Assembly: GCF_019880385.1 (NCBI RefSeq) | Contig: NZ_CP082273.1 | Location: 3,410,001 to 3,474,000 of the forward strand | Reading direction: 5' to 3' | Origin: Nocardioides coralli | GTDB lineage: Bacteria > Actinomycetota > Actinomycetes > Propionibacteriales > Nocardioidaceae | DNA: 64,000 bases | Part shown: piece by piece, positions 1-64,000 of the stretch | Layout: every line of letters starts with the position of its first letter | How positions within the stretch are numbered: the stretch's first letter is position 1 | Position numbers and translations under genes: made by a program | Notes under the pieces: model-generated | What the model saw: only the letters and a program-made list of their open reading frames with translations | Told to the model about the DNA's origin: nothing | Databases searched by the model: none

Positions 1-2
1 CG

Positions 3-2102
3 ATGGCCGACAAGGGGACGCAGCGCAGACCAGCCGGGCAGGACCTCGAGGCGAGCAGCCCGGACCGGATCAGGAACGTGGTCCTGGTCGGGCCCGGCGG
101 CTCCGGCAAGACCACCCTGGTCGAGACGCTGCTCGCCACCGCCGGAGCCATCTCCCGCGCGGGCTCGGTCACCGACGGGACCACCGTCAGCGACCACGAC
201 CCCGGCGAACGGACCCACGGGCGGTCCCACTCCCTCTCCGTCGCGCCGCTGGTCCACGAGGACACCAAGATCAACCTCGTCGACACCCCCGGCTACGCCG
301 ACTTCGTGGGTGAGCTGCGGGCGGGGCTGCGGGCCGCCGACTGCGCGCTGTTCGTCATCGCCGCCAACGAGGGCGTCGACGAGGGCACCCGGACGCTCTG
401 GCGCGAGTGTGCCGAGGTGGGCATGCCGCGGGCGGTGGTGATCACCAAGCTCGACCAGGCCCGGGCCGACTACGACGGGGTGCTGGCGCAGGCCCAGGCA
501 GCCTTCGGCGACCAGGTCAAGCCGCTCTACGTACCGGTCCGCTCGGGCGGCGAGGTCACCGGGCTGGTGGGCCTGCTCGACCCGGTCGACGACGAGCTGG
601 CCGCGCTCCGGGGCGACCTCATCGAGGGGATCATCGAGGAGTCCGAGGACGAGACCCTCATGGACCGCTACCTCGGCGGCGAGGAGATCGACTCCAAGGT
701 GCTCGTCGACGACCTGGAGACGGCCGTCGCACGGGCCACCTTCTTCCCCGTCGTCCCCGCCTGCTCCGTGACGGGCGTGGGTGCGACCGAGCTGCTCGAC
801 CTCGCCGTGCGCGGGTTCCCCTCGCCGGCCGAGCACCCCTCCCCCGAGGTCTACACGCCGGCGGGCAAGCAGGGGGCCGACATCACCTGCGACCCGACCG
901 GACCGCTGGTGGCCGAGGTCGTCAAGACGACCAGCGACCCCTACGTCGGGCGGCTGAGCCTGGTGCGGGTGTTCAGCGGGACCCTGCTGCCCGACGCGCC
1001 GGTCCACGTCTCGGGCCACTTCACCTCCTTCTTCGGTGACGAGGCCGGCCACCCCGACCACGACGAGGACGAGAAGATCGGCGCGCTGTCCCACGTGTTC
1101 GGCAAGCACCTCGAGCCCGCCTCCAAGGTGGTGGCGGGGGACATCTGCGCCATCGGCCGGCTCACCCGCGCCGAGACCGGTGACACCCTGTCGCGCACCG
1201 AGGACCCGGTGGTCCTCAAGCCCTGGCACCTGCCCGAGCCGCTGCTGCCGGTGGCGATCGTCGCCCGCACCAAGTCCGACGAGGACAAGCTCTCCCAGTC
1301 CCTGGGCCGGGTGGCCGCCGAGGACCCCAGCCTGCGGGTGGAGAACAACGGCGAGACCCACCAGCTGGTGCTGTGGTGCATGGGCGAGGCACACGCCGAC
1401 GTCACCCTCGAGCGGCTCGCGGAGCGCTATGGCGTCCACGTCGACCAGGTCCCGTTCGTGGTGTCGCTGCGCGAGACCTTCGGCGGGTCCGCGGCCGGCA
1501 AGGGCCGCCACGTCAAGCAGTCCGGCGGCCACGGGCAGTACGCCGTCTGCGACATCACGGTCGAGCCGCTGCCCGAGGGTGCTGGGTTCGAGTTCGTCGA
1601 CAAGGTGGTCGGCGGCGCCGTTCCCCGCAACTTCATCCCCAGCGTCGAGAAGGGGGTGCGGGCCCAGATGGAACGCGGCGTCAGGGCCGGCTACCCCGTC
1701 GTGGACCTGCGGGTGACCCTGACCGACGGCAAGGCCCACAGCGTCGACTCCTCCGACATGGCCTTCCAGACCGCCGGGGCACTGGCGCTCCGGGAGGCCG
1801 CCGCGGCCACCTCGGTGACGATGCTCGAGCCGTTCGACACCGTCGAGGTCGTGGTGCCGGACGACCACATCGGCGGGGTGATGAGCGACCTGTCCTCCCG
1901 GCGGGCCCGCGTGCTCGGCACCGACAAGGTCGGCGAGGACCGGACGCTGGTGCGCGCGGAGGTGCCGCAGACCGAGCTGGTCCGCTACGCGATCGACCTG
2001 CGGTCGGCCACGCGCGGCTCCGGCACCTTCACCCGCAGCTTCGCCCACTACGAGCCGATGCCCGAGGACGTCGCCCGCACCGTCGAGCCCCGCGACCGCT
2101 GA
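3..2102 (+). CDS. Elongation factor G-like GTPase (EF-G2 type)
   Basis: Five-domain translation GTPase of 699 residues, the usual EF-G length. The P-loop reads GPGGSGKTT (residues 30-38) and switch II contains VDTPGYADF. The guanine-specificity motif is TKLD in place of canonical NKxD. The P-loop also differs from the AHIDAGKTT of true EF-G, so this is the paralogous EF-G-like family (often called FusA2 or EF-G2) and not the housekeeping factor. Members of the family are thought to act on ribosomes or in stress, but the role is not settled. The ATG lies two bases into the window, so no ribosome-binding site can be checked and a start further upstream cannot be excluded. The stop is convergent with the next gene. 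Confidence 0.9.
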   Translation: MADKGTQRRPAGQDLEASSPDRIRNVVLVGPGGSGKTTLVETLLATAGAISRAGSVTDGTTVSDHDPGERTHGRSHSLSVAPLVHEDTKINLVDTPGYADFVGELRAGLRAADCALFVIAANEGVDEGTRTLWRECAEVGMPRAVVITKLDQARADYDGVLAQAQAAFGDQVKPLYVPVRSGGEVTGLVGLLDPVDDELAALRGDLIEGIIEESEDETLMDRYLGGEEIDSKVLVDDLETAVARATFFPVVPACSVTGVGATELLDLAVRGFPSPAEHPSPEVYTPAGKQGADITCDPTGPLVAEVVKTTSDPYVGRLSLVRVFSGTLLPDAPVHVSGHFTSFFGDEAGHPDHDEDEKIGALSHVFGKHLEPASKVVAGDICAIGRLTRAETGDTLSRTEDPVVLKPWHLPEPLLPVAIVARTKSDEDKLSQSLGRVAAEDPSLRVENNGETHQLVLWCMGEAHADVTLERLAERYGVHVDQVPFVVSLRETFGGSAAGKGRHVKQSGGHGQYAVCDITVEPLPEGAGFEFVDKVVGGAVPRNFIPSVEKGVRAQMERGVRAGYPVVDLRVTLTDGKAHSVDSSDMAFQTAGALALREAAAATSVTMLEPFDTVEVVVPDDHIGGVMSDLSSRRARVLGTDKVGEDRTLVRAEVPQTELVRYAIDLRSATRGSGTFTRSFAHYEPMPEDVARTVEPRDR

Positions 2103-2133
2103 CCCCGGCCGATCCCACGGCGCGGATCAGCGG
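2096..2133. terminator. Candidate bidirectional terminator between convergent genes
   Basis: Seven-base arms CCGCTGA (2096-2102) and TCAGCGG (2127-2133) are perfect complements and each contains the stop codon of one of the two convergent genes. A weaker inner GCCG/CGGC pairing sits in the 24-base loop. There is no T tract, as is common in high-GC actinobacteria, so function is inferred from position and symmetry only. Confidence 0.4.
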
Positions 2134-4001
2134 CTGCGGAGGAACGCCTCCAGGACGGGCCCGGCGGTGCTCGAGCCCGAGGGGCCGGTCTCGACGAACA
2201 CCGCCACGGCCAGGTCGCCCTGGGCGCCGATCATCCAGGCGTGAGTCCGCAGCGCGCCACCGTCGGCGACGTACTCGGCCGTCCCGGTCTTCGCGAGCAC
2301 CGGTGGTCCGGGCACGTCGGCGAGCAGGCTGCCGCTGCCACCGGTGACGACGCCGCGGAGCATCTCCTGCAGCGCGGCGGCCTCGGCCCGGGTGAGGGGC
2401 GGTACCTCGGCCTGCGCGACCTCGTGGTCGCGGACCAGTGAGGGCAGCACGGTCCGGCGCGCCTGGACCGAGGCGATCACGGAGGCCATCGCCATCGGTG
2501 AGGCGAGCACCTTGCCCTGGCCGATCAGGTTGGCGGCGGCCTCGGTCTCGCCCGACGCCGGCGTGACCGCACCGAAGTACGCCGGGAAGCCGAGGTCGTG
2601 GTCGACGCCCATCCCCAGCGAGGCGGCGGCGTCGACGAGGTCGCGGCGACCCAGCCGCTCGCGCTCGGCGATGAAGGCGGTGTTGCAGGAGCTGGCCAGC
2701 GCCCTGCGCAGCGGGATCCGCCCGAGGTCGCCGGGCGGGTAGTCGTCGTAGTTCTCGAAGCGCTTGCCGTCGACGACCACCGCACCGGTGCACGGCACGA
2801 CGGTCTCGGGGCCTGCACCTGCTCGCAGCAGCGCGAGCGTGCTGACCGCCTTGAAGGTGGAGCCCGGCGGCGCCTGGCCGAAGGTGGCCAGGTTGTAGCC
2901 CCCCGTGCCGGGCCCGTTGGCGGCGGCGAGGATCGCCCCGCTCGACGGCTTGATCGCCACCAGGGCGCTGGCGGGGCCGACGTCGGCGAGCAGCCGCTCG
3001 GCGGTCTGCTGCAGCCCGGCGTCGAGGGTCAGCCGGAGCGGCCGACCGGGCGTGGCGTCCTGCCGGAACAGCTCCTTCTCCTGGCCGTCCGATGCCACCC
3101 GCGCGACGACGACGCCGGGGGTTCCGACGAGCTGCTCGTCGTAGCGCAGCTGCAGGCCCGACAACCCGACCTGCTGACCGGGGGCGTAGCGGTCCGGGTC
3201 CTCCTCGATCATCTCGGCCGTGGGCTCGCCGACGGTCCCGAGGATCGGGGCGGCGAACTCCCGCGTCTGTGCCAGCGGCAGGTCGGTCCGAACCGCCAGC
3301 GCACCCGGGATCTGCTGGTAGCGGGCCCCGACCTCGACGGGGATGTCGGCGCGGCGGAGCACCAGCGCCTCGACGAACGCCTGGTCACCGGCCTGCTTCA
3401 CGCGCCGGGCGTACGGCGCCGGGTCGATGTCGAGCAGGACGGCCAGCTCGCGGGCGGACACCACCGCACGCCGGGCCGGCACCGCGGTCTTGTCGATCCC
3501 GAAGCGGGTCACCGGCCGCTCCGTGACCAGGGGCCGGCCGCCCGCGCCGATGATGTCGCCGCGCTCGGCGCGGAGGGCTGTCTGCTCGAGCACACCGCCC
3601 TCGCGCAGCGAGGGCTCGACCACGGCGGGGTCCCACTCGACCCGCCAGGCGTCCTCGACCAGCGTCAGCCTGGCCTCACTGGTGTAGCTCCACTCCTGCT
3701 CGGACACGGGCCAGGTCCACCCGAGCGTGGCCGTGGCCGCCTCACCCGACTCGCCCTCGACGACCTGCTGCACCGAGACGCTCGGCTCGATCTCGCCCAG
3801 GCCCTCGACGATGCCGGCGAGCTCCTCGGTCGGGTCGGCGGCATCGACGAAGACGACCTCCGCGAGGTCGCCCTCCTGCAGGCCGGACGCCAGTCGCTCG
3901 GCCACCGGCTCCGGGTCGGGTCCGGTGACGCCCTCGAGACCGGAGCAGGAGGTGGCCGCGAGCAGCAGGCCGGTGGCGGCGACGACGAGGGTCCGAGACA
4001 C
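2127..4001 (-). CDS. Penicillin-binding protein, class B lipoprotein transpeptidase
   Basis: Peptidoglycan DD-transpeptidase of 624 residues acting outside the membrane. The N-terminus is a lipoprotein-like signal with Cys19 following LLLAATS. An NTF2-like (MecR1-type) domain covers about residues 30-145 and a PBP dimerisation domain follows. The transpeptidase domain has its nucleophile Ser381 in STFK, Ser438 in SCN and Lys571 in KTGT, so all three penicilloyl-serine motifs are intact. The domain order matches the PBP2a/PbpA-like group found in actinobacteria, where such proteins can be low-affinity PBPs. The start is a GTG at 4001 with AAAGGGG close upstream. It is transcribed towards the EF-G-like gene, and a 49-base gap separates it from the membrane-protein gene upstream on the same strand. 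Confidence 0.9.
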   Translation of the reverse strand: MSRTLVVAATGLLLAATSCSGLEGVTGPDPEPVAERLASGLQEGDLAEVVFVDAADPTEELAGIVEGLGEIEPSVSVQQVVEGESGEAATATLGWTWPVSEQEWSYTSEARLTLVEDAWRVEWDPAVVEPSLREGGVLEQTALRAERGDIIGAGGRPLVTERPVTRFGIDKTAVPARRAVVSARELAVLLDIDPAPYARRVKQAGDQAFVEALVLRRADIPVEVGARYQQIPGALAVRTDLPLAQTREFAAPILGTVGEPTAEMIEEDPDRYAPGQQVGLSGLQLRYDEQLVGTPGVVVARVASDGQEKELFRQDATPGRPLRLTLDAGLQQTAERLLADVGPASALVAIKPSSGAILAAANGPGTGGYNLATFGQAPPGSTFKAVSTLALLRAGAGPETVVPCTGAVVVDGKRFENYDDYPPGDLGRIPLRRALASSCNTAFIAERERLGRRDLVDAAASLGMGVDHDLGFPAYFGAVTPASGETEAAANLIGQGKVLASPMAMASVIASVQARRTVLPSLVRDHEVAQAEVPPLTRAEAAALQEMLRGVVTGGSGSLLADVPGPPVLAKTGTAEYVADGGALRTHAWMIGAQGDLAVAVFVETGPSGSSTAGPVLEAFLRSR

Positions 4002-4050
4002 GACCCCTTTCTACCCAACCAGGGCGGGGGCCGCGCCTACTGCGGGCGGG

Positions 4051-4686
4051 TCAGGCGCCGAGTCCGGCCTTGTCGACCTGACGGTGGAACCGCATCCCGG
4101 CCAGGCCGCCGAGCATCGCGCCCACCAGGCTGACGACGAGCACGAGGACCAGGGCGATCAAGCCACCGGTGGTCAGGTCGCCCTCGCCGACGGGGATCCG
4201 CGGGAAGCTGTCGACGTCGCCGAGCACGTTGTACTCGTCTCCGGCGATCCACACGAGAGCGGCCACGACGACGGCGACGACGATGGCCCACACCCACACG
4301 GCGATGCCCTGCTTGATGCCGTCGAAGCGCGACATCCGGCCCGCGACGTAGCCGCCGCTGTAGTAGGCCACGAACAGGATGAGCAGCAGCACGATGCCGC
4401 CGACCAACCCGATCGTCTCCACCTCCGCGCCGACGGCGTCGACCGCCTCCCCGGCGGACTCGTTGCCGGTGGCGACGCCCACCGCGGTGCCGGCAGCCGT
4501 GGCCAGCGCCGTGAGCAGCACCGCCATGCCGGTGGCGGTCAGCCAACCGAAGAAGGCGGCACCCACCTTGACCCCGCCGTGCTCCTCACGCTCGCGGGCC
4601 ACCACCTCGCGGCGGTCCTCGTGGACCACCTGGCGGGCGTGCGCCGGCGTGGGCTTCTCCGGACTCTCGTCCTGCTTGTCGGTCAT
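4051..4686 (-). CDS. Four-helix membrane protein, YrzE-like
   Basis: A 211-residue protein with a charged, Glu/Arg-rich cytoplasmic N-terminus (about residues 1-38) followed by four hydrophobic segments near residues 42-66, 92-114, 122-146 and 170-195. It resembles uncharacterised YrzE/TIGR04086-type membrane proteins, but I see no catalytic motif and do not assign a function. ATG at 4686 is preceded by AAGGGGTGA as ribosome-binding site. It is separated from the PBP gene downstream by 49 bases and could be co-transcribed with it. The upstream side is a divergent promoter region shared with the YceI gene. Confidence 0.75.
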   Translation of the reverse strand: MTDKQDESPEKPTPAHARQVVHEDRREVVAREREEHGGVKVGAAFFGWLTATGMAVLLTALATAAGTAVGVATGNESAGEAVDAVGAEVETIGLVGGIVLLLILFVAYYSGGYVAGRMSRFDGIKQGIAVWVWAIVVAVVVAALVWIAGDEYNVLGDVDSFPRIPVGEGDLTTGGLIALVLVLVVSLVGAMLGGLAGMRFHRQVDKAGLGA

Positions 4687-4771
4687 GACTCACCCCTTCT
4701 CGCCGGGGCTGGTACCCGCGCGGCGACCCGGTCAAACCACGCGGGAATAGCCCGCGTGACCCGGCGGTTCA

Positions 4772-4793
4772 TGTAGTCAAGTGTTCAACTACA
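4772..4793. promoter_or_regulatory. Candidate operator upstream of the YceI gene
   Basis: Perfect 6-bp inverted repeat TGTAGT (4772-4777) and ACTACA (4788-4793), ten bases apart (two helical turns including the arms), with one further symmetric A/T pair inside. It lies immediately upstream of GAGGAG, the ribosome-binding site of the YceI gene, in a locally AT-richer stretch. The size and symmetry fit a dimeric winged-helix repressor such as a MarR-family protein. No regulator gene is adjacent, so the identity of the binder is inference. Confidence 0.5.
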
Positions 4794-4811
4794 CCCCCAC
4801 GAGGAGACCCC

Positions 4812-5363
4812 ATGAGCACCACGACCCTCACCGACGTCACCGGCGACTACGCTCTCGACGCCTCCCACTCGCGGCTGGGCTTCAGCGCCCGCCACGCCAT
4901 GGTCACCAAGGTCCGCGGGCACTTCGCGGACTTCGAGGCCACGGCTCACGTCGACGGCGAGAACCCCTCCGCCTCCACCGTCGAGGTGACCATCCAGGCG
5001 GCCTCGGTCACCACCGGCAGCCCGGACCGCGACGCGCACCTGCGCTCCGGCGACTTCTTCGACGTCGAGCAGTACCCCACCTGGACCTTCCGCTCCACCG
5101 ACGTCGCGCGCGACGGGGCCACCTGGCACGTCACCGGTGACCTCACCATCAAGGACGTCACCCGCCCGGTCACCATCGAGTTCGAGGAGACCGGCGCCGC
5201 CACGGACCCGTTCGGCAACGCCCGGATCGGCTTCGAGGGCGAGGTCACCGTCAACCGCAAGGACTGGGGCCTGACCTGGAACGCCGCCCTCGAGACCGGC
5301 GGGGTCCTGGTCTCGGAGAAGGTCAAGCTCGAGTTCGACATCTCCGCGATCCGCAGCGCCTGA
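4812..5363 (+). CDS. YceI family protein
   Basis: A 183-residue lipocalin-like YceI protein. Family hallmarks are visible: GDYALDASHSRLGFSARHAMVTK at the N-terminus (read in two overlapping pieces as DASHSRLGF and ARHAMVTK), then VRGHFADFEA and later KDVTRPVTIEFE and NRKDWGLTWN. YceI proteins form a beta-barrel that binds long isoprenoid or fatty-amide ligands; some are periplasmic, but this one has no signal peptide and should be cytoplasmic, as is typical for actinobacterial members. ATG 4812 follows GAGGAG at 4801-4806. It is monocistronic, with a palindromic operator upstream and a strong hairpin terminator downstream. Confidence 0.92.
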   Translation: MSTTTLTDVTGDYALDASHSRLGFSARHAMVTKVRGHFADFEATAHVDGENPSASTVEVTIQAASVTTGSPDRDAHLRSGDFFDVEQYPTWTFRSTDVARDGATWHVTGDLTIKDVTRPVTIEFEETGAATDPFGNARIGFEGEVTVNRKDWGLTWNAALETGGVLVSEKVKLEFDISAIRSA

Positions 5364-5381
5364 CCCTCCGGCGATCCCCCG

Positions 5382-5420
5382 CGACAACGGCCCCGACTGG
5401 TCTGGTCGGGGCCTTTGTCG
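5382..5420 (+). terminator. Rho-independent-type terminator after YceI gene
   Basis: Stem GGCCCCGAC (5389-5397) pairs perfectly with GTCGGGGCC (5405-5413) around a 7-base loop, extended by CGACAA/TTGTCG outside. The right arm is followed by TTTG. It lies 20 bases after the YceI stop codon. Confidence 0.8.
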
Positions 5421-5479
5421 TGCCACCGGGGTCTGGTAGCAACGAGGGGGGATCGGCCTGGACCAGGAAGCCGGACACC

Positions 5480-6418
5480 ATGCCGCCACGACACCTGCCA
5501 CAGCTCGACGGGCAGCCCTTCGTCACCGACGCCGGGCTCGAGACCGAGCTGATCTTCGACCACGGGATCGACCTGCCCGACTTCGCCGCCTTCCCCCTCG
5601 TGGAGGACGCCCCGGCAGTGCTGCGGACCTACTACGAGGCCTACGCCGGCCTCGCTCTCAGGTCCGGGGTGGGGCTGCTGCTCGAGACCCCGACCTGGCG
5701 GGCCAGCGCCGACTGGGGCGACCGGCTCGGCTGGTCCGCTGCCGCACTCGACAGCGTCAACCGCGAGGCGGTCAGGCTGCTGCGGGAGGTGGTGGACGCA
5801 CATCCCGAGATCTGGGCGACGCTCGTCAGCGGGCAGCTGGGACCGCGCGGGGACGGCTACCACCCCGACCACCAGCCGACGGCCGACGAGGCGGCGGCGT
5901 ACCACCGGCCGCAGATCGCCTCACTGGCCGGAGGCGGGGCCGACATGGTCCACGCCCTCACGCTCACGGGGACCGGCGAGGCCGCGGGAGTGGTCCAGGC
6001 AGCCCGCGACGTCGGCGTGGCGGTCGCGGTCTCCTTCACCGTGGAGACCGACGGCCGGCTTCCGGACGGGACCACGCTCGCCGACGCGGTCGCGACCCTC
6101 GATGACACGGCGGCGCCCGACTACGTCGGCATCAACTGCGCCCATCCCGACCACATCGCCCCCGCGCTCGCACTGGAGGGCTCCTGGCGGGAGCGTGTCG
6201 TCGCCGTGCGCGCCAACGCCTCCACGAGGTCGCACGCCGAGCTCGACGATGCCACCGAGCTCGACGCCGGCGACCCGACCCGCTTCGGGGCGGCCCACCT
6301 GCCCCTGGGCGAGGCACTGCCGCGACTCACCGTGCTCGGTGGCTGCTGCGGCACCGACATCCGGCACGTCTCCTCGATCTGGGAGACCTGGTCGGCCCGC
6401 CCGCCGGTGGCCGTCTGA
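5480..6418 (+). CDS. Homocysteine S-methyltransferase family protein
   Basis: A 312-residue TIM-barrel enzyme that would transfer a methyl group from S-methylmethionine (or a related donor) to homocysteine to give methionine. The zinc-binding motif GGCCGTD is at the C-terminus, and the third zinc-ligand region is GINCAHPDHI. The N-terminal DAGLETELIF matches the family's D-G/A-T-E loop. I chose ATG 5480 because AGGAAG lies 9 bases upstream; a longer reading from GTG 5420 would begin inside the preceding terminator. Some relatives act on other thiols or selenols, so the methyl acceptor is not proved. Confidence 0.85.
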   Translation: MPPRHLPQLDGQPFVTDAGLETELIFDHGIDLPDFAAFPLVEDAPAVLRTYYEAYAGLALRSGVGLLLETPTWRASADWGDRLGWSAAALDSVNREAVRLLREVVDAHPEIWATLVSGQLGPRGDGYHPDHQPTADEAAAYHRPQIASLAGGGADMVHALTLTGTGEAAGVVQAARDVGVAVAVSFTVETDGRLPDGTTLADAVATLDDTAAPDYVGINCAHPDHIAPALALEGSWRERVVAVRANASTRSHAELDDATELDAGDPTRFGAAHLPLGEALPRLTVLGGCCGTDIRHVSSIWETWSARPPVAV

Positions 6419-6484
6419 GTGGCGGCCACCGGCAGGACGAATATCGGTGGCCGGACGACCCGCCCCCCTGCCACGCTGGGCGTC

Positions 6485-7396
6485 ATGGAGCTTCCCGCCG
6501 GCCTGACCTCCCGGCCACTGCAGCTGAGCGACGCCCGCGCCGTCTACGAGGTGATGGCCGCTGAGGAGCTGGCTGACGTGGGGTCGGTCGAGATCGAGGA
6601 GGCCGACGTCGTCGGCGACTGGGCGCGTCCCAGCTTCGACGTCGCTGCCTCCACCGTCGGCGTCTTCGACGGCGACCGGCTCGTCGCCTACGCCGAGGTG
6701 TCCGGCGACGACCGCGGCGACGCGGCCGTGCACCCCGACCACCGCGGCCGGGGCATCGGCACCGCCCTGGCGCACTGGATGCAGGACGCCGCCCGCCGGC
6801 GCGGGGCACCGCGCGTCGGGATGCCGGTGCCAGAGGGCTCGGCCGGCGACCGGCTGCTGGAGTCGCTGGGCTACCACGTGCGCTGGACCAGCTGGGTGCT
6901 CAAGCTCCCCGAGGGCGCCACGATCGTGGACCGGCCGCTGCCGGAGGGGTACGCCGTGCGGGCCGCCGAGACCACGGAGTACCGCGCCGTGCACACGGTG
7001 CTCGAGGACGCGTTCCTGGAGTGGTCGGAGCGCGAGCGCGAGACCTACGAGGACTTCCAGGCCAGTCTCGTGGAACGTCCCGGCTTCGAGCCGTGGCAGC
7101 TGCGGGTCGTCACCGACCCCGACGGCGAGGTCGTGGGCGCCGCGTGCGTGCAGATGGCGCGCTCCGACGACTCCCTGCCGCCGGAGGCCTACGTGGCCCG
7201 CCTGGCCGTCCGCCGCGACCAGCGCAACCGTGGCCTCGCGCAGGCGCTCATGGTCGACTCGTTCCGGGTGGGCCGCGACCACGGCGCCGAGTCGTCCTGC
7301 CTCGCCACCGACTCGCGCACCGGCGCCCTCGGGCTCTACGAGAAGGTCGGCATGCGCGTCACCTCGGTCTGGGTCAACCGCGCGATCGAGCTCTGA
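6485..7396 (+). CDS. Tandem GNAT-domain N-acetyltransferase
   Basis: A 303-residue protein with two GNAT folds. The first (about residues 1-140) has the acetyl-CoA loop HPDHRGRGIGTAL. The second (about 150-303) has AVRRDQRNRGLAQALM and the C-terminal LGLYEKVGMR. Tandem GNATs of this size are common in actinobacteria and include aminoglycoside- and mycothiol-type acetyltransferases, but I see nothing that fixes the acceptor. ATG 6485 is preferred to GTG 6419, which directly abuts the previous stop. A CACGCT hexamer seven bases upstream suggests leaderless transcription. Confidence 0.8.
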   Translation: MELPAGLTSRPLQLSDARAVYEVMAAEELADVGSVEIEEADVVGDWARPSFDVAASTVGVFDGDRLVAYAEVSGDDRGDAAVHPDHRGRGIGTALAHWMQDAARRRGAPRVGMPVPEGSAGDRLLESLGYHVRWTSWVLKLPEGATIVDRPLPEGYAVRAAETTEYRAVHTVLEDAFLEWSERERETYEDFQASLVERPGFEPWQLRVVTDPDGEVVGAACVQMARSDDSLPPEAYVARLAVRRDQRNRGLAQALMVDSFRVGRDHGAESSCLATDSRTGALGLYEKVGMRVTSVWVNRAIEL

Positions 7397-7398
7397 CC

Positions 7399-7420
7399 GG
7401 GGCCGACCCGTGCCGGCCCC
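7399..7420. terminator. Candidate bidirectional terminator
   Basis: GGGGCCG (7399-7405) and CGGCCCC (7414-7420) form a perfect 7-bp stem with an 8-base loop between the convergent GNAT and DUF1707 genes. It abuts the DUF1707 stop codon. Confidence 0.45.
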
Positions 7421-7836
7421 TAGTGGCGGGAGGTGTGAGGTCCGCGGCCACCACCGCAGGCACCCCGCGACACCAGGAACCAGCCGGCGAGGATGAACAG
7501 CAGGAAGGGCATCCTCGTCACCACCGCGACCGCGACCAGCACGACGGCCAGGGCCACGAGCACCGGCGGGAGCCGCCAGCCAAGAGGTCGCGTCACCGGG
7601 CCCGGCCGGCGGCTCGCCGCGGTGGAGTACGGCGCCCGCGACCCGACCGGCGCGCCCGGCAGGTCGTGGAACACCGGGTCGAGGTCGGAGCGGGTCCGCG
7701 CCTCCCAGATGCGGTCGAGGCGCTCGGAGTACTCGTCGTGGTCGAGCCGGCCTGCGGCGTAGTGCTCGCCGAGCACGCTCTGTGCCCGCTCGCGCTCCGC
7801 GTCGCCGATCCGCATCTCGGGGGCCGGGGCGCTCAT
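7420..7836 (-). CDS. DUF1707 domain membrane protein
   Basis: A 138-residue protein with an N-terminal DUF1707 domain (about residues 8-60: RIGDAERERAQSVLGEHYA, then GRLDHDEYSERLDRIWEA) and two adjoining hydrophobic stretches near residues 95-125. DUF1707 proteins are small actinobacterial proteins of unknown function, often adjacent to regulators or shape and stress genes. Its ATG overlaps the stop of the PadR gene in the tetranucleotide ATGA (7833-7836), so the two are translationally coupled and probably serve one response. Confidence 0.85.
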   Translation of the reverse strand: MSAPAPEMRIGDAERERAQSVLGEHYAAGRLDHDEYSERLDRIWEARTRSDLDPVFHDLPGAPVGSRAPYSTAASRRPGPVTRPLGWRLPPVLVALAVVLVAVAVVTRMPFLLFILAGWFLVSRGACGGGRGPHTSRH

Positions 7837-8453
7837 CGCGGGTCCTCGTCGGCCAGCAGCCCGTAGAGCCTGCGCCGGGTCTCGATCAGCACCGCCACCG
7901 CGTCCTTGCGCTGCTGGTCGGTGCCGGAGGAGATGATCTGCCACGCCGCCGACATCAGCTGCCCGACCTCGGACTTCAGCACCGAGAGGTCCGGGCCCGC
8001 GCCCCCCTCGGGCTCCTCCGCGTCGAAAGGGGCCCAGACCTCCGCGAGCTCCTCGGGGTGCTCGGCGACGTACTGCTCGCCCTCCGGGGTCAGTCGCAGC
8101 GTGCGGCCCTTCTCGCCGTCGGTGGTGACCAGCCCCTCGTCCTCCAGCTGGGCCACGGTCGGGTAGACCGACCCGGGGCTGGGTCGCCACTGGCCGCCGG
8201 TGCGCTCGGCGATCTCCTGGATAACCTGGTAGCCGTTGCGGGGCTGGACCGCCAGCACGTCGAGGATGGCCGCGCGGACGTCGCCGCGCCGCACCTTCGG
8301 CCCGCGCTGCGGCGGCGGCTGGGTCATGCCGAAGAGCCCGGCCAGCCACGGGGGCGGCCCGGTCGTGCGACCACGCGAGGAGCCGCCTCCCCACCCGGCA
8401 CCCCAGCTGCCCCAGTCGCCCTCCCAGCCGCCGTGGCTGCGGTGGTGTCCCAT
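7833..8453 (-). CDS. PadR family transcriptional regulator
   Basis: A 206-residue regulator. After a Gly/Trp-rich N-terminal tail of about 50 residues, the winged helix spans roughly residues 58-135, with the PadR signature RAAILDVLAVQPRNGYQVIQ and the wing region SPGSVYPTVAQLEDEGLVT. A C-terminal helical dimerisation region follows. PadR proteins usually repress their own operon and respond to phenolics, drugs or other small molecules. ATG 8453 follows GGGGAGGA. It heads a two-gene operon with the DUF1707 protein, and the palindromes just upstream are the likely autoregulatory sites. Confidence 0.9.
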   Translation of the reverse strand: MGHHRSHGGWEGDWGSWGAGWGGGSSRGRTTGPPPWLAGLFGMTQPPPQRGPKVRRGDVRAAILDVLAVQPRNGYQVIQEIAERTGGQWRPSPGSVYPTVAQLEDEGLVTTDGEKGRTLRLTPEGEQYVAEHPEELAEVWAPFDAEEPEGGAGPDLSVLKSEVGQLMSAAWQIISSGTDQQRKDAVAVLIETRRRLYGLLADEDPR

Positions 8454-8472
8454 GACGTCCTCCCCTCGCGCG

Positions 8473-8502
8473 TCGGCGACAGTCGCCGATATATCGCGAT
8501 AT
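8473..8502 (-). promoter_or_regulatory. PadR operon operator: two adjacent palindromes
   Basis: The 12-bp perfect palindrome ATATCGCGATAT (8491-8502) is a typical PadR-type operator and overlaps AT-rich promoter sequence (TAATAT and TATAT on the minus strand). Beside it is a second palindrome, eight-base arms TCGGCGAC and GTCGCCGA around one base (8473-8489), inside the leader. Binding by the PadR protein is inferred from position and family. Confidence 0.65.
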
Positions 8503-8624
8503 TACGCCGGGTTCGCGGAGAGTCAAGGGTGGCTGGACGGCACCCCGCACGACACCGGGGACGGCACCGCCGACGGCCACCCCGCACCCTCGTGACCAAG
8601 CCTGCGAGCCGTCGTTGACCACGC

Positions 8625-10898
8625 ATGCGTCCCCGCCTGCTGCCGGTCCTGCTCGGCCTGGTGTCGGCCCTGCTCGTCGTCCCCACCGGCGCGCCCGCCG
8701 CCCCCGCACCACCGCGCGCGACCTCGTCGCTGACCGTCGAGGTGCTGTCCAACCGGGCCGACCTGGTCTCCGGCGGCGACGCCCTCGTCGCGGTCGAGGT
8801 CCCCACCGGCGTGCGGCCGGACCAGGTGACCGTCACCCTGGGCCGCCGCCCGGTCACCCGGCGGTTCCACGTACGCGACGGCGACCTGGTCGGCCTGGTC
8901 ACCGGGCTCGCCGTCGGCCGCAACGTCGTGCGCGCCACCGCCCCCGGCCACGCCGGGAGCACGACGATCACCAACCACCCCAACGGCGGCCCGGTCTTCT
9001 CCGGCCCGCAGCTGGACCACTACCGCTGCCAGGCGACCGCGGTCGACGCCGCCTGCAACGAGCCGGCGTCGTACCGGTTCTTCTACCGCTCCACCGACCC
9101 GACCGAGACCGACCTGCAGCCCTACGACCCCGACAACCCGCCGGACGACGTGGCCACCACGACCACCGACGAGGGCGTGACGGTGCCGTTCGTCGTGCGA
9201 CGCGAGTACGGCTACCAGGACCGCGACCGCTACACGATCCTGCAGCTCTGGCAGCCCGGGCAGCGCTGGAAGCCGTGGGCGCCCCAGGAGCAGTGGAACC
9301 ACAAGCTGCTGATCACCCACGGCGGCAACTGCGGTGCGTCCTACACCCCGGGCGGCACCCCCCTCGCCGACTACTCCGGCACCCTCGACGGCGTCCCCAC
9401 GGTGACGCCGAGCTACGTGACCGCCCTCGGCCGCGGCTTCGCGGTGGCCTCGACCGCCTTGGCCAACACCGGCCACAACTGCAACGTCGCGATGGAGGCC
9501 GAGTCGTTGCTGATGGTCAAGGAGCGGCTCGTCGAGCAGTACGGCGAGCTGCGCTACACGATCGGCACCGGCTGCTCCGGCGGATCGATCGCCCAGCACA
9601 CCATCGCCAACGCCTACCCCGGGATCTACCAGGGGCTGGTCACCACCTGCTCCTACCCGGACACCCTGACCGCGGGCGCACAGTTCGCCGACTACCACCT
9701 GATGCGGCTCTACTTCGAGGACCCCTCGCGCTGGGGCCCGGGCGTGGCCTGGACGCCGGTGCAGATGGCGGCGGTCGAGGGTCACCTGTCCCACGTCAAC
9801 GCCGTCACCGCCGACGAGGGGCTGTTCAAGGCGGCGCTCGACCCCGAGCACGACTGCTCGGGCACCGTCGACCCCGTCGCGGGCGACCCCGCCACCCGCT
9901 ACGACGCCGAGATCAACCCCGGCGGGGTCCGGTGCTCGGTGCTCGACATCATGGTCAACCTGCTCGGTCCGCGGCCCCGGGCCGACTGGACGCCCCAGGA
10001 GCAGGCCGCCGGGCGCGGCTTCGGCGGCGTGCCGTTCGCCAACGACGGCGTCCAGTTCGGCCTGCGCCAGCTCCGGCAGGGGCTGATCACCCCCGCCCAG
10101 TTCGTGGACCTCAACGAGAAGCTGGGCGGCCTCGACGTCGACTCGCGGTTCGTGCCCGAGCGGATCACCGGCGACCAGACGGCCATCGAGAACGCCTACC
10201 GGACCGGGCTGATCAACGAGGCCACCAACCTCGACGAGGTCGCCATGATCAACCACGGCGGCCCCGACCCCGGCATCGCCCACGACTACGCCCACGCCTT
10301 CTGGACCGAGGAGCGGCTGCTCGCCGACCAGGGCCACACCGACAACCGCGTCATGTGGTTCGGACCGACCCCGCTGATCGGTGACCCGCAGTGGGCCAAC
10401 GAGGCGCTCGTGGCGATGGACGGCTGGCTGGCGGCCGTGGAGCAGGACCGCCGCGACGTACCCCTCGCGACCAAGATCGCCGAGGACCGCCCGGCGTCGG
10501 TCACCGACCGGTGCGTCGTCGACGCCGCCGGACCCGCGTGCTCGGTCGAGGAGCTGCAGGTGCTGCAGACCCGACTGTCGACGCCGCGGCAGGAGGCCGG
10601 CGGACCCCCCGCCAACGACAACGTCGCCTGCCGGCTCCGCCCGTTCTCGCGCGACGACTACGGGCCCGCCGGCGCGCTGTTCACCGCCGAGCAGTGGGCG
10701 CGGCTCGAGACGCTCTTCGCCGACGGGGTCTGCGACTGGTCGCAACCCGGTCGCGGCGTGGGTGCCGCGGAGACCTGGCTGCGCTACGGCGCGGCCGACG
10801 GCGGCAACGTGTACGGCGGAGCTCCGCTGCGTCGTGCACCGTCCGGATCCGGGGACGGCTGGTTCTCGCCGTCGTTCCGGGAGCTCTGGACGCGCTAG
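8625..10898 (+). CDS. Secreted DUF6351 family protein with esterase-like GCSGG motif
   Basis: A 757-residue exported protein. A signal peptide of about 25 residues ends near GAPAAPAPP. An N-terminal beta domain (about 35-120) precedes a large domain containing HGGNCGASY and the nucleophile-elbow-like GTGCSGGS (Ser318). That elbow resembles tannase/feruloyl-esterase-type alpha/beta hydrolases. Conserved acidic and His-rich stretches follow (HGGPDPGIAHDYAHAF near residue 543), which could supply the rest of a catalytic triad. Pfam treats such proteins as DUF6351 with no proved activity, so hydrolase function is inference. ATG 8625 was chosen for its direct run into the signal peptide. The gene stands alone and ends in a strong terminator. 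Confidence 0.8.
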   Translation: MRPRLLPVLLGLVSALLVVPTGAPAAPAPPRATSSLTVEVLSNRADLVSGGDALVAVEVPTGVRPDQVTVTLGRRPVTRRFHVRDGDLVGLVTGLAVGRNVVRATAPGHAGSTTITNHPNGGPVFSGPQLDHYRCQATAVDAACNEPASYRFFYRSTDPTETDLQPYDPDNPPDDVATTTTDEGVTVPFVVRREYGYQDRDRYTILQLWQPGQRWKPWAPQEQWNHKLLITHGGNCGASYTPGGTPLADYSGTLDGVPTVTPSYVTALGRGFAVASTALANTGHNCNVAMEAESLLMVKERLVEQYGELRYTIGTGCSGGSIAQHTIANAYPGIYQGLVTTCSYPDTLTAGAQFADYHLMRLYFEDPSRWGPGVAWTPVQMAAVEGHLSHVNAVTADEGLFKAALDPEHDCSGTVDPVAGDPATRYDAEINPGGVRCSVLDIMVNLLGPRPRADWTPQEQAAGRGFGGVPFANDGVQFGLRQLRQGLITPAQFVDLNEKLGGLDVDSRFVPERITGDQTAIENAYRTGLINEATNLDEVAMINHGGPDPGIAHDYAHAFWTEERLLADQGHTDNRVMWFGPTPLIGDPQWANEALVAMDGWLAAVEQDRRDVPLATKIAEDRPASVTDRCVVDAAGPACSVEELQVLQTRLSTPRQEAGGPPANDNVACRLRPFSRDDYGPAGALFTAEQWARLETLFADGVCDWSQPGRGVGAAETWLRYGAADGGNVYGGAPLRRAPSGSGDGWFSPSFRELWTR

Positions 10899-10905
10899 CC
10901 AGGAG

Positions 10906-10950
10906 GTGCCGTCCGGCGAGAGGGTGCTGCCCGCCGGACGGCACTCTTCT
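10906..10950 (+). terminator. Strong hairpin terminator after DUF6351 gene
   Basis: Thirteen-base arms GTGCCGTCCGGCG (10906-10918) and CGCCGGACGGCAC (10932-10944) pair perfectly around a 13-base loop and are followed by the pyrimidine run TCTTCTCT. Confidence 0.85.
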
Positions 10951-10955
10951 CTAGG

Positions 10956-12545
10956 GTGAGGTGCATCGACACCGTCGCGATCTACCTCTCCGCGGTGTTC
11001 CTGGCCGGGACACTCGCCCTGCTCGTGCGGATGCCACCCCTCGTCGGGTTCCTCGCCGCCGGCTTCGCACTCAACGCGGCAGGTGTCGAGGAGCTGCCGC
11101 AGCTCGACGACCTCGCCGACCTCGGAGTCACGCTGCTGCTGTTCAGCATCGGCCTCAAGCTCGACGTCCGGTTCCTGCTGCGGCGCGAGGTCTGGCTCAC
11201 CGCGACGGTGCACATGGCACTCTCCGTCCCCCTGGCACTGGGCGTGCTCGGCGGGCTGGGTGCCCTGGGTGTCGGCCTGATCGCCGACGACGGCTTCGGG
11301 GCCCTGCTGCTGCTGGGTCTCGCCCTGTCCTTCTCCAGCACGGTCCTGGTCGTCAAGGTGCTGGAGGAGCGCAGCGAGAGCCAGTCGCTCTACGGCCGGA
11401 TCGCGATCGGCATCCTCATCGTGCAGGACCTGGCCGCGGTGGTCTTCATCCTGGCGAGCGAGCGGTCCTGGCCGAGCCCGTGGGCCTTCGCCCTGGTCCT
11501 CCTGGTCCCCCTGGCGGTGCCGGTGCGCCGACTGTGGTCCCGCCTCGGCCACGGCGAGATGCAGGCGCTCTTCGGCGTCTTCATCGCCCTGGTCCCGGGC
11601 TTCGCGCTGTTCGAGGCGGTCGGCCTCAAGGGCGACGTCGGGGCCCTCGCGATGGGGCTCCTGCTCGCCGGGCACCCGGCGGCGTTCGAGCTCTCCCGAG
11701 CCCTGCTCTCCGTCAAGGACCTGCTCCTCGTCGGCTTCTTCCTCTCCATCGGGTTCACCGGCGAGCTCTCGTGGGCCACCGCCGGGCTCGGCCTCGCTCT
11801 GCTGGTGCTGCTGCCCGTGCAGGGCTGGCTCTACATGCTCCTGCTGCGGTGGGCGCGACTGCGTCGCCGGACGTCCGTGCTGACCGGCCTCACCCTCACC
11901 CAGAACTCCGAGTTCGGGCTGATCGTCGTCGCCGTCGGGGTGAGCGCCGGCATGCTCGAGCCCCACTGGCTGGTGGTGGTGTCGGTCGCGGTGGCTGCGA
12001 GCTTCGTGCTGTCGTCGATGGTCAACCGGCGCAGCATCGACCTCGTGCCGCTGCTGACCCGGACCCTGCCACCCCTCGACCCCGCGACACTCCATCCCGC
12101 GGACCGCTACGTCGACCTCGGCGACGCCCAGGCGGTCGTGATGGGCATGGGTCGCGTCGGCACCGCGGCCTACCGTCGGCTGGTGGACGCCCACGGCCTG
12201 GAGACGGTCGGGATCGAGCACGACCGCAACCGGGTCCGCCAGCACACCGAGCGGGGGTTCCGGGTGCTCGAGGCCGACGCCTCCGACGACGAGTTCTGGC
12301 AGCGGCTCGCCGACGCCTCCCAGGTCCGGGTGGCGATCCTGGCGATGCCCTTCCACGGCACCAACCAGGTGGCGCTCAAGCAGCTCCTCGACAGCGGCTT
12401 CCGGGGCCGGATCGCGGCCGTCGCGCAGTACGACGACGACGCCCGGTCGCTGCGTGAGAGCGGGGCCGACGCCGTGCTGCAGATCTACGACGGCGCGGGC
12501 TCGGAGATGGCCGACCGCGCCGTCGCACCTCGCTCCACCTCCTAG
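10956..12545 (+). CDS. Kef/CPA2-type cation:proton antiporter with TrkA-N domain
   Basis: A 529-residue membrane transporter. About twelve hydrophobic segments fill residues 5-365, followed by a cytosolic Rossmann TrkA-N (RCK) domain from about residue 390 with the dinucleotide motif GMGRVGTAAYRRL. This is the KefB/KefC architecture, exchanging K+ or Na+ for protons under ligand control. The start is uncertain: GTG 10956 gives the full first helix, but it lies close to the preceding terminator, and TAGGGT at 10952-10957 looks like a promoter -10 box, which would favour the in-frame GTG at 10995. No glutathione-gating partner gene is nearby. Confidence 0.85.
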   Translation: MRCIDTVAIYLSAVFLAGTLALLVRMPPLVGFLAAGFALNAAGVEELPQLDDLADLGVTLLLFSIGLKLDVRFLLRREVWLTATVHMALSVPLALGVLGGLGALGVGLIADDGFGALLLLGLALSFSSTVLVVKVLEERSESQSLYGRIAIGILIVQDLAAVVFILASERSWPSPWAFALVLLVPLAVPVRRLWSRLGHGEMQALFGVFIALVPGFALFEAVGLKGDVGALAMGLLLAGHPAAFELSRALLSVKDLLLVGFFLSIGFTGELSWATAGLGLALLVLLPVQGWLYMLLLRWARLRRRTSVLTGLTLTQNSEFGLIVVAVGVSAGMLEPHWLVVVSVAVAASFVLSSMVNRRSIDLVPLLTRTLPPLDPATLHPADRYVDLGDAQAVVMGMGRVGTAAYRRLVDAHGLETVGIEHDRNRVRQHTERGFRVLEADASDDEFWQRLADASQVRVAILAMPFHGTNQVALKQLLDSGFRGRIAAVAQYDDDARSLRESGADAVLQIYDGAGSEMADRAVAPRSTS

Positions 12546-12585
12546 CGGGTTGCCCGGAGCCGTATGGCGCGGCAGGCTCGCGGGT

Positions 12586-13260
12586 ATGGCACTCCCCGCC
12601 CACGACACGCTCGCGTTCGACGTCTACGGCACGCTGATCGACACCAGCGGTGTGGTCGAACAGCTGACCGAGGTGGTCGGCGACCGCGCCGGGGACTTCT
12701 CCGAGCGCTGGCGCACCACCCAGCTCGGGTACAGCTGGCGGCGGGCCCTGATGAAGGACTACGTCGACTTCGGCGTCTGCACCGCCCAGGCCCTCGACCA
12801 CACGGCCGCGACCATGGCCGTCGACCTGACCGAGGACCAGCGGGCCCACCTGCTGGCGGCGTACGGCGCGCTGCCGGCCTTCCCCGACACCGCGCCCGCA
12901 CTCCGGCAGCTCTCCGAGGCAGGCAGCCGGCTCGTGGCGTTCTCGAACGGCCCCGCCACGGCGGTGATCGGCCTCCTCGACGCGGCCGGCATCGGCGACC
13001 TGGTCAGCGACGTGGTGAGCGCCGACGACATCAGCACCTTCAAGCCCGACCCGGCGGTCTACCACCACCTGCTGGAGCGCTGCGCCACCGAGGCGCAGCG
13101 TGCCGTCGTGGTCTCGAGCAACGCCTTCGACGTGATCGGGGCGCAGGGGGCCGGGCTCGGCTCGGTGTGGGTGCGTCGCTCCGAGGCGGTGGCCTGGGAC
13201 CCCTGGGACGTCGAGCCCGACCTCACGGTGGGTGCGCTGACCGACCTCGTCGACGGCTGA
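12586..13260 (+). CDS. Haloacid dehalogenase type II (HAD superfamily hydrolase)
   Basis: A 224-residue L-2-haloacid dehalogenase-like hydrolase. The nucleophile is Asp12 in FDVYGTL. Motif II is SNGPA, motif III includes KPDPAVY and motif IV is SSNAFDVIGA, all in the type II HAD order. These enzymes hydrolyse C-halogen bonds of short 2-haloacids, though some family members are phosphatases. ATG 12586 matches the conserved N-terminus; upstream in-frame starts would lie inside the antiporter gene. It is followed after 34 bases by a membrane-protein gene on the same strand. Confidence 0.85.
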   Translation: MALPAHDTLAFDVYGTLIDTSGVVEQLTEVVGDRAGDFSERWRTTQLGYSWRRALMKDYVDFGVCTAQALDHTAATMAVDLTEDQRAHLLAAYGALPAFPDTAPALRQLSEAGSRLVAFSNGPATAVIGLLDAAGIGDLVSDVVSADDISTFKPDPAVYHHLLERCATEAQRAVVVSSNAFDVIGAQGAGLGSVWVRRSEAVAWDPWDVEPDLTVGALTDLVDG

Positions 13261-13294
13261 GGAATTCCCCGACCGCCGGGGTGGTTGGCCCGGC

Positions 13295-13912
13295 GTGCCC
13301 TCCCTCGGTCGTCTCACCCAGCTCTTCGTCGGTTGCGTCGTCCTCGGAACCGGGGTGGCGATGCTCCTGACCGCCGACCTCGGGTCCGACGGCTTCTCCA
13401 CGCTCGTCAACGGTGTCGCGCTGTCGACGGGTGCCCCGTTCTGGATGGCCAACCTGCTCGTGTCGATCGGCTTCCTGCTGCTCGCGGCCGCCCGCCGCAC
13501 GTATCCGGGCCTCGGCACCGTGGTGCAGGTGGTCGTGGTCGGGGCCACGGTGTCGGTGCTCTTCGAGGTCATGTCCACCCCCGAGACCTGGTCGGGGCAG
13601 GTCGGCTTGCTGCTGCTCGCGTTCCCGGTGCTGGCGATCGGCATCGCGACCTACCTCGGCAGCCACACCGGCGCCGGCCCCGCCGAGGCAGCGGCGCTCG
13701 CGTGGGACCCTCCCCTGCCGTTCCGGTGGAGCTACAGCTCGGTCCAGCTGGGCGGCGCCGTGGTCGGCTGGCTGCTGGGCGCGACGATCGGGGTGGCGAC
13801 CGTGCTCGTGGTGCTGCTGCTCGGGCCCATGGTCGACCTGGCCGCGCGGCTGCTGCGGCTCGACGTCCACCAGCGCCCGGCGACCCCGCAGGCGGAGCCG
13901 GCAGCGTCCTGA
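13295..13912 (+). CDS. YczE/YitT-like integral membrane protein
   Basis: A 205-residue protein with about five hydrophobic helices. The first begins FVGCVVLGTGVAMLLTADLG, and later segments match the YczE/YyaS/YitT family fold, including the conserved DLGSDGFSTL after helix 1. Function in this family is unknown. The start is GTG 13295. The C-terminal 25 residues are polar and probably cytoplasmic. It is convergent with the MscS-type gene, with only 16 bases between stops and no clear hairpin there. Confidence 0.75.
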   Translation: MPSLGRLTQLFVGCVVLGTGVAMLLTADLGSDGFSTLVNGVALSTGAPFWMANLLVSIGFLLLAAARRTYPGLGTVVQVVVVGATVSVLFEVMSTPETWSGQVGLLLLAFPVLAIGIATYLGSHTGAGPAEAAALAWDPPLPFRWSYSSVQLGGAVVGWLLGATIGVATVLVVLLLGPMVDLAARLLRLDVHQRPATPQAEPAAS

Positions 13913-13928
13913 GACCACCGGCCTCCTG

Positions 13929-14759
13929 TCAGTCGTCGCCGGTGACCCGCAGGCTCGTCGACCCCGGACCGAACCAGAGCGTCCGTTGCGGGAAGGGGAT
14001 CGTGATCTCGGCGTCGTCGAGCTTGCGCTTGACGGCCAGCGCGACCGCGTTGCGGACCCGCCACCGGGTGGCCATGTCCGAGGCGTGCCAGTAGCGCACC
14101 GCCACGTTGATCGAGGAGTCGCCGAACTCCTCCACCCAGGCCTCGGGCGGAGGGTCGGACTCGACGCCGTCGGCCTCCGCGCAGGCGGACAGGAGAAGGG
14201 AGCGCGCCTGCTCGAGGTCGGTGTCGTAGGCGACGCCGACCGTCAGCGAGGTCCGGTTGAGCGGCGTCTTGGTGAAGTTGACGATCGGGGACTGCAGCAC
14301 CTCGGCGTTCGGCAGGTAGACGGTGACCCCGTCGTAGGTCCTGATCCTGACCGTCCGGAGGTTGACGTCCTCGACGCGCCCCTCGTGGTCACCGCTGCCG
14401 ATCTCGTCGCCGATGCGGAAGGGCCGGCGCGCCTGCAGCAGGATCCCCGCCACAAAGTTCGACAGCACGTCCTGCGCTGCGAAGGCGAGCGCGATGCCGC
14501 CGATCCCCAGGGCGCCGAGCATCGGACCGACGCTCACCCCGGCGAGCTCCAGCGCGTAGACGGAGCCCGCCACCACGATGACGACTGCCGCGAGCCGGCC
14601 CAGCAGCCGCCCGGTGTGCCGGTCGGAGTCGCCGCGGTCGAGCACACGGATCGTCACGCGACGTACGACGACGGCGAGCATCAGGGTCGCGAGGAAGACG
14701 GCGACACCCGTCAGCACCGCGTCGTCGATCAGGGCGTCCATCCACCCATGGTGCCGCAC
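13929..14759 (-). CDS. MscS family mechanosensitive ion channel
   Basis: A 276-residue channel protein. Three hydrophobic segments occupy about residues 12-32, 50-72 and 78-100. The pore-lining helix and beta domain read GALGIGGIALAFAAQDVLSN then FVAGILLQARRPFRIGD, followed by the cytoplasmic beta and alpha/beta vestibule to about residue 265. It should release osmolytes under hypo-osmotic stress. The start is either GTG 14759 or ATG 14741; neither has an obvious ribosome-binding site, and the homologous region begins after both. Confidence 0.88.
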   Translation of the reverse strand: MRHHGWMDALIDDAVLTGVAVFLATLMLAVVVRRVTIRVLDRGDSDRHTGRLLGRLAAVVIVVAGSVYALELAGVSVGPMLGALGIGGIALAFAAQDVLSNFVAGILLQARRPFRIGDEIGSGDHEGRVEDVNLRTVRIRTYDGVTVYLPNAEVLQSPIVNFTKTPLNRTSLTVGVAYDTDLEQARSLLLSACAEADGVESDPPPEAWVEEFGDSSINVAVRYWHASDMATRWRVRNAVALAVKRKLDDAEITIPFPQRTLWFGPGSTSLRVTGDD

Positions 14760-14926
14760 CCGTGGGGTCGGCTCATCTCACCGGGCGTGTCCCATCTGGG
14801 AGGGACTGGGGTGGCCGGCCTCGAGGGCACGTGGGCGGTACGGCCACGGGTCAGCCAGGCGAAACACAGGCCGAGGTCGAGCCGAGGAGCGCCGAGTGAT
14901 CCACCCCGTTCGACGTGCGCGTGACC

Positions 14927-14932
14927 TACGGT
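14927..14932 (+). promoter_or_regulatory. Leaderless promoter -10 box
   Basis: TACGGT ends six bases before the ATG at 14939, so transcription would begin at or next to the start codon. No Shine-Dalgarno sequence is present. Confidence 0.55.
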
Positions 14933-14938
14933 TCGACC

Positions 14939-15586
14939 ATGTCCCCGACAGCGGCCACGAACGAGTCGCCGGAAGCCACCACAGATCCGATCGGGCCGCC
15001 GAGTCGCCGGCGCCGGTGGCTGTGGATCACGGTGCTGGGCGTCGTTCTCGTCGCGGCGACCACGGGCTGGCGTGTGGTCGGCGTCAGCGCGTTGGACCAG
15101 GTGGTGGTCCAGGTGACGGACCACGACTGCGGCGACACGGCCACGGTTCGGGTCCGTAGGAACGGCAACCTGCTGGTGGAGACGACGCGAGACTTGCGGT
15201 GCACCTTCACCGTGACCATCGCCAACCAGGGCAGACGGACCGTCTCGATCGGTGAGGTGCGCGCGAACATCATGGGTCCCGATACTGGATCCGTGCTGCT
15301 TGCGGAGAGCATCGCTGGCGCGACCCCGCAGGGGGACCAGCAATCTGTGGACGCCCTGCACACGCTCGGTCGTGACCTTGCCGGCGGCTCGACCACATCG
15401 TTCGACCTCGTGGTCGTGCTCAACCCGGAAGGATGCAATGACGGCGTGACGCTGACGCTGTTCGGCTTCCCGCAAGTCGAGCTGTCCACGTTGAGGGTGT
15501 CCCGGACGGTCGACGCGATCAACGATCTCGAGGTCAACAACACCATCCGCACGCCAGGGTGCGGCCCCCACGACCGAGCGGCATAG
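14939..15586 (+). CDS. Hypothetical membrane-anchored protein
   Basis: A 215-residue protein that I do not recognise. A Ser/Thr/Pro-rich N-terminus of about 22 residues and RRRRW precede one transmembrane helix (about residues 27-47); the rest should be extracytoplasmic. The outer domain contains four cysteines (in DHDCGD, DLRCTF, PEGCND and TPGCGP), suggesting two disulfides, and beta-strand-like alternation such as VRVRRNGNLLVETTRDL. Codon use is visibly less GC-biased than in the neighbours, which hints at recent acquisition. It is convergent with the SDR gene, with a long inverted repeat in between. Confidence 0.6.
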   Translation: MSPTAATNESPEATTDPIGPPSRRRRWLWITVLGVVLVAATTGWRVVGVSALDQVVVQVTDHDCGDTATVRVRRNGNLLVETTRDLRCTFTVTIANQGRRTVSIGEVRANIMGPDTGSVLLAESIAGATPQGDQQSVDALHTLGRDLAGGSTTSFDLVVVLNPEGCNDGVTLTLFGFPQVELSTLRVSRTVDAINDLEVNNTIRTPGCGPHDRAA

Positions 15587-15600
15587 GAGTGCGGGGGTCG

Positions 15601-15693
15601 TGTCGTACACGGAAGGACCGAACGCACGAATCGGTCGACCCGTCACGCGACAAAGCGTCCGTGAGTGCTCCTTCGGTCCTTCGGTGTACGACA
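15601..15693. repeat. Long inverted repeat, 22-bp arms
   Basis: The left arm (15601-15622, beginning TGTCGTACACGG and ending GACCGAA) and right arm (15672-15693) are reverse complements at 21 of 22 positions, with a 49-base centre that itself has small inverted repeats (TCACG/CGTGA). It lies in the 181-base gap between two convergent genes. It could be a bidirectional terminator, a palindromic repeat element, or the two ends of a very small non-autonomous element. No flanking target duplication is evident. Confidence 0.7.
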
Positions 15694-15767
15694 ACGGCGC
15701 GAACCCATCCCGGCATGAGAGCGCGTTAGGTCAGACCTCGACCTCCCTGCGAACGGGACCCGCCCGC

Positions 15768-16448
15768 TCAGAAGCCGCCGGCGTGCACGACCGGCTCGCC
15801 GTCGAGGACCGCCTGCACGATCCGCCGGGCGACCCGGTCGGGGTCGAGCCCGGTGGGCAGCTTCGGTGCGGACCCGGCGAGAGGGCGGTCGGCGAGGCCC
15901 GTCTCGGTGTGCGGAGGCCTGACGTCGTGGACGGTGATGCCGACCCGGCGCAGCTCACGCGACAGCGCCTGGTCGGCGGCGGCCAGGGCGGCCTTGCTGG
16001 CGCTGTAGGCGACCATGCCGGGCAGCGGCTGCTCGGCCACCACCCCGGGGAGGTTGACGACGAAGCCGCCCGCCTCGGCCAGCGCGGGCTGTACGCGGCG
16101 TAAGAGCCACAGCGGACCGAGCACGTTGACGAGGAAGAGCTGCTCAAGCACGGCGTCGTCGGTGTCGGCCAGCGTGCCGAAGGCGACCACCCCGGCCGCG
16201 TTCACCACGCCGTCGAGACGACCATGGGCCTCCGTGGCGACGGTGACGACCCGCTCGCCGAGCTCCGCGTCGGTCAGGTCCCCGACCACCACCTCGCCCG
16301 TGACGCCCACGTCACGCAGCGCCTGCTCGTCACGTCCCACGAGGACCAGCCGAGCGCCGTGCTCGTCCAGCACCCCGGCGATCCGGCGGCCGAGGGCACC
16401 ACTGGCACCGACGACCGCGACGACGGCTCCGGACAGGTCGCGGGTCAT
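15768..16448 (-). CDS. Short-chain dehydrogenase/reductase (SDR)
   Basis: A 226-residue classical SDR. The nucleotide-binding motif is GASGALG (residues 14-20), lacking the usual leading Thr. NAAG follows, the catalytic YSASK is present and LVNVLGP precedes it. NADP(H) preference is suggested by VGRD after strand 2. The Ser normally found about 13 residues before the Tyr is replaced in the stretch VNLPGVVAEQ, so catalysis may be altered. Substrate unknown. Its promoter is back-to-back with the LOG-like gene at 16502. Confidence 0.8.
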   Translation of the reverse strand: MTRDLSGAVVAVVGASGALGRRIAGVLDEHGARLVLVGRDEQALRDVGVTGEVVVGDLTDAELGERVVTVATEAHGRLDGVVNAAGVVAFGTLADTDDAVLEQLFLVNVLGPLWLLRRVQPALAEAGGFVVNLPGVVAEQPLPGMVAYSASKAALAAADQALSRELRRVGITVHDVRPPHTETGLADRPLAGSAPKLPTGLDPDRVARRIVQAVLDGEPVVHAGGF

Positions 16449-16454
16449 GCGTCG

Positions 16455-16460
16455 AACCTA
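16455..16460 (-). promoter_or_regulatory. Leaderless promoter -10 box
   Basis: TAGGTT on the minus strand lies six bases upstream of the ATG at 16448, as in other leaderless starts of this window. Confidence 0.55.
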
Positions 16461-16489
16461 GCGACCGGGTGGGAGCCGCACCGGCGTCC

Positions 16490-16495
16490 GATACT
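16490..16495 (+). promoter_or_regulatory. Leaderless promoter -10 box
   Basis: GATACT ends six bases before the GTG at 16502. Together with the minus-strand box at 16455-16460, it makes a 53-base divergent promoter region. Confidence 0.5.
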
Positions 16496-16501
16496 GGGGG
16501 C

Positions 16502-16963
16502 GTGAACCCCACCTACGTCGCCGTGGTCGGCCCCAGCGGCGACCCCGAGTCGCCTGTGGCACAGGCCGCCGAGGAGGTCGGCCGGCTGCTCGCGGAGGCC
16601 GGGTGCGTCGTCGTCACCGGCGGCGGCACCGGCGTCATGGCCGCTGCGTCCCGGGGCGCGGCCGGAGCCGGGGGTACGACGCTCGGGATCCTGCCCGGCA
16701 ACGACCGCGCCGAGGGCAATCCCCACCTGACCCTGGCGATCCCCACCGGCCTCGGCGAGGTGCGAAACGCGCTCGTGGTCCGGGCGGCCGACGCCGTGGT
16801 GGCTGTCGGCGGCAGCTGGGGCACGCTCAGCGAGATCGCCCTGGCCTGCCGCACCGGCGTCCGCTGCGTCTCCCTGCTCGGCTGGGACCTGCCGGAGACC
16901 GGCGGCCCGGTGGTGGCGGACTCACCCGCGGCCGCGGTGAGAGCTGCCCTGTCGTCCGGGTAA
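16502..16963 (+). CDS. LOG-like Rossmann protein (TIGR00725 type)
   Basis: A 153-residue SLOG/LOG-superfamily protein. It has the nucleotide-binding YVAVVGPSGD at the N-terminus, GCVVVTGGGTGVM, and the Gly-rich GGSWGTLSEIALA in place of the PGGxGTxxE of active cytokinin-type phosphoribohydrolases. TIGR00725 members are often annotated as possible lysine decarboxylase-like, but that activity is not established. The start is GTG 16502. The stop TAA is embedded in a long inverted repeat. Confidence 0.75.
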   Translation: MNPTYVAVVGPSGDPESPVAQAAEEVGRLLAEAGCVVVTGGGTGVMAAASRGAAGAGGTTLGILPGNDRAEGNPHLTLAIPTGLGEVRNALVVRAADAVVAVGGSWGTLSEIALACRTGVRCVSLLGWDLPETGGPVVADSPAAAVRAALSSG

Positions 16964-17027
16964 CGCAACGCGCGTGTCGCTCCCGGGTCGTTAGAGCGTG
17001 CCGGGAGCGACACGGACGTTGCGTTAC
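16960..17027. repeat. Long inverted repeat spanning a stop codon
   Basis: Arms of 27 bases (16960-16986 and 17001-17027) match at 25 positions around a 14-base loop. The left arm begins GTAACGCAACG and so contains the stop TAA of the LOG-like gene; the inner part is GTGTCGCTCCCGG against CCGGGAGCGACAC. It lies between convergent genes, so termination in both directions is the simplest role. There is no T tract. Confidence 0.7.
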
Positions 17028-17044
17028 CGACCGAGGATCGGCGC

Positions 17045-18235
17045 TCAGTCCTCGTGGATCGGCTGCCGGGGCAGCCGCTTGACCTTGCCGGCCCGCTTGC
17101 GGCGTGCCGGGATCATCGACCGCATCTCCTCGAGCATGCCGAAGCACAGCAGCCGGTCCTCGGGCTGCAGCACGTGGCTCGCCCGCGGGTTGGGGATCAC
17201 CTGGGTGCCGCGGTGGAGGGTCAGCACGGTGATGTCGCGCTCCCGCAGCCCGGAGTCGCCGATCGTCTTGCCCACGACGCTGGCGTCCTGGTGGACCGCG
17301 AGCTCGGCCACGCCGTAGCCGGTCGAGACGGTCAGCCGCTGCCGCACGTCGATGGTCGGGAACGCGACCTGGTTGTCGATGTGGTCGATGATCGCGCCCG
17401 CGATGTCGAGCTTGGTGGCCTTCTCGATGCCCTCGAGGCCGGGCGAGGAGTTGACCTCCATCACCAGGGGGCCGTCGTTGCCCTCCAGCATGTCGACGCC
17501 GGCCACCCGCAGGCCCATGATCTGCGCCGCTCGTACGGCGGTCTCCTGGAAGGCCTCGTCGAGCTCGACGGCCTCGACCGACCCGCCGCGGTGCACGTTG
17601 GACCGGAACTCGTCGCCCTGCGCCACCCGTCGCATCGCCGCGACCACCCGGTCGCCGACGACGAGGGCGCGGATGTCACGACCCTTGCTCTCCTTGACGA
17701 AGCGCTGGATCAGCACGTTCTGCTTGGTGCTCTGCAGCGTCTCGATGATCGCCTCGGCGACCTTGCGGTCGGGGGCGAGGATGACGCCGATGCCCTGGGT
17801 GCCCTCGAGGAGCTTGATGACCACGGGTGCGCCGCCGACGCGCTGGATCGCGGGGATGACGTCGGCCCGGTCCCGCACGAAGGTGGTGGCCGGCATGCCG
17901 ATGTTGTGGCGGGAGAGGATCTGCGTCGCCCGGAGCTTGTCGCGGCTGTTGGTGATACCGGCGGCGGTGTTGGGGGTGTAGACGTCCATCTGCTCGAACT
18001 GCCGCACCACCGCGGTCCCGAAGTAGGTGATGGAGTTGCCGATGCGCGGCAGGATCGCGTCGTAGTCGGAGAGCTGCTTGCCGCGGAACTGGAGGTCGGG
18101 CTCGTCCCCACTCAGGTCGATGCCGAAGCGCAGCGTGTTGAGGACCTTCACCTCGTGGCCGCGATCGGCGGCCGCAGTCCGGAGCCGTTGCGTGCTGTAG
18201 GCGCGCGGTGCGCAGGAGAGGATCGCGAGTTTCAT
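17045..18235 (-). CDS. RimK-type alpha-L-glutamate ligase with C-terminal RCK_C-like domain
   Basis: A 396-residue ATP-grasp amidoligase. The RimK N-terminal domain (about 1-95) contains LPRIGNS. The ATP-grasp domain (about 97-285) contains VVIKLLEGTQGIGV, the Mg2+/ATP loop EVNSSPGLEGIE and RAAQIMGLRVAGVD. RimK enzymes add glutamate residues to a protein C-terminus (ribosomal S6) or to cofactors such as F420. Unusually, residues about 305-380 form a TrkA-C/RCK_C-like module (VGKTIGDSGLRERDITVLTL, then LQPEDRLLCFGM), a fold that binds small ligands in K+ channels. ATG 18235 begins the conserved MKLAILS. It is divergent, with a 25-base gap, from a protease and carboxypeptidase gene pair. Confidence 0.9.
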   Translation of the reverse strand: MKLAILSCAPRAYSTQRLRTAAADRGHEVKVLNTLRFGIDLSGDEPDLQFRGKQLSDYDAILPRIGNSITYFGTAVVRQFEQMDVYTPNTAAGITNSRDKLRATQILSRHNIGMPATTFVRDRADVIPAIQRVGGAPVVIKLLEGTQGIGVILAPDRKVAEAIIETLQSTKQNVLIQRFVKESKGRDIRALVVGDRVVAAMRRVAQGDEFRSNVHRGGSVEAVELDEAFQETAVRAAQIMGLRVAGVDMLEGNDGPLVMEVNSSPGLEGIEKATKLDIAGAIIDHIDNQVAFPTIDVRQRLTVSTGYGVAELAVHQDASVVGKTIGDSGLRERDITVLTLHRGTQVIPNPRASHVLQPEDRLLCFGMLEEMRSMIPARRKRAGKVKRLPRQPIHED

Positions 18236-18260
18236 GTCCCTGACCTGAAAGGATGGGCGG

Positions 18261-18746
18261 GTGGCTGTCTCCGATGCTGCCCCCCCATCCAACACCATCG
18301 CAGGTTGGCGGGAATGGGTGAGCCTCCCCGGTCTCGGGGTCCCCTGGGTCAAGGCGAAGCTCGACACCGGCGCGCGCTCCTCGGCCATCCACGCCTTCGA
18401 CATCCACGAGTTCGACCGCGACGGCGAGGCCTGGGTCCGCTACTCGATCCACCCGTGGCAGCGCTCCGGCGTGGACGCCGTCGACTGCGAGAGCCGCGTG
18501 GTCGCGCAGCGGCACGTGCGCAGCTCGTCCGGCCACACCCAGGAGCGCTACGTGGTGAACCTAGACGTCTCACTCGTCGGCCGGGTGGTCTCGGCCGAGG
18601 TGACGTTGAGCCGTCGCGACGAGATGGGGTTCCGGATGCTCGTCGGCCGGGAGGCGCTGCGCGGCTCCTTCCTCGTCGACTCGGGTCGCTCCTACCTCGG
18701 CGGACGACCCGAGCGCGCCGTACGCCGTCAGAACCGGGGCCGTTGA
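18261..18746 (+). CDS. Retropepsin-like protease, RimK-associated (COG4067 type)
   Basis: A 161-residue protein of the family annotated as ATP-dependent zinc protease, which has the fold and active site of retroviral aspartic proteases. The catalytic-type motif KLDTGARSSA places Asp35 and is followed by a second half with RMLVGREALRGSFLVD. Members are recurrently encoded beside RimK-like ligases and AspA/AstE enzymes. The start is GTG 18261 with AAAGGA seven bases upstream. Its TGA overlaps the next ATG by one base (18744-18748), so it is coupled to the carboxypeptidase gene. A role in trimming RimK-added residues is inference from context. Confidence 0.85.
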   Translation: MAVSDAAPPSNTIAGWREWVSLPGLGVPWVKAKLDTGARSSAIHAFDIHEFDRDGEAWVRYSIHPWQRSGVDAVDCESRVVAQRHVRSSSGHTQERYVVNLDVSLVGRVVSAEVTLSRRDEMGFRMLVGREALRGSFLVDSGRSYLGGRPERAVRRQNRGR

Positions 18747-19693
18747 TGCCGCGCGAGTCCTTCGGGATCGGCAACGTCCGGGTCCGGTCCGGCAGCTCCC
18801 GCGCCCTCGAGATCCCCATCACCCGGCTGGTGACCGGGGCCGACGTGAGCCTCCCGGTGCGGGTGGTGCACGGACGCGATGACGGGCCGACGGTCTGGGT
18901 CTCCGCTGCCATCCACGGCGACGAGGTGGTCGGCGTCGAGGTGATCCGGCAGGTTCTCGCCGCCCTCGATCCCAAGACCTTCCGCGGCACGCTGATCGCG
19001 GTGCCCATCGTCAACGTGCTGGGGTTCATGAACGGCGACCGCTACCTCCCGGACCGGCGCGACCTCAACCGGTCCTTCCCGGGCTCGGCGCGCGGCTCGC
19101 TCGCGAGCCGGATCGCCCACCTGTTCATGGAGGAGGTCGTCGCCCACTCCGAGGTCGGGATCGACCTCCACACCGGGTCGGACCGTCGCTCGAACCTGCC
19201 GCAGGTCCGGGCCGACCTCGACGACCCCCGCACCCACCAGCTCGCCGAGGCCTTCGCGGCGCCGGTGATGCTGCACGCGCGCGTGCGTGACGGGTCGCTG
19301 CGCTGGGCGGCCCGCGAGCGGGGCGCGACCGTGCTGCTCTACGAGGGCGGGGAGAACCTGCGCCTCGACGAGTACGCGATCGAGCCCGCCGTCGCCGGCG
19401 TCCGCCGGGTGCTCGCGGCGCTCGACATGATCGACCCGGTCGCCCCGGCCGACCACGAGCCGTCCATCGAGTGCCGCAGCAGCGGCTGGGTCCGCGCCCG
19501 GCGTACCGGCATCCTCACCCTCGACGCCCATCTGGGCCAGCAGGTCACCGAGGGGGACCGGCTGGGCGCGCTGGTCGACTCGTTCGGCCGCACGCTGCGC
19601 CTGGTGCGCGCCAACCGCACCGGCATCGTCATCGGCCGCACCGAGGCGCCGCTGGTCAACTCCGGCGACGCGCTGGTCCACATCGGCAGCTGA
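18746..19693 (+). CDS. AspA/AstE-type zinc carboxypeptidase (succinylglutamate desuccinylase/aspartoacylase family)
   Basis: A 315-residue M14-like zinc hydrolase. The metal ligands are His57 and Glu60 in AIHGDEVVG and His142 in DLHTGS; the catalytic Glu is likely in LLYEGGEN. A C-terminal beta-rich domain (about 235-315) ends with a biotinyl/hammerhead-like stretch. The family hydrolyses N-acyl amino acids or short acidic amide bonds. Its coupling to the protease gene and the divergent RimK ligase suggests that it removes glutamyl or related residues added by the ligase. It is not part of a full arginine succinyltransferase pathway: no other ast genes are present. Confidence 0.88.
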   Translation: MPRESFGIGNVRVRSGSSRALEIPITRLVTGADVSLPVRVVHGRDDGPTVWVSAAIHGDEVVGVEVIRQVLAALDPKTFRGTLIAVPIVNVLGFMNGDRYLPDRRDLNRSFPGSARGSLASRIAHLFMEEVVAHSEVGIDLHTGSDRRSNLPQVRADLDDPRTHQLAEAFAAPVMLHARVRDGSLRWAARERGATVLLYEGGENLRLDEYAIEPAVAGVRRVLAALDMIDPVAPADHEPSIECRSSGWVRARRTGILTLDAHLGQQVTEGDRLGALVDSFGRTLRLVRANRTGIVIGRTEAPLVNSGDALVHIGS

Positions 19694-19740
19694 GCCACAC
19701 ATACCCCTCCTGCGGTAGGCGAGGGCCAGCCCGCTCCCCC

Positions 19741-19746
19741 TACCCT
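19741..19746 (+). promoter_or_regulatory. Promoter -10 box for the NYN-like gene
   Basis: TACCCT would start transcription near 19753, giving a leader of about 43 bases that contains GAGGGAGG (19783-19790) before the TTG start at 19796. No convincing -35 box is seen. Confidence 0.4.
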
Positions 19747-19795
19747 CGAGGTGGAGGCTCGGGAGTGCTCTCGGCTGGGGACGAGGGAGGACCCC

Positions 19796-20260
19796 TTGCG
19801 TCATGCAGTGCTCGTGCACGCCGGCTCGGTCGCGAGGGCTGCCTTCGAGCGCCTCGCCGAGCACCTCGGCGAGGAGGAGCCCCCGGCCCTGGTCCGGGCC
19901 CTGGCCGACTGGACCCGTCCCGAGGTCGAGGGCTGGCTGCCGCTGCTGCGCCGCCGCGGGATCGCCATGCGCCACCACTTCCGCACCCGGGAGAGCCACG
20001 ACCCGCTGCTCGCAGCACTGGCCGTCGAGACGTTGACGCTTGCGTCCGACGCCGACCTCGAGCACGTCTACCTGGTCGGCGACGTCGGCGGTGCGACACC
20101 CCTGGTCGACCGTCTCCGCGAGCTCGGCGTCCGCGTCACTGCCGTCGGGCCGGCACGCACCCCCCACGACTTCCGGTCCGCGTGCGACGACTTCTGGGAC
20201 CTCGCCGAGTTCGAGACCGACGGCGGTCACCGTGACGTCGGGCGCCACCGCGCCCAGTGA
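19796..20260 (+). CDS. NYN/LabA-like domain protein, degenerate
   Basis: A 154-residue protein whose order of elements resembles NYN (PIN-like) ribonuclease domains. It starts with a strand ending VLVHAG, has a central helical region with GWLPLLRRRGIAMRHHF, then LEHVYLVGDVGGATPLVDRL, LGVRVTAVGP and a final SACDDFWDLAEF. In active NYN proteins the central motif is S/G-D-S/G-D-F-x-P-L; here it reads VGDVGGATPL, with acidic positions lost, so nuclease activity is doubtful. TTG 19796 is preferred to GTG 19751 because a strong GAGGGAGG lies five bases upstream of it. Family assignment is tentative. Confidence 0.55.
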   Translation: MRHAVLVHAGSVARAAFERLAEHLGEEEPPALVRALADWTRPEVEGWLPLLRRRGIAMRHHFRTRESHDPLLAALAVETLTLASDADLEHVYLVGDVGGATPLVDRLRELGVRVTAVGPARTPHDFRSACDDFWDLAEFETDGGHRDVGRHRAQ

Positions 20261-20268
20261 CGTGACGC

Positions 20269-20916
20269 TCAGCCGGAGTGGCCGCGCAGCAGCCGCTCGA
20301 ACGGCGTGACGTCGTCGGGTACGCCGGTACCCGAACGTCGCGGCCGGGCGGCCGGGTCAGGGGCGAACCCCTCGACGCCCTCGGTGCGGACCATGAGGGC
20401 GGCGAGCTCGGCCGCGGCGCGACCCACCCGCTCCGCTAGGCCGGCGGCGCCGAAGTCCTCGGTCGCGGCGAAGACGCCGGTCGGCACGACGACCGCGCGG
20501 TAGTGGGTGAACAGCGGGCGCATCGCGTGGTCGAGGACCAGCGAGTGCCGCGCCGTACCCGCGGTCGCGGCGACGAGCACCGGCATGCCGTTGAGCGCGT
20601 CGGTGTCGAGCGCGTCGACGAACAGCTTGAACAGGCCGCTGTAGCTCGCGCCGAAGACCGGCGTCACCGCGACGACGGCGTCGGCCGCCGACACCAGGTC
20701 GCGCACCCGCGACAGCGCCGGGGTCGGCATGCCGCCGGTGGTCATCATCGTGGCCAGGTCGTGGGCCAGCTCGCGGACCTCGACCACGTCGACGACCACG
20801 TCCTCACCGCGCGCCGTGACGGCTGCCCGGACGGCGTCCGTCAGCTGGTCGGCGAGCAGGCGCGACGACGACGGCTCGGAGAGGCCGGCGCTCACGACGA
20901 GCAGGCGACGGGTCAT
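20269..20916 (-). CDS. NAD(P)H-dependent FMN reductase (CE1759 type)
   Basis: A 215-residue flavodoxin-fold reductase. The phosphate-binding loop is SAGLSEPSSSRLL near the N-terminus, and the flavin-contact loop is TPVFGASYSGLFKLFVDALD. It should supply reduced FMN to the flavin-dependent oxidoreductase encoded immediately upstream; the two coding regions overlap by four bases (ATGA, 20913-20916). This pairing corresponds to the CE1758/CE1759 family pair of corynebacteria and relatives. The Pro/Arg-rich C-terminal 40 residues lie outside the fold. Confidence 0.85.
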   Translation of the reverse strand: MTRRLLVVSAGLSEPSSSRLLADQLTDAVRAAVTARGEDVVVDVVEVRELAHDLATMMTTGGMPTPALSRVRDLVSAADAVVAVTPVFGASYSGLFKLFVDALDTDALNGMPVLVAATAGTARHSLVLDHAMRPLFTHYRAVVVPTGVFAATEDFGAAGLAERVGRAAAELAALMVRTEGVEGFAPDPAARPRRSGTGVPDDVTPFERLLRGHSG

Positions 20917-22052
20917 ACGGCAGGCTCCTCCGCGGAGATCCGGGCACGGGCGGGCTCCACCTGGTGGTGGGCCGCGTCGGGACCCGCCGCGACGAGGGTC
21001 GCGTGGGTCGGGGGGTCGCTGGGCACGTGGGCCGGGCGTCCACGCTCGAACTCCCGGCGCAGCACCGGGACCACCTCGCGACCCAGGATCTCGATCTGCT
21101 CGAGCACGACGTCGGTGGGCAGGCCGGCATGGTCGATGAGGAACAGCTGCCGCTGGTAGTCACCGACGTAGTCGGCGAACCCGAGGGTCCGCTCGACGAC
21201 CTGCTCGACCGTGCCGACGGTCAACGGCGTCATCGCGGAGAAGTCCTCCAGTGACGGGCCGTGGCCGTAGACCGGCGCGTTGTCGAAGTACGGCCGGAAG
21301 AACCGCTTGGCCTCGGCCTCGGTCTCGCCGATGAACACCTGGCCCCCGAGGCCCACGACCGCCTGGTCTGCGGCGCCGTGGCCGTAGTGCTCGAACCGGC
21401 GCCGGTAGAGCTTCACCATCTGCTCGGTGTGCTCCTTGTTCCAGAAGATGTGGTTGTGGAAGAACCCGTCGCCGTAGTAGGCCGCCTGCTCGGCGATCTC
21501 GGTGGACCGGATCGACCCGTGCCACACGAACGGCGGGGTGCCGTCCAGGGGCGCGGGCGTGGAGGTGTAGCCGTGCAGCGGCGTGCGGTGGCGGCCCTGC
21601 CAGTTGACGACCGGCTCGCGCCACAGGCGCCGGAGCAGGTGGTAGTTCTCGACGGCGAGGTCGATGCCGTCGCGGATGTCCTTGCCGAACCACGGGTAGA
21701 CCGGCCCGGTGTTGCCGCGACCCATCATCAGGTCGACACGACCGCCGGACAGGTGCTGCAGGACCGCGTAGTCCTCCGCGATCTTCACCGGGTCGTTGGT
21801 CGTGATCAACGTGGTGGAGGTGCTCAGCAGCAGCCGCTCGGTGCGGGCCGCGATCCAGCCCAGATGGGTGGTCGGGCTGCTCACGACGAAGGGCGGGTTG
21901 TGGTGCTCGCCGGTCGCGAAGACGTCGAGGCCGACCTCCTCGGCCTTGAGGGCCGCGCGGGTCATCGCGTCGATGCGCTGCCCCTCGCTCGGCGCCTCGC
22001 CGGTCGTGGGGTCGGGGGTGATGTCACCGACGCTGAAGATGCCGAACTGCAT
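20913..22052 (-). CDS. LLM class flavin-dependent oxidoreductase (CE1758 type)
   Basis: A 379-residue luciferase-like TIM-barrel monooxygenase. MQFGIFSVGD starts the barrel; FATGEHHNPPFVVSSP, LSGGRVDLMMGRGNTGPVYP and GGQVFIGETEAEA are the family landmarks. It uses reduced FMN, which the translationally coupled reductase would provide. The substrate is unknown; relatives act on alkanes, sulfonates and aldehydes. ATG 22052 is preceded by GGAGGCGAGGAG. The last 40 residues are Pro/Ala/His-rich and likely disordered. Confidence 0.88.
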   Translation of the reverse strand: MQFGIFSVGDITPDPTTGEAPSEGQRIDAMTRAALKAEEVGLDVFATGEHHNPPFVVSSPTTHLGWIAARTERLLLSTSTTLITTNDPVKIAEDYAVLQHLSGGRVDLMMGRGNTGPVYPWFGKDIRDGIDLAVENYHLLRRLWREPVVNWQGRHRTPLHGYTSTPAPLDGTPPFVWHGSIRSTEIAEQAAYYGDGFFHNHIFWNKEHTEQMVKLYRRRFEHYGHGAADQAVVGLGGQVFIGETEAEAKRFFRPYFDNAPVYGHGPSLEDFSAMTPLTVGTVEQVVERTLGFADYVGDYQRQLFLIDHAGLPTDVVLEQIEILGREVVPVLRREFERGRPAHVPSDPPTHATLVAAGPDAAHHQVEPARARISAEEPAV

Positions 22053-22205
22053 GGCGTGCTGCTCCTCGCCTCCGTCAGGTGTGGTCGTTGAACGCTGCAC
22101 CAACAACGGGTCCGGCGCCCTCATCATTCCCGGGCGGGCGAGGGCCCCGGGGACTCGTTGGGCTACGGTCTTCGGCACCGTCACGACCCGTCTCGGAGGT
22201 TCCCG

Positions 22206-23564
22206 GTGCTCAAGACGATCTCGCGCCCCCTGGTCCGGCTCGCGGAGCGCTGGCTGCCCAGCGCCCTGACGTTCGCCGTTGTGCTGACCCTCGTGGTGGC
22301 CCTGCTGGCGCTGCTGCTCACCGACTCCGGTCCGGTGGCCGTGACCCGGGCGTGGGGCGACGGCCTGATCGGGCTGCTCGCGTTCATGACCCAGATGGCG
22401 CTGATCCTGCTGCTCGGCCACACCCTCGCCCACACGGGACCGGTACGCCGGCTGCTGACCCGGGCCGGCACGGTGCCCCGGACGGAGGCCCAGGCCTACG
22501 GCTTCGTGGTCCTGTGCGCGGCCCTCGCCTCGCTCATTACCTGGGGCCTCGGTCTCGTGGTGGGCGCACTGCTCGCCATCGAGGTCGCGCGGTCGGGCAA
22601 GGAGCGCGGCCTGCGGCTCCACTTCCCGCTGCTCGTCGCGGCGGGCTACTCGGGCTTCGTGGTCTGGCACATGGGCTACTCCGGCTCCGGCCCACTGGCG
22701 GCGGCCACCCCCGGCAGCTTCGTCGAGGAGCAGGTCGGCGCGACGATCCCCGTCACCGAGACGCTCTTCAGCTGGTGGAACATCACCGGCGCCGCGGTGA
22801 CCGTGGTGGTCATCGTCCTCGCCATGGCCGCCCTGGCGCCGTCCCGCGACGAACGAGTGGTGCAGCTGCCCGACGACGCCGAGCTCGGCGCCCCCGACAC
22901 CGCGCTGCTGGAGACCGGCCGCGACGAGGGCCCCTCACCCGCCGAACGGCTGGACGGCGGGCGCCTGGTCACCACGGTGCTCGGGCTCGCGCTGCTGGCC
23001 TACCTGGTGACCTACTTCGCCCAGGAGGGGTTCGTCCTCACCCTCGACATCGTCAACTGGACGTTCCTGTGCCTCATCATGCTGCTGGTCGGCTCGCCCG
23101 CGGAGCTGGGCGGCCTGGTCGTCGACGCCGCCCGCAACGTGGGCGACATCCTGCTCCAGTTCCCGCTCTACGCCGGGATCCTCGGGATCATGACGACGAC
23201 CGGCCTGCTGACGATCTTCGCCGACTTCTTCGTCTCGGTCTCCACCCCGGCGACGCTCGGCCTGTGGGCCTTCCTCTCGGGAGGGCTGATCAACCTGTTC
23301 GTGCCGAGCGGTGGCGGCCAGTTCGCCGTCCAGGCGCCGATCTTCCTCGACGCCGCGGACACCCTGGGGGTCGACCCGTCCATCGTGATCATGGCGGTGG
23401 CCTACGGCGACCAGTGGACCAACATGCTGCAGCCGTTCTGGGCGCTGCCCGTGCTCGCGATCGCGCGACTGCGGATCCGCGACATCATGGGCTTCACCGC
23501 GGTCACGCTGCTGCTGACCGGCGTGGTGTTCGCGCTCACCATCATGCTGCCGGTCTGGTTCTGA
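22206..23564 (+). CDS. Short-chain fatty acid transporter, AtoE family
   Basis: A 452-residue membrane protein with about eleven helices. Family markers include LAERWLPSALTFAVVLTL at the start, the buried polar stretch VVWHMGYSGSGPLAAATPGS, the conserved NLFVPSGGGQFAVQAPIFL and AYGDQWTNMLQPFWALP. Members import short-chain fatty acids such as butyrate or acetoacetate. No ato catabolic genes are adjacent. GTG 22206 is chosen because GGAGGT lies five bases upstream. Confidence 0.9.
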   Translation: MLKTISRPLVRLAERWLPSALTFAVVLTLVVALLALLLTDSGPVAVTRAWGDGLIGLLAFMTQMALILLLGHTLAHTGPVRRLLTRAGTVPRTEAQAYGFVVLCAALASLITWGLGLVVGALLAIEVARSGKERGLRLHFPLLVAAGYSGFVVWHMGYSGSGPLAAATPGSFVEEQVGATIPVTETLFSWWNITGAAVTVVVIVLAMAALAPSRDERVVQLPDDAELGAPDTALLETGRDEGPSPAERLDGGRLVTTVLGLALLAYLVTYFAQEGFVLTLDIVNWTFLCLIMLLVGSPAELGGLVVDAARNVGDILLQFPLYAGILGIMTTTGLLTIFADFFVSVSTPATLGLWAFLSGGLINLFVPSGGGQFAVQAPIFLDAADTLGVDPSIVIMAVAYGDQWTNMLQPFWALPVLAIARLRIRDIMGFTAVTLLLTGVVFALTIMLPVWF

Positions 23565-23585
23565 CCGGCAGCGGCGGCGCTGGGC

Positions 23586-23846
23586 TCAGGCCGCGGTCTT
23601 GTTCTTGCCGGCCACCGACTCCGCGACACCGATCAGGAGCACTGCGGCGACGACCGCCAGCACGAAGCCGATGACGTTCAGCTCCCAGATGCTGCCGGTG
23701 CCGAAGAACTGCGCGATGATCCCGCCGATCAGTGAGCCCACGAGGCCCAGGCCGAGGGTGGCGAGGATGCCCAGGTTCTGCTTGCCGGGCTTGATGAGGC
23801 GCGCGAGCGCGCCGATGATCAGGCCGGCGACGAGGAAACCAATCAT
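23586..23846 (-). CDS. GlsB/YeaQ/YmgE family stress-response membrane protein
   Basis: An 86-residue protein made of three short Gly-rich hydrophobic segments, beginning MIGFLVAGLIIGALARLI, then LATLGLGLVGSLIGGIIAQ and VIGFVLAVVAAVLLIGVA. This is the transglycosylase-associated (GlsB) family, linked to envelope or general stress with no defined biochemical activity. It has its own leaderless promoter, which overlaps the stop codon of the upstream LysR gene. Confidence 0.9.
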   Translation of the reverse strand: MIGFLVAGLIIGALARLIKPGKQNLGILATLGLGLVGSLIGGIIAQFFGTGSIWELNVIGFVLAVVAAVLLIGVAESVAGKNKTAA

Positions 23847-23852
23847 GCCTCC

Positions 23853-23858
23853 ACCCTA
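23853..23858 (-). promoter_or_regulatory. Leaderless promoter -10 box overlapping a stop codon
   Basis: TAGGGT on the minus strand lies six bases upstream of the GlsB ATG (23846) and includes the TAG stop of the LysR gene (23856-23858). Confidence 0.5.
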
Positions 23859-24758
23859 ACCACGGCCCCTGACCCGACCGGTGACCCGGATCAGACGGTC
23901 CATCAGGGCGGCGGTGGCGGGCACCTGCTCGGCGCCCGGTCGGTAGGCCAGGCCGACGTGCCGGGTGCCCAGCGCGCGCGAGGTCCGCACCTCCACCTCC
24001 GGGTGGCGGAAGGCCGTGAGCGCCGACCGCGGCAGCATCGTCACCCCGAGCCCGGCGGCCACGAGAGCCTGCACCGCGACGTAGTCGTCGGTGGCGTGGG
24101 CCAGGCGCGGCTCGAACCCCGCGTCCCGGCAGCAGGCGACCAGGTGCGCCCGGCAGCGGGGACAGCCACCGATCCAGGTGTCGTCGGAGAGGTCGGCGAG
24201 GGTCCAGCGACGGCGTCCGGCCACGGCGTGGTCCGGCGGCAGCACGAGCTCCACCGGCTCCGTGGTCAGCGGCAGCCAGGTCAGGTCGCCCTCCTCGTCC
24301 GGCGGGCCGTCGTACCCGAACGCCACCGCGAGGTCCGCCTCGCCCTCGCGGACGGCTGCCCAGGCCTCCGGCGGCTCCGCCTCCTCCATGGAGACCTCGA
24401 CGTCTGGATGGGCGTCCGCGAGCAGCCGGAGCGCCGCCGGGACGACCGTGGCCACGGCGGAGGGATGGGCGACGAGCCGCACCCGCCCGCCACGCAGCTC
24501 GGAGAGCGAGGCGAGCTCCTCGGCGGCCATGTGCAGCTCGCCGGCGAGGACGTCGGCCCGACCGAGCAGCACGGCGCCGGCCTGGGTGAGGGTCACCCCG
24601 CGGGGTCCGCGCAGCAGCAGCGGGCTGCCGACCTCGCGCTCGAGGCGCTGCAGCTGCTGGCTGACCGCGGGCTGGGTCCAGCCCAGCTCGCGCGCGGCCG
24701 CGCTCAGCGACCCCGCCCGGGCGACGGTGCGGAAGACCAGGACACGGCGGGGATCCAT
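23856..24758 (-). CDS. LysR family transcriptional regulator
   Basis: A 300-residue LTTR. The winged helix-turn-helix is at residues 4-63 (FRTVARAGSLSAAARELGWT, QPAVSQQLQRLE), and the effector domain spans about 90-295. Two cysteine pairs in GGCPRCRAHLVACC are unusual for the effector domain and could sense redox or metal. ATG 24758 is taken as start; GGAGGG abuts it and GATACT seven bases upstream suggests a leaderless transcript. GTG 24773 is the alternative. It diverges from the racemase gene at 24836, a plausible target. Confidence 0.88.
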   Translation of the reverse strand: MDPRRVLVFRTVARAGSLSAAARELGWTQPAVSQQLQRLEREVGSPLLLRGPRGVTLTQAGAVLLGRADVLAGELHMAAEELASLSELRGGRVRLVAHPSAVATVVPAALRLLADAHPDVEVSMEEAEPPEAWAAVREGEADLAVAFGYDGPPDEEGDLTWLPLTTEPVELVLPPDHAVAGRRRWTLADLSDDTWIGGCPRCRAHLVACCRDAGFEPRLAHATDDYVAVQALVAAGLGVTMLPRSALTAFRHPEVEVRTSRALGTRHVGLAYRPGAEQVPATAALMDRLIRVTGRVRGRG

Positions 24759-24765
24759 CCCTCCA

Positions 24766-24771
24766 AGTATC
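24766..24771 (-). promoter_or_regulatory. LysR gene -10 box
   Basis: GATACT on the minus strand lies seven bases before ATG 24758. The 77-base divergent region to the racemase gene would also hold any LysR binding site; no clear T-N11-A palindrome was found. Confidence 0.45.
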
Positions 24772-24835
24772 ACTTATGCCCCGGGCAAGGAGGACGGGTC
24801 TTCCTTGCATCACGGGGCACTGGTGCCATGGACCC

Positions 24836-25540
24836 ATGCGCACCATCGGACTCATCGGCGGCATGAGCTGGCACTCGACCGAGAGCTACTACCGCATCAT
24901 CAACGAGACCGTTGCCGAGCGGCGTGGCGGCCACGCCTCGGCGTCGATCGCGCTGCAGTCGCTGGACTTCTCGATCATCCGCGACTGCCAGCTGACCGGG
25001 GATTGGGACCGAGCGGGCGAGCTCCTCGCCACCGCGGCCCGCGGCTGTGTCGCCGGCGGGGCCGACGTCGTCGCGATCTGCACCAACCTCATGCACAAGG
25101 TCGCGCCCGCGGTCGAGGCGGCGGTCGACGTGCCGCTCCTGCACATCGCCGACGCGGTCGCCGGTGTCGCCACCCCTCGCGACTGGGACCGGCTCGGTGT
25201 CCTCGGCGCACGGTGGGTGATGGAGGAGACCTTCTACGCCGAGCGGCTGGCCCGTCACGGGATCGCCGCGGTCACCCCGGAGGCGGAGGACCGCGAGGTG
25301 GTCGACCGGGTGATCTTCGACGAGCTGACGCAGGGCCGGGTGCTGGCGGAGTCGCGCGCGGCGTACGTCGGGGTCATCGAGCGGCTCGCCGAGCAGGGCG
25401 CCCAGGCGGTGGTGCTGGGGTGCACCGAGATCGGTCTGCTGGTCAAGGCCGAGGACAGCCCGCTGCCCCTGATCTGCTCCGCCGAGGCCCATGCCCGGGC
25501 GCTCGCCGAGGTCGCCCTCGAGGCCCCGACCCCTGCCTGA
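24836..25540 (+). CDS. Aspartate/glutamate racemase family protein
   Basis: A 234-residue two-domain racemase. IGLIGGMSWHSTESYY is the signature N-terminus of the aspartate racemase branch. The catalytic cysteines are Cys82 in AICTNLMHK and Cys196 in VLGCTEIG, both present. It would interconvert L- and D-aspartate or a related acidic amino acid; some relatives act on hydantoins or maleate. ATG 24836 follows no clear Shine-Dalgarno site. It diverges from the LysR gene. Confidence 0.9.
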   Translation: MRTIGLIGGMSWHSTESYYRIINETVAERRGGHASASIALQSLDFSIIRDCQLTGDWDRAGELLATAARGCVAGGADVVAICTNLMHKVAPAVEAAVDVPLLHIADAVAGVATPRDWDRLGVLGARWVMEETFYAERLARHGIAAVTPEAEDREVVDRVIFDELTQGRVLAESRAAYVGVIERLAEQGAQAVVLGCTEIGLLVKAEDSPLPLICSAEAHARALAEVALEAPTPA

Positions 25541-25609
25541 GGGCCGATGAGTCGACCGGTCGGCGCCGGTCGGACCAGGTGACAGCGACCCGACCCCCGG
25601 AGGCGACGG

Positions 25610-26170
25610 ATGCGGACCCTGGCCATCACGCAGAACCTCACCCTCGACGGACGCATCGAGATGCTCGGCGACTGGTTCGACCAGCAGCAGCAGGGCGCCC
25701 CCGACCAGGCGGACATGCTCGCCGAGCAACACCGGCAGGCCGCGGCCAACGACGCCCTGCTCCTCGGTCGGCACACCTTCCTCGCCTTCCGCGGCTACTG
25801 GCGCGACCTCACCGACGACAGCACGGGGATCGCCGACCACCTCAACACGATCGACAAGTACGTCGTCTCCTCGACACTCACCGAGCCGGACTGGTCGGGA
25901 ACCACCGTCGTGGCCGAGGACCCGGTCGCGGCCGTGCACCGCCTCAAGCAGGAGCCGGGTGGGCACATCGTGTGCACCGGATCGATCCAGCTCACGCACC
26001 GCCTCATCGAAGCGGGCCTCGTCGACGAGTACCGGTTGTTCACCTACCCCGTCGCGCAGGGGGCCGGCCGTCGGCTGTTCCCCGAGGGGCACTCCACCTC
26101 GGGGTTGCGCGTCGCCGAGGCGACCGCCTTCGGATCCGGGGTGGGTTACCAGCGGTGGGTGGCGGCCTAG
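25610..26170 (+). CDS. Dihydrofolate reductase/RibD C-terminal family protein
   Basis: A 186-residue protein of the RibD-C/DHFR-like group: ITQNLTLDGRIEMLGDW at the N-terminus, LLLGRHTFLAF, the dinucleotide loop CTGSIQLTHRLIEAGLVDEY and a C-terminal strand. These NADPH-binding folds are commonly annotated as dihydrofolate reductase, but most lack folate residues and have no proved substrate. ATG 25610 has GGAGG at 25599-25603. It is the first of three paralogous members in this window (also 35548 and 37819). Confidence 0.85.
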   Translation: MRTLAITQNLTLDGRIEMLGDWFDQQQQGAPDQADMLAEQHRQAAANDALLLGRHTFLAFRGYWRDLTDDSTGIADHLNTIDKYVVSSTLTEPDWSGTTVVAEDPVAAVHRLKQEPGGHIVCTGSIQLTHRLIEAGLVDEYRLFTYPVAQGAGRRLFPEGHSTSGLRVAEATAFGSGVGYQRWVAA

Positions 26171-26233
26171 CTGGGCGTGTCGCGTTCCCCAGGCGGACGG
26201 GGCGTTCGACAGACGGTGCCGTCGTGTTCGCGT

Positions 26234-26295
26234 CAGCGGGCAGACACCGGCGATGCGCCGCCACTTCGGGCCTCGGGAGCGACGTTTGCCCGCTG
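26234..26295. repeat. Intergenic inverted repeat, 12-bp arms
   Basis: CAGCGGGCAGAC (26234-26245) and GTTTGCCCGCTG (26284-26295) match at 11 of 12 positions around a 38-base centre containing GGGAGCGAC. It fills much of the 157-base gap between the convergent DHFR-like and cupin genes. The GGGAGCGAC core is shared with the repeat at 16960-17027. Confidence 0.55.
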
Positions 26296-26327
26296 CTGCG
26301 TTCGGCTCGAGCCAGTGATGCCCGGGG

Positions 26328-26834
26328 TCACACCCAGTGGGTGTCGTGCTGGAGCATGAAGGCGGCCCGCTCGTCGTCGGTCATGGTCGCGCCGTGGCCG
26401 AGCGAGGCGAGGGTCTCGAAGTAGTCCTCGCGCGGCCCGCCGGGGGTGAACAGCAGCAGCATCCGCGCGTGGTCGCCCCCACGGAAGCCGTGGATCCCGC
26501 CCTCGGGCACGTGCAGGAAGTCACCGGCCCGCGCGGTCACCCAGTCGTGGCCGTCGAAGAGCCGCACCCTGCCCTCGAGCACGTAGAAGGACTCGGTGAT
26601 CGAGCGGTGGAAGTGCGGGTCGGGGCCCGACTCCTGCTCGCCGAAGCTCCAGCGGTAGAGGCCGTAGAGCCCGCCGGTCTGGTCCCCGGTCGCGAGGTAC
26701 TCACAGGTGCCGCCGCTGCTGAAGGTGATGTCGGGCTCGGTCCCGTCCGGCCGCAGCCAGGCGTTGACCTCGCCGTCCGAGCCGCCGTAGACATCGTCCG
26801 GGTAGGGCCGGTGCAGGGGGTTGGGGAGGGACAT
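26328..26834 (-). CDS. Cupin domain protein
   Basis: A 168-residue single-domain cupin. Motif 1 reads PHFHRSITESFYVLEG (metal ligands His, His and Glu) and motif 2 reads PEGGIHGFRG (His), so a metal site looks intact. Substrate unknown; such stand-alone cupins include dioxygenases and sugar-binding proteins. Start ATG 26834 is preferred (MSLPNPLHRPYPDD); ATG 26843 is in frame as an alternative. It lies back-to-back with the aldo/keto reductase operon. Confidence 0.8.
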   Translation of the reverse strand: MSLPNPLHRPYPDDVYGGSDGEVNAWLRPDGTEPDITFSSGGTCEYLATGDQTGGLYGLYRWSFGEQESGPDPHFHRSITESFYVLEGRVRLFDGHDWVTARAGDFLHVPEGGIHGFRGGDHARMLLLFTPGGPREDYFETLASLGHGATMTDDERAAFMLQHDTHWV

Positions 26835-26885
26835 GATGGCCATCGTGCCGATGCGCAGCCGGCCCGGCCACTGCATTCCGGGGGA

Positions 26886-26891
26886 TAGCGT
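26886..26891 (+). promoter_or_regulatory. Leaderless promoter -10 box of the ureohydrolase operon
   Basis: TAGCGT ends seven bases before ATG 26899, the first gene of a four-gene cluster. Confidence 0.55.
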
Positions 26892-26898
26892 GGCCGCC

Positions 26899-27735
26899 AT
26901 GGAGATCCCTCACCACGTGCTCAACGACGGACGCGAGATCCCCGCCATCGGGTTCGGCACCTACCCGCTCACCGGGCAGGAGTGCATCGACGCGGTGGCC
27001 TCCGCGATCGAGGTCGGCTACCGGCTGATCGACACGGCGGTCAACTACGGCAACGAGGAGGAGGTCGGTGAGGCGGTCCGCCGGTCCGGGGTGCCCCGGG
27101 ACGAGCTGTTCGTGACCAGCAAGCTGCCGGGCCGCCATCACGCGTACGACGACGCCATCCGCTCCACGAAGGAGTCGCTGCAGCGGCTCGGGCTCGACCA
27201 CCTCGACCTGCACCTGATCCACTGGCCCAACCCGAGCCGCGGGCTCTACCCGGAGGCCTGGCGCGCCCTGGTCGACCTGCAGCGCGAGGGCCTCGTGCGC
27301 TCGCTCGGCGTCTCGAACTTCACCGGCGAGCACCTGCGCCGGGTGATCGACGAGACCGGCGTGACGCCGGCGGTGAACCAGGTCGAGCTCCACCCCTGGT
27401 TCCCCCAGCAGGAGATGAGGAAGACCCACCTCGAGCTCGGCGTCGTCACGGAGTCGTGGAGCCCCCTGGGCAAGCGGCAGGCGCCCTTCGACGAGCCACC
27501 GGTGGCCGCGGCTGCCCGAACACACGGCGTCACCCCCGGGCAGGTCGTCCTGCGCTGGCAGGTGCAGGTGGGCGCGCTGCCGATCCCCAAGTCCGCGACC
27601 CCCGCCCGGCAGCGGGAGAACCTGGACGTCTTCGGCTTCGAGCTGACCGAGGACGAGGTCTCCGCGATCACCGGGCTCGGCCGCCCCGACGGTCGGCTGT
27701 TCGGCGGCGACCCCGACACCCACGAGGAGATGTAG
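26899..27735 (+). CDS. Aldo/keto reductase
   Basis: A 278-residue AKR (AKR5-like) barrel enzyme. The tetrad is readable as Asp and Tyr in DTAVNYGNE, Lys in TSKLPG and His in LIHWP. The NADPH site includes PIPKSATPARQRENL. It reduces carbonyls or oxidises alcohols of unknown identity. Its TAG stop overlaps the GTG start of the ureohydrolase gene (27733-27737), so the two are coupled. A link to aminoaldehyde handling downstream of a ureohydrolase is possible but unproved. Confidence 0.88.
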   Translation: MEIPHHVLNDGREIPAIGFGTYPLTGQECIDAVASAIEVGYRLIDTAVNYGNEEEVGEAVRRSGVPRDELFVTSKLPGRHHAYDDAIRSTKESLQRLGLDHLDLHLIHWPNPSRGLYPEAWRALVDLQREGLVRSLGVSNFTGEHLRRVIDETGVTPAVNQVELHPWFPQQEMRKTHLELGVVTESWSPLGKRQAPFDEPPVAAAARTHGVTPGQVVLRWQVQVGALPIPKSATPARQRENLDVFGFELTEDEVSAITGLGRPDGRLFGGDPDTHEEM

Positions 27736-28745
27736 TGGCCCGGTACGGCGCGCAGTTCGGCCCCGACGTCACCTTCCTCGGCGTCGAGCGCTGTGACCTC
27801 GACGACGAGGCGACGTACGCCGACGCCGACGTGGTCGTCGTCGGCGCCCCCTTCGACGGCGGCACCTCGCACCGGCCGGGCACCCGCTTCGGCCCGCAGG
27901 CGATCCGGACCACCGACTACCTCGGTCACGACGGGTCGCGCCCGAGCCTGGCCCTGCGCACCGACGGGCTGCGGGACCTGCGCGTCCTCGACGCCGGCGA
28001 CGTGGAGATGCCGCCGGGCGACATCGAGCGGGCGCTGGGTGCGCTGGAGGCCGCGGTGGAGAAGGTCGCCCGGGCCGGCGCGATCCCGGTGGTGCTCGGC
28101 GGCGACCACTCGATCGCCTTTCCCGACGCCAAGGGCGTCGCCAACGTGCTGGGCCACGGCCGGGTCTCGATGATCCACTTCGACGCCCACGCCGACACCG
28201 GCGACATCGAGTTCGGCTCGCTGTGGGGGCATGGCCAGCCGATGCGGCGGCTCATCGAGTCCGGGGCGCTGCGCGGCGACCGGTTCCTCCAGGTGGGGCT
28301 GCGCGGCTACTGGCCCGGCCCCGAGACGCTGGACTGGATGGCGGCGCAGTCGATGCGGTCCTACGAGATGACCGAGATCGGCCACCGGGGTCTCGAGGCC
28401 TGCCTGACCGAGGCCTTCGCCATCGCCACCGACGAGTGCGACGGGGTCTTCCTCTCCGTCGACATCGACGTCTGCGACCCCGGCCACGCTCCCGGAACCG
28501 GCACCCCCGAGCCCGGGGGGCTGTCGGCCCGCGAGCTCCTCGACGCCGTACGCCGGATCTGCCTGGAGCTCCCCGTGGTCGGCGTCGACGTGGTCGAGGT
28601 GTCCCCGCCCTACGACCACGCCGACATCACCGCGGCGCTGGCCAACCGGGTCGTGCTGGAGGCGTTGTCGGCCATCGCCCGCAAGCGGCGCGACGAGCGC
28701 GACGGCACGGCCTGGGAGCCGGGCCGGCCGCTGCTCGACCGCTGA
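27735..28745 (+). CDS. Agmatinase/arginase family ureohydrolase
   Basis: A 336-residue binuclear Mn2+ hydrolase. Ligands are His125 in GGDHS, Asp150, His152 and Asp154 in DAHAD, and Asp243 and Asp245 in SVDIDVCDPGHAPGTG. The last segment is the agmatinase/guanidinobutyrase-type signature. It would release urea from agmatine, guanidinobutyrate or a similar guanidino compound. Translationally coupled to the preceding reductase. A PuuB-like oxidase is encoded 3 kb downstream, so polyamine or guanidino-compound catabolism is a reasonable guess. Confidence 0.9.
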   Translation: MARYGAQFGPDVTFLGVERCDLDDEATYADADVVVVGAPFDGGTSHRPGTRFGPQAIRTTDYLGHDGSRPSLALRTDGLRDLRVLDAGDVEMPPGDIERALGALEAAVEKVARAGAIPVVLGGDHSIAFPDAKGVANVLGHGRVSMIHFDAHADTGDIEFGSLWGHGQPMRRLIESGALRGDRFLQVGLRGYWPGPETLDWMAAQSMRSYEMTEIGHRGLEACLTEAFAIATDECDGVFLSVDIDVCDPGHAPGTGTPEPGGLSARELLDAVRRICLELPVVGVDVVEVSPPYDHADITAALANRVVLEALSAIARKRRDERDGTAWEPGRPLLDR

Positions 28746-28756
28746 ACCGGGGCCCG

Positions 28757-29854
28757 GTGACGCACGAGCTGTCCGCGGAGGACGCGCGCCGGATCGCGGT
28801 CCGCGCCCAGCTGCTCTCGGCGGAGCGGCCCGACGGCCTGCTGGCGACGGTCCGCCACCTCACGGCCGTGCAGGACGACCGGACCGAGGCGGTCGCCCGC
28901 AACGCCGACCTGGTCGCCTGGACCCGGTTGGGGGCGGCGTACCGCCGGGGCGACCTCGACCGTGCCGTCGCGTCCGGCGAGCTGGTCAGCATCGACCTGA
29001 TGCTGCGCCCGGCCGAGGACGTCGCGCTCTACACCGCCGAGATGGCCGCCTGGCCGGGTCCCGGCGAGCTGCGGGACTGGCAGGTCGCCCAGCGCGACTG
29101 GGTGGAGGCCAACGACGACTGCCGCCGCGACGTGCTGGAGAAGCTCCACGACGAGGGGCCGCTGCCGGGACGGGCGCTGCCCGACACGACGCTGCTCCCC
29201 TGGCAGTCCAGCGGCTGGAACAACGACCGGAGCCTGCGGATGCTGCTCATGCTCATGGCCCGCCGCGGCGAGATCGCCGAGGCCGGTCGCCGCGGCCGGG
29301 AGCGGCTGTGGGACCTCGCCGAGCGCGTCTACCCCGACGTGGAGCCGGTGCCGCTGCCCGACGCGCTGCGGATACGTGGCGAGCGGCGGCTGCGCTCGCT
29401 CGGGATCGCCCGGGCCCGCACCACCCAGGTACCGGGGGAGCCGGTCGACGTGGGCGAGGTGGGCGAGCCCGCGGTCGTGGCGGGACTGCGCGGCCGGTGG
29501 CGGGTGGACCCGGTCTACCTCGACGGCGGGTTCGCACCGCGCACCGCGCTGCTCTCCCCCCTGGACCGGCTGGTCTTCGACCGCAAGCGGATGGAGCAGG
29601 TCTTCGGGTTCGACTACCAGCTCGAGATGTACAAGCCGGCGGCGAAGCGGCGCTGGGGCTACTGGGCGATGCCGGTGCTGCACGGCGACCTGCTCGTGGG
29701 GAAGCTCGACGCCGCCGCCGACCGCGACCGCGGCGTGCTCCGGGTCGACGCGGTGCACGAGGACCAGCCGTTCGACGCCGCGCTGGCCGACGCGGTCGAC
29801 GGTGAGATCGACGCGCTGGCTCGCTTTCTCGACCTCGAGGTGGAGCGCGCCTGA
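28757..29854 (+). CDS. YcaQ/AlkX-like winged-helix protein (DNA glycosylase superfamily)
   Basis: A 365-residue HTH_42 protein. The signature near the C-terminus reads LLSPLDRLVFDRKRMEQVFG then FDYQLEMYKPAAKRRWGYWA, matching YcaQ/AlkX/AlkZ proteins that unhook interstrand crosslinks or excise alkylated bases. The N-terminal region contains LTAVQDDRTEAVARNADLVAWTRLG-type sequence, where proved glycosylases carry a Q-x-Q or Q-x-D element; here it is QDD. Activity is therefore plausible, not certain. GTG 28757 begins 11 bases after the ureohydrolase stop. Confidence 0.8.
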   Translation: MTHELSAEDARRIAVRAQLLSAERPDGLLATVRHLTAVQDDRTEAVARNADLVAWTRLGAAYRRGDLDRAVASGELVSIDLMLRPAEDVALYTAEMAAWPGPGELRDWQVAQRDWVEANDDCRRDVLEKLHDEGPLPGRALPDTTLLPWQSSGWNNDRSLRMLLMLMARRGEIAEAGRRGRERLWDLAERVYPDVEPVPLPDALRIRGERRLRSLGIARARTTQVPGEPVDVGEVGEPAVVAGLRGRWRVDPVYLDGGFAPRTALLSPLDRLVFDRKRMEQVFGFDYQLEMYKPAAKRRWGYWAMPVLHGDLLVGKLDAAADRDRGVLRVDAVHEDQPFDAALADAVDGEIDALARFLDLEVERA

Positions 29855-29876
29855 GCGGCGTGGGAACCTCGCTCCC

Positions 29877-30749
29877 ATGAGCAAGCGCGTGGCGGTGGCG
29901 ACGGCCGCCGAGGTGCCGGAGCTGGACGACGAGGGGCGGCTGCTGCTGGCCGTCCTCACGGGGCGGGGCGTGCCCGCCGAACCGGTGGTGTGGGACGCCG
30001 ACGTGGTGTGGAGCGACTACGGCCTGGTGGTGGTGCGGTCCACGTGGGACTACGCCGAACGGCTGCCGGAGTTCCTCGCCTGGGCAGCCCATGTCGGCGG
30101 CGTCACGCAGCTGCTGAACACCGCCGAGGTGATCGGCTGGAACACCGACAAGCGCTACCTCGCCGAGCTCGAACGCGCCGGTGTCCCGATCGTGCCGACC
30201 CAGTTCCTCGAGCCCGGCGATGGCCCCCGGCACCGCTACGAGGACGTCGAGCACGTGGTCAAGCCCGTCGTGTCGGCCGGGTCGCGCGACACCCTGCGGC
30301 TGGGGCCGGACGAGGTGCGCCGGTCCCACGACCATGCCGGCAGCCTCCTGGCCGCGGGGCGGCGTGTGATGGTGCAGCCCTACCTCCACGAGGTCGACGA
30401 GCACGGCGAGACCGCCTTGCTCTACGTCGGGGGCCGGTTCTCCCACGCGATGCGCAAGGGTCCGCTGCTCACCGCCGGGATGGAGCTGGTGCAGGGTCTC
30501 TTCGCCCAGGAGGAGATGACGCCGCGCGACCCGTCCCCCGCCGAGCGGGAGCTGGCCGACCAGGTGCTCGCGGCGGTCCCTGCCACGCTCGCCGCCGACC
30601 TGCTCTACGCCCGCGTCGACCTGCTGCCGACCCCGGAGGGCCCCCGGCTGCTCGAGCTCGAGCTGACCGAGCCCTCGCTCTTCCTCGACCACCACCCGCC
30701 GGCCGCGGAGGCCCTGGCGGACGCGATCCTCGGGCGGCTGGACGGCTGA
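29877..30749 (+). CDS. ATP-grasp ligase-like protein (cycloserine-synthetase/RimK-like)
   Basis: A 290-residue ATP-grasp protein. The pre-ATP-grasp domain ends with VVVRSTWDYAERLPEFLAW, and NTDKRYLAELERAGVPIVPT starts the ATP-binding fold. VVKPVVSAGSRDTLRL supplies the phosphate contacts, and the metal loop is LLELELTEPSLFL where relatives have E-x-N; the Asn is replaced by Glu-Leu-Thr. The family includes DcsG-like D-cycloserine ligases and glutathione-synthetase-like enzymes of unknown product. ATG 29877 follows the YcaQ-like stop by 22 bases. It ends three bases from the convergent kinase gene. Confidence 0.8.
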   Translation: MSKRVAVATAAEVPELDDEGRLLLAVLTGRGVPAEPVVWDADVVWSDYGLVVVRSTWDYAERLPEFLAWAAHVGGVTQLLNTAEVIGWNTDKRYLAELERAGVPIVPTQFLEPGDGPRHRYEDVEHVVKPVVSAGSRDTLRLGPDEVRRSHDHAGSLLAAGRRVMVQPYLHEVDEHGETALLYVGGRFSHAMRKGPLLTAGMELVQGLFAQEEMTPRDPSPAERELADQVLAAVPATLAADLLYARVDLLPTPEGPRLLELELTEPSLFLDHHPPAAEALADAILGRLDG

Positions 30750-30752
30750 CGC

Positions 30753-31757
30753 TCAGCTCCGGCCGGGGGCCGGGTCCCGGGTGAAGAGGCCGGTGTCCAA
30801 CCACCGTCGCAGCCGCTCGACCGACGTCGCGAGGTAGTCCCGGGACGCCGCGCGCAGGTCTCGCGTGCTGCTGCCCAGCAAGTCGTTGGCCAGCAGCAGC
30901 TGGCGGGCAGCCACCAGGGCCTCCAGGTCGGCCGGATCGACGTCGGGGAGCGGCGCCACCTCGGCGTACCCGGCACGCAGGGCCGCTTCTCGCGCCGCGC
31001 CGCCCGCGCGCAGGTAGAACGTCGCGATCGCCAGGTCGAGAGCCGGGACGCCGAGCCCGCAGTCGTCGAAGTCGAAGACGCCCAGCCGTCCGTCGACCCA
31101 CTTCAGGTTGCCGCCGTGGAGGTCGGCGTGGAGGGCCCGCAGCGCCTGCCCGTCCCTGAGCACCCGGCCGAAGGCCTCGTCGCACCGGGCCCGGGCCTCC
31201 TCGACCACCTCCTGCCCGCCGGCGTCCAGTCCCTCGGCGCCCGAGAGCCGGTCGGGATCGCCGAACAGCGGGGTGTCGAACGTCGGCAGGCTAGACCCGA
31301 CCGGTGGCTCCCACGCGCCGGCATGGCGGTGCAGCAGCGCCATGGTCCGACCGAGCGCGCGGGCGACGGCCTCGTCGGGGTCTGCGACGTCGGGCCCGTC
31401 GAGCCACGTCGCTGCGGTGACGAGCACCTCGCCGCCGTAGCCGGCGCACGGCACGCGGACGAACCACTCGCCCTCGTCGGCGAGCAGCGGGCGCGGCACC
31501 CACACCTCGGTCTCGTCGGCGATCGCACGCTGCCAGGCCAGCTGGGCGCGGACGTTGTCCGGTGTGCTCATCGAGTTGGTGTGGACGCGCAGGGCCACCC
31601 CCGTGCCGTCTCGTGCGTCGACGCGGAAGGTGGTGTTGAACGCGTGGGCCACGAGCTCCACCCGCGCGACGTCGAGGCCGAACCGGGCCGCCGCCGCCAG
31701 GGCGGCGGGACGCAGGACCTCCACCTGGGCCGCGTCGTCGAGGTCTGCGTAGGTCAC
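30753..31757 (-). CDS. Aminoglycoside phosphotransferase (APH)-like kinase
   Basis: A 334-residue APH/choline-kinase-fold protein. The catalytic loop is LHADLHGGNLKW (Asp and Asn of HxDxxxxN) and the metal loop is VFDFDDCGLG. N-terminal ATP contacts lie in FNTTFRVDARDGTGVALRVH. Such proteins phosphorylate small alcohols such as homoserine, choline, sugars or drugs, and many are not resistance genes. GTG 31757 starts the conserved region. It is divergent, 78 bases away, from the FAD oxidase gene. Confidence 0.82.
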   Translation of the reverse strand: MTYADLDDAAQVEVLRPAALAAAARFGLDVARVELVAHAFNTTFRVDARDGTGVALRVHTNSMSTPDNVRAQLAWQRAIADETEVWVPRPLLADEGEWFVRVPCAGYGGEVLVTAATWLDGPDVADPDEAVARALGRTMALLHRHAGAWEPPVGSSLPTFDTPLFGDPDRLSGAEGLDAGGQEVVEEARARCDEAFGRVLRDGQALRALHADLHGGNLKWVDGRLGVFDFDDCGLGVPALDLAIATFYLRAGGAAREAALRAGYAEVAPLPDVDPADLEALVAARQLLLANDLLGSSTRDLRAASRDYLATSVERLRRWLDTGLFTRDPAPGRS

Positions 31758-31822
31758 GGGGCATCGAAGCACCGGCGGCCCCCTCCCGCAACGGCGTCCG
31801 TCCGGCGCGCGGGCCGCGGCGG

Positions 31823-31828
31823 TAGCGT
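31823..31828 (+). promoter_or_regulatory. Leaderless promoter -10 box
   Basis: TAGCGT ends seven bases before the GTG at 31836, and no Shine-Dalgarno sequence precedes that codon. Confidence 0.6.
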
Positions 31829-31835
31829 CGGCGCC

Positions 31836-33245
31836 GTGAGCACGGTCTGGGAGCGGCGGCCACCGCCGGCGGCCGCGATCGACCACGCGCTGGCCAGGAC
31901 CCGTGACGCCTGCTGGTGGATCGAGGACCTCACCGACCCGCCCCGCTTCCCGGCCCTCACCGGCGACCACCGGACCGACCTGGCCGTCGTCGGCGGCGGC
32001 TACACGGGGCTCTGGACCGCCCTGCGCGCCAAGCAGCGGGACCCCGGCCGCCGGGTGCTGCTCCTCGAGTCACGACGGATCGGCTGGGCGGCGTCGGGCC
32101 GCAACGGCGGCTTCTGCGCTGCGAGCCTCACCCACGGCGAGGAGAACGGGCGGAGCCGCTGGCCCGCGGAGTACGACGAGCTGGAGCGGCTCGGCGCCGA
32201 GAACCTCGCCGGCATCGTGAAGACCGTCCACGACCTCGACCTCGACGTGCAGCTCGAGCAGACCGGCGAGCTGGCGGTCGCGGTCGAGGAGCACCAGGTC
32301 GCCTGGCTCGAGGAGGAGACGGTCGGCCGCTTCCTCGACACCGACGCCGTCCGGGCCGAGGTGGCCAGCCCGATCTACCTGGCGGGACGGCAGGTGGACG
32401 ACGTCGCCCTGGTGCATCCCGCCCGGCTCGCGGCCGAGCTGGCGCGGGCGGCATCCGACCTCGGCGTGGAGATCGTCGAGGACACCCACGTCACGGGCCT
32501 CGACGCCCAGCGCGGCACGGGTCCGGTGGTCCTGAGGACGGGGCAGGACAGGGTCACGGCCGACCGCGTGGCGCTCGGCACCAACGCGTTCCCGGCGCTG
32601 CTGCGCCGCCACCGGCCCTACACCGTGCCCGTCTACGACTACGCCGTGATGACCGAGCCGCTCTCGGCCGAGCAGCTCGCCGAGATCGGCTGGCAGGGTC
32701 GGCAGGGGATCGGCGACGTCGCCAACCAGTTCCACTACTACCGGCGCACCGCCGACGACCGGATCCTCTTCGGCGGGTACGACGCCGTCTACCGCTTCGG
32801 CAAGCAGGTGCGGCCGGCGTACGAGGACCGCCCGGAGTCCTACCGGCGCCTGGTCTCCCACCTGCTGACCACCTTCCCCCAGCTCGAGGGGATCCGCGTC
32901 GACCACCGCTGGGCGGGAGCGATCGACACCTGCAGCCGGTTCTGCGCGTTCTGGGACCTCGCCCTGCAGGGCCGGGTCGCCCACGCGGCGGGCTACACCG
33001 GGCTCGGTGTGGGCGCCACGCGGTTCGCCGCCGACGTGATGCTGGACCTGCTCGCGGGCAAGGACACCGAGCGGACGCGCCTGGAGATGGTCCGCCGCAA
33101 GCCGGTGCCGTTCCCGCCCGAGCCGGTCGCCGCGCTCGGCATCCACGCGACCCGGTGGTCCCTGGACCGCGCCGACCACCGGCAGGGTCGTCGCAACCTG
33201 TGGCTGCGGACCCTGGACCGGCTCGGGCTCGGTTTCGACTCCTGA
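31836..33245 (+). CDS. FAD-dependent amine oxidase, gamma-glutamylputrescine oxidoreductase-like
   Basis: A 469-residue DAO-superfamily flavoenzyme. The FAD-binding motif is DLAVVGGGYTGLWTAL (about residues 49-64). RRIGWAASGRNGGF is a hallmark of the PuuB/OrdL group, which oxidises gamma-glutamyl-putrescine or related amines to aldehydes. The C-terminal flavin-contact stretch is AHAAGYTGLGVGATRFA. There is no signal peptide. Proximity to an agmatinase-type enzyme supports a polyamine role, but no glutamylputrescine synthetase (PuuA) gene is visible in the window. Confidence 0.87.
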   Translation: MSTVWERRPPPAAAIDHALARTRDACWWIEDLTDPPRFPALTGDHRTDLAVVGGGYTGLWTALRAKQRDPGRRVLLLESRRIGWAASGRNGGFCAASLTHGEENGRSRWPAEYDELERLGAENLAGIVKTVHDLDLDVQLEQTGELAVAVEEHQVAWLEEETVGRFLDTDAVRAEVASPIYLAGRQVDDVALVHPARLAAELARAASDLGVEIVEDTHVTGLDAQRGTGPVVLRTGQDRVTADRVALGTNAFPALLRRHRPYTVPVYDYAVMTEPLSAEQLAEIGWQGRQGIGDVANQFHYYRRTADDRILFGGYDAVYRFGKQVRPAYEDRPESYRRLVSHLLTTFPQLEGIRVDHRWAGAIDTCSRFCAFWDLALQGRVAHAAGYTGLGVGATRFAADVMLDLLAGKDTERTRLEMVRRKPVPFPPEPVAALGIHATRWSLDRADHRQGRRNLWLRTLDRLGLGFDS

Positions 33246-33267
33246 GCACCGGCTCACGCCGGCTGCG

Positions 33268-33627
33268 TCAGGAAGCCATCCCGAGCGCGTCGGAGACCCG
33301 TCGGGCAGCGGCCGCCTCGTCGCGGCGCGAGGCGCGCTCGAGCGAGCGGGTCAGCAGCAGCGCTGCGTACCCGTTGGCGGGGTCGCGCTGCAACAGCTCG
33401 CGCGCGGCCTCGACGGCCCTCCCCGTCTGGGCGGAGTGGTAGTAGCTCCGCACCAGCAGCTCACGAGCCGCGCCCAGCTCAGCCTCGACGGGGTGGGTGT
33501 CGACGAGGTGCTGCAGCACTCGCGCGGCGCCGTAGTAGTCGCGCCGGTCGAAGAGCTCCTGCGCCCACGTCCAGGATCCGTGGGCGTCGAGCCGCTCGAG
33601 GGCGCGGGCGGTGAAGGCGCCGGTCAT
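33268..33627 (-). CDS. Tetratricopeptide-repeat protein
   Basis: A 119-residue helical protein built of about three TPR-like units (LFDRRDYYGAARVLQHLVDT, LLVRSYYHSAQTGRAVEAAR, ALLLTRSLERASRRDEAAAA). It has no enzyme motif and probably serves as a small scaffold. ATG 33627 is chosen since homology-like repeats begin right after it. The gene lies between the FAD oxidase (convergent) and the double-GNAT gene upstream on the same strand. Confidence 0.75.
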   Translation of the reverse strand: MTGAFTARALERLDAHGSWTWAQELFDRRDYYGAARVLQHLVDTHPVEAELGAARELLVRSYYHSAQTGRAVEAARELLQRDPANGYAALLLTRSLERASRRDEAAAARRVSDALGMAS

Positions 33628-33668
33628 GGTCTGCCTCCTCACGGTGCGATGGCAGGCGGCGCAACCGC

Positions 33669-34679
33669 TCACGGATGCCGCGTATTCCGGCGACGCCACT
33701 CCCGGTCGAGCACGGCGTAGACCAGCATCGTCGTCCACTCGCCCTTGAACCACTCACCGTCGGCGAACCTCGCCTCGCGACGGAAGCCGAGGCGCTCGAC
33801 CACGCGTGCCGAGGCGAGGTTGCGCTCGTCGATCTGGGCAGTCACCCGGTGGGCGCGCAGGCCGTCGACGGCGAGGTCGACCATGGCGGCGGTCGCCTCG
33901 GTCGCGAAGCCGTGTCCCTCGTGGTCGGGGTGGATCACGTAGCCGACCTCGGCGTGGCCGTCGGTCGCGCTGTGCCAGAAGAGCACCACGTCACCGATCA
34001 GCTCGCCGGTGTCGCGGCGCTCGACGACCAGGTTGATGACCTGTCCCTCCGCGTCGATGACCGACCGCGTCCGCTCCGGGTCCGCCAACCGCTCGGCGAG
34101 CAGCCCGGGCGGCCCCGGCGAGAAGGGGACGTAACGGCAGACGACCTCGCGCGACCGGTAGGCGTGCATCGCGGTGACGTCGGCGACGGGGTCGATGGGC
34201 CGGATCAGCAGCCGCTCGGTGAGCAGTGGGTAGTCGGGGGCCAGCCGCGACGCCCGCCGGTGCAGCACGGTCGCCGCCGTTCCCGCCCCGGTGGGGTCGC
34301 CCGTCTCGACGTCCGGCGAGAAGCCCGCCGCGACGAAGCAGTCCCGGGCACCCTCACCGTGCTCGGCGACGTCGATGACGACACCCGGGAGGCGCATGGT
34401 GCGCAGCGCGTGGTCGAGCAGCAGATCCACTACCTCCGCCCCAGCGCCGCCCGCCGACCACGCAGCGTCCTGCAGCACGACATGGAGGGTGGCGTCCTGG
34501 CCGGCCCGGTCCTCGAGGAGCAGCTCCCCCAGCGCCTCGTCCGTGGCGCGGTCGACGACAGCGAGGTCGAGCCTCATGTCGACGTCGGCGGTCACGAGCG
34601 GTCGCAGGGTGACGGTGTCACCGGTCAGGACGGGTGCCCGCCAACGCGCGCTGTCGGAGACGGTCACGCGGGCATTCAT
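33669..34679 (-). CDS. Two-domain GNAT acetyltransferase
   Basis: A 336-residue protein. The C-terminal GNAT (about 150-330) is of the RimJ/RimL type: LLTERLLIRPIDPVADVTAM, VGYVIHPDHEGHGFATEA for acetyl-CoA binding, then NLASARVVERLGFRREA. The N-terminal 140 residues are a degenerate GNAT lacking a clear acetyl-CoA loop (VEVDLLLDHALRTMRLPGVV-like region and CFVAAGFSP). The acceptor is unknown. ATG 34679 is back-to-back with the acylphosphatase gene, 50 bases away. Confidence 0.82.
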   Translation of the reverse strand: MNARVTVSDSARWRAPVLTGDTVTLRPLVTADVDMRLDLAVVDRATDEALGELLLEDRAGQDATLHVVLQDAAWSAGGAGAEVVDLLLDHALRTMRLPGVVIDVAEHGEGARDCFVAAGFSPDVETGDPTGAGTAATVLHRRASRLAPDYPLLTERLLIRPIDPVADVTAMHAYRSREVVCRYVPFSPGPPGLLAERLADPERTRSVIDAEGQVINLVVERRDTGELIGDVVLFWHSATDGHAEVGYVIHPDHEGHGFATEATAAMVDLAVDGLRAHRVTAQIDERNLASARVVERLGFRREARFADGEWFKGEWTTMLVYAVLDREWRRRNTRHP

Positions 34680-34718
34680 ACCGCCTACGGTGGAGGTAGC
34701 ACGAGCGGTTTCGGCACC

Positions 34719-34724
34719 GGGAGG
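34719..34724 (+). promoter_or_regulatory. Ribosome-binding site fixing the acylphosphatase start
   Basis: GGGAGG lies five bases before ATG 34730. A TACGGT at 34686-34691 is a candidate -10 box for the same gene. Confidence 0.55.
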
Positions 34725-34729
34725 CGCAC

Positions 34730-34996
34730 ATGACGCGGGTCAGGGTCGTGGTGAGCGGCTTTGTGCAGGGAGTGTTCTTCCGCGAGAGCTGCCGGCAGGA
34801 GGCCGGTCGGCAGGGCGTGGCGGGCTGGGTGCGCAACGACGCCGCCGGGACCGTCACGGCCGAGTTCGAGGGCGACCCGGCGGCGGTCGAGGCGATGGTG
34901 GCGTGGTGCCGCCGCGGCCCCGCGCACGCCGCCGTCGAGGGCGTCGAGGCCACCACCCTCGAGCCCACCGGGTCGACACGCTTCGAGGTCCGGTGA
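34730..34996 (+). CDS. Acylphosphatase
   Basis: An 88-residue single-domain acylphosphatase, the normal length. The catalytic pair is Arg18 in GFVQGVFFRES and Asn36 in GWVRND. It hydrolyses carboxyl-phosphate bonds such as acetyl or carbamoyl phosphate. Its stop overlaps the start of the following GNAT gene by the tetranucleotide GTGA (34993-34996), giving a coupled pair. Confidence 0.92.
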   Translation: MTRVRVVVSGFVQGVFFRESCRQEAGRQGVAGWVRNDAAGTVTAEFEGDPAAVEAMVAWCRRGPAHAAVEGVEATTLEPTGSTRFEVR

Positions 34997-35463
34997 CCGG
35001 CGTCACCGTCCGGCAGGCCACACCCGACGACGCCGACGTCGCGGGCCGGCTCCTCCACGACTTCAACGTCGAGTTCGAGACTCCCACCCCCGACCCCGCC
35101 GAGTTCGCGGGTCGCTTCCGCGCCCTCCTCGCCGACCCGGACCAGGTCGTGCTGCTGGCCGAGGACGGCGACGTGGCGGTCGGGTTCGCCTACCTGACGC
35201 TGCGGCCGACCCCGTACTACGACGGCCCGCTCGCCCAGCTCGAGGAGCTCTACGTCCGGCCGGACCTGCGGGACCAGCGCATCGGGAGCGCCCTGCTGAC
35301 GCGGGCGCTGGAGCTGGTGACCGAGCGCGGCGCCGGCGAGATGCACATCGGCGTCGACGAGGTCGACACCGACACCCGGCGGTTCTACGAGCAGCGCTTC
35401 GGCTTCACCAACGTCGAGCCGGCGACCGACTCGCGGATGCTCTACTACATCCGCGAGCTCTGA
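34993..35463 (+). CDS. GNAT family N-acetyltransferase
   Basis: A 156-residue single GNAT. The acetyl-CoA loop is VRPDLRDQRIGSALL; the C-terminus has RRFYEQRFGFTNVEP. A partner strand QLEELYV precedes the loop. It starts at GTG 34993 inside the acylphosphatase stop and is probably made from the same mRNA. Acceptor unknown. Confidence 0.85.
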   Translation: MTGVTVRQATPDDADVAGRLLHDFNVEFETPTPDPAEFAGRFRALLADPDQVVLLAEDGDVAVGFAYLTLRPTPYYDGPLAQLEELYVRPDLRDQRIGSALLTRALELVTERGAGEMHIGVDEVDTDTRRFYEQRFGFTNVEPATDSRMLYYIREL

Positions 35464-35547
35464 TCGGCGCACCGCACCGACGCTGCAGCGATGAAGTCGG
35501 CCCCCGGTCGTGGTCGTACCAGAGACCTCGAGGAAGGGAGCTCCGCT

Positions 35548-36105
35548 GTGGGCAAGGTGCTCTGGCACACGCTGATGAGCCTCGACGGCTTCGTCGCGGG
35601 ACCGGATGACGACATGGGCTGGGCCCTCGGCGTCGACATCGTCCCCGGTGGGACGGTCGACCGGATCGTCGCCTCGACCGGGGCGCTCCTCGTCGGGCGG
35701 CGTACGCAGGACGTGGAGGACCGTCTCCAGCCAGGGTTCTACGGCGGCGCCTTCCGGGGCCCCTTCTTCGTGCTGCGCCACGACCCCCCGCCGACACCGC
35801 CCGTGGTGAAGGGTGTCACGGGGTCCTTCCTCGATGTCGACATCGAGGAGGCGGTGAGCGTCGCACGGGAGGCCGCCGACGGCAGAGACGTCGTGGTCCT
35901 GGGCGCGAACATCGCCCGGCAGTGCCTGGAGGCCGGACTGCTGGACGAGGTGGTCGTCCACATCGTCCCCGTCCTGCTCGGCGACGGGACCCGCTTGTTC
36001 GCGCGCGCCGGCGGTGGGCCCGTCGAGCTCCATCCGCTGTCGTCGGTCGTCGAGGGCGAGGTCACCACGCTCCACTACTCCGCTCGCCGCGCGACGCCCT
36101 CCTGA
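35548..36105 (+). CDS. Dihydrofolate reductase/RibD C-terminal family protein
   Basis: A 185-residue DHFR-like protein: LWHTLMSLDGFVAGPDDDMG at the N-terminus, ALLVGRRTQDVED, and the nucleotide loop VLGANIARQCLEAGLLDEVV. As for its paralogs at 25610 and 37819, folate reduction is not assured. GTG 35548 is chosen because GGAAGGGAG lies seven bases upstream; the longer reading from ATG 35491 crosses that site. Confidence 0.83.
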   Translation: MGKVLWHTLMSLDGFVAGPDDDMGWALGVDIVPGGTVDRIVASTGALLVGRRTQDVEDRLQPGFYGGAFRGPFFVLRHDPPPTPPVVKGVTGSFLDVDIEEAVSVAREAADGRDVVVLGANIARQCLEAGLLDEVVVHIVPVLLGDGTRLFARAGGGPVELHPLSSVVEGEVTTLHYSARRATPS

Positions 36106-36152
36106 CCCAGCAGGCCACCGGCCGCCGACCCGCAGCGGGGGAACGACGGGCC

Positions 36153-36563
36153 TCAGGTCGACTGGTGGTTGGTCTCCCAGGCGCGCGCCACCAGCGTCCG
36201 CAGCGCCTCGTGGTCGAGGTCGTCGAGCCGCTTCACGTAGAGACAACCCTTGCCGGTCGTGTGCGGGCCGAGCTCGGCGAGGAGCTCCTCGTTGGAGCCG
36301 TAGTAGGTCAGCCCGTAGAAGGTGAGGTTGGCCTTGCGTGGAGACAGGCCGACGGCGAAGTAGTCGTGCTCCTTGCCGTCCGCCGTCCGGTAGGTCATGT
36401 CCCCGAAGCCGATGATCGATCCCCACAGCACCGGTTCGGCGCCGGTGACCTCCTCGACGAGGGCGACGGCCGCCTCGGCGTCCCGCCGGCGCTGCTCGTG
36501 GTCGACGCCGGCGAGGAAGTCCTCAACGGAACCGGACGTGGGCCTGGTCTTGCGCTCGGACAT
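36153..36563 (-). CDS. DUF1801 domain protein
   Basis: A 136-residue protein of the DUF1801/YdhG-like superfamily, with VLWGSIIGFGDMTYR, LSPRKANLTFYGL and a C-terminal TTGKGCLYVKRLDDLDHEAL. The fold is small alpha/beta with no known activity. A leaderless promoter precedes ATG 36563. It is divergent from the BNR-propeller gene. Confidence 0.8.
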   Translation of the reverse strand: MSERKTRPTSGSVEDFLAGVDHEQRRRDAEAAVALVEEVTGAEPVLWGSIIGFGDMTYRTADGKEHDYFAVGLSPRKANLTFYGLTYYGSNEELLAELGPHTTGKGCLYVKRLDDLDHEALRTLVARAWETNHQST

Positions 36564-36569
36564 GTCCCG

Positions 36570-36575
36570 ACACTA
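36570..36575 (-). promoter_or_regulatory. Leaderless promoter -10 box
   Basis: TAGTGT on the minus strand, six bases upstream of ATG 36563. Confidence 0.55.
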
Positions 36576-36635
36576 GCCCCGGCATGACGGCCCCGGTCTG
36601 GACAGGCCGGCCGGGGGGCGGCAGGGTGCGGATCC

Positions 36636-37721
36636 ATGCGACGCCTTCTCGGGACCATCGCCAGCCTGCTCACGCTCGGGCTCGCCGCCACCCTGCTCAC
36701 GCCGCCAGCCCACGCCGGCGATCCCGGCCGTGACCCGGGCCGTGACGGGAGGTGGCGCCACGCCGTCATCGACCCCGACCAGAGCTTCCGGGGCCTGGAC
36801 GCGGTCGACCGCCGCACCGCGTGGGTCAGCGGCGGCAGCCTCACCGCGGGCGGCCCGGGCCGGGTCTACCGCACCACCGACGGCGGCGGGTCCTGGCAGG
36901 ACGTGAGCCCGCCCGGCAGCGAGGGCCTGATGTTCCGCGACGTCGAGGCCCACGACGAGGACACCGCCGTCGTCCTCGCGATCGGCGAGGGCGAGGCCTC
37001 CCGGATCTACCGCACCGACGACGGCGGCCGGACGTGGACCGAGGCGTTCCGCAACGCCGAGCCCGCCGCGTTCTACAACTGCCTCGACTTCTACCCCGGC
37101 GGTCGCCGCGGTCTGGCCGTCAGCGACCCGGTCGACGGCAGGTTCCGGATCCTCGCGACCGAGGACGGCGGCCGGAGCTGGGAGGTGCTGCCGGCCGACG
37201 GGATGCCCGACAGCACGGGTGAGTACAACTTCTCGGCCAGCGGCGAGTGCCTGACGATCTCGGGTCGCCACGCGTGGTTCGGGACCGGTGGCAGCGCCGC
37301 GCGGGTGTTCCACTCCCGTGACGGCGGGCTCTCGTGGACGGCCACCGACGCCGGCATCCCGGCAGGGGAGGCGGCCGGGGTCTTCGGCCTGGCGTTCCGC
37401 GGCCCGCGCCACGGCATCGCGGTCGGCGGCGACTTCGCGACGCCCGCCGACGGGACCGACGCGTCGGCGTACACCCGCGACGGCCGGAGCTGGCGCGGTG
37501 GCGGCGACCTCGACCACCTCGGCGAGGACGTCGCCTGGCTGTCGCGGCGCCACCTGGTCGCGGTCGGCGAGGGAGGGGGCGCCGGCGGGGTCAGTGTCAG
37601 CGGCGACGGCGGTCGAACCTGGCGCCGGGTCAGCGACCTCGCCTTCCACACCCTCGACTGCGTCCGCGGCGCCTGCTGGGCAGCCGGCGGCAAGGGCCGG
37701 TTCGGCCGCGTGGGACGGTAG
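36636..37721 (+). CDS. Secreted BNR/Ycf48-like beta-propeller protein
   Basis: A 361-residue exported protein. The signal peptide (about 1-27) ends AHAG. The mature part has repeated blades, each with an Asp-box such as RTTDGGGSWQDV, RTDDGGRTWTEA, ATEDGGRSWEVL, HSRDGGLSWTAT and SGDGGRTWRRV, typical of the BNR/Ycf48 photosystem-assembly-like and oxidoreductase-annotated propellers. Non-photosynthetic members have no defined function. Two cysteine pairs (NCLDF with GECLT, and DCVRGACW) could form disulfides. ATG 36636 begins the signal peptide directly. Confidence 0.82.
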   Translation: MRRLLGTIASLLTLGLAATLLTPPAHAGDPGRDPGRDGRWRHAVIDPDQSFRGLDAVDRRTAWVSGGSLTAGGPGRVYRTTDGGGSWQDVSPPGSEGLMFRDVEAHDEDTAVVLAIGEGEASRIYRTDDGGRTWTEAFRNAEPAAFYNCLDFYPGGRRGLAVSDPVDGRFRILATEDGGRSWEVLPADGMPDSTGEYNFSASGECLTISGRHAWFGTGGSAARVFHSRDGGLSWTATDAGIPAGEAAGVFGLAFRGPRHGIAVGGDFATPADGTDASAYTRDGRSWRGGGDLDHLGEDVAWLSRRHLVAVGEGGGAGGVSVSGDGGRTWRRVSDLAFHTLDCVRGACWAAGGKGRFGRVGR

Positions 37722-37818
37722 CTCCACCGGCGACCGATGAGTTCTGGCGGTCGCGGCCGTCGAACCCCTCGAGCCCCGCTGCACGGAGCGCGGGACCGTC
37801 CCAGAGCAGGAGAACACC

Positions 37819-38388
37819 ATGCGCACGCTCATCGCGACCCACTTCGTCAGCCTCGACGGGGTCGTCGACTCCCCCGGCGGCGGCGACCACCCCCACGCGG
37901 GCTGGACCTTCCGCGACGTGGAGCCCCTGATGGAGGCCTACGAGATGAAGGGGCAGGAGCAGGAGACGGCCGGAGCCTTGCTGGTGGGCCGCGAGAGCTG
38001 GGAGGAGTTCCACGAGGTCTGGCCGACGATGACGGAGTTCGAGCGCTTCAACGCGATCCCCAAGTACGTCGTCTCGACCACCCTCGAGGAGGACAAGGTC
38101 GCCGCGAGCCCGTGGCAGCCGATGACCGTGCTCCGCTCGATCGACGAGGTCGCCGCCCTGAAGGAGACCGAGGGCGGACCGATCCAGGTCCACGGCAGCG
38201 CGCGGCTGACCCAGGCGCTGGCCGCGGCCGGCCTGGTGGACCGCTACCACCTGCTGCTGTTCCCGCTGCTGCTCGGCAGCGGCAAGCGGCTCTTCGCCGA
38301 CGACGCCGACAAGACCCGGCTGCGGCTGGTCGACCAGGCGTCGTACGCCAACGGCATCCAGAAGCTCTGCTACGACGTCGTCCACTGA
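37819..38388 (+). CDS. Dihydrofolate reductase/RibD C-terminal family protein
   Basis: A 189-residue DHFR-like protein with TLIATHFVSLDGVVDSPGGG, ALLVGRESWEEFHEV, KYVVSTTLEE and the dinucleotide loop VHGSARLTQALAAAGLVDRY. It is the third paralog in the window and closest in layout to that at 25610 (shared KYVVSSTL-like segment). ATG 37819 has AGCAGGAGAA upstream. Substrate unknown. Confidence 0.85.
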   Translation: MRTLIATHFVSLDGVVDSPGGGDHPHAGWTFRDVEPLMEAYEMKGQEQETAGALLVGRESWEEFHEVWPTMTEFERFNAIPKYVVSTTLEEDKVAASPWQPMTVLRSIDEVAALKETEGGPIQVHGSARLTQALAAAGLVDRYHLLLFPLLLGSGKRLFADDADKTRLRLVDQASYANGIQKLCYDVVH

Positions 38389-38458
38389 GGGTCCTCCACG
38401 TCGTGCCCGTCAGGGACAGGGCCTGCGAGTCTTCGACGGGGTGGGTGCCTGCCGGCCC

Positions 38459-38464
38459 TACGCT
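38459..38464 (+). promoter_or_regulatory. Leaderless promoter -10 box
   Basis: TACGCT ends six bases before GTG 38471. Confidence 0.55.
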
Positions 38465-38470
38465 CGACGG

Positions 38471-39112
38471 GTGGACCCCCGGACCGCACGACGCTGGCAC
38501 CTGCTCACCGGTGTGGTCGCCTCGGCCGCCCTCCTCCTCCAGCTGGCGCTGGTCGTCAGCGGCTCGGCGGTGCTGGTCGAGGAGGACCCGCCGGGACTGC
38601 TGACCCGGCTGGGCCGCTTCGTCTGCTACTTCACCGTCCAGAGCAACGCCCTGGTGGCCGTGGTGTCGCTGCTGCTCGCGACCGACCCGCGCCGCGACGG
38701 TCCCGCGCTGCGGGTCGCCCGGGTCGCCTCGGTCGTGGGCATCACCATCACGGCCGTCGTGCACTTCCTGTTGCTGCGGCCACTCCTGAGCCTCGACGGC
38801 CTGGACCGCTGGGCCGACGTGCTGCTGCACCAGGCGGTGCCGGTGCTGGCCCTCGCCACGTGGCTGTGGTGCGGTCCCCGGCCCCGCCTCGACTGGCGCT
38901 CGATCGGGTTCTCGCTCGTGTGGCCGGTGTCGTGGCTGGCCTTCATCCTGCTGGTCCGCCTCGCCACCGGCTGGGTTCCCTATCCGTTCCTCGACCCCGC
39001 CGACCAGGGATGGGCGGGCGTGGTCGTCGCCTGCCTGGCCGTGTCGGCGCTCTTCCTCGCCGTTGCTGCCGGCGCCCGCACCGTCGACCGTCGGCTCGCC
39101 GCGCGCCCTTGA
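38471..39112 (+). CDS. Pr6Pr family integral membrane protein
   Basis: A 213-residue protein with six predicted helices, matching the Pr6Pr group of actinobacterial membrane proteins: LVVSGSAVLVEEDPPGLL, then RFVCYFTVQSNALVAVVSLL, later LLLRPLLSLDGLDRWADVLL and VPYPFLDPADQGW. The conserved FxYFTxQSN element is present. No function is known. GTG 38471 with an adjacent -10 box is the start. Confidence 0.82.
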   Translation: MDPRTARRWHLLTGVVASAALLLQLALVVSGSAVLVEEDPPGLLTRLGRFVCYFTVQSNALVAVVSLLLATDPRRDGPALRVARVASVVGITITAVVHFLLLRPLLSLDGLDRWADVLLHQAVPVLALATWLWCGPRPRLDWRSIGFSLVWPVSWLAFILLVRLATGWVPYPFLDPADQGWAGVVVACLAVSALFLAVAAGARTVDRRLAARP

Positions 39113-39116
39113 CGCG

Positions 39117-39138
39117 GGAGGACCCTCAGCGGTCCTCC
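39117..39138. terminator. Bidirectional terminator between convergent genes
   Basis: GGAGGACC (39117-39124) and GGTCCTCC (39131-39138) pair perfectly around a six-base loop that holds the stop codon of the DUF5709 gene. The Pr6Pr stop is five bases to the left. Confidence 0.6.
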
Positions 39139-39530
39139 TCGACGTGCATCGCCGACTGCTCGGGGCTCTCGCCCGTCACCGCGTCCTCCTCGACCGGCCC
39201 CCCGAGCACGTCCTGGTCGGCCGGGATCGCGTCGGGGTCGTCCCCGCCGACCATCCGCTCGGCCTCCCGGTCCCCGTGCTCGTCCGGGGCGCCGTACGCC
39301 GTCCCCTCCTCCGGCAGCTCCTGGTTGATCCGCTGGTCGAGGGTCTCCCCCTCGGCGGTCTCGACGCCCACGAACTCCGACCCCCTCGGCTTCCGGTCCG
39401 GTGGGCTCCACGGCTCGTCGTCGCCGGCGCTCGGGTCGTCGAGGTTGACCTCGGCGTCCGCGCGCTCGCGGGGGTCGAGCTCGTGGTGTCCGAGGTCGCC
39501 CTCGTCCTGACGGTTGCGGTTGTCGGTCAT
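39126..39530 (-). CDS. DUF5709 family acidic protein
   Basis: A 134-residue, strongly acidic and probably disordered protein. The DUF5709 core reads GVETAEGETLDQRINQELPE, and PPDRKPRGSEFVG precedes it. These proteins occur throughout actinobacteria with no known role. ATG 39530 starts MTDNRNRQDEGD, with a GGAGG just upstream (TGGAGGC). Confidence 0.78.
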   Translation of the reverse strand: MTDNRNRQDEGDLGHHELDPRERADAEVNLDDPSAGDDEPWSPPDRKPRGSEFVGVETAEGETLDQRINQELPEEGTAYGAPDEHGDREAERMVGGDDPDAIPADQDVLGGPVEEDAVTGESPEQSAMHVEEDR

Positions 39531-39586
39531 GCCTCCACCTTGCCGCGCGGTGGAGCCGCGGACAACGTCCTTCCGGGCGAGCAGCC

Positions 39587-40796
39587 TCACTCCGCCACGG
39601 TCGAGTGCACCTCCAGCTGCCCCTCCAGCGTCCGGTGGACCGGGCACTTGTCGGCGATCCGCACCAGGGCGTCGCGCTGGTCGTCCGTCAGTCCCCCGGG
39701 CAGGTGCAGCACGCGGTCGAGCCGGTCGATTGGCCGTCGGTGTGCTCGCACTCGACGCAGTCGTCGGCGTGGACCCGCTCGTGGGAGACCTCGACGGCGA
39801 GCTCCCCCACCTGCCAGTCCTTGCGGTCGGCGTACATCCGCATCGTCATCGCGGTGCAGGAGGCCAGCGACATCGCCAGGTAGTCGTAGGGCGTCGGCCC
39901 CTGCTCGGTGCCGCCGACGTCCTCGGGCTCGTCGGCCACCAGGAAGGATCCGCGCGAGTCGAGCGTGGTCAGGAACCCGTCCGTGTTGCGAGCGGTGACA
40001 CCGGCGCCCTCGTAGGACTCGCCGCGGCCTTCCGCCGCCGGCAGGTAGCGCCCCGCCCACGCGGCGATCACCGCCGCCACGTACGTCGCGTCGTCCGGGT
40101 CGGTCACGAGGTGGTCGGCGTCGTCGAGGGACACGAAGCTCTTGGGGTGCCGCGCCGCGTGGTAGAGGATCTCGGCGTTGTCGATCCCGACCAGCTCGTC
40201 GCGGGGCGCGTGCATGATCAGCGTCGCCCCGTCGAAGCCCGCGATCCGCTCCCGGGGGTCGCCCTGCTCGAGCTCCTCGAGGAAGGAGCGGCCGACGGTG
40301 AAGGTGCGACCGGCGATGGTGACCGGTGCGGACCCGTCCCGGCGGACCGCCTCTAGGTCGCCGTCGAGGAGGTGCTCGACGTGCCCGGGGTCGGCGGGCG
40401 CCCCGATCGTGGCGACCGCGCGCACGCCGTCGAGCGTGGGAGCCACGGACAGCACCGCGGCGCCGCCGAGCGAGTGCCCCACCAGCAGCGAGGGCGCGGT
40501 CACCGTCTCCGTGAGGTAGTCGGCCGCTGCCCGCAGGTCCGCGACGTCCGCGGTGAAGGAGGAGTCGGCGAACTCGCCGCCGCTGCGGCCGAGGCCGGCG
40601 AAGTCGAAGGACAGCACCGCGAACCCCTGCCGGGTGAGCGCCGCCGTGAGCTGCCGCTCGACCCGCAGGTCCTTGCCGCAGGTGAAGCAGTGCGCGAAGA
40701 GCGCCGCCCCCCTCAGCGGCCCCACCGGCCGCTCCAGCCGAGCCGCGAGGTCCTGCCCCCGGGCGCCGGAGAACGTGCAGGTGCTGCTCGTGCTCG

Positions 40797-40800
<4 letters not shown>
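39587..40800 (-). pseudogene. Alpha/beta hydrolase-OsmC fusion gene, frameshifted near its 3' end
   Basis: The gene starts at ATG 40800 with an alpha/beta hydrolase domain (about 1-255; nucleophile in GHSLGG, later FDGATLIMHAPRDELVG) followed by an OsmC domain (from about 270) with the peroxidatic Cys in SLASCTAMTMRMYA. In frame the reading ends at 39688 after a non-homologous tail (STGSTACCTCPGD). The expected OsmC end, IDRLDRVLHLPGGLTDDQR and then DKCPVHRTLEGQ, continues in another frame to a stop at 39587. Restoring one base near 39730 (in GGCCAATC, minus strand) would rejoin the two. The second OsmC cysteine (CPVHR) is therefore lost from the in-frame product. The hydrolase half could still work. 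It overlaps the antiporter stop by ATGA, so it sits in an operon. Confidence 0.82.
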
Positions 40801-42107
<1,307 letters not shown>

Positions 42108-42133
42108 GACTCATCGTAGGCCCGGCGGCGTCC

Positions 42134-42730
42134 TCACCTCCGGCGGTGGGCTGCGATCTCAGGGCCGCCAGTCGGGTCCTCCCCGACCCGACCGTCGACG
42201 GCCTCGCGCAGCAGGTCGGCGTGACCGGTGTGGCGCCCGTACTCCTCCACGAGGTCGCAGAGCAGCCGCCGCAGGCTCGCACGGTTGCCGTGCTCGTCGG
42301 AGAGGTGGACCGGCTGGTCGAGCCCACCCTCAGCGAGCGCGGCAGCGACCCGGCTGCGCGACCGTTCCACCGTCGCGTCGTAGAGCGCGTACAGCTCGGC
42401 GGGGGTGTCGAGTGCCGCGGAGGTGAGCTCCCAGTCCTCGTCGTCCTCCCAGCCGTCGTGCTCCCACGGTGCGCCCAGCGACTCCCCCGCGAGCTTCTCC
42501 CGCGTCGTGTGGTCCTCGACCCAGGCGAGGTGCTTGAGGAGTCCCCCGAGGGTCAGCGAGGACGCACCGAGCCGGTGTCGCAGACCGGAGTCGTCGAGGT
42601 CCCCGGCCTTCCAGCGGAAGGTCCACCGGAGCCGGTCGAGGGCCCCGAGCAGCTGCTCGGCCTCGGTGCCGGCGAGCGGCGGCTCCCACGGTGGCGGTGC
42701 GGTGCGGTCCTGGTCGTCGGCGTCGCTCAT
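42134..42730 (-). CDS. DinB/DUF664 family protein
   Basis: A 198-residue four-helix DinB-like protein. DUF664 landmarks are FRWKAGDLDDSGLRHRLGAS, LGGLLKHLAWVEDHTTRE and LVEEYGRHTGHADLLREAVD; the three histidines (in KHLAWVEDH and RHTGHAD) can bind a metal. Relatives are thiol-dependent transferases using mycothiol or bacillithiol, so a mycothiol S-transferase role is plausible in an actinomycete. Leaderless promoter upstream. Confidence 0.85.
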   Translation of the reverse strand: MSDADDQDRTAPPPWEPPLAGTEAEQLLGALDRLRWTFRWKAGDLDDSGLRHRLGASSLTLGGLLKHLAWVEDHTTREKLAGESLGAPWEHDGWEDDEDWELTSAALDTPAELYALYDATVERSRSRVAAALAEGGLDQPVHLSDEHGNRASLRRLLCDLVEEYGRHTGHADLLREAVDGRVGEDPTGGPEIAAHRRR

Positions 42731-42736
42731 GCCGGC

Positions 42737-42742
42737 AGGGTA
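42737..42742 (-). promoter_or_regulatory. Leaderless promoter -10 box
   Basis: TACCCT on the minus strand, six bases upstream of ATG 42730. Confidence 0.55.
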
Positions 42743-42758
42743 GGACCGGTTGCGGACG

Positions 42759-43961
42759 TCAGGCTTCCGGAACCGGGTCCGGGGTCGGTCGGGGTCGGTG
42801 GAGCGCGAGTGGCAGCGCGACGACGGAGACCGCCGCGACCACCCAGAAGGCCTGCTCGAAGGACGCGCGGACCGCCAGCAGGCCGACCAGGACCGAGCCT
42901 GCCGCCGTGCCTGCGTCGAAGCCGACGTTCCAGACGGCGCTCGCCAGGTTGTGGTGCCGCCGCGACACGGAGGAGAAGGCGACGACCAGGGTGAGGTTCT
43001 GCAGGGTTCCGTAGGCGAGGCCGAGCACCAGCATGGCCACGAGGAACAGCGCCGTGGTGGCCCCGCCGGGCCCCGCCAGCGACCACGCCAGCAGCGCCGA
43101 CCCGACCGCCGTCGTGGCAGTGAGCGGCGCCAGGAACCGCTCCGCCCCGTGCCGGTCGGCCAGCCGGCCCACCCGCCAGCGTCCCAGCGCCGCGACCAGC
43201 CCCATGACCAGGAGCCCGGCCGAGGCCACCAGTCCGTCGGAGACCAGCTGCGGCGCGAAGGTGATGGCCGCGCCGCCCGCGAGGGTGACGGAGAGCAGCA
43301 GCAGCGTCGGGCGCGCCAGCCGGCGGCGAGCGGCCCACACCGGGTCGGCCGCATCGTCGGCCCCCGGCGTGGCCGGGGTCACCAGGTCCGGCGCGCTGAC
43401 ACCGAGCGCGCCGCTCAGCCGGATCGCCGCCGGGACAGCCAGCAGGGGCAGGGCGCTGATCGCGAACACCAGGGGGAAGCCGACGTTCAGCGCCAGCCAC
43501 GGGCCGGCTGGGAGGAGCACCAGGTTGGGGAAGGCGACGGCCAGCCCGTAGGCCCCGATCGCCTCGCCGCGACGGCGAGGATCGACCAGCGCGGCCACGG
43601 CGGCGCTACCGGTCACCGTGAGGATGCCGAACCCCATCCCCCGGACCGCCGACAGCGCGAGCACCGGGACCAGCGCATCGCTCGCGGCGTACGCCGCGGC
43701 GGGCACCCCCAGCAGCACCATCCCGACCACCAGCACCCGTGACCACCCGAAGCGCAGCAGGGCGCGCGGGACCAGCAGCTGGGTGAGGACGGTCGCGAGC
43801 AGCAGCACCCCGTTGACGAGGCCGGCGCCGGCCGCGTCCGCGCCGCCCCGGACGGCCCACAGTGGCGCCACGGGCAGCAGCACGGCGTACCCCGAGAAGC
43901 CGAGGAACGTCATCACCACGAGCGGGCGCATGCCGGGCTGCCGCCAGATCGAGGTGTCCAC
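42759..43961 (-). CDS. MFS transporter
   Basis: A 400-residue major facilitator with twelve hydrophobic segments, in two halves separated by a polar loop around residues 190-215. The motif A position between helices 2 and 3 reads RALLRFGWSRVLVVG and is weak; the second copy RVGRLADRHGAERFLAP is better conserved. It is likely a drug or metabolite exporter. GTG 43961 is leaderless. It diverges from a WYL-type regulator, which is the obvious candidate controller. Confidence 0.85.
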   Translation of the reverse strand: MDTSIWRQPGMRPLVVMTFLGFSGYAVLLPVAPLWAVRGGADAAGAGLVNGVLLLATVLTQLLVPRALLRFGWSRVLVVGMVLLGVPAAAYAASDALVPVLALSAVRGMGFGILTVTGSAAVAALVDPRRRGEAIGAYGLAVAFPNLVLLPAGPWLALNVGFPLVFAISALPLLAVPAAIRLSGALGVSAPDLVTPATPGADDAADPVWAARRRLARPTLLLLSVTLAGGAAITFAPQLVSDGLVASAGLLVMGLVAALGRWRVGRLADRHGAERFLAPLTATTAVGSALLAWSLAGPGGATTALFLVAMLVLGLAYGTLQNLTLVVAFSSVSRRHHNLASAVWNVGFDAGTAAGSVLVGLLAVRASFEQAFWVVAAVSVVALPLALHRPRPTPDPVPEA

Positions 43962-43968
43962 CGGCCAG

Positions 43969-43974
43969 ACCGTA
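43969..43974 (-). promoter_or_regulatory. Leaderless promoter -10 box of the MFS gene
   Basis: TACGGT on the minus strand lies seven bases upstream of GTG 43961, within a 44-base divergent region. Confidence 0.55.
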
Positions 43975-43992
43975 GCCGCCCGGGGGGCGGAC

Positions 43993-43998
43993 TAGCCT
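43993..43998 (+). promoter_or_regulatory. Leaderless promoter -10 box of the WYL regulator
   Basis: TAGCCT ends seven bases before GTG 44006 and lies 18 bases from the opposing -10 box of the MFS gene. Confidence 0.55.
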
Positions 43999-44005
43999 CT
44001 CCGGC

Positions 44006-44956
44006 GTGAGCGAGACCAGCCCCACCGCCCGGGCGCTCCGGGTGCTCGAGCTACTCCAGGAACGGCCGGGCATCCGTGCCGACGAGCTGGCCGCCCGGCT
44101 GGGGGTCTCCGACCGCGCCACCCGGCGCTACGTCGCGATCCTGCGGGAGGCCGGCATCCCCGTGGAGTCGGCGCGAGGTCCGTACGGCGGCTATCGCCTC
44201 GGCCGCGGCCTGCGGCTGCCGCCGCTGGTGTTCAGCGCGGAGGAGGCCCTGGCTCTGGTGATGGCGGTGCTCGACGGCCATCACGACCCCGACGCCGACG
44301 ACCCTGCCGGGTCCGCGCTCGGGAAGATCGTGCGGGCGCTGCCGGACCCGGTGGCGGCACGGGCCGCGGCGGTCCGGCGTACGGCGGCGGCTGCGCCGGA
44401 CCGGGGCGCCGCCCGCCCCGATCCCCTGACGACGTCGGAGCTGGTGAGGGCCAGCAGCGACCTGCGGCGGGTGCGGCTGGGCTACCGCTCGGAGGCGGGG
44501 ACCACCTGGACCCGGGAGGTGGAGCCGTGGGCGATCGTGGTGCGGCACGGGCGGTGGTACCTGCTGTGCCGGGACCTGGAGGCGCAGGCCCGCCGGGCCT
44601 ACCGGGTGGACCGGGTGAGGTCGGTCGAGGTGCTGGACTCGCCCTTCGTCCGGCCCTCCGGCCTGGACCCGGTCGTGGAGCTGGAGGCCCACCTCGGCTC
44701 CGGCTGGGAGTTCGCCGCCGAGGTCCTCATCGAGGCACCGGCGGACCAGGTGAGGTCATGGCTCCCCGCGCACCTGGGTCGGCTGGAGGCCCTCGGGGGG
44801 CAGCGGTGCCGGTTGGTCGGCAGCACCAGCAACCTCGGCGAGTACGCCGAGCGGTTGGCGGGGTTGCCGGTCTCGTTCCGGGTCGAGGGCGGCCCCGAGC
44901 TGCGCGCAGCCGTGCAGGAGGTCGGCGCGCGGATGACGGCTGCCGTCGAGGAGTGA
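44006..44956 (+). CDS. WYL domain (YafY-type) transcriptional regulator
   Basis: A 316-residue regulator. The N-terminal winged helix (about 8-65) reads LLQERPGIRADELAARLGVS then DRATRRYVAILREAGIPV, followed by GPYGGYRLGRG. The WYL domain (about 145-225) includes EVEPWAIVVRHGRWYLLC and RAYRVDRVRSVEVLD, and a WCX extension follows. WYL domains bind nucleic-acid-like or nucleotide ligands. It is divergent from, and probably controls, the MFS gene. Confidence 0.88.
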   Translation: MSETSPTARALRVLELLQERPGIRADELAARLGVSDRATRRYVAILREAGIPVESARGPYGGYRLGRGLRLPPLVFSAEEALALVMAVLDGHHDPDADDPAGSALGKIVRALPDPVAARAAAVRRTAAAAPDRGAARPDPLTTSELVRASSDLRRVRLGYRSEAGTTWTREVEPWAIVVRHGRWYLLCRDLEAQARRAYRVDRVRSVEVLDSPFVRPSGLDPVVELEAHLGSGWEFAAEVLIEAPADQVRSWLPAHLGRLEALGGQRCRLVGSTSNLGEYAERLAGLPVSFRVEGGPELRAAVQEVGARMTAAVEE

Positions 44957-44965
44957 GGTGGCGGC

Positions 44966-45240
44966 CTATGTCCGTCGGTGGAAGCTGATCCGCCCGGTTG
45001 GGGTGGTGTGGGTGGTGTAGCGGCGGTCGTGGGCGAGCCGGTGGTGCCTCGGACAGAGCAGGCGGGCGTTGGTGAGGTCGGTGGGGCCGCCGACCGACCA
45101 GGGCAGGTCGTGGTGGGCGTCGCAGACGGAGGCGGGGAGGCCGCAGCCCTCGGTGGTGCAGCCGCGGTCGCGGGCGGTGAGGGCGCGGCGTTGGGCGGGG
45201 GTGAACAGGCGCCGCCCACCAGCCGGTGGGTCCCACGGTG
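44966..45240 (-). pseudogene. Remnant of a DUF222-type HNH endonuclease (C-terminal fragment)
   Basis: Minus-strand reading ending at the TAG 44966-44968 encodes about 90 residues of an HNH domain: GGRRLFTPAQRRALTARDRG, CTTEGCGLP, CDAHHDLPWSVGGPTD and NARLLCPRHHRLAH, ending GRISFHRRT. Zinc-binding cysteines and the HH catalytic pair are intact. The DUF222 N-terminal 300-odd residues are absent: upstream sequence in all three minus frames is unrelated and overlaps the start of the Kelch gene. No start codon with a ribosome-binding site is apparent, so this is a truncated leftover of a gene type that is often multi-copy in Nocardioides genomes. Confidence 0.75.
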
Positions 45241-45402
45241 CGCGACACGGTGTGCCTGTGGGAGGCGGAACCCGGAGGCTCCCGGCCCGAACCCACGGTG
45301 CCGCATCACTGGTTCGAACCTGGTCCCAACCTAGACCCCACCACTGACAACCCCGCCCGGTTCGGTCTTGGCACGACCCCGCGACCTGACCAGACTGGTG
45401 AG
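45241..45402 (+). other. Leader region between HNH remnant and Kelch gene
   Basis: About 160 bases with no supportable gene. It contains the short palindrome GGTTCGAACC near 45313-45322 that superficially resembles a tRNA T-loop but lacks a pairing stem. A CAGACT hexamer ending six bases before GTG 45403 is a weak -10 candidate. Confidence 0.35.
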
Positions 45403-46527
45403 GTGCTGCGATCCCCGGTCAGGCTGGTCGTGCTCGTCGCGGTGATCACGGCTGCAGGGTGCTCGGTCGCACCAGACACCGCGCCCGGAGAGCAGACCCG
45501 GCGCGACACCTCGGGCGGGGCGGATCGGGCCGCGCTGGCAGGGCGGGCGGCCCACACGATGACGGCGCTTCCGAACGGAGATCTCCTGGTCGCCGGAGGT
45601 TGTGACACGGACGGGTGCGCTGCCGCGACGAACTCGGCGTTCCTGCTGTCAGGGACCTCGCTGGACGAGGTCGATGACCTCGCGCAGGCGCGCGACTCCC
45701 ACACTGCAGTCGCCCTGCCTGGTGGTCGGGTGCTGGTGGCGGGAGGTTTCGCCGGGGAGGGCCGACCACCGCTGGCCAGCGCGGAGGTCTTCGACCCGGT
45801 CACAGGGACCTGGGACACCACCGGATCGCTGCGCGAGGGCCGCGGTGGCCACGCCGCGGCCCTTCTCGGCGACGGCCGGGTCCTCGTGGCCGGGGGCTGG
45901 GTGGGTCCCTCGACCTACACCAGCACGACCGAGATCTACGACCCGGTGACGGGTGACTTCACGGCCGGTCCACGGCTCCCGGTAGCGGCCGACGGACTCG
46001 CGGCGACACCCCTGGGCGACGGGTGTGTGCTCGTCGTCGGTGGTCAGTCACGATCGCAGGTGGCCACGGACCGAGCAGTCACCGTCTGCCCCGACGGGTC
46101 GCTCCGCGAGGTCGGGAGTCTGCAGACCGCGCGCTTCAAGCACGGCGCGACGGCGCTCGACTCCGGCGAGGTGCTCGTGGTCGGCGGTACCCCCGACGAC
46201 GAGGCGCTGCTCACCAGCACCGAGCTGTACGACCCCCGGACCCGACGCTTCCGGCCCGGTCCCGAGCTGCTGGCGGGGAGGTACAAGCTGACCGACGCGG
46301 TGGCGACGCTGCCCGACGGTCGTGTGGCGGTCGCCGGCGGCGGCAACGGCGTGGAGCTGATCGACATCGGCGCCGGGATCACCACGGACGTCGACGCACT
46401 CGGTCGCCGCACGCGGTCCTTCTCGACGGTGGGAGTGACCGACGGTCAGCTCGTCGTGGTCGGCGGCTACGACGAGTCGATCCGGCTCACCCACACCTAC
46501 CTCACGCTGCCCGTCACTGATCTCTGA
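45403..46527 (+). CDS. Kelch-repeat lipoprotein
   Basis: A 374-residue exported lipoprotein. The signal peptide has the lipobox VITAAGC with Cys20. The mature part is a six- to seven-bladed Kelch propeller, with blades marked by HTMTALPNGDLLVAGG, HTAVALPGGRVLVAGG, HAAALLGDGRVLVAGG, HGATALDSGEVLVVGG and VATLPDGRVAVAGG. Two cysteine pairs (CDTDGC, and CVLV with VCPDG) may form disulfides. Its ligand is unknown. GTG 45403 is the start because it opens the signal peptide; longer readings cross the HNH remnant. Confidence 0.83.
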   Translation: MLRSPVRLVVLVAVITAAGCSVAPDTAPGEQTRRDTSGGADRAALAGRAAHTMTALPNGDLLVAGGCDTDGCAAATNSAFLLSGTSLDEVDDLAQARDSHTAVALPGGRVLVAGGFAGEGRPPLASAEVFDPVTGTWDTTGSLREGRGGHAAALLGDGRVLVAGGWVGPSTYTSTTEIYDPVTGDFTAGPRLPVAADGLAATPLGDGCVLVVGGQSRSQVATDRAVTVCPDGSLREVGSLQTARFKHGATALDSGEVLVVGGTPDDEALLTSTELYDPRTRRFRPGPELLAGRYKLTDAVATLPDGRVAVAGGGNGVELIDIGAGITTDVDALGRRTRSFSTVGVTDGQLVVVGGYDESIRLTHTYLTLPVTDL

Positions 46528-46590
46528 AGACCGGCTTCCCGGGCACCGCCACCCGTCACGCGGGTGAGGCGGAGGCGGTCGACAGAGGGC

Positions 46591-46596
46591 TACTGT
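46591..46596 (+). promoter_or_regulatory. Leaderless promoter -10 box
   Basis: TACTGT ends six bases before ATG 46603. Confidence 0.55.
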
Positions 46597-46602
46597 CCCG
46601 GC

Positions 46603-47193
46603 ATGCCCGACTTCACGTGGCTGCCGGCCAACCAGGCAGCGACCGAGGACGTCCTGGCCCTGTTCGCCACGGGCGGCGCCCGTCGGTGCCGGTGCCAGGC
46701 GATGAAGGTGCCCGGCTGGATCTGGCGCGACACCACCCAGGAGGAGCGGGACGCCGCCCTGCTGGAGCAGACCGCCTGCGGCACGCCGGGTCCGACGTCA
46801 GGGCTGGTCGGGTACGTCGGTGGCGAAGCGGCCGGGTGGGTGGCGGTCGAGCCACGCGAGAAGTACCCCCGGCTGTGGAGTCGCAAGCAGCCGTGGATGC
46901 GGATGGACCCCGAGCTCGAGGGCGTGTGGTCGGTCACCTGCTTCGTCGTCCGCAAGGGCTTTCGCCGGTCGGGGCTGACCTACGAGCTGGCCCGGGCCAC
47001 CGTCGAGTACGGCGAGCAGGTCGGCGCCCGCGTGCTGGAGGGCTACCCCATGGAGCCGGCGCCCGGTAAGACCGTGATCTGGGACGAGGCGTCGGTGGGG
47101 CTGGGGCAGGTGTTCGTCGAGGCCGGCTACGAGGTGGTGGCCTCCCCCACCCTCCGGCGACGCGTGGTGCGACGGCGAGTCGGGGGCGACTGA
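46603..47193 (+). CDS. GNAT family acetyltransferase (CxC-containing subgroup)
   Basis: A 196-residue GNAT. Near the N-terminus is the Cys-rich element GGARRCRCQAM, seen in a subgroup of actinobacterial GNATs, and later VTCFVVRKGFRRSGLTYELA provides the acetyl-CoA loop; the tail has FVEAGYEVVASP. A related protein with CWCLSHR and the same ordering is encoded at 49855-50433. Acceptor unknown. ATG 46603 is supported by an adjacent -10 box. Confidence 0.82.
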   Translation: MPDFTWLPANQAATEDVLALFATGGARRCRCQAMKVPGWIWRDTTQEERDAALLEQTACGTPGPTSGLVGYVGGEAAGWVAVEPREKYPRLWSRKQPWMRMDPELEGVWSVTCFVVRKGFRRSGLTYELARATVEYGEQVGARVLEGYPMEPAPGKTVIWDEASVGLGQVFVEAGYEVVASPTLRRRVVRRRVGGD

Positions 47194-47257
47194 CCGGCCC
47201 GTGGCTCAGGTCAGGAGCCGTGTGACGTGCGTGCCAGTCGGCGGCGCGCTGCCAGCC

Positions 47258-48091
47258 TCACCTGCCCCACAGCTCGTGGGGGTGGGGCCCGGGGCGGAAG
47301 CCCTCGGACTCGGCCAGGTGGACGACTGCCCGGAAGCCGCGGGCCACGGAGGCCGGGTCGTGCGCATCGCTGCCGAAGCTCACGGCCTGCCCACCCTCCT
47401 CCCGCCACCACCGGAGCAGGAGCCGGTGCAACGGCACCCGCGTGCTCACCTCGAGTGCCCGTCCCGAGGACGCGACCGCGCGAAGCGTCTCTCGAAAATC
47501 GTGCTCGAAGTCGTGGGGATCGAACGGGGCCGCGTGGGAAGGCCAGCTCCGGAGGGGATAGTCGATGTGGGCCAGGACCTCGAAGTGGCCGTCCGAGCTC
47601 GCGAGATCGACCACCTCAGCCAGGTAGCGGCGCAGCACCTCGGCGGCTCCGAGTCGGGGGAAGAGCCCAGGAGGCTCGGCGTACTCACTGCCGCTCGGCA
47701 GGCTGTGGACTGAGCCGAGCACCCGGTCGAAGTCGCCGCGACGCAGGACGTCGCCCACCTGTGGGGCGTGCCGGTGTGGCTCACCGAGCTCGAGGCCGCT
47801 CAGGACCCGGAGCTCGGGGAAGCGATCCCGGCACTCCTCCACGGCAGCCAGGTAACCCTCGACGTCGAAGGCGGGGGGACGCAGCAACCCGTCTTCACTC
47901 ATGCGCGTGAGGTGGTCCTCGGGCGCCAGGAGCTCCGTGGCCACCCGCCACACGGTGTGGTCCACATGCTCGGTGAACGCGATGGCCGGGAGGCCCAGGT
48001 CGACGGCGCGACGACACGACTCCGCCATCGAGCCGCCCGGCGCATCCCACGACCACTCGCTGTGCACGTGGCTGTCGGCAGGCAGCGTCAC
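47258..48091 (-). CDS. PHP domain phosphoesterase (histidinol-phosphatase-like)
   Basis: A 277-residue PHP-family metal hydrolase. The first metal motif is DSHVHSEWSWD (His-x-His), followed by AFTEHVDHTVW, LELGEPHRH, LGSVHSLPSG, LAHIDYPLR and the final FGSDAHDP. All expected His/Asp ligands for a trinuclear site are present. It may act as histidinol phosphatase (HisK type) or on another phosphomonoester; no his genes are nearby. GTG 48091 is leaderless. Confidence 0.87.
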   Translation of the reverse strand: MTLPADSHVHSEWSWDAPGGSMAESCRRAVDLGLPAIAFTEHVDHTVWRVATELLAPEDHLTRMSEDGLLRPPAFDVEGYLAAVEECRDRFPELRVLSGLELGEPHRHAPQVGDVLRRGDFDRVLGSVHSLPSGSEYAEPPGLFPRLGAAEVLRRYLAEVVDLASSDGHFEVLAHIDYPLRSWPSHAAPFDPHDFEHDFRETLRAVASSGRALEVSTRVPLHRLLLRWWREEGGQAVSFGSDAHDPASVARGFRAVVHLAESEGFRPGPHPHELWGR

Positions 48092-48097
48092 GCGCCC

Positions 48098-48103
48098 ACC
48101 GTA
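48098..48103 (-). promoter_or_regulatory. Leaderless promoter -10 box
   Basis: TACGGT on the minus strand, six bases upstream of GTG 48091. Confidence 0.55.
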
Positions 48104-48164
48104 GGCATCGAGACCATGCCCCGCCAGCGCCGACTGACCGCAGCCGGGTGACCGACACGGCAGC

Positions 48165-48515
48165 ATGGGTTGCATGGAGGCCCGCGACCGGCTCGAGGCC
48201 GAACGCGCACGAGTGTTGCGGCGGCTCGGCAACCTCACCGAGGACTTCGACGCCGTCGTCGCGGCGTCGCGGGACACCAACGCTGACGACGAGCACGACC
48301 CCGAGGGCGCCACCATCGCCTTCGAGCGCTCGCAGGTCTCGGCGCTGGTGCAGCAGGCTCGGCACCACCTGGCGGAGATCGACGCCGCCGTACGCCGGGT
48401 CGAGGCCGGCAGCTACGGGACGTGCGAGGCGTGCGGCGGGTCGATCGGCGCCGAGCGGCTCGAAGCCCGACCCGTGGCTCGGACCTGCATCAGGTGCGCC
48501 GGCGCGCGTCGATGA
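48165..48515 (+). CDS. TraR/DksA family zinc-finger protein
   Basis: A 116-residue protein with an N-terminal coiled coil (about 5-75) and a C4 zinc finger, CEACGGSIGAERLEARPVAR with a closing TCIRC pair. Proteins of this type bind in the RNA polymerase secondary channel and modulate initiation with ppGpp; actinobacterial members are less well studied. Acidic residues at the coiled-coil tip (DTNADDEHDPEG) fit. The start could be ATG 48165 or ATG 48174. Confidence 0.85.
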   Translation: MGCMEARDRLEAERARVLRRLGNLTEDFDAVVAASRDTNADDEHDPEGATIAFERSQVSALVQQARHHLAEIDAAVRRVEAGSYGTCEACGGSIGAERLEARPVARTCIRCAGARR

Positions 48516-48530
48516 GGGTGCGGAGCCCAT

Positions 48531-49076
48531 TCACGACCCGGCCACGCGCTCGCGCAGCCCGGCGGCCATCCCCGCGATGGTGAGCAGGTCGACCAGCCCG
48601 CCGGCCGTCCGCGCGAGGAACCGGTGGCGCACCGGCGCGAGCCGGAGCCGGAGGTGGACGCGGGTTCCACCGTCGGACGGCGTCAGCGAGATCGCCCAGC
48701 TGACGTCGGTGCGCCCCCGGCGTGAGCTGTAGACGAGCACCGTCGGCGGGTCGACGACCTCCGCCCGGAACCACTCCTCGCGCCCGCCGTAGTCGGGGAT
48801 GACGTCGCCCACCGCCAGCCCCTGCCACCGCGGCTCGACCCGGCGCAGCGCGCGACGCGAGCGCGGGACGAACCGCTCGACCGGCCGCGGGAGGTACCAC
48901 CCGGCGCGGTCCTTGCCGAGCTGCACCAGCCAGGGCCAGACCTGGTCGGGCGGCGCCGGCACCGTGAACGCACGGTCCATGACGACGTCCGCCTCGGGGA
49001 CCAGGTCGTCGCCGACCACGCGGCGGCGTACCTCGTCCGGCGTCGGCGCCACCTCCTCCACCCAGCGGGGCCTCAT
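48531..49076 (-). CDS. SRPBCC family protein
   Basis: A 181-residue START/Bet v1-like protein: MDRAFTVPAPPDQVWPWLVQ opens the fold, and GKDRAGWYLPRPVERFVPRS and VSWAISLTPSDGGTRVHLRL follow. These helix-grip domains bind hydrophobic ligands or act as polyketide-cyclase-like enzymes. Function unknown. A leaderless promoter precedes ATG 49076. Divergent from the hydrolase gene at 49164. Confidence 0.82.
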   Translation of the reverse strand: MRPRWVEEVAPTPDEVRRRVVGDDLVPEADVVMDRAFTVPAPPDQVWPWLVQLGKDRAGWYLPRPVERFVPRSRRALRRVEPRWQGLAVGDVIPDYGGREEWFRAEVVDPPTVLVYSSRRGRTDVSWAISLTPSDGGTRVHLRLRLAPVRHRFLARTAGGLVDLLTIAGMAAGLRERVAGS

Positions 49077-49082
49077 GCTCCG

Positions 49083-49088
49083 AACCTA
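49083..49088 (-). promoter_or_regulatory. Leaderless promoter -10 box
   Basis: TAGGTT on the minus strand, six bases upstream of ATG 49076. Confidence 0.55.
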
Positions 49089-49163
49089 GCCGCCGCGTTC
49101 CGGCCGCCGATCGTCCGGAACCTGTTCTACGGTGACCGCGCACCCGACACGGAGGAGACCGCC

Positions 49164-49862
49164 ATGGACATCGTGCTGGTCCCGGGCCTGTGGCTGAACG
49201 CCGCATCTTGGGACGACGTGACCCCCCACCTCGAGCAAGCCGGCCACCGCGCCCACCCGCTCACCCTGCCGGGCATGGAGAGCCCGAGAGCCGACCGGGA
49301 CGGCATCACCCTCGACGACCACGTCGACGCGGTCGTGGCTGCGCTCGACGCAGCGGACGCTCCGGTGCTGCTGGTCGGCCACTCCGTCGGGAGCGGCATC
49401 GCCCACGCCGCGCTCGACCGCCGGCCCGACCGGGTGGCGCGGGCGGTCCACGTCGGCGGGTTCCCCAGCGAGGACGGCCAGCCGCTCCTCGCCGGGCTGG
49501 AGGCGAAGGACGGCGAGGTGGCGATGCCCGACTGGAAGGCGATCGGCGAGGAGGCCAACGTCGCCGACCTCGACGACGACGCGCTCGCGCGCCTGTACGC
49601 CCACGCCATCCCGGTCCCCGAGCCGGTCATCACCACGCCGGTGCGACTGACCGACGAGCGGCGCTACACGGTGCCGGTGACCAGCGTCTGCCCGGAGTAC
49701 ACCGCGGCCGACCTGCGCGGCTGGGTCGAGGAGGGCCACCTCCCCGAGCTGGCGGCGATCCGCGACGTCACCTACGTCGACCTGCCCGGCGGCCACTGGC
49801 CCCAGCTGACGCAGCCGGAGGCGCTGGCGCGGGTGGTCCTCGAGGCGGCGGACCTCACGTGA
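49164..49862 (+). CDS. Alpha/beta hydrolase
   Basis: A 232-residue alpha/beta hydrolase close to the esterase EstC/MenH-like group: LVPGLWLNAASWDDV holds the oxyanion-hole region, GHSVGSG the nucleophile Ser and GGHWPQLTQPEAL the catalytic His. Substrate unknown. ATG 49164 follows GGAGGAG. Its last eight bases overlap the convergent GNAT gene. Confidence 0.87.
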   Translation: MDIVLVPGLWLNAASWDDVTPHLEQAGHRAHPLTLPGMESPRADRDGITLDDHVDAVVAALDAADAPVLLVGHSVGSGIAHAALDRRPDRVARAVHVGGFPSEDGQPLLAGLEAKDGEVAMPDWKAIGEEANVADLDDDALARLYAHAIPVPEPVITTPVRLTDERRYTVPVTSVCPEYTAADLRGWVEEGHLPELAAIRDVTYVDLPGGHWPQLTQPEALARVVLEAADLT

Positions 49863-50433
49863 GGTCGAGGCGCATCAGGACACGGGGGAAGCCACCGGCC
49901 ACCGCCTCGGTGCGGGCCGCGAGGTGGAAGCCGGCGCGCTCGAAGACCGCGCGGGTACCGACGTAGGCCATCGTCAGGTCGACCTTCTCGCCCCGGTTGT
50001 CGACCGGGTATCCCTCGACCGCCGGAGCCCCCTGGGAGCGGGCGTAGTCGACGGCGCCGGCCACCAGCGCGTGAGAGACGCCGCGGCCGCGATGACCGGG
50101 CCGCACCCGGATGCACCAGAGCGACCACACCGCGAGGTCGTCGACGTGGGGGATCGTGCGCGACCGGGCGTAGGGCAGCTCGGCACGAGGGGCGACGGCG
50201 GCCCAGCCCACGACCTGATCCCCGTCGTAGGCCAGCACACCCGGTGCCACCGGGCGGCGGGTGAGCTCCTCGACGTACGCCCCGCGCTCGGGCCCGACGA
50301 GGGACTTGTTCACGGCGGCGGGGATGCGGTGGCTGAGGCACCAGCAGACGCTGGCCGTGGGGCTCTTCGGCCCGATCACGGTCGCGAGGTCCGGGAAGCG
50401 GTCGTGGGTCGCGGGCACCACGGTGACGGTCAT
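49855..50433 (-). CDS. GNAT family acetyltransferase (CxC-containing subgroup)
   Basis: A 192-residue GNAT. The Cys-rich element is SVCWCLSHRIP, and WSLWCIRVRPGHRGRGVSHA is the acetyl-CoA loop, followed by VEGYPVDNRG and VFERAGFHLAA. It has the same layout as the protein at 46603-47193, so the two are likely paralogs about 3 kb apart. Acceptor unknown. Confidence 0.83.
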   Translation of the reverse strand: MTVTVVPATHDRFPDLATVIGPKSPTASVCWCLSHRIPAAVNKSLVGPERGAYVEELTRRPVAPGVLAYDGDQVVGWAAVAPRAELPYARSRTIPHVDDLAVWSLWCIRVRPGHRGRGVSHALVAGAVDYARSQGAPAVEGYPVDNRGEKVDLTMAYVGTRAVFERAGFHLAARTEAVAGGFPRVLMRLDLT

Positions 50434-50499
50434 GGTCGACCGCCGGCCCTCACGACCAGGTCGACCCGGTCGCCGTCGCCGATGCCCTCCGCCATCGAC

Positions 50500-50871
50500 T
50501 CAGGTCCGCGCCTCGACCCAGGCCCGGACCAGTCCCTGCAGGGCGTCGACCTTGGCTGCGAGGTCGTCGGCGTCGGCGAACTTCGCGACCCGCGAGGTGT
50601 CACCCTCGCCCTCGAGCAGACCGGCGGGGTCGGGCAGCGAGGCGCCCTGGTGGAACATCAGCGAGACGTGCTTCCTCGCCTTCGGGTAGAAGGAGGCGAT
50701 GTTGCCCTCGAAGACGAAGGTCGGAGCCTGCCACTTGATCGTCTCGGTCACGCGGTCGTCGCTGGCCAGGACGGCGTCCCGTACCGCCTGCACGAGCGGT
50801 TTCTGCGGGTTGTCATAGGTCGCGAACCACGCGTCGACCTCCGGGCTCCTCCGGCCTGCCATGTCCTCCAT
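50500..50871 (-). CDS. DUF1801 domain protein
   Basis: A 123-residue DUF1801 protein: VDAWFATYDNPQKPLVQAVR, ETIKWQAPTFVFEGNIASF and SLMFHQGASLPDP are the conserved elements. Small alpha/beta fold of unknown function; another DUF1801-like protein lies at 36153-36563. The start may be ATG 50871 or the fourth codon ATG 50862. Confidence 0.83.
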   Translation of the reverse strand: MEDMAGRRSPEVDAWFATYDNPQKPLVQAVRDAVLASDDRVTETIKWQAPTFVFEGNIASFYPKARKHVSLMFHQGASLPDPAGLLEGEGDTSRVAKFADADDLAAKVDALQGLVRAWVEART

Positions 50872-50898
50872 GATGACAGCGTGCCGACGTGCCCGTGG

Positions 50899-52164
50899 TC
50901 AGGTGATACCCGAGGAGGGGCTGGCCCGCCCGGCCTCGCGCTGTCGCCAGCTGTCAAGCCGCCGCAGCGCGGGGGCGGCCGTCACCCCGTGCACCACGAT
51001 GCTGCACAGCACGGCGGCTGACGCGGTCGCCCACATCAGCTCCTGGTCGCCGAACGGTGCCTGCCCGATGCCGTAGGCCAGGTAGTAGAACGCCGCGATG
51101 CCGCGGACGCCGAAGAACGCCTTGGCCGAGCGCTCCCACCAGCTGCCCTCGCAGCCGATGAGGGAGAGCCCCCCGACCACCGGGCGGATGACCACGACCA
51201 GCAGGACCGCGACCAGCAGGGCCTCCCAGGTGAGCGGCGCCAGCAGCCCGGACCCGCACGCCACGCCGAACATCAGCAGCGCCACCATCGTGAGCAACCG
51301 CTCGATCTGGTGGGAGAACTCGTGGAGGTCGGCGTGGTAGCGGGAGTCCCGCTCGTAGCCGCGGATCGTCAGCCCGGTGACGAAGACGCCGATGAAGCCC
51401 CACCCGTGCGCGGCCTCCACCAGCCCGTAGCTCGCGAAGGTCGCCGACAGCGCCAGGATCCCCTCGTTCGACTCCGCGAGGCCCGGCCACTTGCGGAACG
51501 CCAGCCAGGCGAAAGCACGCCCCACGGCGATCCCGAGGAACACCCCGATCAGGACCCGACCCACCAGGTCCCAGGCAACCCACCGGAGGATCCACGAGCC
51601 GACCTCACCGTTGCCGGTGCCCGTGCCGGTGAGCAGGATGGCGGCGTACACAAAGGGGAAGGCCAGTCCGTCGTTGAGGCCCGCCTCGGAGGTCAGGCCA
51701 CGGCGGACGACGTCCTCGTCCTCGCTGTTGGGGCCCGCGACCCGGACCTCACCGGCCAGCACGGGGTCGGTCGGCGCCAGCGCCGCGGCCAGCAGCAGCG
51801 CCGCCGCCGGGGCCAGTCCCAGCAGGCCCCAGCCCAGCAGGGCGACCGCCGCGATCGTCAGCGGCATCGCGAGGCCCAGCAGCCGCCAGGTCGACGCCCA
51901 GGAACGCCACCCGGCGGGTCGGTCGATGGCCAAGCCGGCGCCCATCAGCGCGACCACCACGGTCACCTCGGTGAGCCGCTCGATGAGGACGCGGTTGTCC
52001 TCCGGAAGCAGTCCCGGCAGGGGCAGGGGGAGCACGCCGGCAGCGATCCCGACTGCCACGAAGGCCATCGCGGTGGAGATCATGCGGGACCGCGCGAGCG
52101 GCACCACCCCGGCCAGGAACAACCCCGTGCCCGCGACGATGTAGGTCGTGACGTCGGTGTCCAC
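50899..52164 (-). CDS. Cation:proton antiporter, CPA1/NhaP type
   Basis: A 421-residue transporter with about 12-13 helices. The ion site is LAPTDPVLAGEVRVAGPNSE and the partner helix is TSEAGLNDGLAFPFVYAAIL. It is distinct from the antiporter at 40797-42107 in sequence and lacks a long regulatory tail. The start is ATG-proximal (MDTDVTTYIVAG) with GAGGAGG upstream. It is followed by the DUF1801 gene on the same strand, 27 bases away. Confidence 0.88.
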   Translation of the reverse strand: MDTDVTTYIVAGTGLFLAGVVPLARSRMISTAMAFVAVGIAAGVLPLPLPGLLPEDNRVLIERLTEVTVVVALMGAGLAIDRPAGWRSWASTWRLLGLAMPLTIAAVALLGWGLLGLAPAAALLLAAALAPTDPVLAGEVRVAGPNSEDEDVVRRGLTSEAGLNDGLAFPFVYAAILLTGTGTGNGEVGSWILRWVAWDLVGRVLIGVFLGIAVGRAFAWLAFRKWPGLAESNEGILALSATFASYGLVEAAHGWGFIGVFVTGLTIRGYERDSRYHADLHEFSHQIERLLTMVALLMFGVACGSGLLAPLTWEALLVAVLLVVVIRPVVGGLSLIGCEGSWWERSAKAFFGVRGIAAFYYLAYGIGQAPFGDQELMWATASAAVLCSIVVHGVTAAPALRRLDSWRQREAGRASPSSGIT

Positions 52165-52251
52165 GCTCCTCCTCCCCTGAGACGACCGGTAGCGGCGGCG
52201 ACCGCTGGAGCCACTCCATCACGGCGGGCCAGCCCCGCCACTCGGTCCCGC

Positions 52252-52653
52252 TCAGTCCTCGCCCTGCTCGGCCGGGGGTGTCGACGGCTGGAGGTTCTCG
52301 CAGAGGAACGGGCCGCGACCGCCGCCGGAGTGGTAGGGCCAGGTCCGGTCCTGGGCGCGCAGCAGGATGCGGTGACCCGCGACCTGGGCCTGGGTGTACA
52401 TCTCACCGGGCTGCGGACAGCCCAGCGCGCCGTCGTTCCACGTCACGGCCTCGGACTCGACGACCTCGATCTCACCGGGCGCCACCACGAGGCGGGACGC
52501 GAGGTCGGCAACCGCCTCGTCGACCGGACCCACCCGGTCCTCGCTCGAGCTCGTCACGGGGTCCTCCGGGGTCGGTTGCCGTGCCCGCGTGTCGTCGCCA
52601 CAGCTGCCGAGGACGAGCACCGCCGCGGCCAGCACCGCCAGCCTGGTGTGCAT
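52252..52653 (-). CDS. Hypothetical lipoprotein
   Basis: A 133-residue protein with a lipoprotein signal (LVLGSC, Cys18). The mature part has a 30-residue Pro/Ser/Glu linker and then a compact domain with TWNDGALGCPQPGEMYTQAQ and VAGHRILLRAQDRTWPYHSG, a pattern seen in uncharacterised actinobacterial lipoproteins. Two cysteines (GCPQ and LCENLQ) may pair. Function unknown. Divergent from the amylase-pullulanase gene. Confidence 0.75.
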   Translation of the reverse strand: MHTRLAVLAAAVLVLGSCGDDTRARQPTPEDPVTSSSEDRVGPVDEAVADLASRLVVAPGEIEVVESEAVTWNDGALGCPQPGEMYTQAQVAGHRILLRAQDRTWPYHSGGGRGPFLCENLQPSTPPAEQGED

Positions 52654-52720
52654 GGGCCTTGCCTACCACGGCCGGCGCGCGCTTCCCGACGGGTTCGCGG
52701 ACCACCCCTCGGACCCCGCC

Positions 52721-52750
52721 TTGCCGCTCCACGTTGGATCGATCTAACGT
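52721..52750 (+). promoter_or_regulatory. Promoter and palindromic operator of the amylase-pullulanase gene
   Basis: A -35 box TTGCCG (52721-52726) and a -10 box TAACGT (52745-52750) are 18 bases apart. The near-perfect 20-bp palindrome ACGTTGGATCGATCTAACGT (52731-52750; one mismatched pair, centre CG) spans the spacer and -10. A central CG and this size suit a LacI-family sugar-responsive repressor, so carbohydrate control is likely. No lacI-type gene lies in the window. Confidence 0.7.
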
Positions 52751-52800
52751 GATGTCGCTCACCCTTCCCCTTCCCCACCCCCTCGTTCTCGGAGTCTCGG

Positions 52801-55800
52801 ATGCCTCGACGCCCCTCCCTCCTGTCCAGCCTGATCGCCACGGCGGTCGTCCTGCCGGTCCTGGCAGTGACGTCACCGGCGGCAGCCGACCACACCACCG
52901 CCCCCGACCGGGTCACCGTGATGGGCACCGTGATGGACGAGCTCGGATGCGGTGCCGACTGGGACGAGAGCTGCTCGGCGACCGACATGTCCCTCGCCGA
53001 GGACGGCAGCTGGGAGCTGGTCGGGGAGCTGCCGGCCGGTGAGTACCGGTGGAAGGTGCGGCTCGACGGCAGCTGGGACGAGAACTACGGCGCGGGCGGC
53101 AAGGCCGACGGGCCCGACGCGGTCTTCGTCCTCGAGGAGTCCGCCCGGCTGCGCTTCACCTACGACCACGCGTCCCACCGGATCGCGGTGGCGCCGGCCG
53201 AGCTCGGCGGTCCGGTCGGTCCCGGTGACCGCGCCCTCGCGCAGGACAGCCTCCGCAACGACCTGACCCGTGAGCAGTTCTACTTCGTCATGGCCGACCG
53301 CTTCGAGAACGGGGACCCGAGCAACGACGACGCCGGCATCGAGGGCGGGCGGCTGCAGTCCGGCTACGACCCGACCGCCACGGGCTTCTACCACGGCGGC
53401 GACCTGCAGGGCATCCTCGACCGCCTCGACTACATCGAGGGGCTCGGCACCACGGCGATCTGGCTCACCCCGTCGTTCAAGAACAAGCCGGTGCAGGGCG
53501 ACCCGGGCAGCGAGTCGGCCGGGTACCACGGCTACTGGATCACCGACTTCACCCAGATCGACCCGCACCTGGGCAGCAACGAGGAGATGCGCGCGCTCGT
53601 CGACGCGGCCCACGACCGGGGGATGAAGGTCTTCTTCGACATCATCACCAACCACACCGCCGACGTGATCACCTACGACCGGGGCGAGTACGACGCCAAC
53701 GGCAACCTGCCCTACGTCTCCACCGAGGCCGAGCCCTACCGCGACGCCGACGGCAACGCCTTCGACGACCGCGACCACGCCGACGGTGACCCGCCGTTCC
53801 CGCCGGTCGACCTCGACTCCTTCCCCTACCGGCCGCAGGTGCCGCCCGGCGAGGAGGACGCGAAGGTCCCCGCGTGGCTCAACGACCCCACGCTCTACCA
53901 CAACCGTGGGACCTCGACCTTCGCCGGCGAGAGCAACACCTACGGCGACTTCCCCTCCGGCCCCTACTCCTCGCTCGACGACCTCTGGACCGAGCACCCG
54001 CAGGTCGTCGACGGGATGACCGACATCTACCGGACGTGGGTGCGCGAGGTCGGGATCGACGGCTTCCGGATCGACACCGTCAAGCACGTCAACACCGAGT
54101 TCTGGCAGCAGTTCGCCCCTGCCCTCACCGACTATGCGGCCGAGCAGGGCAACGACGACTTCTTCATGTTCGGCGAGGTCTACGACGCCAACCCCGAGTT
54201 CGTCTCGCAGTACACCACCGAGGGCCGCCTGCAGGCCGCCGCCGACTTCGGCTTCCAGGCCAGTGCCACCGGCTTCGCGAAGGGAGCCGCCACCACGGGG
54301 CTGCGCGACTTCTTCGCCTCCGACGACTGGTTCACCGACGCCGACTCCAACGCCTACCAGCTGCCGACCTTCCTCGGGAACCACGACATGGGACGCATCG
54401 GCAGCTTCCTGCGCCAGAACGACGGGAGCTGGTCGGAGCAGGAGATCCTCGACCGCGACCGTCTCGCCCACAGCCTCATGTACCTCACCCGCGGCCAGCC
54501 GGTCGTCTACTACGGCGACGAGCAGGGATTCTCCGCACCGCCGGACGTGCCGGGCGGCATCGGCGACCAGCGCGCCCGCGAGGACATGTTCCCCAGCCAG
54601 GTCGACCTCTACAACGGCTACGACCTGATCGGGTCCGACGACACGACGGCGACCAGCAACTTCCGGACCCGGCGCCCGCTCTACCGCCACCTCGCGACCC
54701 TCTCGCAGCTGCGGGAACGCCACCCAGCACTGGCCGACGGTGCCCAGGTCCACCGCTACGCCAGCGAGCGTGCGGGTGTCTACGCGTTCAGCCGGATCGA
54801 CGCCGGCGAGCAGCGCGAGTACGTCGTGGCCGTCAACAACTCCACCACGGCGAAGTCGGCCAGCTTCGACACCTTCTCCCCGCGGATGCGCTTCCACCGC
54901 GTCTGGCCGGATGACCGTCGACGCGGTGGCTCGCTCCGGAGCGACCGCGAGGGGCGCGTCGACGTGACCGTCCCGCCGCTGGGCTTCCGCGTCTGGCGGG
55001 CCAACCGCGCGGTCCGCGCCGACCACACTGCACCCGCGCCGAGCTTCACCTCCCCGACAGCCGGCGGGGTCGTCGGTGGTCGCGCCGAGGTCGGGGTCGG
55101 CGTCGACAGCGACTCCTTCGTGCAGACGACCCTCGCGTGGCGGCCGGTCGGCGCCGACGAGTGGCAGGTGCTCGGGACCGACGACCAGGCGCCGTACCGG
55201 GTCTTCCACGACGTCCGCGACCTCGCCGACGGGACTCTCGTCGAGTACCGCGCGGTCACGGAGGACGCCGACGGAGACCTCGGCGCGGCCCAGACGTACG
55301 CGCTCGTGGGTGAGCCCGCCGACGACGGCGAGCCCGGTGGCGGGGGCCCCGTCACCCAGCCCGGTGCGGTGTCGGTGCCCGGAAGCTTCAACAGCGAGCT
55401 CGGCTGCACCGGCGGCGCGGGTGGCGACTGGGATCCCGCATGCCCGGCGATCGACCTCGCCCTCGACGCCAACGACCAGGTCTGGTCGGCGACCTTCGAC
55501 GGTGAGCAGACGATCCCCGCCGGCACCTACGGCTACAAGGCCGCCATCGACGACTCGTGGGACGAGAACTACGGGGCCGGCGGCGTCCGCGACGGCAGCA
55601 ACATCGAGCTGGCGGCCGACGGTGGGCCGATCACGTTCTGGTACAGCCACGCCACGAACTGGGTCACCAACAGCATCGAGACCCCTCACCTCTTCACGGC
55701 GCCCGGCAGCTACCAGAGCGAGATCGGCTGCTCCGGTGACTGGCAACCGGACTGCCTGCGCTCCTGGCTGCAGGACCCCGACGGCGACGGGGTGTGGAGC

Positions 55801-58623
55801 TTCCGCACCGAGCAGGTCTCGCCGGGGAGCTATGAGGTCAAGGCAGCCCAGGACCGCAGCTGGGACACCAACTGGGGTGCCGGCGGTGAGCCCGGTGGCG
55901 CCAACATCCCCTTCACCGTCGCGGACGGCGAGGGCGTGGAGTTCCGCTTCGACGAGGCCACCAAGGTGCTGACCGTCGAGACCTACCCGGCCCAGGGCGG
56001 CGGCGGTGGCGGCGGCGAGCCCGACCTGACCGGCGCCGCGGCCCACTGGCTCTCGCGCGACACGGTCGCGTGGGACCTGCCCGCGGCGCGGCAGGGATGG
56101 ACCTACCGCCTGCACGCGGCCCCCCGCGGCGGCCTCGAGACCGACGCGGAGGCGGTCACCGGTGGCCGGTCCTGGCCGCTCCGGCTCGACCCGGACGGTC
56201 TCCCCGCGTCGATGCGCGAGGAGTTCCCCCACCTCGCCGGCTTCGAGGCCCTGCAGCTCTCGCACCGGGCTGCCCGGCGCGCCGAGCGCCTGCTCCGCGG
56301 CCAGCTCGCGGTCGCGGCCTACGACGACCTCGGGCGGCTGCGGCGGGCGACCGGCGTCCAGGTGCCGGGCGTGCTCGACGACGTCTACGCCCGCGCGACC
56401 CGCGCCGACCTCGGCGTCACCTGGCGTGGGGACTCGCCGCGGTTCGCCGTCTGGGCCCCGACCGCCAAGGACGTCGACCTGCTGGTCCGCCCGTCCGGTG
56501 CCGGCCAGCGGCGGGTTGCGATGCAGAGGCGACGCAACGGCACCTGGACCCTGCGGGGCGACGCAGCCTGGGACCGGGCGCGCTACGCCTACGACGTGCG
56601 GGTCTACGCCCCCGGCGAGGGCGCGGTCGTCGACAACGTCGTCACCGACCCCTACTCGCTGGCGCTGACCGCCGACTCCCGGCGCTCGGTCGTGGTGGAC
56701 CTCGACGACCGCGACCTGGCGCCGCGGGGCTGGGAGTCGCTGACCAAGCCGGCGCTCGCGCAGCCGGAGGACACCTCGGTCTACGAGCTCCACGTGCGCG
56801 ACTTCTCGGCGACCGACGAGACCGTCCCGGAGCCCGACCGGGGCACCTACCGCGCTTTCACGCGGACCGGCAGCGACGGCATGGGGCACCTCCGGTCGCT
56901 GGCAGACGCCGGCCTCACCACGGTCCACCTGCTGCCGACCTACGACCTCGCGACGGCGCCGGAGCGTCGGTCCGACCAGGCCCGCCCCGCCTGTGACCTG
57001 CCCTCGTTCGGCCCGGCGGCCACCGAGCAGCAGGCCTGCATCGGTGAGGTCCGCGAGGACGACGCGTTCAACTGGGGCTACGACCCGTGGCACTACACGA
57101 CGCCGGAGGGCTCCTACAGCAGCGACCCGGACGGCACGGCCCGGACCCGGGAGTACCGGTCGATGGTGCAGGCGCTCAACCGCAGCGGGCTGCGGGTCGT
57201 GGCCGACGTCGTCTACAACCACACCTTCGCGTCCGGGCAGGACCCGAAGTCGGTGCTCGACCGGATCGTGCCGGGCTACTACCACCGGCTCGACGTCACC
57301 ACCGGGGAGGTCGCGACGTCCACGTGCTGCCCCAACACCGCCTCGGAGCACGCGATGATGGAGAAGCTGATGGTCGACTCCGTGCTCACGTGGGCGCGGG
57401 ACTACAAGCTCGACGGCTTCCGGTTCGACCTGATGGGTCACCACTCGCTGGCCACGATGCAGCGCATCCGCGAGGAGCTCGACCGGCTGACCGTGCGCCG
57501 GGACGGCGTCGACGGCCAGTCGATCTACGTCTACGGGGAGGGCTGGAACTTCGGCGAGGTGGCCGACGGCGCCCGCTTCGTGCAGGCCACGCAGCCGAAC
57601 CTGGCGGGCACCGGGATCGGGTCCTTCAACGACCGGATGCGCGACGCCGTCCACGGCGGCAGCCCCTTCGACACCGACCCCCGGATCCAGGGCTTCGGCA
57701 CCGGGCTGGTCAGCGACCCCAACGGTTCCGACGCCAACGGCGACGAGGTCTCCCAGCGCGAGCGGCTGCTCTACTACCAGGACCGGATCAAGGTCGGGCT
57801 CGCCGGGAACCTGCGTGACTACGCCTTCGTGGACCGCACCGGCAACCAGACCACCGGCGGGGAGCTCGACCAGACGGGGTACGCCGCCGACCCGGCCGAG
57901 ACCGTCAACTACGTCGACGCACACGACAACCAGACGCTGTTCGACCTGACCGCGCTGAAGATGGATCCCGCCGCCACCCGCGAGGAACGGGCGCGCATGA
58001 ACACGGTGTCGCAGGCGACCGTCGCCCTCTCCCAGGGGGTCGCGTTCTGGCACGCCGGCACCGACCTGCTGCGTTCGAAGTCGCTGGACCGCGACTCCTA
58101 CGACTCCGGCGACTGGTTCAACCGCGTCGACTGGAGCGGCGAGGAGAACACCTTCGGGTCCGGGCTGCCGCCCGCGTGGCGCAACGAGGAGTCGTGGAGC
58201 TTCCACCGGCCGCTGCTCGAGCGGGCCGGCGACGTACGTCCGAGCGCCGCCGACATGCGAGCGGCGCGCGACCGGGCGGCCGAGCTCCTCCGGCTGCGCT
58301 ACGCCTCGCCGCTGTTCCGGCTCGGCAGCGCGGAGGAGATCCAGGCGCGGCTCAGCTTCCCCGACGGCGGCCCCGGACAGCCGCTCGGCGTGATCGTCAT
58401 GCACGTCGACGACCGCGCCGGCGCCGACCTCGACCCGGAGGTCGAGGAGCTCGTCGTGGTCTTCAACGCCACGCCCGAGGCCACCGAGGTCGCCCTCGAG
58501 GGCGACGGTTGGGAGCTCCACCCGGTCCAGGCGGCGGGGTCGGACCCGGTGGTCAAAGAGACCGCCGTGGCCGGTGGCGCGGCCACCGTGCCGGGTCGGA
58601 CGGTGGCGGTGCTGGCGCGCTGA
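52801..58623 (+). CDS. Secreted alpha-amylase-pullulanase fusion (two GH13 domains, three X25-type modules)
   Basis: A 1,940-residue exported glucan hydrolase. A signal peptide (about 1-30) ends SPAAADH. An X25/SusE-like module (36-120) precedes GH13 domain 1 (about 155-690), with nucleophile Asp425 in DGFRIDTVKH, acid Glu459 in MFGEVYD and Asp529 in LGNHDMGR. A beta region follows, then two more X25 modules (about 858-960 and 967-1062, each with SWDENYGAGG- or SWDTNWGAGG-type ends) and a Gly-rich linker. Pullulanase N2/CBM48 modules (about 1075-1300) lead to GH13 domain 2 (about 1310-1850) with Asp1543 in DGFRFDLMGHHS, Glu1580 in YGEGWNFGE and Asp1709 in YVDAHDNQT. Both triads are intact, so it should cut alpha-1,4 and alpha-1,6 bonds of starch or pullulan. 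ATG 52801 has GGAG six bases upstream. Confidence 0.93.
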   Translation: MPRRPSLLSSLIATAVVLPVLAVTSPAAADHTTAPDRVTVMGTVMDELGCGADWDESCSATDMSLAEDGSWELVGELPAGEYRWKVRLDGSWDENYGAGGKADGPDAVFVLEESARLRFTYDHASHRIAVAPAELGGPVGPGDRALAQDSLRNDLTREQFYFVMADRFENGDPSNDDAGIEGGRLQSGYDPTATGFYHGGDLQGILDRLDYIEGLGTTAIWLTPSFKNKPVQGDPGSESAGYHGYWITDFTQIDPHLGSNEEMRALVDAAHDRGMKVFFDIITNHTADVITYDRGEYDANGNLPYVSTEAEPYRDADGNAFDDRDHADGDPPFPPVDLDSFPYRPQVPPGEEDAKVPAWLNDPTLYHNRGTSTFAGESNTYGDFPSGPYSSLDDLWTEHPQVVDGMTDIYRTWVREVGIDGFRIDTVKHVNTEFWQQFAPALTDYAAEQGNDDFFMFGEVYDANPEFVSQYTTEGRLQAAADFGFQASATGFAKGAATTGLRDFFASDDWFTDADSNAYQLPTFLGNHDMGRIGSFLRQNDGSWSEQEILDRDRLAHSLMYLTRGQPVVYYGDEQGFSAPPDVPGGIGDQRAREDMFPSQVDLYNGYDLIGSDDTTATSNFRTRRPLYRHLATLSQLRERHPALADGAQVHRYASERAGVYAFSRIDAGEQREYVVAVNNSTTAKSASFDTFSPRMRFHRVWPDDRRRGGSLRSDREGRVDVTVPPLGFRVWRANRAVRADHTAPAPSFTSPTAGGVVGGRAEVGVGVDSDSFVQTTLAWRPVGADEWQVLGTDDQAPYRVFHDVRDLADGTLVEYRAVTEDADGDLGAAQTYALVGEPADDGEPGGGGPVTQPGAVSVPGSFNSELGCTGGAGGDWDPACPAIDLALDANDQVWSATFDGEQTIPAGTYGYKAAIDDSWDENYGAGGVRDGSNIELAADGGPITFWYSHATNWVTNSIETPHLFTAPGSYQSEIGCSGDWQPDCLRSWLQDPDGDGVWSFRTEQVSPGSYEVKAAQDRSWDTNWGAGGEPGGANIPFTVADGEGVEFRFDEATKVLTVETYPAQGGGGGGGEPDLTGAAAHWLSRDTVAWDLPAARQGWTYRLHAAPRGGLETDAEAVTGGRSWPLRLDPDGLPASMREEFPHLAGFEALQLSHRAARRAERLLRGQLAVAAYDDLGRLRRATGVQVPGVLDDVYARATRADLGVTWRGDSPRFAVWAPTAKDVDLLVRPSGAGQRRVAMQRRRNGTWTLRGDAAWDRARYAYDVRVYAPGEGAVVDNVVTDPYSLALTADSRRSVVVDLDDRDLAPRGWESLTKPALAQPEDTSVYELHVRDFSATDETVPEPDRGTYRAFTRTGSDGMGHLRSLADAGLTTVHLLPTYDLATAPERRSDQARPACDLPSFGPAATEQQACIGEVREDDAFNWGYDPWHYTTPEGSYSSDPDGTARTREYRSMVQALNRSGLRVVADVVYNHTFASGQDPKSVLDRIVPGYYHRLDVTTGEVATSTCCPNTASEHAMMEKLMVDSVLTWARDYKLDGFRFDLMGHHSLATMQRIREELDRLTVRRDGVDGQSIYVYGEGWNFGEVADGARFVQATQPNLAGTGIGSFNDRMRDAVHGGSPFDTDPRIQGFGTGLVSDPNGSDANGDEVSQRERLLYYQDRIKVGLAGNLRDYAFVDRTGNQTTGGELDQTGYAADPAETVNYVDAHDNQTLFDLTALKMDPAATREERARMNTVSQATVALSQGVAFWHAGTDLLRSKSLDRDSYDSGDWFNRVDWSGEENTFGSGLPPAWRNEESWSFHRPLLERAGDVRPSAADMRAARDRAAELLRLRYASPLFRLGSAEEIQARLSFPDGGPGQPLGVIVMHVDDRAGADLDPEVEELVVVFNATPEATEVALEGDGWELHPVQAAGSDPVVKETAVAGGAATVPGRTVAVLAR

Positions 58624-58688
58624 GGTGCCCCTTACTGGAAGTGTCCGATTTGGCTGGGACTGCGGCGCAGCGAACGCGATGCCGCCAT

Positions 58689-58708
58689 CCGCTCAGCGGC
58701 ATGAGCGG
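58689..58708. terminator. Candidate hairpin terminator downstream of the amylase-pullulanase gene
   Basis: CCGCTCA (58689-58695) and TGAGCGG (58702-58708) form a perfect 7-bp stem with a six-base loop, 65 bases past the stop codon and just beyond the stop of the small minus-strand ORF. Confidence 0.45.
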
Positions 58709-58742
58709 TCACCACTCCCGCGGGTGTGCGCTGCTGGCTACC

Positions 58743-58925
58743 TCATCGTTTGCTCGGCCTGATGAGACTCACGGCAATCAGAGCAACGCCCGCGGTGGCG
58801 GCGAGCAGCGCGATCCCGTTCCCGATCAGCGCGTGCGTGCCACCGTTCGACACACGGGTCCAGTACCACCACTCGATGCCGGCGACGCACAGCAAAGCCA
58901 AGCCTTGCTTCGTCTGGGAACTCAC
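58743..58925 (-). CDS. Small membrane protein, hypothetical
   Basis: A 60-residue reading with two hydrophobic segments (LALLCVAGIEWWYW and LIGNGIALLAATAGVALIAV) and a basic tail SLIRPSKR. It begins at GTG 58925, with CGAGG about nine bases upstream and CTATAT as a possible -10. It resembles small orphan actinobacterial membrane proteins but I do not recognise a family. It lies in a 463-base gap of noticeably lower GC. A coding role is likely but unproved. Confidence 0.5.
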   Translation of the reverse strand: MSSQTKQGLALLCVAGIEWWYWTRVSNGGTHALIGNGIALLAATAGVALIAVSLIRPSKR

Positions 58926-59018
58926 CGCCTAGACCTCGCATATAGGGAAGCTCGCGGTTCACGTCGCACCAGAGCAGGCTACAAACTGCGCGCAGTCGCC
59001 GAGCAAGATTCGCGAGAA

Positions 59019-59042
59019 GCACGCTCATCGGCATGAGCGTGC
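59019..59042 (-). terminator. Hairpin terminator for the SurA-N gene
   Basis: GCACGCTCAT (59019-59028) and ATGAGCGTGC (59033-59042) pair perfectly around a four-base loop. On the minus strand it lies 45 bases past the SurA-N stop and is followed by TTCTCGCGAATCTT. Confidence 0.6.
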
Positions 59043-59086
59043 GCCTCTCCGCAGCCGCATTCGACCAGGAGATAGGACACGCCCAA

Positions 59087-59818
59087 TTAGACGTGCAGGG
59101 TGATCTCGGCGTCCTCACGGAGGGAGTCGAGGAGAGCCCTGGCCGCCTCCGACTCCTTCTGCGAGGCGACCTGGGCCTCGAGCTGGGGACGGATCTGCTT
59201 CAGCGGCGGCACCTGCTGACCACCCTGGCCGCCGGACTGCTGGGACAGCTGGTCATAGAGCGCGCGGACCTCCTTGTCGGAGGCCGCGACCTCGCCTGCC
59301 TCGTCGGCCACGAGCAGGTCGAACCGGGTCTGCTGCGTCGCCTGCTCGTCGATCTCCTCGCTGTCGAGGCCCTGCTTCTCCAGTGCGGACACCAGCTCCT
59401 CGGCTGACGCCAGGCCGCTCTGCCCCGCGAGCTCGGTCAGCGTCGCCTCGACCTGCTGGTCGGTGGGGTCGATGCCGCGCCGCTCCGCCTCCTGGGAGAG
59501 CAGCTCCTCGTTGACCAGGCTCTGCACGACCTCGTCGGTGAGCTGCTCGGCGCCCGGCTGCTCGCCGCCGCCCGAGGCCTGCGCCTGCCGGGCAAGAGCC
59601 TGCTCCCGCGCCCGGTAGGCCTCGACGAAGTCGGCCTCGGGGATCTCGGTGCCGTTGACCTCGGCCACCACGTCGGGGACGTCCGGTACGCCGGCGCTCC
59701 CCTCGGCGGCCGGCGCGGGCTCGGAGTCGTCGCGGCTGGCGAGGACACCCCACGCCGTACCGCCTGCCAGGAGCAGGACGAGGGCCAGGGCCAGGGTCTT
59801 CTTCAACAACTCACTCAC
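59087..59818 (-). CDS. SurA N-terminal domain protein (parvulin-type foldase-like)
   Basis: A 243-residue membrane-anchored or secreted protein. An N-terminal signal anchor (LLKKTLALALVLLLAGGTAW) is followed by a SurA-N helical chaperone domain: EVNGTEIPEADFVEAYRARE, EVVQSLVNEELLSQEAERRG and QQVEATLTELAGQSGL. The C-terminal part is helical and does not show a parvulin PPIase motif, so it probably acts as a holding chaperone on the outer face of the membrane. GTG 59818 is taken as start because it sits directly before the signal; GTG 59872 is an in-frame alternative. Confidence 0.8.
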   Translation of the reverse strand: MSELLKKTLALALVLLLAGGTAWGVLASRDDSEPAPAAEGSAGVPDVPDVVAEVNGTEIPEADFVEAYRAREQALARQAQASGGGEQPGAEQLTDEVVQSLVNEELLSQEAERRGIDPTDQQVEATLTELAGQSGLASAEELVSALEKQGLDSEEIDEQATQQTRFDLLVADEAGEVAASDKEVRALYDQLSQQSGGQGGQQVPPLKQIRPQLEAQVASQKESEAARALLDSLREDAEITLHV

Positions 59819-59921
59819 CTCGGTGGGGAAGACAACCCGAGCCACGGTACGGACCCTGCGCAAGGGCGTCACATCGACGGGGGCCGCCCGCGGCGAGGCG
59901 TGAGCCGGGTCACGGCGGGGG

Positions 59922-59938
59922 CGTCCACGACGTGGACG
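59922..59938. promoter_or_regulatory. Palindrome between divergent SurA-N and peroxiredoxin genes
   Basis: CGTCCACG and CGTGGACG flank a single central base (17 bp, perfect). It sits midway between the two divergent genes; a looser GGGTACG/CGTACCC pair (59955-59996) follows. Operator function is inferred from location only. Confidence 0.4.
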
Positions 59939-60018
59939 ACCCGGAATCCGCGACGGGTACGACGGGTTTCAACCATCGACGGAGCACGACGTACCCGACG
60001 GATCGGAGCACTCCTCCC

Positions 60019-60528
60019 ATGATCACCCCCCAGTCCCCCGCCCCTGCCCTCGACCTGCCGCTGGTCTCCGGGGGCAGGTTCCGGCTCAGCGAGCAGCAGC
60101 CCGAGGCGTTCACCATGATCGTCTTCTACCGCGGCCTGCACTGCCCGGTGTGCCGCAAGCAGCTCAGCGAGCTCGACCGCAGGCTCGACGACCTGCGTGA
60201 CGCCGGCCTCGAGGTCGTGGCGGTGAGCGGCGACGACGAGGACCGGGCACGGCGCAGCGTCGAGGACTGGCGACTCGACCGGCTCCCGGTCGCCTACGGG
60301 CAGGACGTGGAGTCGATGCGCGAGTGGGGGCTCTTCGTGAGCAAGGCCGTCAAGGACGGCGAGCCGGACCTGTTCGGTGAGCCCGGGATGTTCCTGGTCA
60401 AGCCCGACGGCACCGTTTTCTGGCAGGTCCTCTCCTCGATGCCCTTCGCCCGGCCGCACGTCGACGACGTCCTCGCCGGTGTCTCGTTCGTGCTCGAGAA
60501 CGACTACCCGGCGCGCGGCGAGGCCTGA
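60019..60528 (+). CDS. AhpC/TSA-type peroxiredoxin-like protein
   Basis: A 169-residue thioredoxin-fold protein: LPLVSGGRFRLSEQQPEAFT leads to FYRGLHCPVCRKQLSELD, which carries a CxxC at the position of the peroxidatic Cys. LEVVAVSGDDEDRARRSVED and FGEPGMFLVKPDGTVFWQVL complete the fold. The CPVC motif makes it the redoxin/AhpC-like subgroup, acting as thiol peroxidase or disulfide reductase. ATG 60019 lies after CTCCTCCC without a strong Shine-Dalgarno site (a GGAG is at 60005-60008). Confidence 0.87.
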   Translation: MITPQSPAPALDLPLVSGGRFRLSEQQPEAFTMIVFYRGLHCPVCRKQLSELDRRLDDLRDAGLEVVAVSGDDEDRARRSVEDWRLDRLPVAYGQDVESMREWGLFVSKAVKDGEPDLFGEPGMFLVKPDGTVFWQVLSSMPFARPHVDDVLAGVSFVLENDYPARGEA

Positions 60529-60561
60529 GGACGGAGCCCGGTCGGTGCCCGGCCGGCCGCT

Positions 60562-61446
60562 TCAGTCGCGGTCGAGCCGGGCCAGCTCCTCCTCGCTCAG
60601 GACCAGGTCGGCCGCGGCGGCCGAGTCGGTGATCGAACCGGGCCGCTTGGCCCCGGGGATCGGGATCACGACCGGCGACTGGGCCAGCTCCCAGGCGAGG
60701 GCGACCTGCTGGGCGCTGACCCCGCGGGCCGCGGCGACCTCGGCGAAGGCCGGGTGGTGATCGGCGAGCTCCTTGGCGTCGGCGAGCCCACCGAGCGGGC
60801 TCCACGGCAGGAACGCCAGGCCCAGCTCCTCGCACACGTCGATCTCGGGGCGGCTGCTGCGGAAGCGGGGGCTGAACTCGTTCTGAACGCTCACCAGCCG
60901 GTCGCCGAGCACCTTGTGGGCCGCGCGGATCTGGTCGGGGTCGGCGTTGGACAGGCCGATCATCCGCACCTTCCCCGTGCCGGCGATCTCCTCCAGGGTG
61001 CCGATCACGTCGTCGTAGTCGACGTCGGGATCGGGACGGTGGTGCTGCCACAGCGCGATCTGCTCCACCCCGAGTCGCCGCAGGCTGGCGTCCACGGCGG
61101 CGTGCAGGTGTGCCGGGGAGCTGTCGGTGTCCCAGCCGCCGCCCTCGGTCCGGACGTGGCCGCCCTTGGTGGCGAGCACCACGCGGTCGCGGACGCCGAG
61201 CTCGTCGAGGATGCCGGCCACCAGGAGCTCGTTGGCGCCCTGGGCGTCGGCGCCCTTCTCCTCGCCGGGGCCGTAGGCGTCGGCGGTGTCGAAGAGGGTG
61301 ACGCCGGCATCCAGCGCGGCGCGGACGGTGTCGAGCAGCTGCTCGCGTGGCTGGGTGCCGGTCTGGTCGAAGGTCATCAGCCCCATGCCGATCGCCCCCA
61401 CCTCGATGCGGCCGACGGTCTCGTTCCCGAGGTTGCGTGTGTGCAT
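60562..61446 (-). CDS. Aldo/keto reductase
   Basis: A 294-residue AKR: DTADAYGPGEEKGADAQGAN has the catalytic Asp and Tyr, VVLATKGGHV the Lys and LWQHHRPDPDVDY the His. The NADPH loop is PIPGAKRPGSITDSA. It belongs to the YajO/PdxI-like branch with unknown substrate. Shares only the fold with the aldo/keto reductase at 26899. ATG 61446 begins the conserved N-terminus. Confidence 0.88.
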   Translation of the reverse strand: MHTRNLGNETVGRIEVGAIGMGLMTFDQTGTQPREQLLDTVRAALDAGVTLFDTADAYGPGEEKGADAQGANELLVAGILDELGVRDRVVLATKGGHVRTEGGGWDTDSSPAHLHAAVDASLRRLGVEQIALWQHHRPDPDVDYDDVIGTLEEIAGTGKVRMIGLSNADPDQIRAAHKVLGDRLVSVQNEFSPRFRSSRPEIDVCEELGLAFLPWSPLGGLADAKELADHHPAFAEVAAARGVSAQQVALAWELAQSPVVIPIPGAKRPGSITDSAAAADLVLSEEELARLDRD

Positions 61447-61488
61447 GGCCCGACCCTACGAGCCCGACCCTGAGGGGGGCACCACAGC

Positions 61489-61521
61489 GCCCCCGAGCCC
61501 GGCTGCTCCGGGATCGGGGGC
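61489..61521 (-). terminator. Hairpin terminator for the FAD oxidase gene
   Basis: GCCCCCGA (61489-61496) pairs with TCGGGGGC (61514-61521), with an inner CCGG/CCGG stem and five-base loop. On the minus strand it lies 23 bases past the oxidase stop, ahead of the aldo/keto reductase gene. Confidence 0.55.
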
Positions 61522-61544
61522 GGCTGCGGTGGTGGTGCGGTGGG

Positions 61545-62924
61545 TCAGGCCTCGAGCGCGTGACCGATGGCGATCACCCCGTCGGGGTCGTAGGTGCGCA
61601 CCGCGCGCCGCATCCGGGCGAGCGTCGGCTCGTCGTAGGCGTCGTGGTACTCGGCGGCCGTGAAGGTGAAGTTCGGCAGCCGGTGACCACCGGTCCAGGG
61701 CGCCATGACCTCCAGGACCCTGGCGGCGTGCTCCTCGATGCCGGGGACCTCGGTGATGCCGACGACCAGCAGGGAGTACGCCGCGTCACGGGAGCAGAAC
61801 GCGCTCTCGTGCCGGCCCCGACGTGCCATCTCGCCGCCCATCTGCCGCACCTCGATGAGGATCTGTGGGGAGCCCGAATCGGCACCGGCGACGTCGAGCA
61901 GGGCCGCGGCAGCCTCGGCGGGGAAGTCGGACAGCACCGTCGCGGCCTCGAAGCACGGGACCGGGTCGAGCGGGTCGGTGTGGACCGAGTCGACCTCGGT
62001 GTAGGGCTTGTGGGCGACGTCGTCGAGGATCACCGGCGCGGCGTCCCGCATCGCGGCGAACCAGCGCTCGCCGTCCGTGGGGTCGCCGGTCCACAGGTAG
62101 CGGATCGAGAGCGACATGCGACCGGCGAGCATCGGCGGCACCTCGGGAACCTCCGGCAGCTGGAACAGGCCGAACGACGTCGTGCCGAGCTCCGGGAGCT
62201 CCGCCGACCACTCGCGCCAGCGCTTGATGACCCGCGCCGCGTCCTCACCCGCGAACCAGAGCGAGCCGCCGTAGAACGTGGGCTGGTGCACCAGGTCGAA
62301 CTCGATGGCGGTGACGATGCCCAGCATCCCCTTGCCCCCGCGCAGGGCGAAGAAGAGCTCCGGGTGCTCGGTCGGGGTCACCCGGCGCAGGACCCCGTCG
62401 CCGGTGACGACCTCGATCGCACGCACCCGGTCGATGGCCATGCCGTAGGTGCGGGCCATCGGGCCCAGGCCGCCGCCGGTCGTGTAGCCGACGATGCCGA
62501 CGTCGGTGATCGAGCCCGACAGCGGGGCCAGGCCGTACGGCGCCGCGGCCTCGACGACGCGCAACCACTTCACGCCGGCGCCCACGCGAGCCCAGCCTTC
62601 GGGGTGCACGACGCACTCGTCGAGCCCCTTGGTGGTGACCAGCAACGCGCCGATCAGGCTGGCGATCGGGCCGTGACCGGTGGCCTGCGGGGTGACGGTG
62701 ATCCCGTGACGTGCGGCGAACCGGACCGCGGCCACGACGTCCTCCGCGGACTGGGCGGCCAGCACCGCGGCCGGCCGCACCGGGATCGCGAGGTTCCAGG
62801 GCGAGACGAGGGCGTCGTACTCCTCGCTTCCCGGGACGGCGAGGGTCCCGGTGGTCCGGGCGGCCAGCTCGGCGAACGGGACCTGGGTGCGGAGCGACTC
62901 CGCACGGGTTTCGACGACAGTCAT
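61545..62924 (-). CDS. FAD-binding oxidoreductase, berberine-bridge-enzyme type
   Basis: A 459-residue FAD-linked oxidase of the VAO/BBE group. The FAD_binding_4 domain (about 45-215) has VTPQATGHGPIAS, whose His is the usual flavin attachment residue, then GYTTGGGLGPMARTYGMAID and ALRGGKGMLGIVTAIEFDL. The second flavin-linking Cys of bicovalent enzymes is absent. The BBE tail reads AEYHDAYDEPTLARMRRAVR then TYDPDGVI. Substrate unknown; relatives oxidise sugars or act in secondary metabolism. ATG 62924 is preceded by GGAGGAAACC. Three TCAAG repeats upstream suggest SARP activation. Confidence 0.87.
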   Translation of the reverse strand: MTVVETRAESLRTQVPFAELAARTTGTLAVPGSEEYDALVSPWNLAIPVRPAAVLAAQSAEDVVAAVRFAARHGITVTPQATGHGPIASLIGALLVTTKGLDECVVHPEGWARVGAGVKWLRVVEAAAPYGLAPLSGSITDVGIVGYTTGGGLGPMARTYGMAIDRVRAIEVVTGDGVLRRVTPTEHPELFFALRGGKGMLGIVTAIEFDLVHQPTFYGGSLWFAGEDAARVIKRWREWSAELPELGTTSFGLFQLPEVPEVPPMLAGRMSLSIRYLWTGDPTDGERWFAAMRDAAPVILDDVAHKPYTEVDSVHTDPLDPVPCFEAATVLSDFPAEAAAALLDVAGADSGSPQILIEVRQMGGEMARRGRHESAFCSRDAAYSLLVVGITEVPGIEEHAARVLEVMAPWTGGHRLPNFTFTAAEYHDAYDEPTLARMRRAVRTYDPDGVIAIGHALEA

Positions 62925-62940
62925 GGTTTCCTCCGTGATT

Positions 62941-62963
62941 CGTGGTGTGTCGCGAGCACCACG
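62941..62963 (-). promoter_or_regulatory. Leader hairpin upstream of the FAD oxidase gene
   Basis: CGTGGTG (62941-62947) and CACCACG (62957-62963) form a perfect 7-bp stem over a nine-base loop. It lies between the presumed -10 region and the ribosome-binding site and could stabilise or attenuate the transcript. Confidence 0.4.
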
Positions 62964-62976
62964 ATGGATTCACGTG

Positions 62977-63004
62977 CTTGAGGGAACCTTGACGACGACT
63001 TGAG
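62977..63004 (-). promoter_or_regulatory. SARP/BTAD-type activator box: three direct repeats at 11-bp spacing
   Basis: On the plus strand CTTGAG (62977), CTTGAC (62988) and CTTGAG (62999) recur every 11 bases; in the gene's direction these read CTCAAG, GTCAAG, CTCAAG. SARP regulators bind heptameric direct repeats spaced by 11 bp, with the last one about 8 bp from -10. Here CATCGT (62961-62966, minus strand) lies about 9 bp downstream of the last repeat and fits such a -10. Regulator identity is inferred; no SARP gene is in the window. Confidence 0.7.
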
Positions 63005-63011
63005 CCGCTGG

Positions 63012-64000
63012 TCAGGTGCGGCCGCCGGGCGGCCGCGGGGGCACGAACAGACCCTCGGGGTCGGCCGCCCGCCGGACCTGCGCCAGTCGCCCGGCCGTCT
63101 CCGCCGACCAGGCGCGGCGCTCGTCCGCGCCCTCGGCCATGTTGAGGTAGCGGGCCCCGCTGTCCCACTCCCGCAGCGACCCCAGGGTGCGGCCCATCTG
63201 CTCCCGCACCGCGGTCCAGCCCGCTCCCTCGTCCAGCCCGACCCCCAGCACCAGGAAGGCGCCCGGCATCCGGTCGAGCACGCCCGCGCGCGCGGACGCC
63301 CGGCCGAGGGCACCGCCGAGCTGGCGCAGCTCCAGGAACAGCAGCCCGGTGCCGGGAGCGGGGCTGGTCGCCGCGAGCAGCCCGTCGATCGCACCGTCGG
63401 GCAGGTCGTCGAGCAGCAGGCTGTCGGCGTAGACGGCCGTCGGGTCCTCCGGGTCGAGGTGGAGGTCGGCCAGGGCACCCGTGGCCCGGGTCTCGAAGGT
63501 GTCGATCTCGGGGTGCATCGCCCGCAGCGGCGCCAGGATCGCCCGGGCCCGGTCGGCGTCACCCAGCACGGTGCCGTCGATCACGACCAGGCTCCGGCCC
63601 CGCACCTCGGCAGGCAGCCACGGCTCGTCAGGGGCGCGCAGCAGCCGGGCGATGGTCGTGACCTCCTCGGGCGCCTCGAGGGCCCAGCTGCGCCAGCCGC
63701 GCAGCACGCGGTCGGCGCTGCTCCAGTCCCAGGCCAGCATGCCGGCGTACGCCTCGCGCAGGGGCAGCAGGTCGAACTCGAGGGCCGTGACCACCCCGAA
63801 GCCGCCGCCACCACCCCGCGCCGCCCACAGCAGGTCGGCGTCGTGGTCGTCGGTGGCGCGCACGAAGGTCCCGTCCGCCGTCACCAGCTCGACGGCCGTC
63901 AGCGCGCTGCACTGCAGGCCGGCGTGCCGGGCGTACCAGCTCAGGCCGCCGCCGAGCGAGGAGCCCACCACGCCCACGCCGGGGCTGGTGGTGTGGAGGG
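63012..64000 (-). CDS. FAD-binding oxidoreductase, berberine-bridge-enzyme type (5' end outside window)
   Basis: At least 329 residues of a second BBE-type oxidase; the frame is open to the window edge, so the N-terminus with the flavin-attachment motif is missing. Visible are TSPGVGVVGSSLGGGLSWYA then RHAGLQCSALTAVELVTADG, WAARGGGGGFGVVTALEFDL and the BBE-like tail ARYLNMAEGADERRAW with QVRRAADPEGLF. It is a paralog of the oxidase just downstream (FGVVTALEFDL here against LGIVTAIEFDL there). GTG 63977 is in frame but lies inside the FAD domain and is not the start. The 87-base gap to the next gene holds the SARP-type repeats. Confidence 0.83.
   Translation of the reverse strand, partial: LHTTSPGVGVVGSSLGGGLSWYARHAGLQCSALTAVELVTADGTFVRATDDHDADLLWAARGGGGGFGVVTALEFDLLPLREAYAGMLAWDWSSADRVLRGWRSWALEAPEEVTTIARLLRAPDEPWLPAEVRGRSLVVIDGTVLGDADRARAILAPLRAMHPEIDTFETRATGALADLHLDPEDPTAVYADSLLLDDLPDGAIDGLLAATSPAPGTGLLFLELRQLGGALGRASARAGVLDRMPGAFLVLGVGLDEGAGWTAVREQMGRTLGSLREWDSGARYLNMAEGADERRAWSAETAGRLAQVRRAADPEGLFVPPRPPGGRT

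Follow-up and report, generated by a model that had tools for sequence, protein, structure and literature searches.

A RimK-type glutamate ligase, a RimB-like retropepsin and, usually, an AspA/AstE-like zinc hydrolase form a conserved gene module, represented here by three adjacent genes of Nocardioides coralli. The stretch of DNA analysed (64,000 nucleotides, contig NZ_CP082273.1, positions 3,410,001 to 3,474,000) is referred to as the window. Judging from their sequences, we consider it rather probable that the three gene products maintain a ligand-gated cycle of polyglutamate synthesis and breakdown, on an acceptor or as free chains. RimK would use ATP to add alpha-linked glutamates to either, as suggested by its family and by mostly conserved glutamate-binding residues. 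A dimer of the RimB-like protein, with its conserved catalytic and polyglutamate-binding residues, would cut chains of at least about five glutamates, and the AspA-like enzyme may trim short stubs and oligomers beyond the reach of RimB, so that glutamate is returned. A small regulator, likeliest a nucleotide such as c-di-AMP, may bind to the RCK_C domain of RimK, recognized by its fold, and set ligase activity, while conservation of the divergent junction hints at joint control of both arms.

RimK systems in organisms with a tail-less ribosomal protein S6 have no established substrate, and this locus offers a compact, widely conserved and testable version of them. Given the built-in sensor and two matched hydrolases, control of actinobacterial polyglutamylation could be addressed by one binding assay, and products could be trapped in mutants. 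Neighbourhoods of ligases and peptidases were reportedly predicted to be peptide-tagging systems by Iyer et al. in 2009. A literature search, in which subscription papers were thinly covered, returned no paper on the combination of RimK, a retropepsin and a desuccinylase-type enzyme. The core idea, a RimK that writes alpha-polyglutamate and a RimB that erases it, is already published for Pseudomonas (PMC11957791) and hence is not new.

In agreement with a preliminary description of this DNA, rimK (17045..18235, minus strand) is divergent by 25 bp (18236..18260, between the two start codons) from the retropepsin gene, with coordinates exact to the base. Its product of 396 amino acids comprises a Rimk_N domain, a RimK ATP-grasp domain and a C-terminal RCK_C/TrkA_C domain; the start is the ATG at 18235, and alignment with Pseudomonas RimK is free of gaps from residue 1. 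The rimB-like gene (18261..18746, plus strand; 161 amino acids) encodes a retropepsin-like aspartic endopeptidase (PF05618) and has a predicted GTG start at 18261, alternative starts being possible. It overlaps by one base, in TGATG at 18746, with the aspA/astE-like gene (18746..19693, plus strand), whose product is a zinc hydrolase with a predicted role in removing glutamates at the ends of chains. The catalytic positions named in that description, Asp35 in DTGA of the retropepsin and His57, Glu60 and His142 of the zinc hydrolase, are present in the respective translations, as is the one-base overlap in the DNA. Between positions 12000 and 24000 of the window no Rfam family was matched, which speaks against a riboswitch.

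The three families had also been said to recur together in bacterial genomes, and a co-occurrence survey bears this out. In a sample of 145 genomes, that of N. coralli included, RimB is present in 49, and RimK is divergently adjacent in every one of these genus genomes (49/49), at a distance of 25–169 bp between matched stretches, which is inflated where a match starts past residue 1. AspA lies downstream on the RimB strand in 45 of the 49, within 80 bp in 30 cases and 0.3–6.8 kb away in 15. The phylum sample (396 genomes) holds RimB in 35 genomes, all with a close RimK; close RimK (E<1e-80) occurs in 36 genomes, namely these 35 and one other (G479), and distant RimK-family matches (E 3e-42 to 7e-58) occur in six genomes without RimB. 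Close AspA (E<1e-70) was found in 27 genomes, every one of them among the 35 with RimB. Gene order of the trio varies among lineages. AspA is not obligatory, since at these thresholds 8 of the 35 phylum genomes and 4 of the 49 genus genomes with RimB lack it. In 100 related loci (five genomes occur in both locus sets), RimK is found 100 times, RimB 99 times and AspA 58 times, and each of eight genes flanking the module in the window is found at most once. A chance neighbourhood is excluded by the co-occurrence in genus and phylum and by the unshared flanking genes.

Between rimK and rimB, an inverted repeat is kept in many relatives and is degenerate in the window, where no pair of arms scores and one arm alone does. 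The RimK-side half-site CGCCCATCCTTTCAGGTCAGG (18239..18259, minus strand) has a score of 15.9; a possible, degenerate RimB-side half-site CCCCCCCATCCAACACC (18280..18296, plus strand) was read by eye. The pattern TTGRATGN{16,21}CATYCAA matches 12 of the 145 genomes, ten of them in the genus and all ten at rimK-rimB, the other two belonging to other genera without RimB; the backwards control pattern matches four of 145, none in the genus. Exact matches are absent from the genome of N. coralli itself and from 39 of the 49 genomes with the module. The RimK-side arm is non-coding. The RimB-side arm is in frame with rimB in 65 of 68 judgeable loci, so that coding constraint may partly explain it. 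As to a reading of the repeat as a divergent sigma-70 promoter, TAnnnT occurs merely four times in 74 upstream regions. The conserved junction and its repeat are compatible with the earlier proposal that writing and erasing are balanced at transcription, which is unproven.

The ligase itself is a clear member of its family (Pfam RimK 202.5 against a cut-off of 21; Rimk_N 116.5 bits, above cut-off; NCBIfam TIGR00768 254 against 143.4). P. aeruginosa RimK contacts glutamate by S7, R8, S14, R64, S68, R189 and N262 (PMC10092738). Six of these seven residues are present in the window RimK, with C8 in place of R8. Among 142 distinct RimK cores from the fetched loci each contact is present in at least 133, R8 in 139. 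A mutation in RimK is known from caesium-resistant E. coli (PMC10831881). When 8000 candidates were scored, the matches listed included at least 120 close relatives of the window RimK, 86–91% identical.

Small cofactors, whose glutamate tails are mostly shorter than about five residues, form another class of conceivable substrates: RimK might glutamylate an F420- or folate-like compound, and the hydrolases might trim its tail. Relatives of RimK are indeed reported to glutamylate cofactors, with methylofuran (PMC8141765) and a case from M. jannaschii (PMC11957791) as examples, and the MptN and CofF models of NCBIfam do match the window protein. However, these matches are far under their cut-offs (MptN 177.4 vs 350, CofF 99.9 vs 300), and a RimB-type endopeptidase is described as requiring at least about five alpha-linked glutamates in a row (PMC11957791), a length that methylofuran reaches with up to 24 (PMC8141765). 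A cofactor as the substrate of this locus appears very improbable.

The C-terminal part of RimK (residues 289-396; 17048..17371, minus strand) consists of the RCK_C domain, absent from the preliminary description, and a basic tail. TrkA_C is recognized at residues 309-364 (Pfam 39.3 against 27) and is present in 17 of 25 aligned RimKs; in a scan of genome contigs, the best 80 of 570 confirmed RimK-RCK_C stretches were all actinobacterial. RimKs of about 50% identity from other lineages have identical partners and no RCK_C, from which we take this domain to be an addition and not part of the core. Modelled separately (the full-length model has a mean pLDDT of 78.2, and below 50 in linker and tail), the RCK_C fold matches KhtT, KtrC, MthK, KtrA with c-di-AMP, and BusR. 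KtrA, KtrC, KhtT, CpaA and BusR are reported to bind c-di-AMP through this fold (PMC8517857, PMC5508000), and resemble the window domain further in the hydrophobic positions 325, 337 and 338 and in P350. By a mapping made by reading, Leu/Ile 325, V337, L338 and P350 are found in 17 of 17 sequences and Arg331 in 13 of 17, whereas two polar c-di-AMP contacts are missing (KtrA-type Asp-167 corresponds to G329, Asn-175 to T336). For the RCK_C domains of MthK the match is as good as for those of the c-di-AMP binders. In the known sensors the fold is attached to a channel subunit or a DNA-binding domain, here to a glutamate ligase, which suggests control at the enzyme level too. Among the literature matches listed, with subscription papers thinly covered, none joined RimK with TrkA-C or RCK_C.

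A diadenylate cyclase domain is encoded in the same genome. We raise, as a tentative and rather doubtful extension of the model, that chain synthesis by RimK might be switched directly by a nucleotide bound to RCK_C, c-di-AMP or a different one, and that RimB and AspA would release glutamate again once the signal declines. If so, the messenger governing potassium would also govern polymerization of glutamate, the main counter-ion of potassium, which would constitute a new link from potassium and osmotic signalling to polyglutamate metabolism or protein glutamylation in many Actinomycetota.

The RimB-like protein belongs to the Zn_protease family (Pfam 125.1 against 27), and the RimB equivalog NF052261 is the top among four retropepsin models, at 125.6 against a cut-off of 200; RloA models score 63.6–80.6 against cut-offs of 210–280. 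It carries the DTG catalytic motif, and K33, D35, R96 and R119 are invariant in 34 of 34 aligned sequences. Polyglutamate is reported to be coordinated in RloA by one Lys and two Arg, which are also conserved in RimB (PMC12239564); by our own reading, the Lys and Arg residues found here would be their equivalents. RimB is reported to need an uninterrupted stretch of at least five to six glutamates (PMC11957791); shorter ones would be left for an exo-enzyme.

Several known systems resemble this arrangement. The RimABK or RimB-RimK system of Pseudomonas likewise joins ligase and retropepsin in one locus, with the DTG motif and the polyglutamate-binding residues alike (PMC11957791, PMC10092738, PMC12239564). 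Its rim genes form one operon, whereas the window genes are divergent and come with RCK_C and an additional AspA-like hydrolase; a gene for an EAL-domain RimA was not seen among seven flanking genes scanned. Pseudomonas RloABC shares a retropepsin and an ATP-grasp protein, RloA being described as cutting polyglutamate (PMC12239564). RloA is, however, secreted, and RloB is a transglutaminase-like membrane protein (PMC12239564), while by eye the window protease displays no signal peptide or hydrophobic leader in its 161 amino acids, and the same seven flanking genes include no RloB-like membrane gene. In Desulfotalea RimBK, retropepsin and RimK are fused into one unit (PMC11957791), in contrast to the separate genes and the different extra RimK domain seen here.

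The third protein matches AstE_AspA_cat (PF24827; 137.9 against 25). Known enzymes of the AspA/AstE family split amide bonds of acidic amino acids whose alpha-carboxylate is free. The nearest solved relative is DoeB (6twl, 6twm), with which the window protein shares the zinc ligands, the N-R pair and the catalytic Glu (H57, E60, H142, N108, R109 and E200, invariant in 25 of 25 sequences). As DoeB proteins are also its best named relatives, the gene might be a passenger, encoding a DoeB-like N-acyl amino acid deacylase co-transcribed by chance; its absence from 8 of the 35 phylum genomes and its distance of 0.3–6.8 kb in 15 of 45 genus genomes would fit. The relationship to DoeB is distant (84 bits over 283 residues; 95.9 against 402.7 for the DoeB equivalog TIGR02994). 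On the other hand, all 25 of the 25 aligned sequences share six arginines (105, 148, 155, 181, 186 and 206, the comparison being approximate at 206) that have no counterpart in the compared DoeB chain, which suits a polyanionic substrate. Linkage to RimK and RimB also speaks against a passenger: close AspA was found in 27 of 35 genomes with RimB and in 0 of 361 without it (E<1e-70). A passenger therefore seems quite improbable.

As for the substrate of the proposed cycle, the preliminary description had named S6 among the proteins to compare, but S6 as the likely target is not supported by these data. S6 is described as ending in DNADE in Pseudomonas, a tail that serves as acceptor, and in GDSEE in E. 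coli (PMC11957791). The S6 of N. coralli lacks such a tail and ends in KVLRPVH, and none of 30 S6 frames from genomes with the module (one cut by a contig end) has an acidic tail, the last residue being a single Glu in two and Asp in one. For a plain Pseudomonas-like RimK-RimB system acting on S6 one may cite that RimK is barely under the S6--L-glutamate ligase equivalog NF007764 (326.7 against 331) and that two genomes (G189, G475) have S6 at a distance of about 12.5 kb to rimB. Against it stand the missing tails and the greater number of partners that RimK and RimB have here compared to Pseudomonas, and we think such a system very unlikely. An acceptor, if there is one, is probably a molecule other than S6. 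The broader claim, that the ligase writes and two hydrolases erase, finds support in the linkage, the kept catalytic residues and the Pseudomonas RimK/RimB precedent, with S6 as target left unsupported and C8 of RimK as an exception.

The product may also not be a protein tag at all. Free poly-alpha-glutamate could serve as an osmotic store of glutamate and charge, tied by RCK_C to the potassium or c-di-AMP state; we regard this as somewhat unlikely. Pseudomonas RimK is reported to make free poly-alpha-glutamate, stimulated by RimB (PMC11957791), and secreted RloA proteases are needed in salt-free medium, with free polyglutamate a possible substrate (PMC12239564). Also in line with a free polymer are the tail-less S6 and the lack of a conserved fourth gene beside the module, both among the window neighbours and across 21 regions compared by crude gene calls; an acceptor protein could, however, be encoded anywhere. 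In these regions (20 chosen loci and the window), three clusters of open reading frames (3, 4 and 7) recur in 10, 9 and 7 cases, and are candidates for the genes that separate RimB from AspA in 15 genus genomes. We do not count them as parts of the module because the window and many of the loci lack them. A clade-specific role is possible; by eye, they appear to encode a desulfurase-like, a repeat-rich secreted and a small membrane-anchored protein, respectively.

RimK (rimK, 17045–18235, minus strand), the retropepsin-like protease RimB (18261–18746, plus strand) and the zinc hydrolase AspA (18746–19693, plus strand) lie exactly where the preliminary description had placed them, and its statement that these families recur together is borne out by a co-occurrence survey of 145 genomes searched as relatives and 396 genomes of the phylum. 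In the set of relatives (own genome included, 88 of 145 from the same genus), RimB is found in 49 genomes, all within the genus of the window, and full-length RimK (E < 1e-200) in exactly these 49; an additional RimK in genome G031 is cut by the contig end. RimK and RimB are divergent in all 49, with 25–169 bp between matched stretches (median 71), the 25 bp of the window being the smallest distance and the other 48 being inflated by partial matches. AspA is present in 45 of the RimB genomes, elsewhere giving just distant matches in five genomes of the order, and lies downstream on the strand of RimB in 45/45, within 80 bp in 30 and at 0.3–6.8 kb in 15. Other genes separate RimB and AspA in these 15 (compare the RimB–AspA region of loci L062–L071 and L073–L081); the AspA strand is unchanged there, and ORF clusters 4 and 7 are recurrent in this region within one clade.

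The phylum set, an even sample of 396 genomes including that of the window, holds RimB in 35. At thresholds chosen after a gap had been seen in the match lists, RimK (E < 1e-80) occurs in 36 genomes, namely the 35 with RimB and G479 (88% complete), and AspA (E < 1e-70) in 27, every one among the 35. None of the 361 genomes without RimB has AspA at this threshold (best match shown 1.9e-37), and six more genomes display distant RimK matches (E 3e-42 to 7e-58) without RimB.

Gene order varies among lineages. Among the fetched loci L113–L146, RimK and RimB are divergent in L113–L119, where AspA adjoins RimB in 2/7; the order is RimB-AspA-RimK in L120–L123, RimB-RimK-AspA in L124, L125, L127, L129, L139 and L143, and RimB-RimK without AspA in L130–L132. 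RimB-AspA with RimK elsewhere is seen in L133–L138, L140–L142 and L144–L146, and all three genes are separate in L126 and L128. A contig scan with the RCK_C region of RimK confirmed at least 570 relatives; the best 80 of these, the named loci, all have actinobacterial titles (Nocardioides, Agromyces, Agrococcus, Microbacterium, Terrabacter, Knoellia, Janibacter, Phycicoccus and others), with RimK and RimB divergent in 78, co-directional with AspA in one and cut in one, and AspA inside the fetched flank in 42. The eight window genes flanking the module recur in none of 20 genus loci and in at most one of the 80 named loci (sets overlapping by five genomes), yet these 100 loci hold RimK in 100, RimB in 99 and AspA in 58. 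The module genes therefore keep company through rearrangement and patchy presence. An MscS-type mechanosensitive channel gene (13929–14759, minus strand, about 2.3 kb from the rimK end) was rejected as a module part, being beside it in 0/20 genus and 1/80 other loci. Neither the SLOG cluster 4 family gene (16469–16963, plus strand) nor the NYN-domain gene (19751–20260, plus strand), which flank the module in the window, was found beside it in the 100 loci.

RimK aligns gap-free from residue 1 (start 18235) with two Pseudomonas RimK structures, and Rimk_N, RimK, Zn_protease (PF05618) and AstE_AspA_cat all score far over the Pfam cut-offs. The seven glutamate contacts described for P. aeruginosa RimK (PMC10092738) are each kept in at least 133 of 142 distinct sequences (176 copies from fetched loci). 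The window RimK has C8 in place of contact R8 (codon 18212–18214, minus strand); Arg8 is present in 139/142, Cys also in L224 and L257, and Val in L034. RimB K33, D35-T-G, R96 and R119 are kept in 34/34 aligned sequences, and these basic residues agree, by our own matching, with the lysine and arginine residues by which RloA handles polyglutamate (PMC12239564). AspA H57, E60, H142, N108, R109 and E200 are kept in 25/25 and all common to DoeB (chain 6twl); arginines 105, 148, 155, 181, 186 and 206 are likewise kept in 25/25, and none is found in that chain. Glu/Asp-rich C-terminal tails occur on all 14 AspA proteins of L133–L146, and the window AspA carries no such tail.

S6, named in the preliminary description as a possible target, probably has to be set aside. 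Pseudomonas and E. coli S6 end in DNADE and GDSEE, and RimK may serve other functions where S6 has no terminal Glu, a remark already made in PMC11957791, of which our argument is an extension. The window genome's S6 ends in KVLRPVH. S6 was found in 34 of the 35 module genomes of the phylum set, and none of 30 fetched frames displays an acidic tail (a single terminal Glu in two and a terminal Asp in one; one more is cut by a contig end). Two genomes of a single family, G189 (C6) and G475 (C1), carry the S6 gene at a distance of some 12.5 kb from rimB, which may be chance.

Known AspA-type hydrolases cleave amides of acidic amino acids with a free alpha-carboxylate, and such an enzyme would be a natural exo-trimmer of chains too short for RimB. 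The pairing of a writer with a retropepsin eraser is already known from Pseudomonas, and the trio itself may reportedly have been foreseen by Iyer and colleagues in 2009. According to PMC11957791, Pseudomonas RimB is a retropepsin that works as a dimer, takes glutamates off S6, requires an unbroken run of some five to six of them, and stimulates the synthesis of free poly-alpha-glutamate by RimK. Shorter chains would need another enzyme. We infer a division of labour in which RimB would act on long chains and AspA on short ones.

In relatives, the rimK-rimB junction (18236–18260 in the window) carries a conserved inverted repeat with half-site CCCATyCAAnCAGg, one arm toward each gene; it may function as an operator or a promoter element. 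Scored with a matrix trained on these very regions, 65 of 79 exceed 10 on both arms, compared with 0.0 on average in mono-nucleotide shuffles, a control blind to the kinship of these loci, which are related by descent. Arm pairs at 28–35 bp spacing (30, 31 and 33 dominating) are present at the junction of 57/80 scanned loci, with none off-junction across the 642 kb scanned in these loci. A matrix of Nocardioidaceae arms at a lower threshold recovered 18 of 48 further loci, with 0 in the shuffles, a test not fully independent since these arms had been chosen with the full matrix. In the window, the RimK-side arm alone scores. The arm on the RimB side shares the rimB reading frame in 65/68 loci, so coding constraint may account for part of its conservation. 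An exact-pattern search of the 145 genomes matched 10 genus genomes, always at rimK-rimB, and two of other genera; the backwards control matched 4/145, none in the genus.

In the literature searched, which covered few subscription papers, we found neither this repeat, nor the near-exclusive tie of this AspA subfamily to RimB/RimK, nor a description of a RimK-RCK_C fusion. The RCK_C (TrkA_C) domain, absent from the preliminary description, spans RimK residues 309–364 (39.3 bits, cut-off 27). If it gates the ligase, the significance of the module would be sharply higher, otherwise moderate. Both RCK_C-bearing and short RimK forms are present in G338 and G470; the RimK-RCK gene of the latter (L164) contains an in-frame stop, which may reflect decay of this copy or a fault in the assembly.
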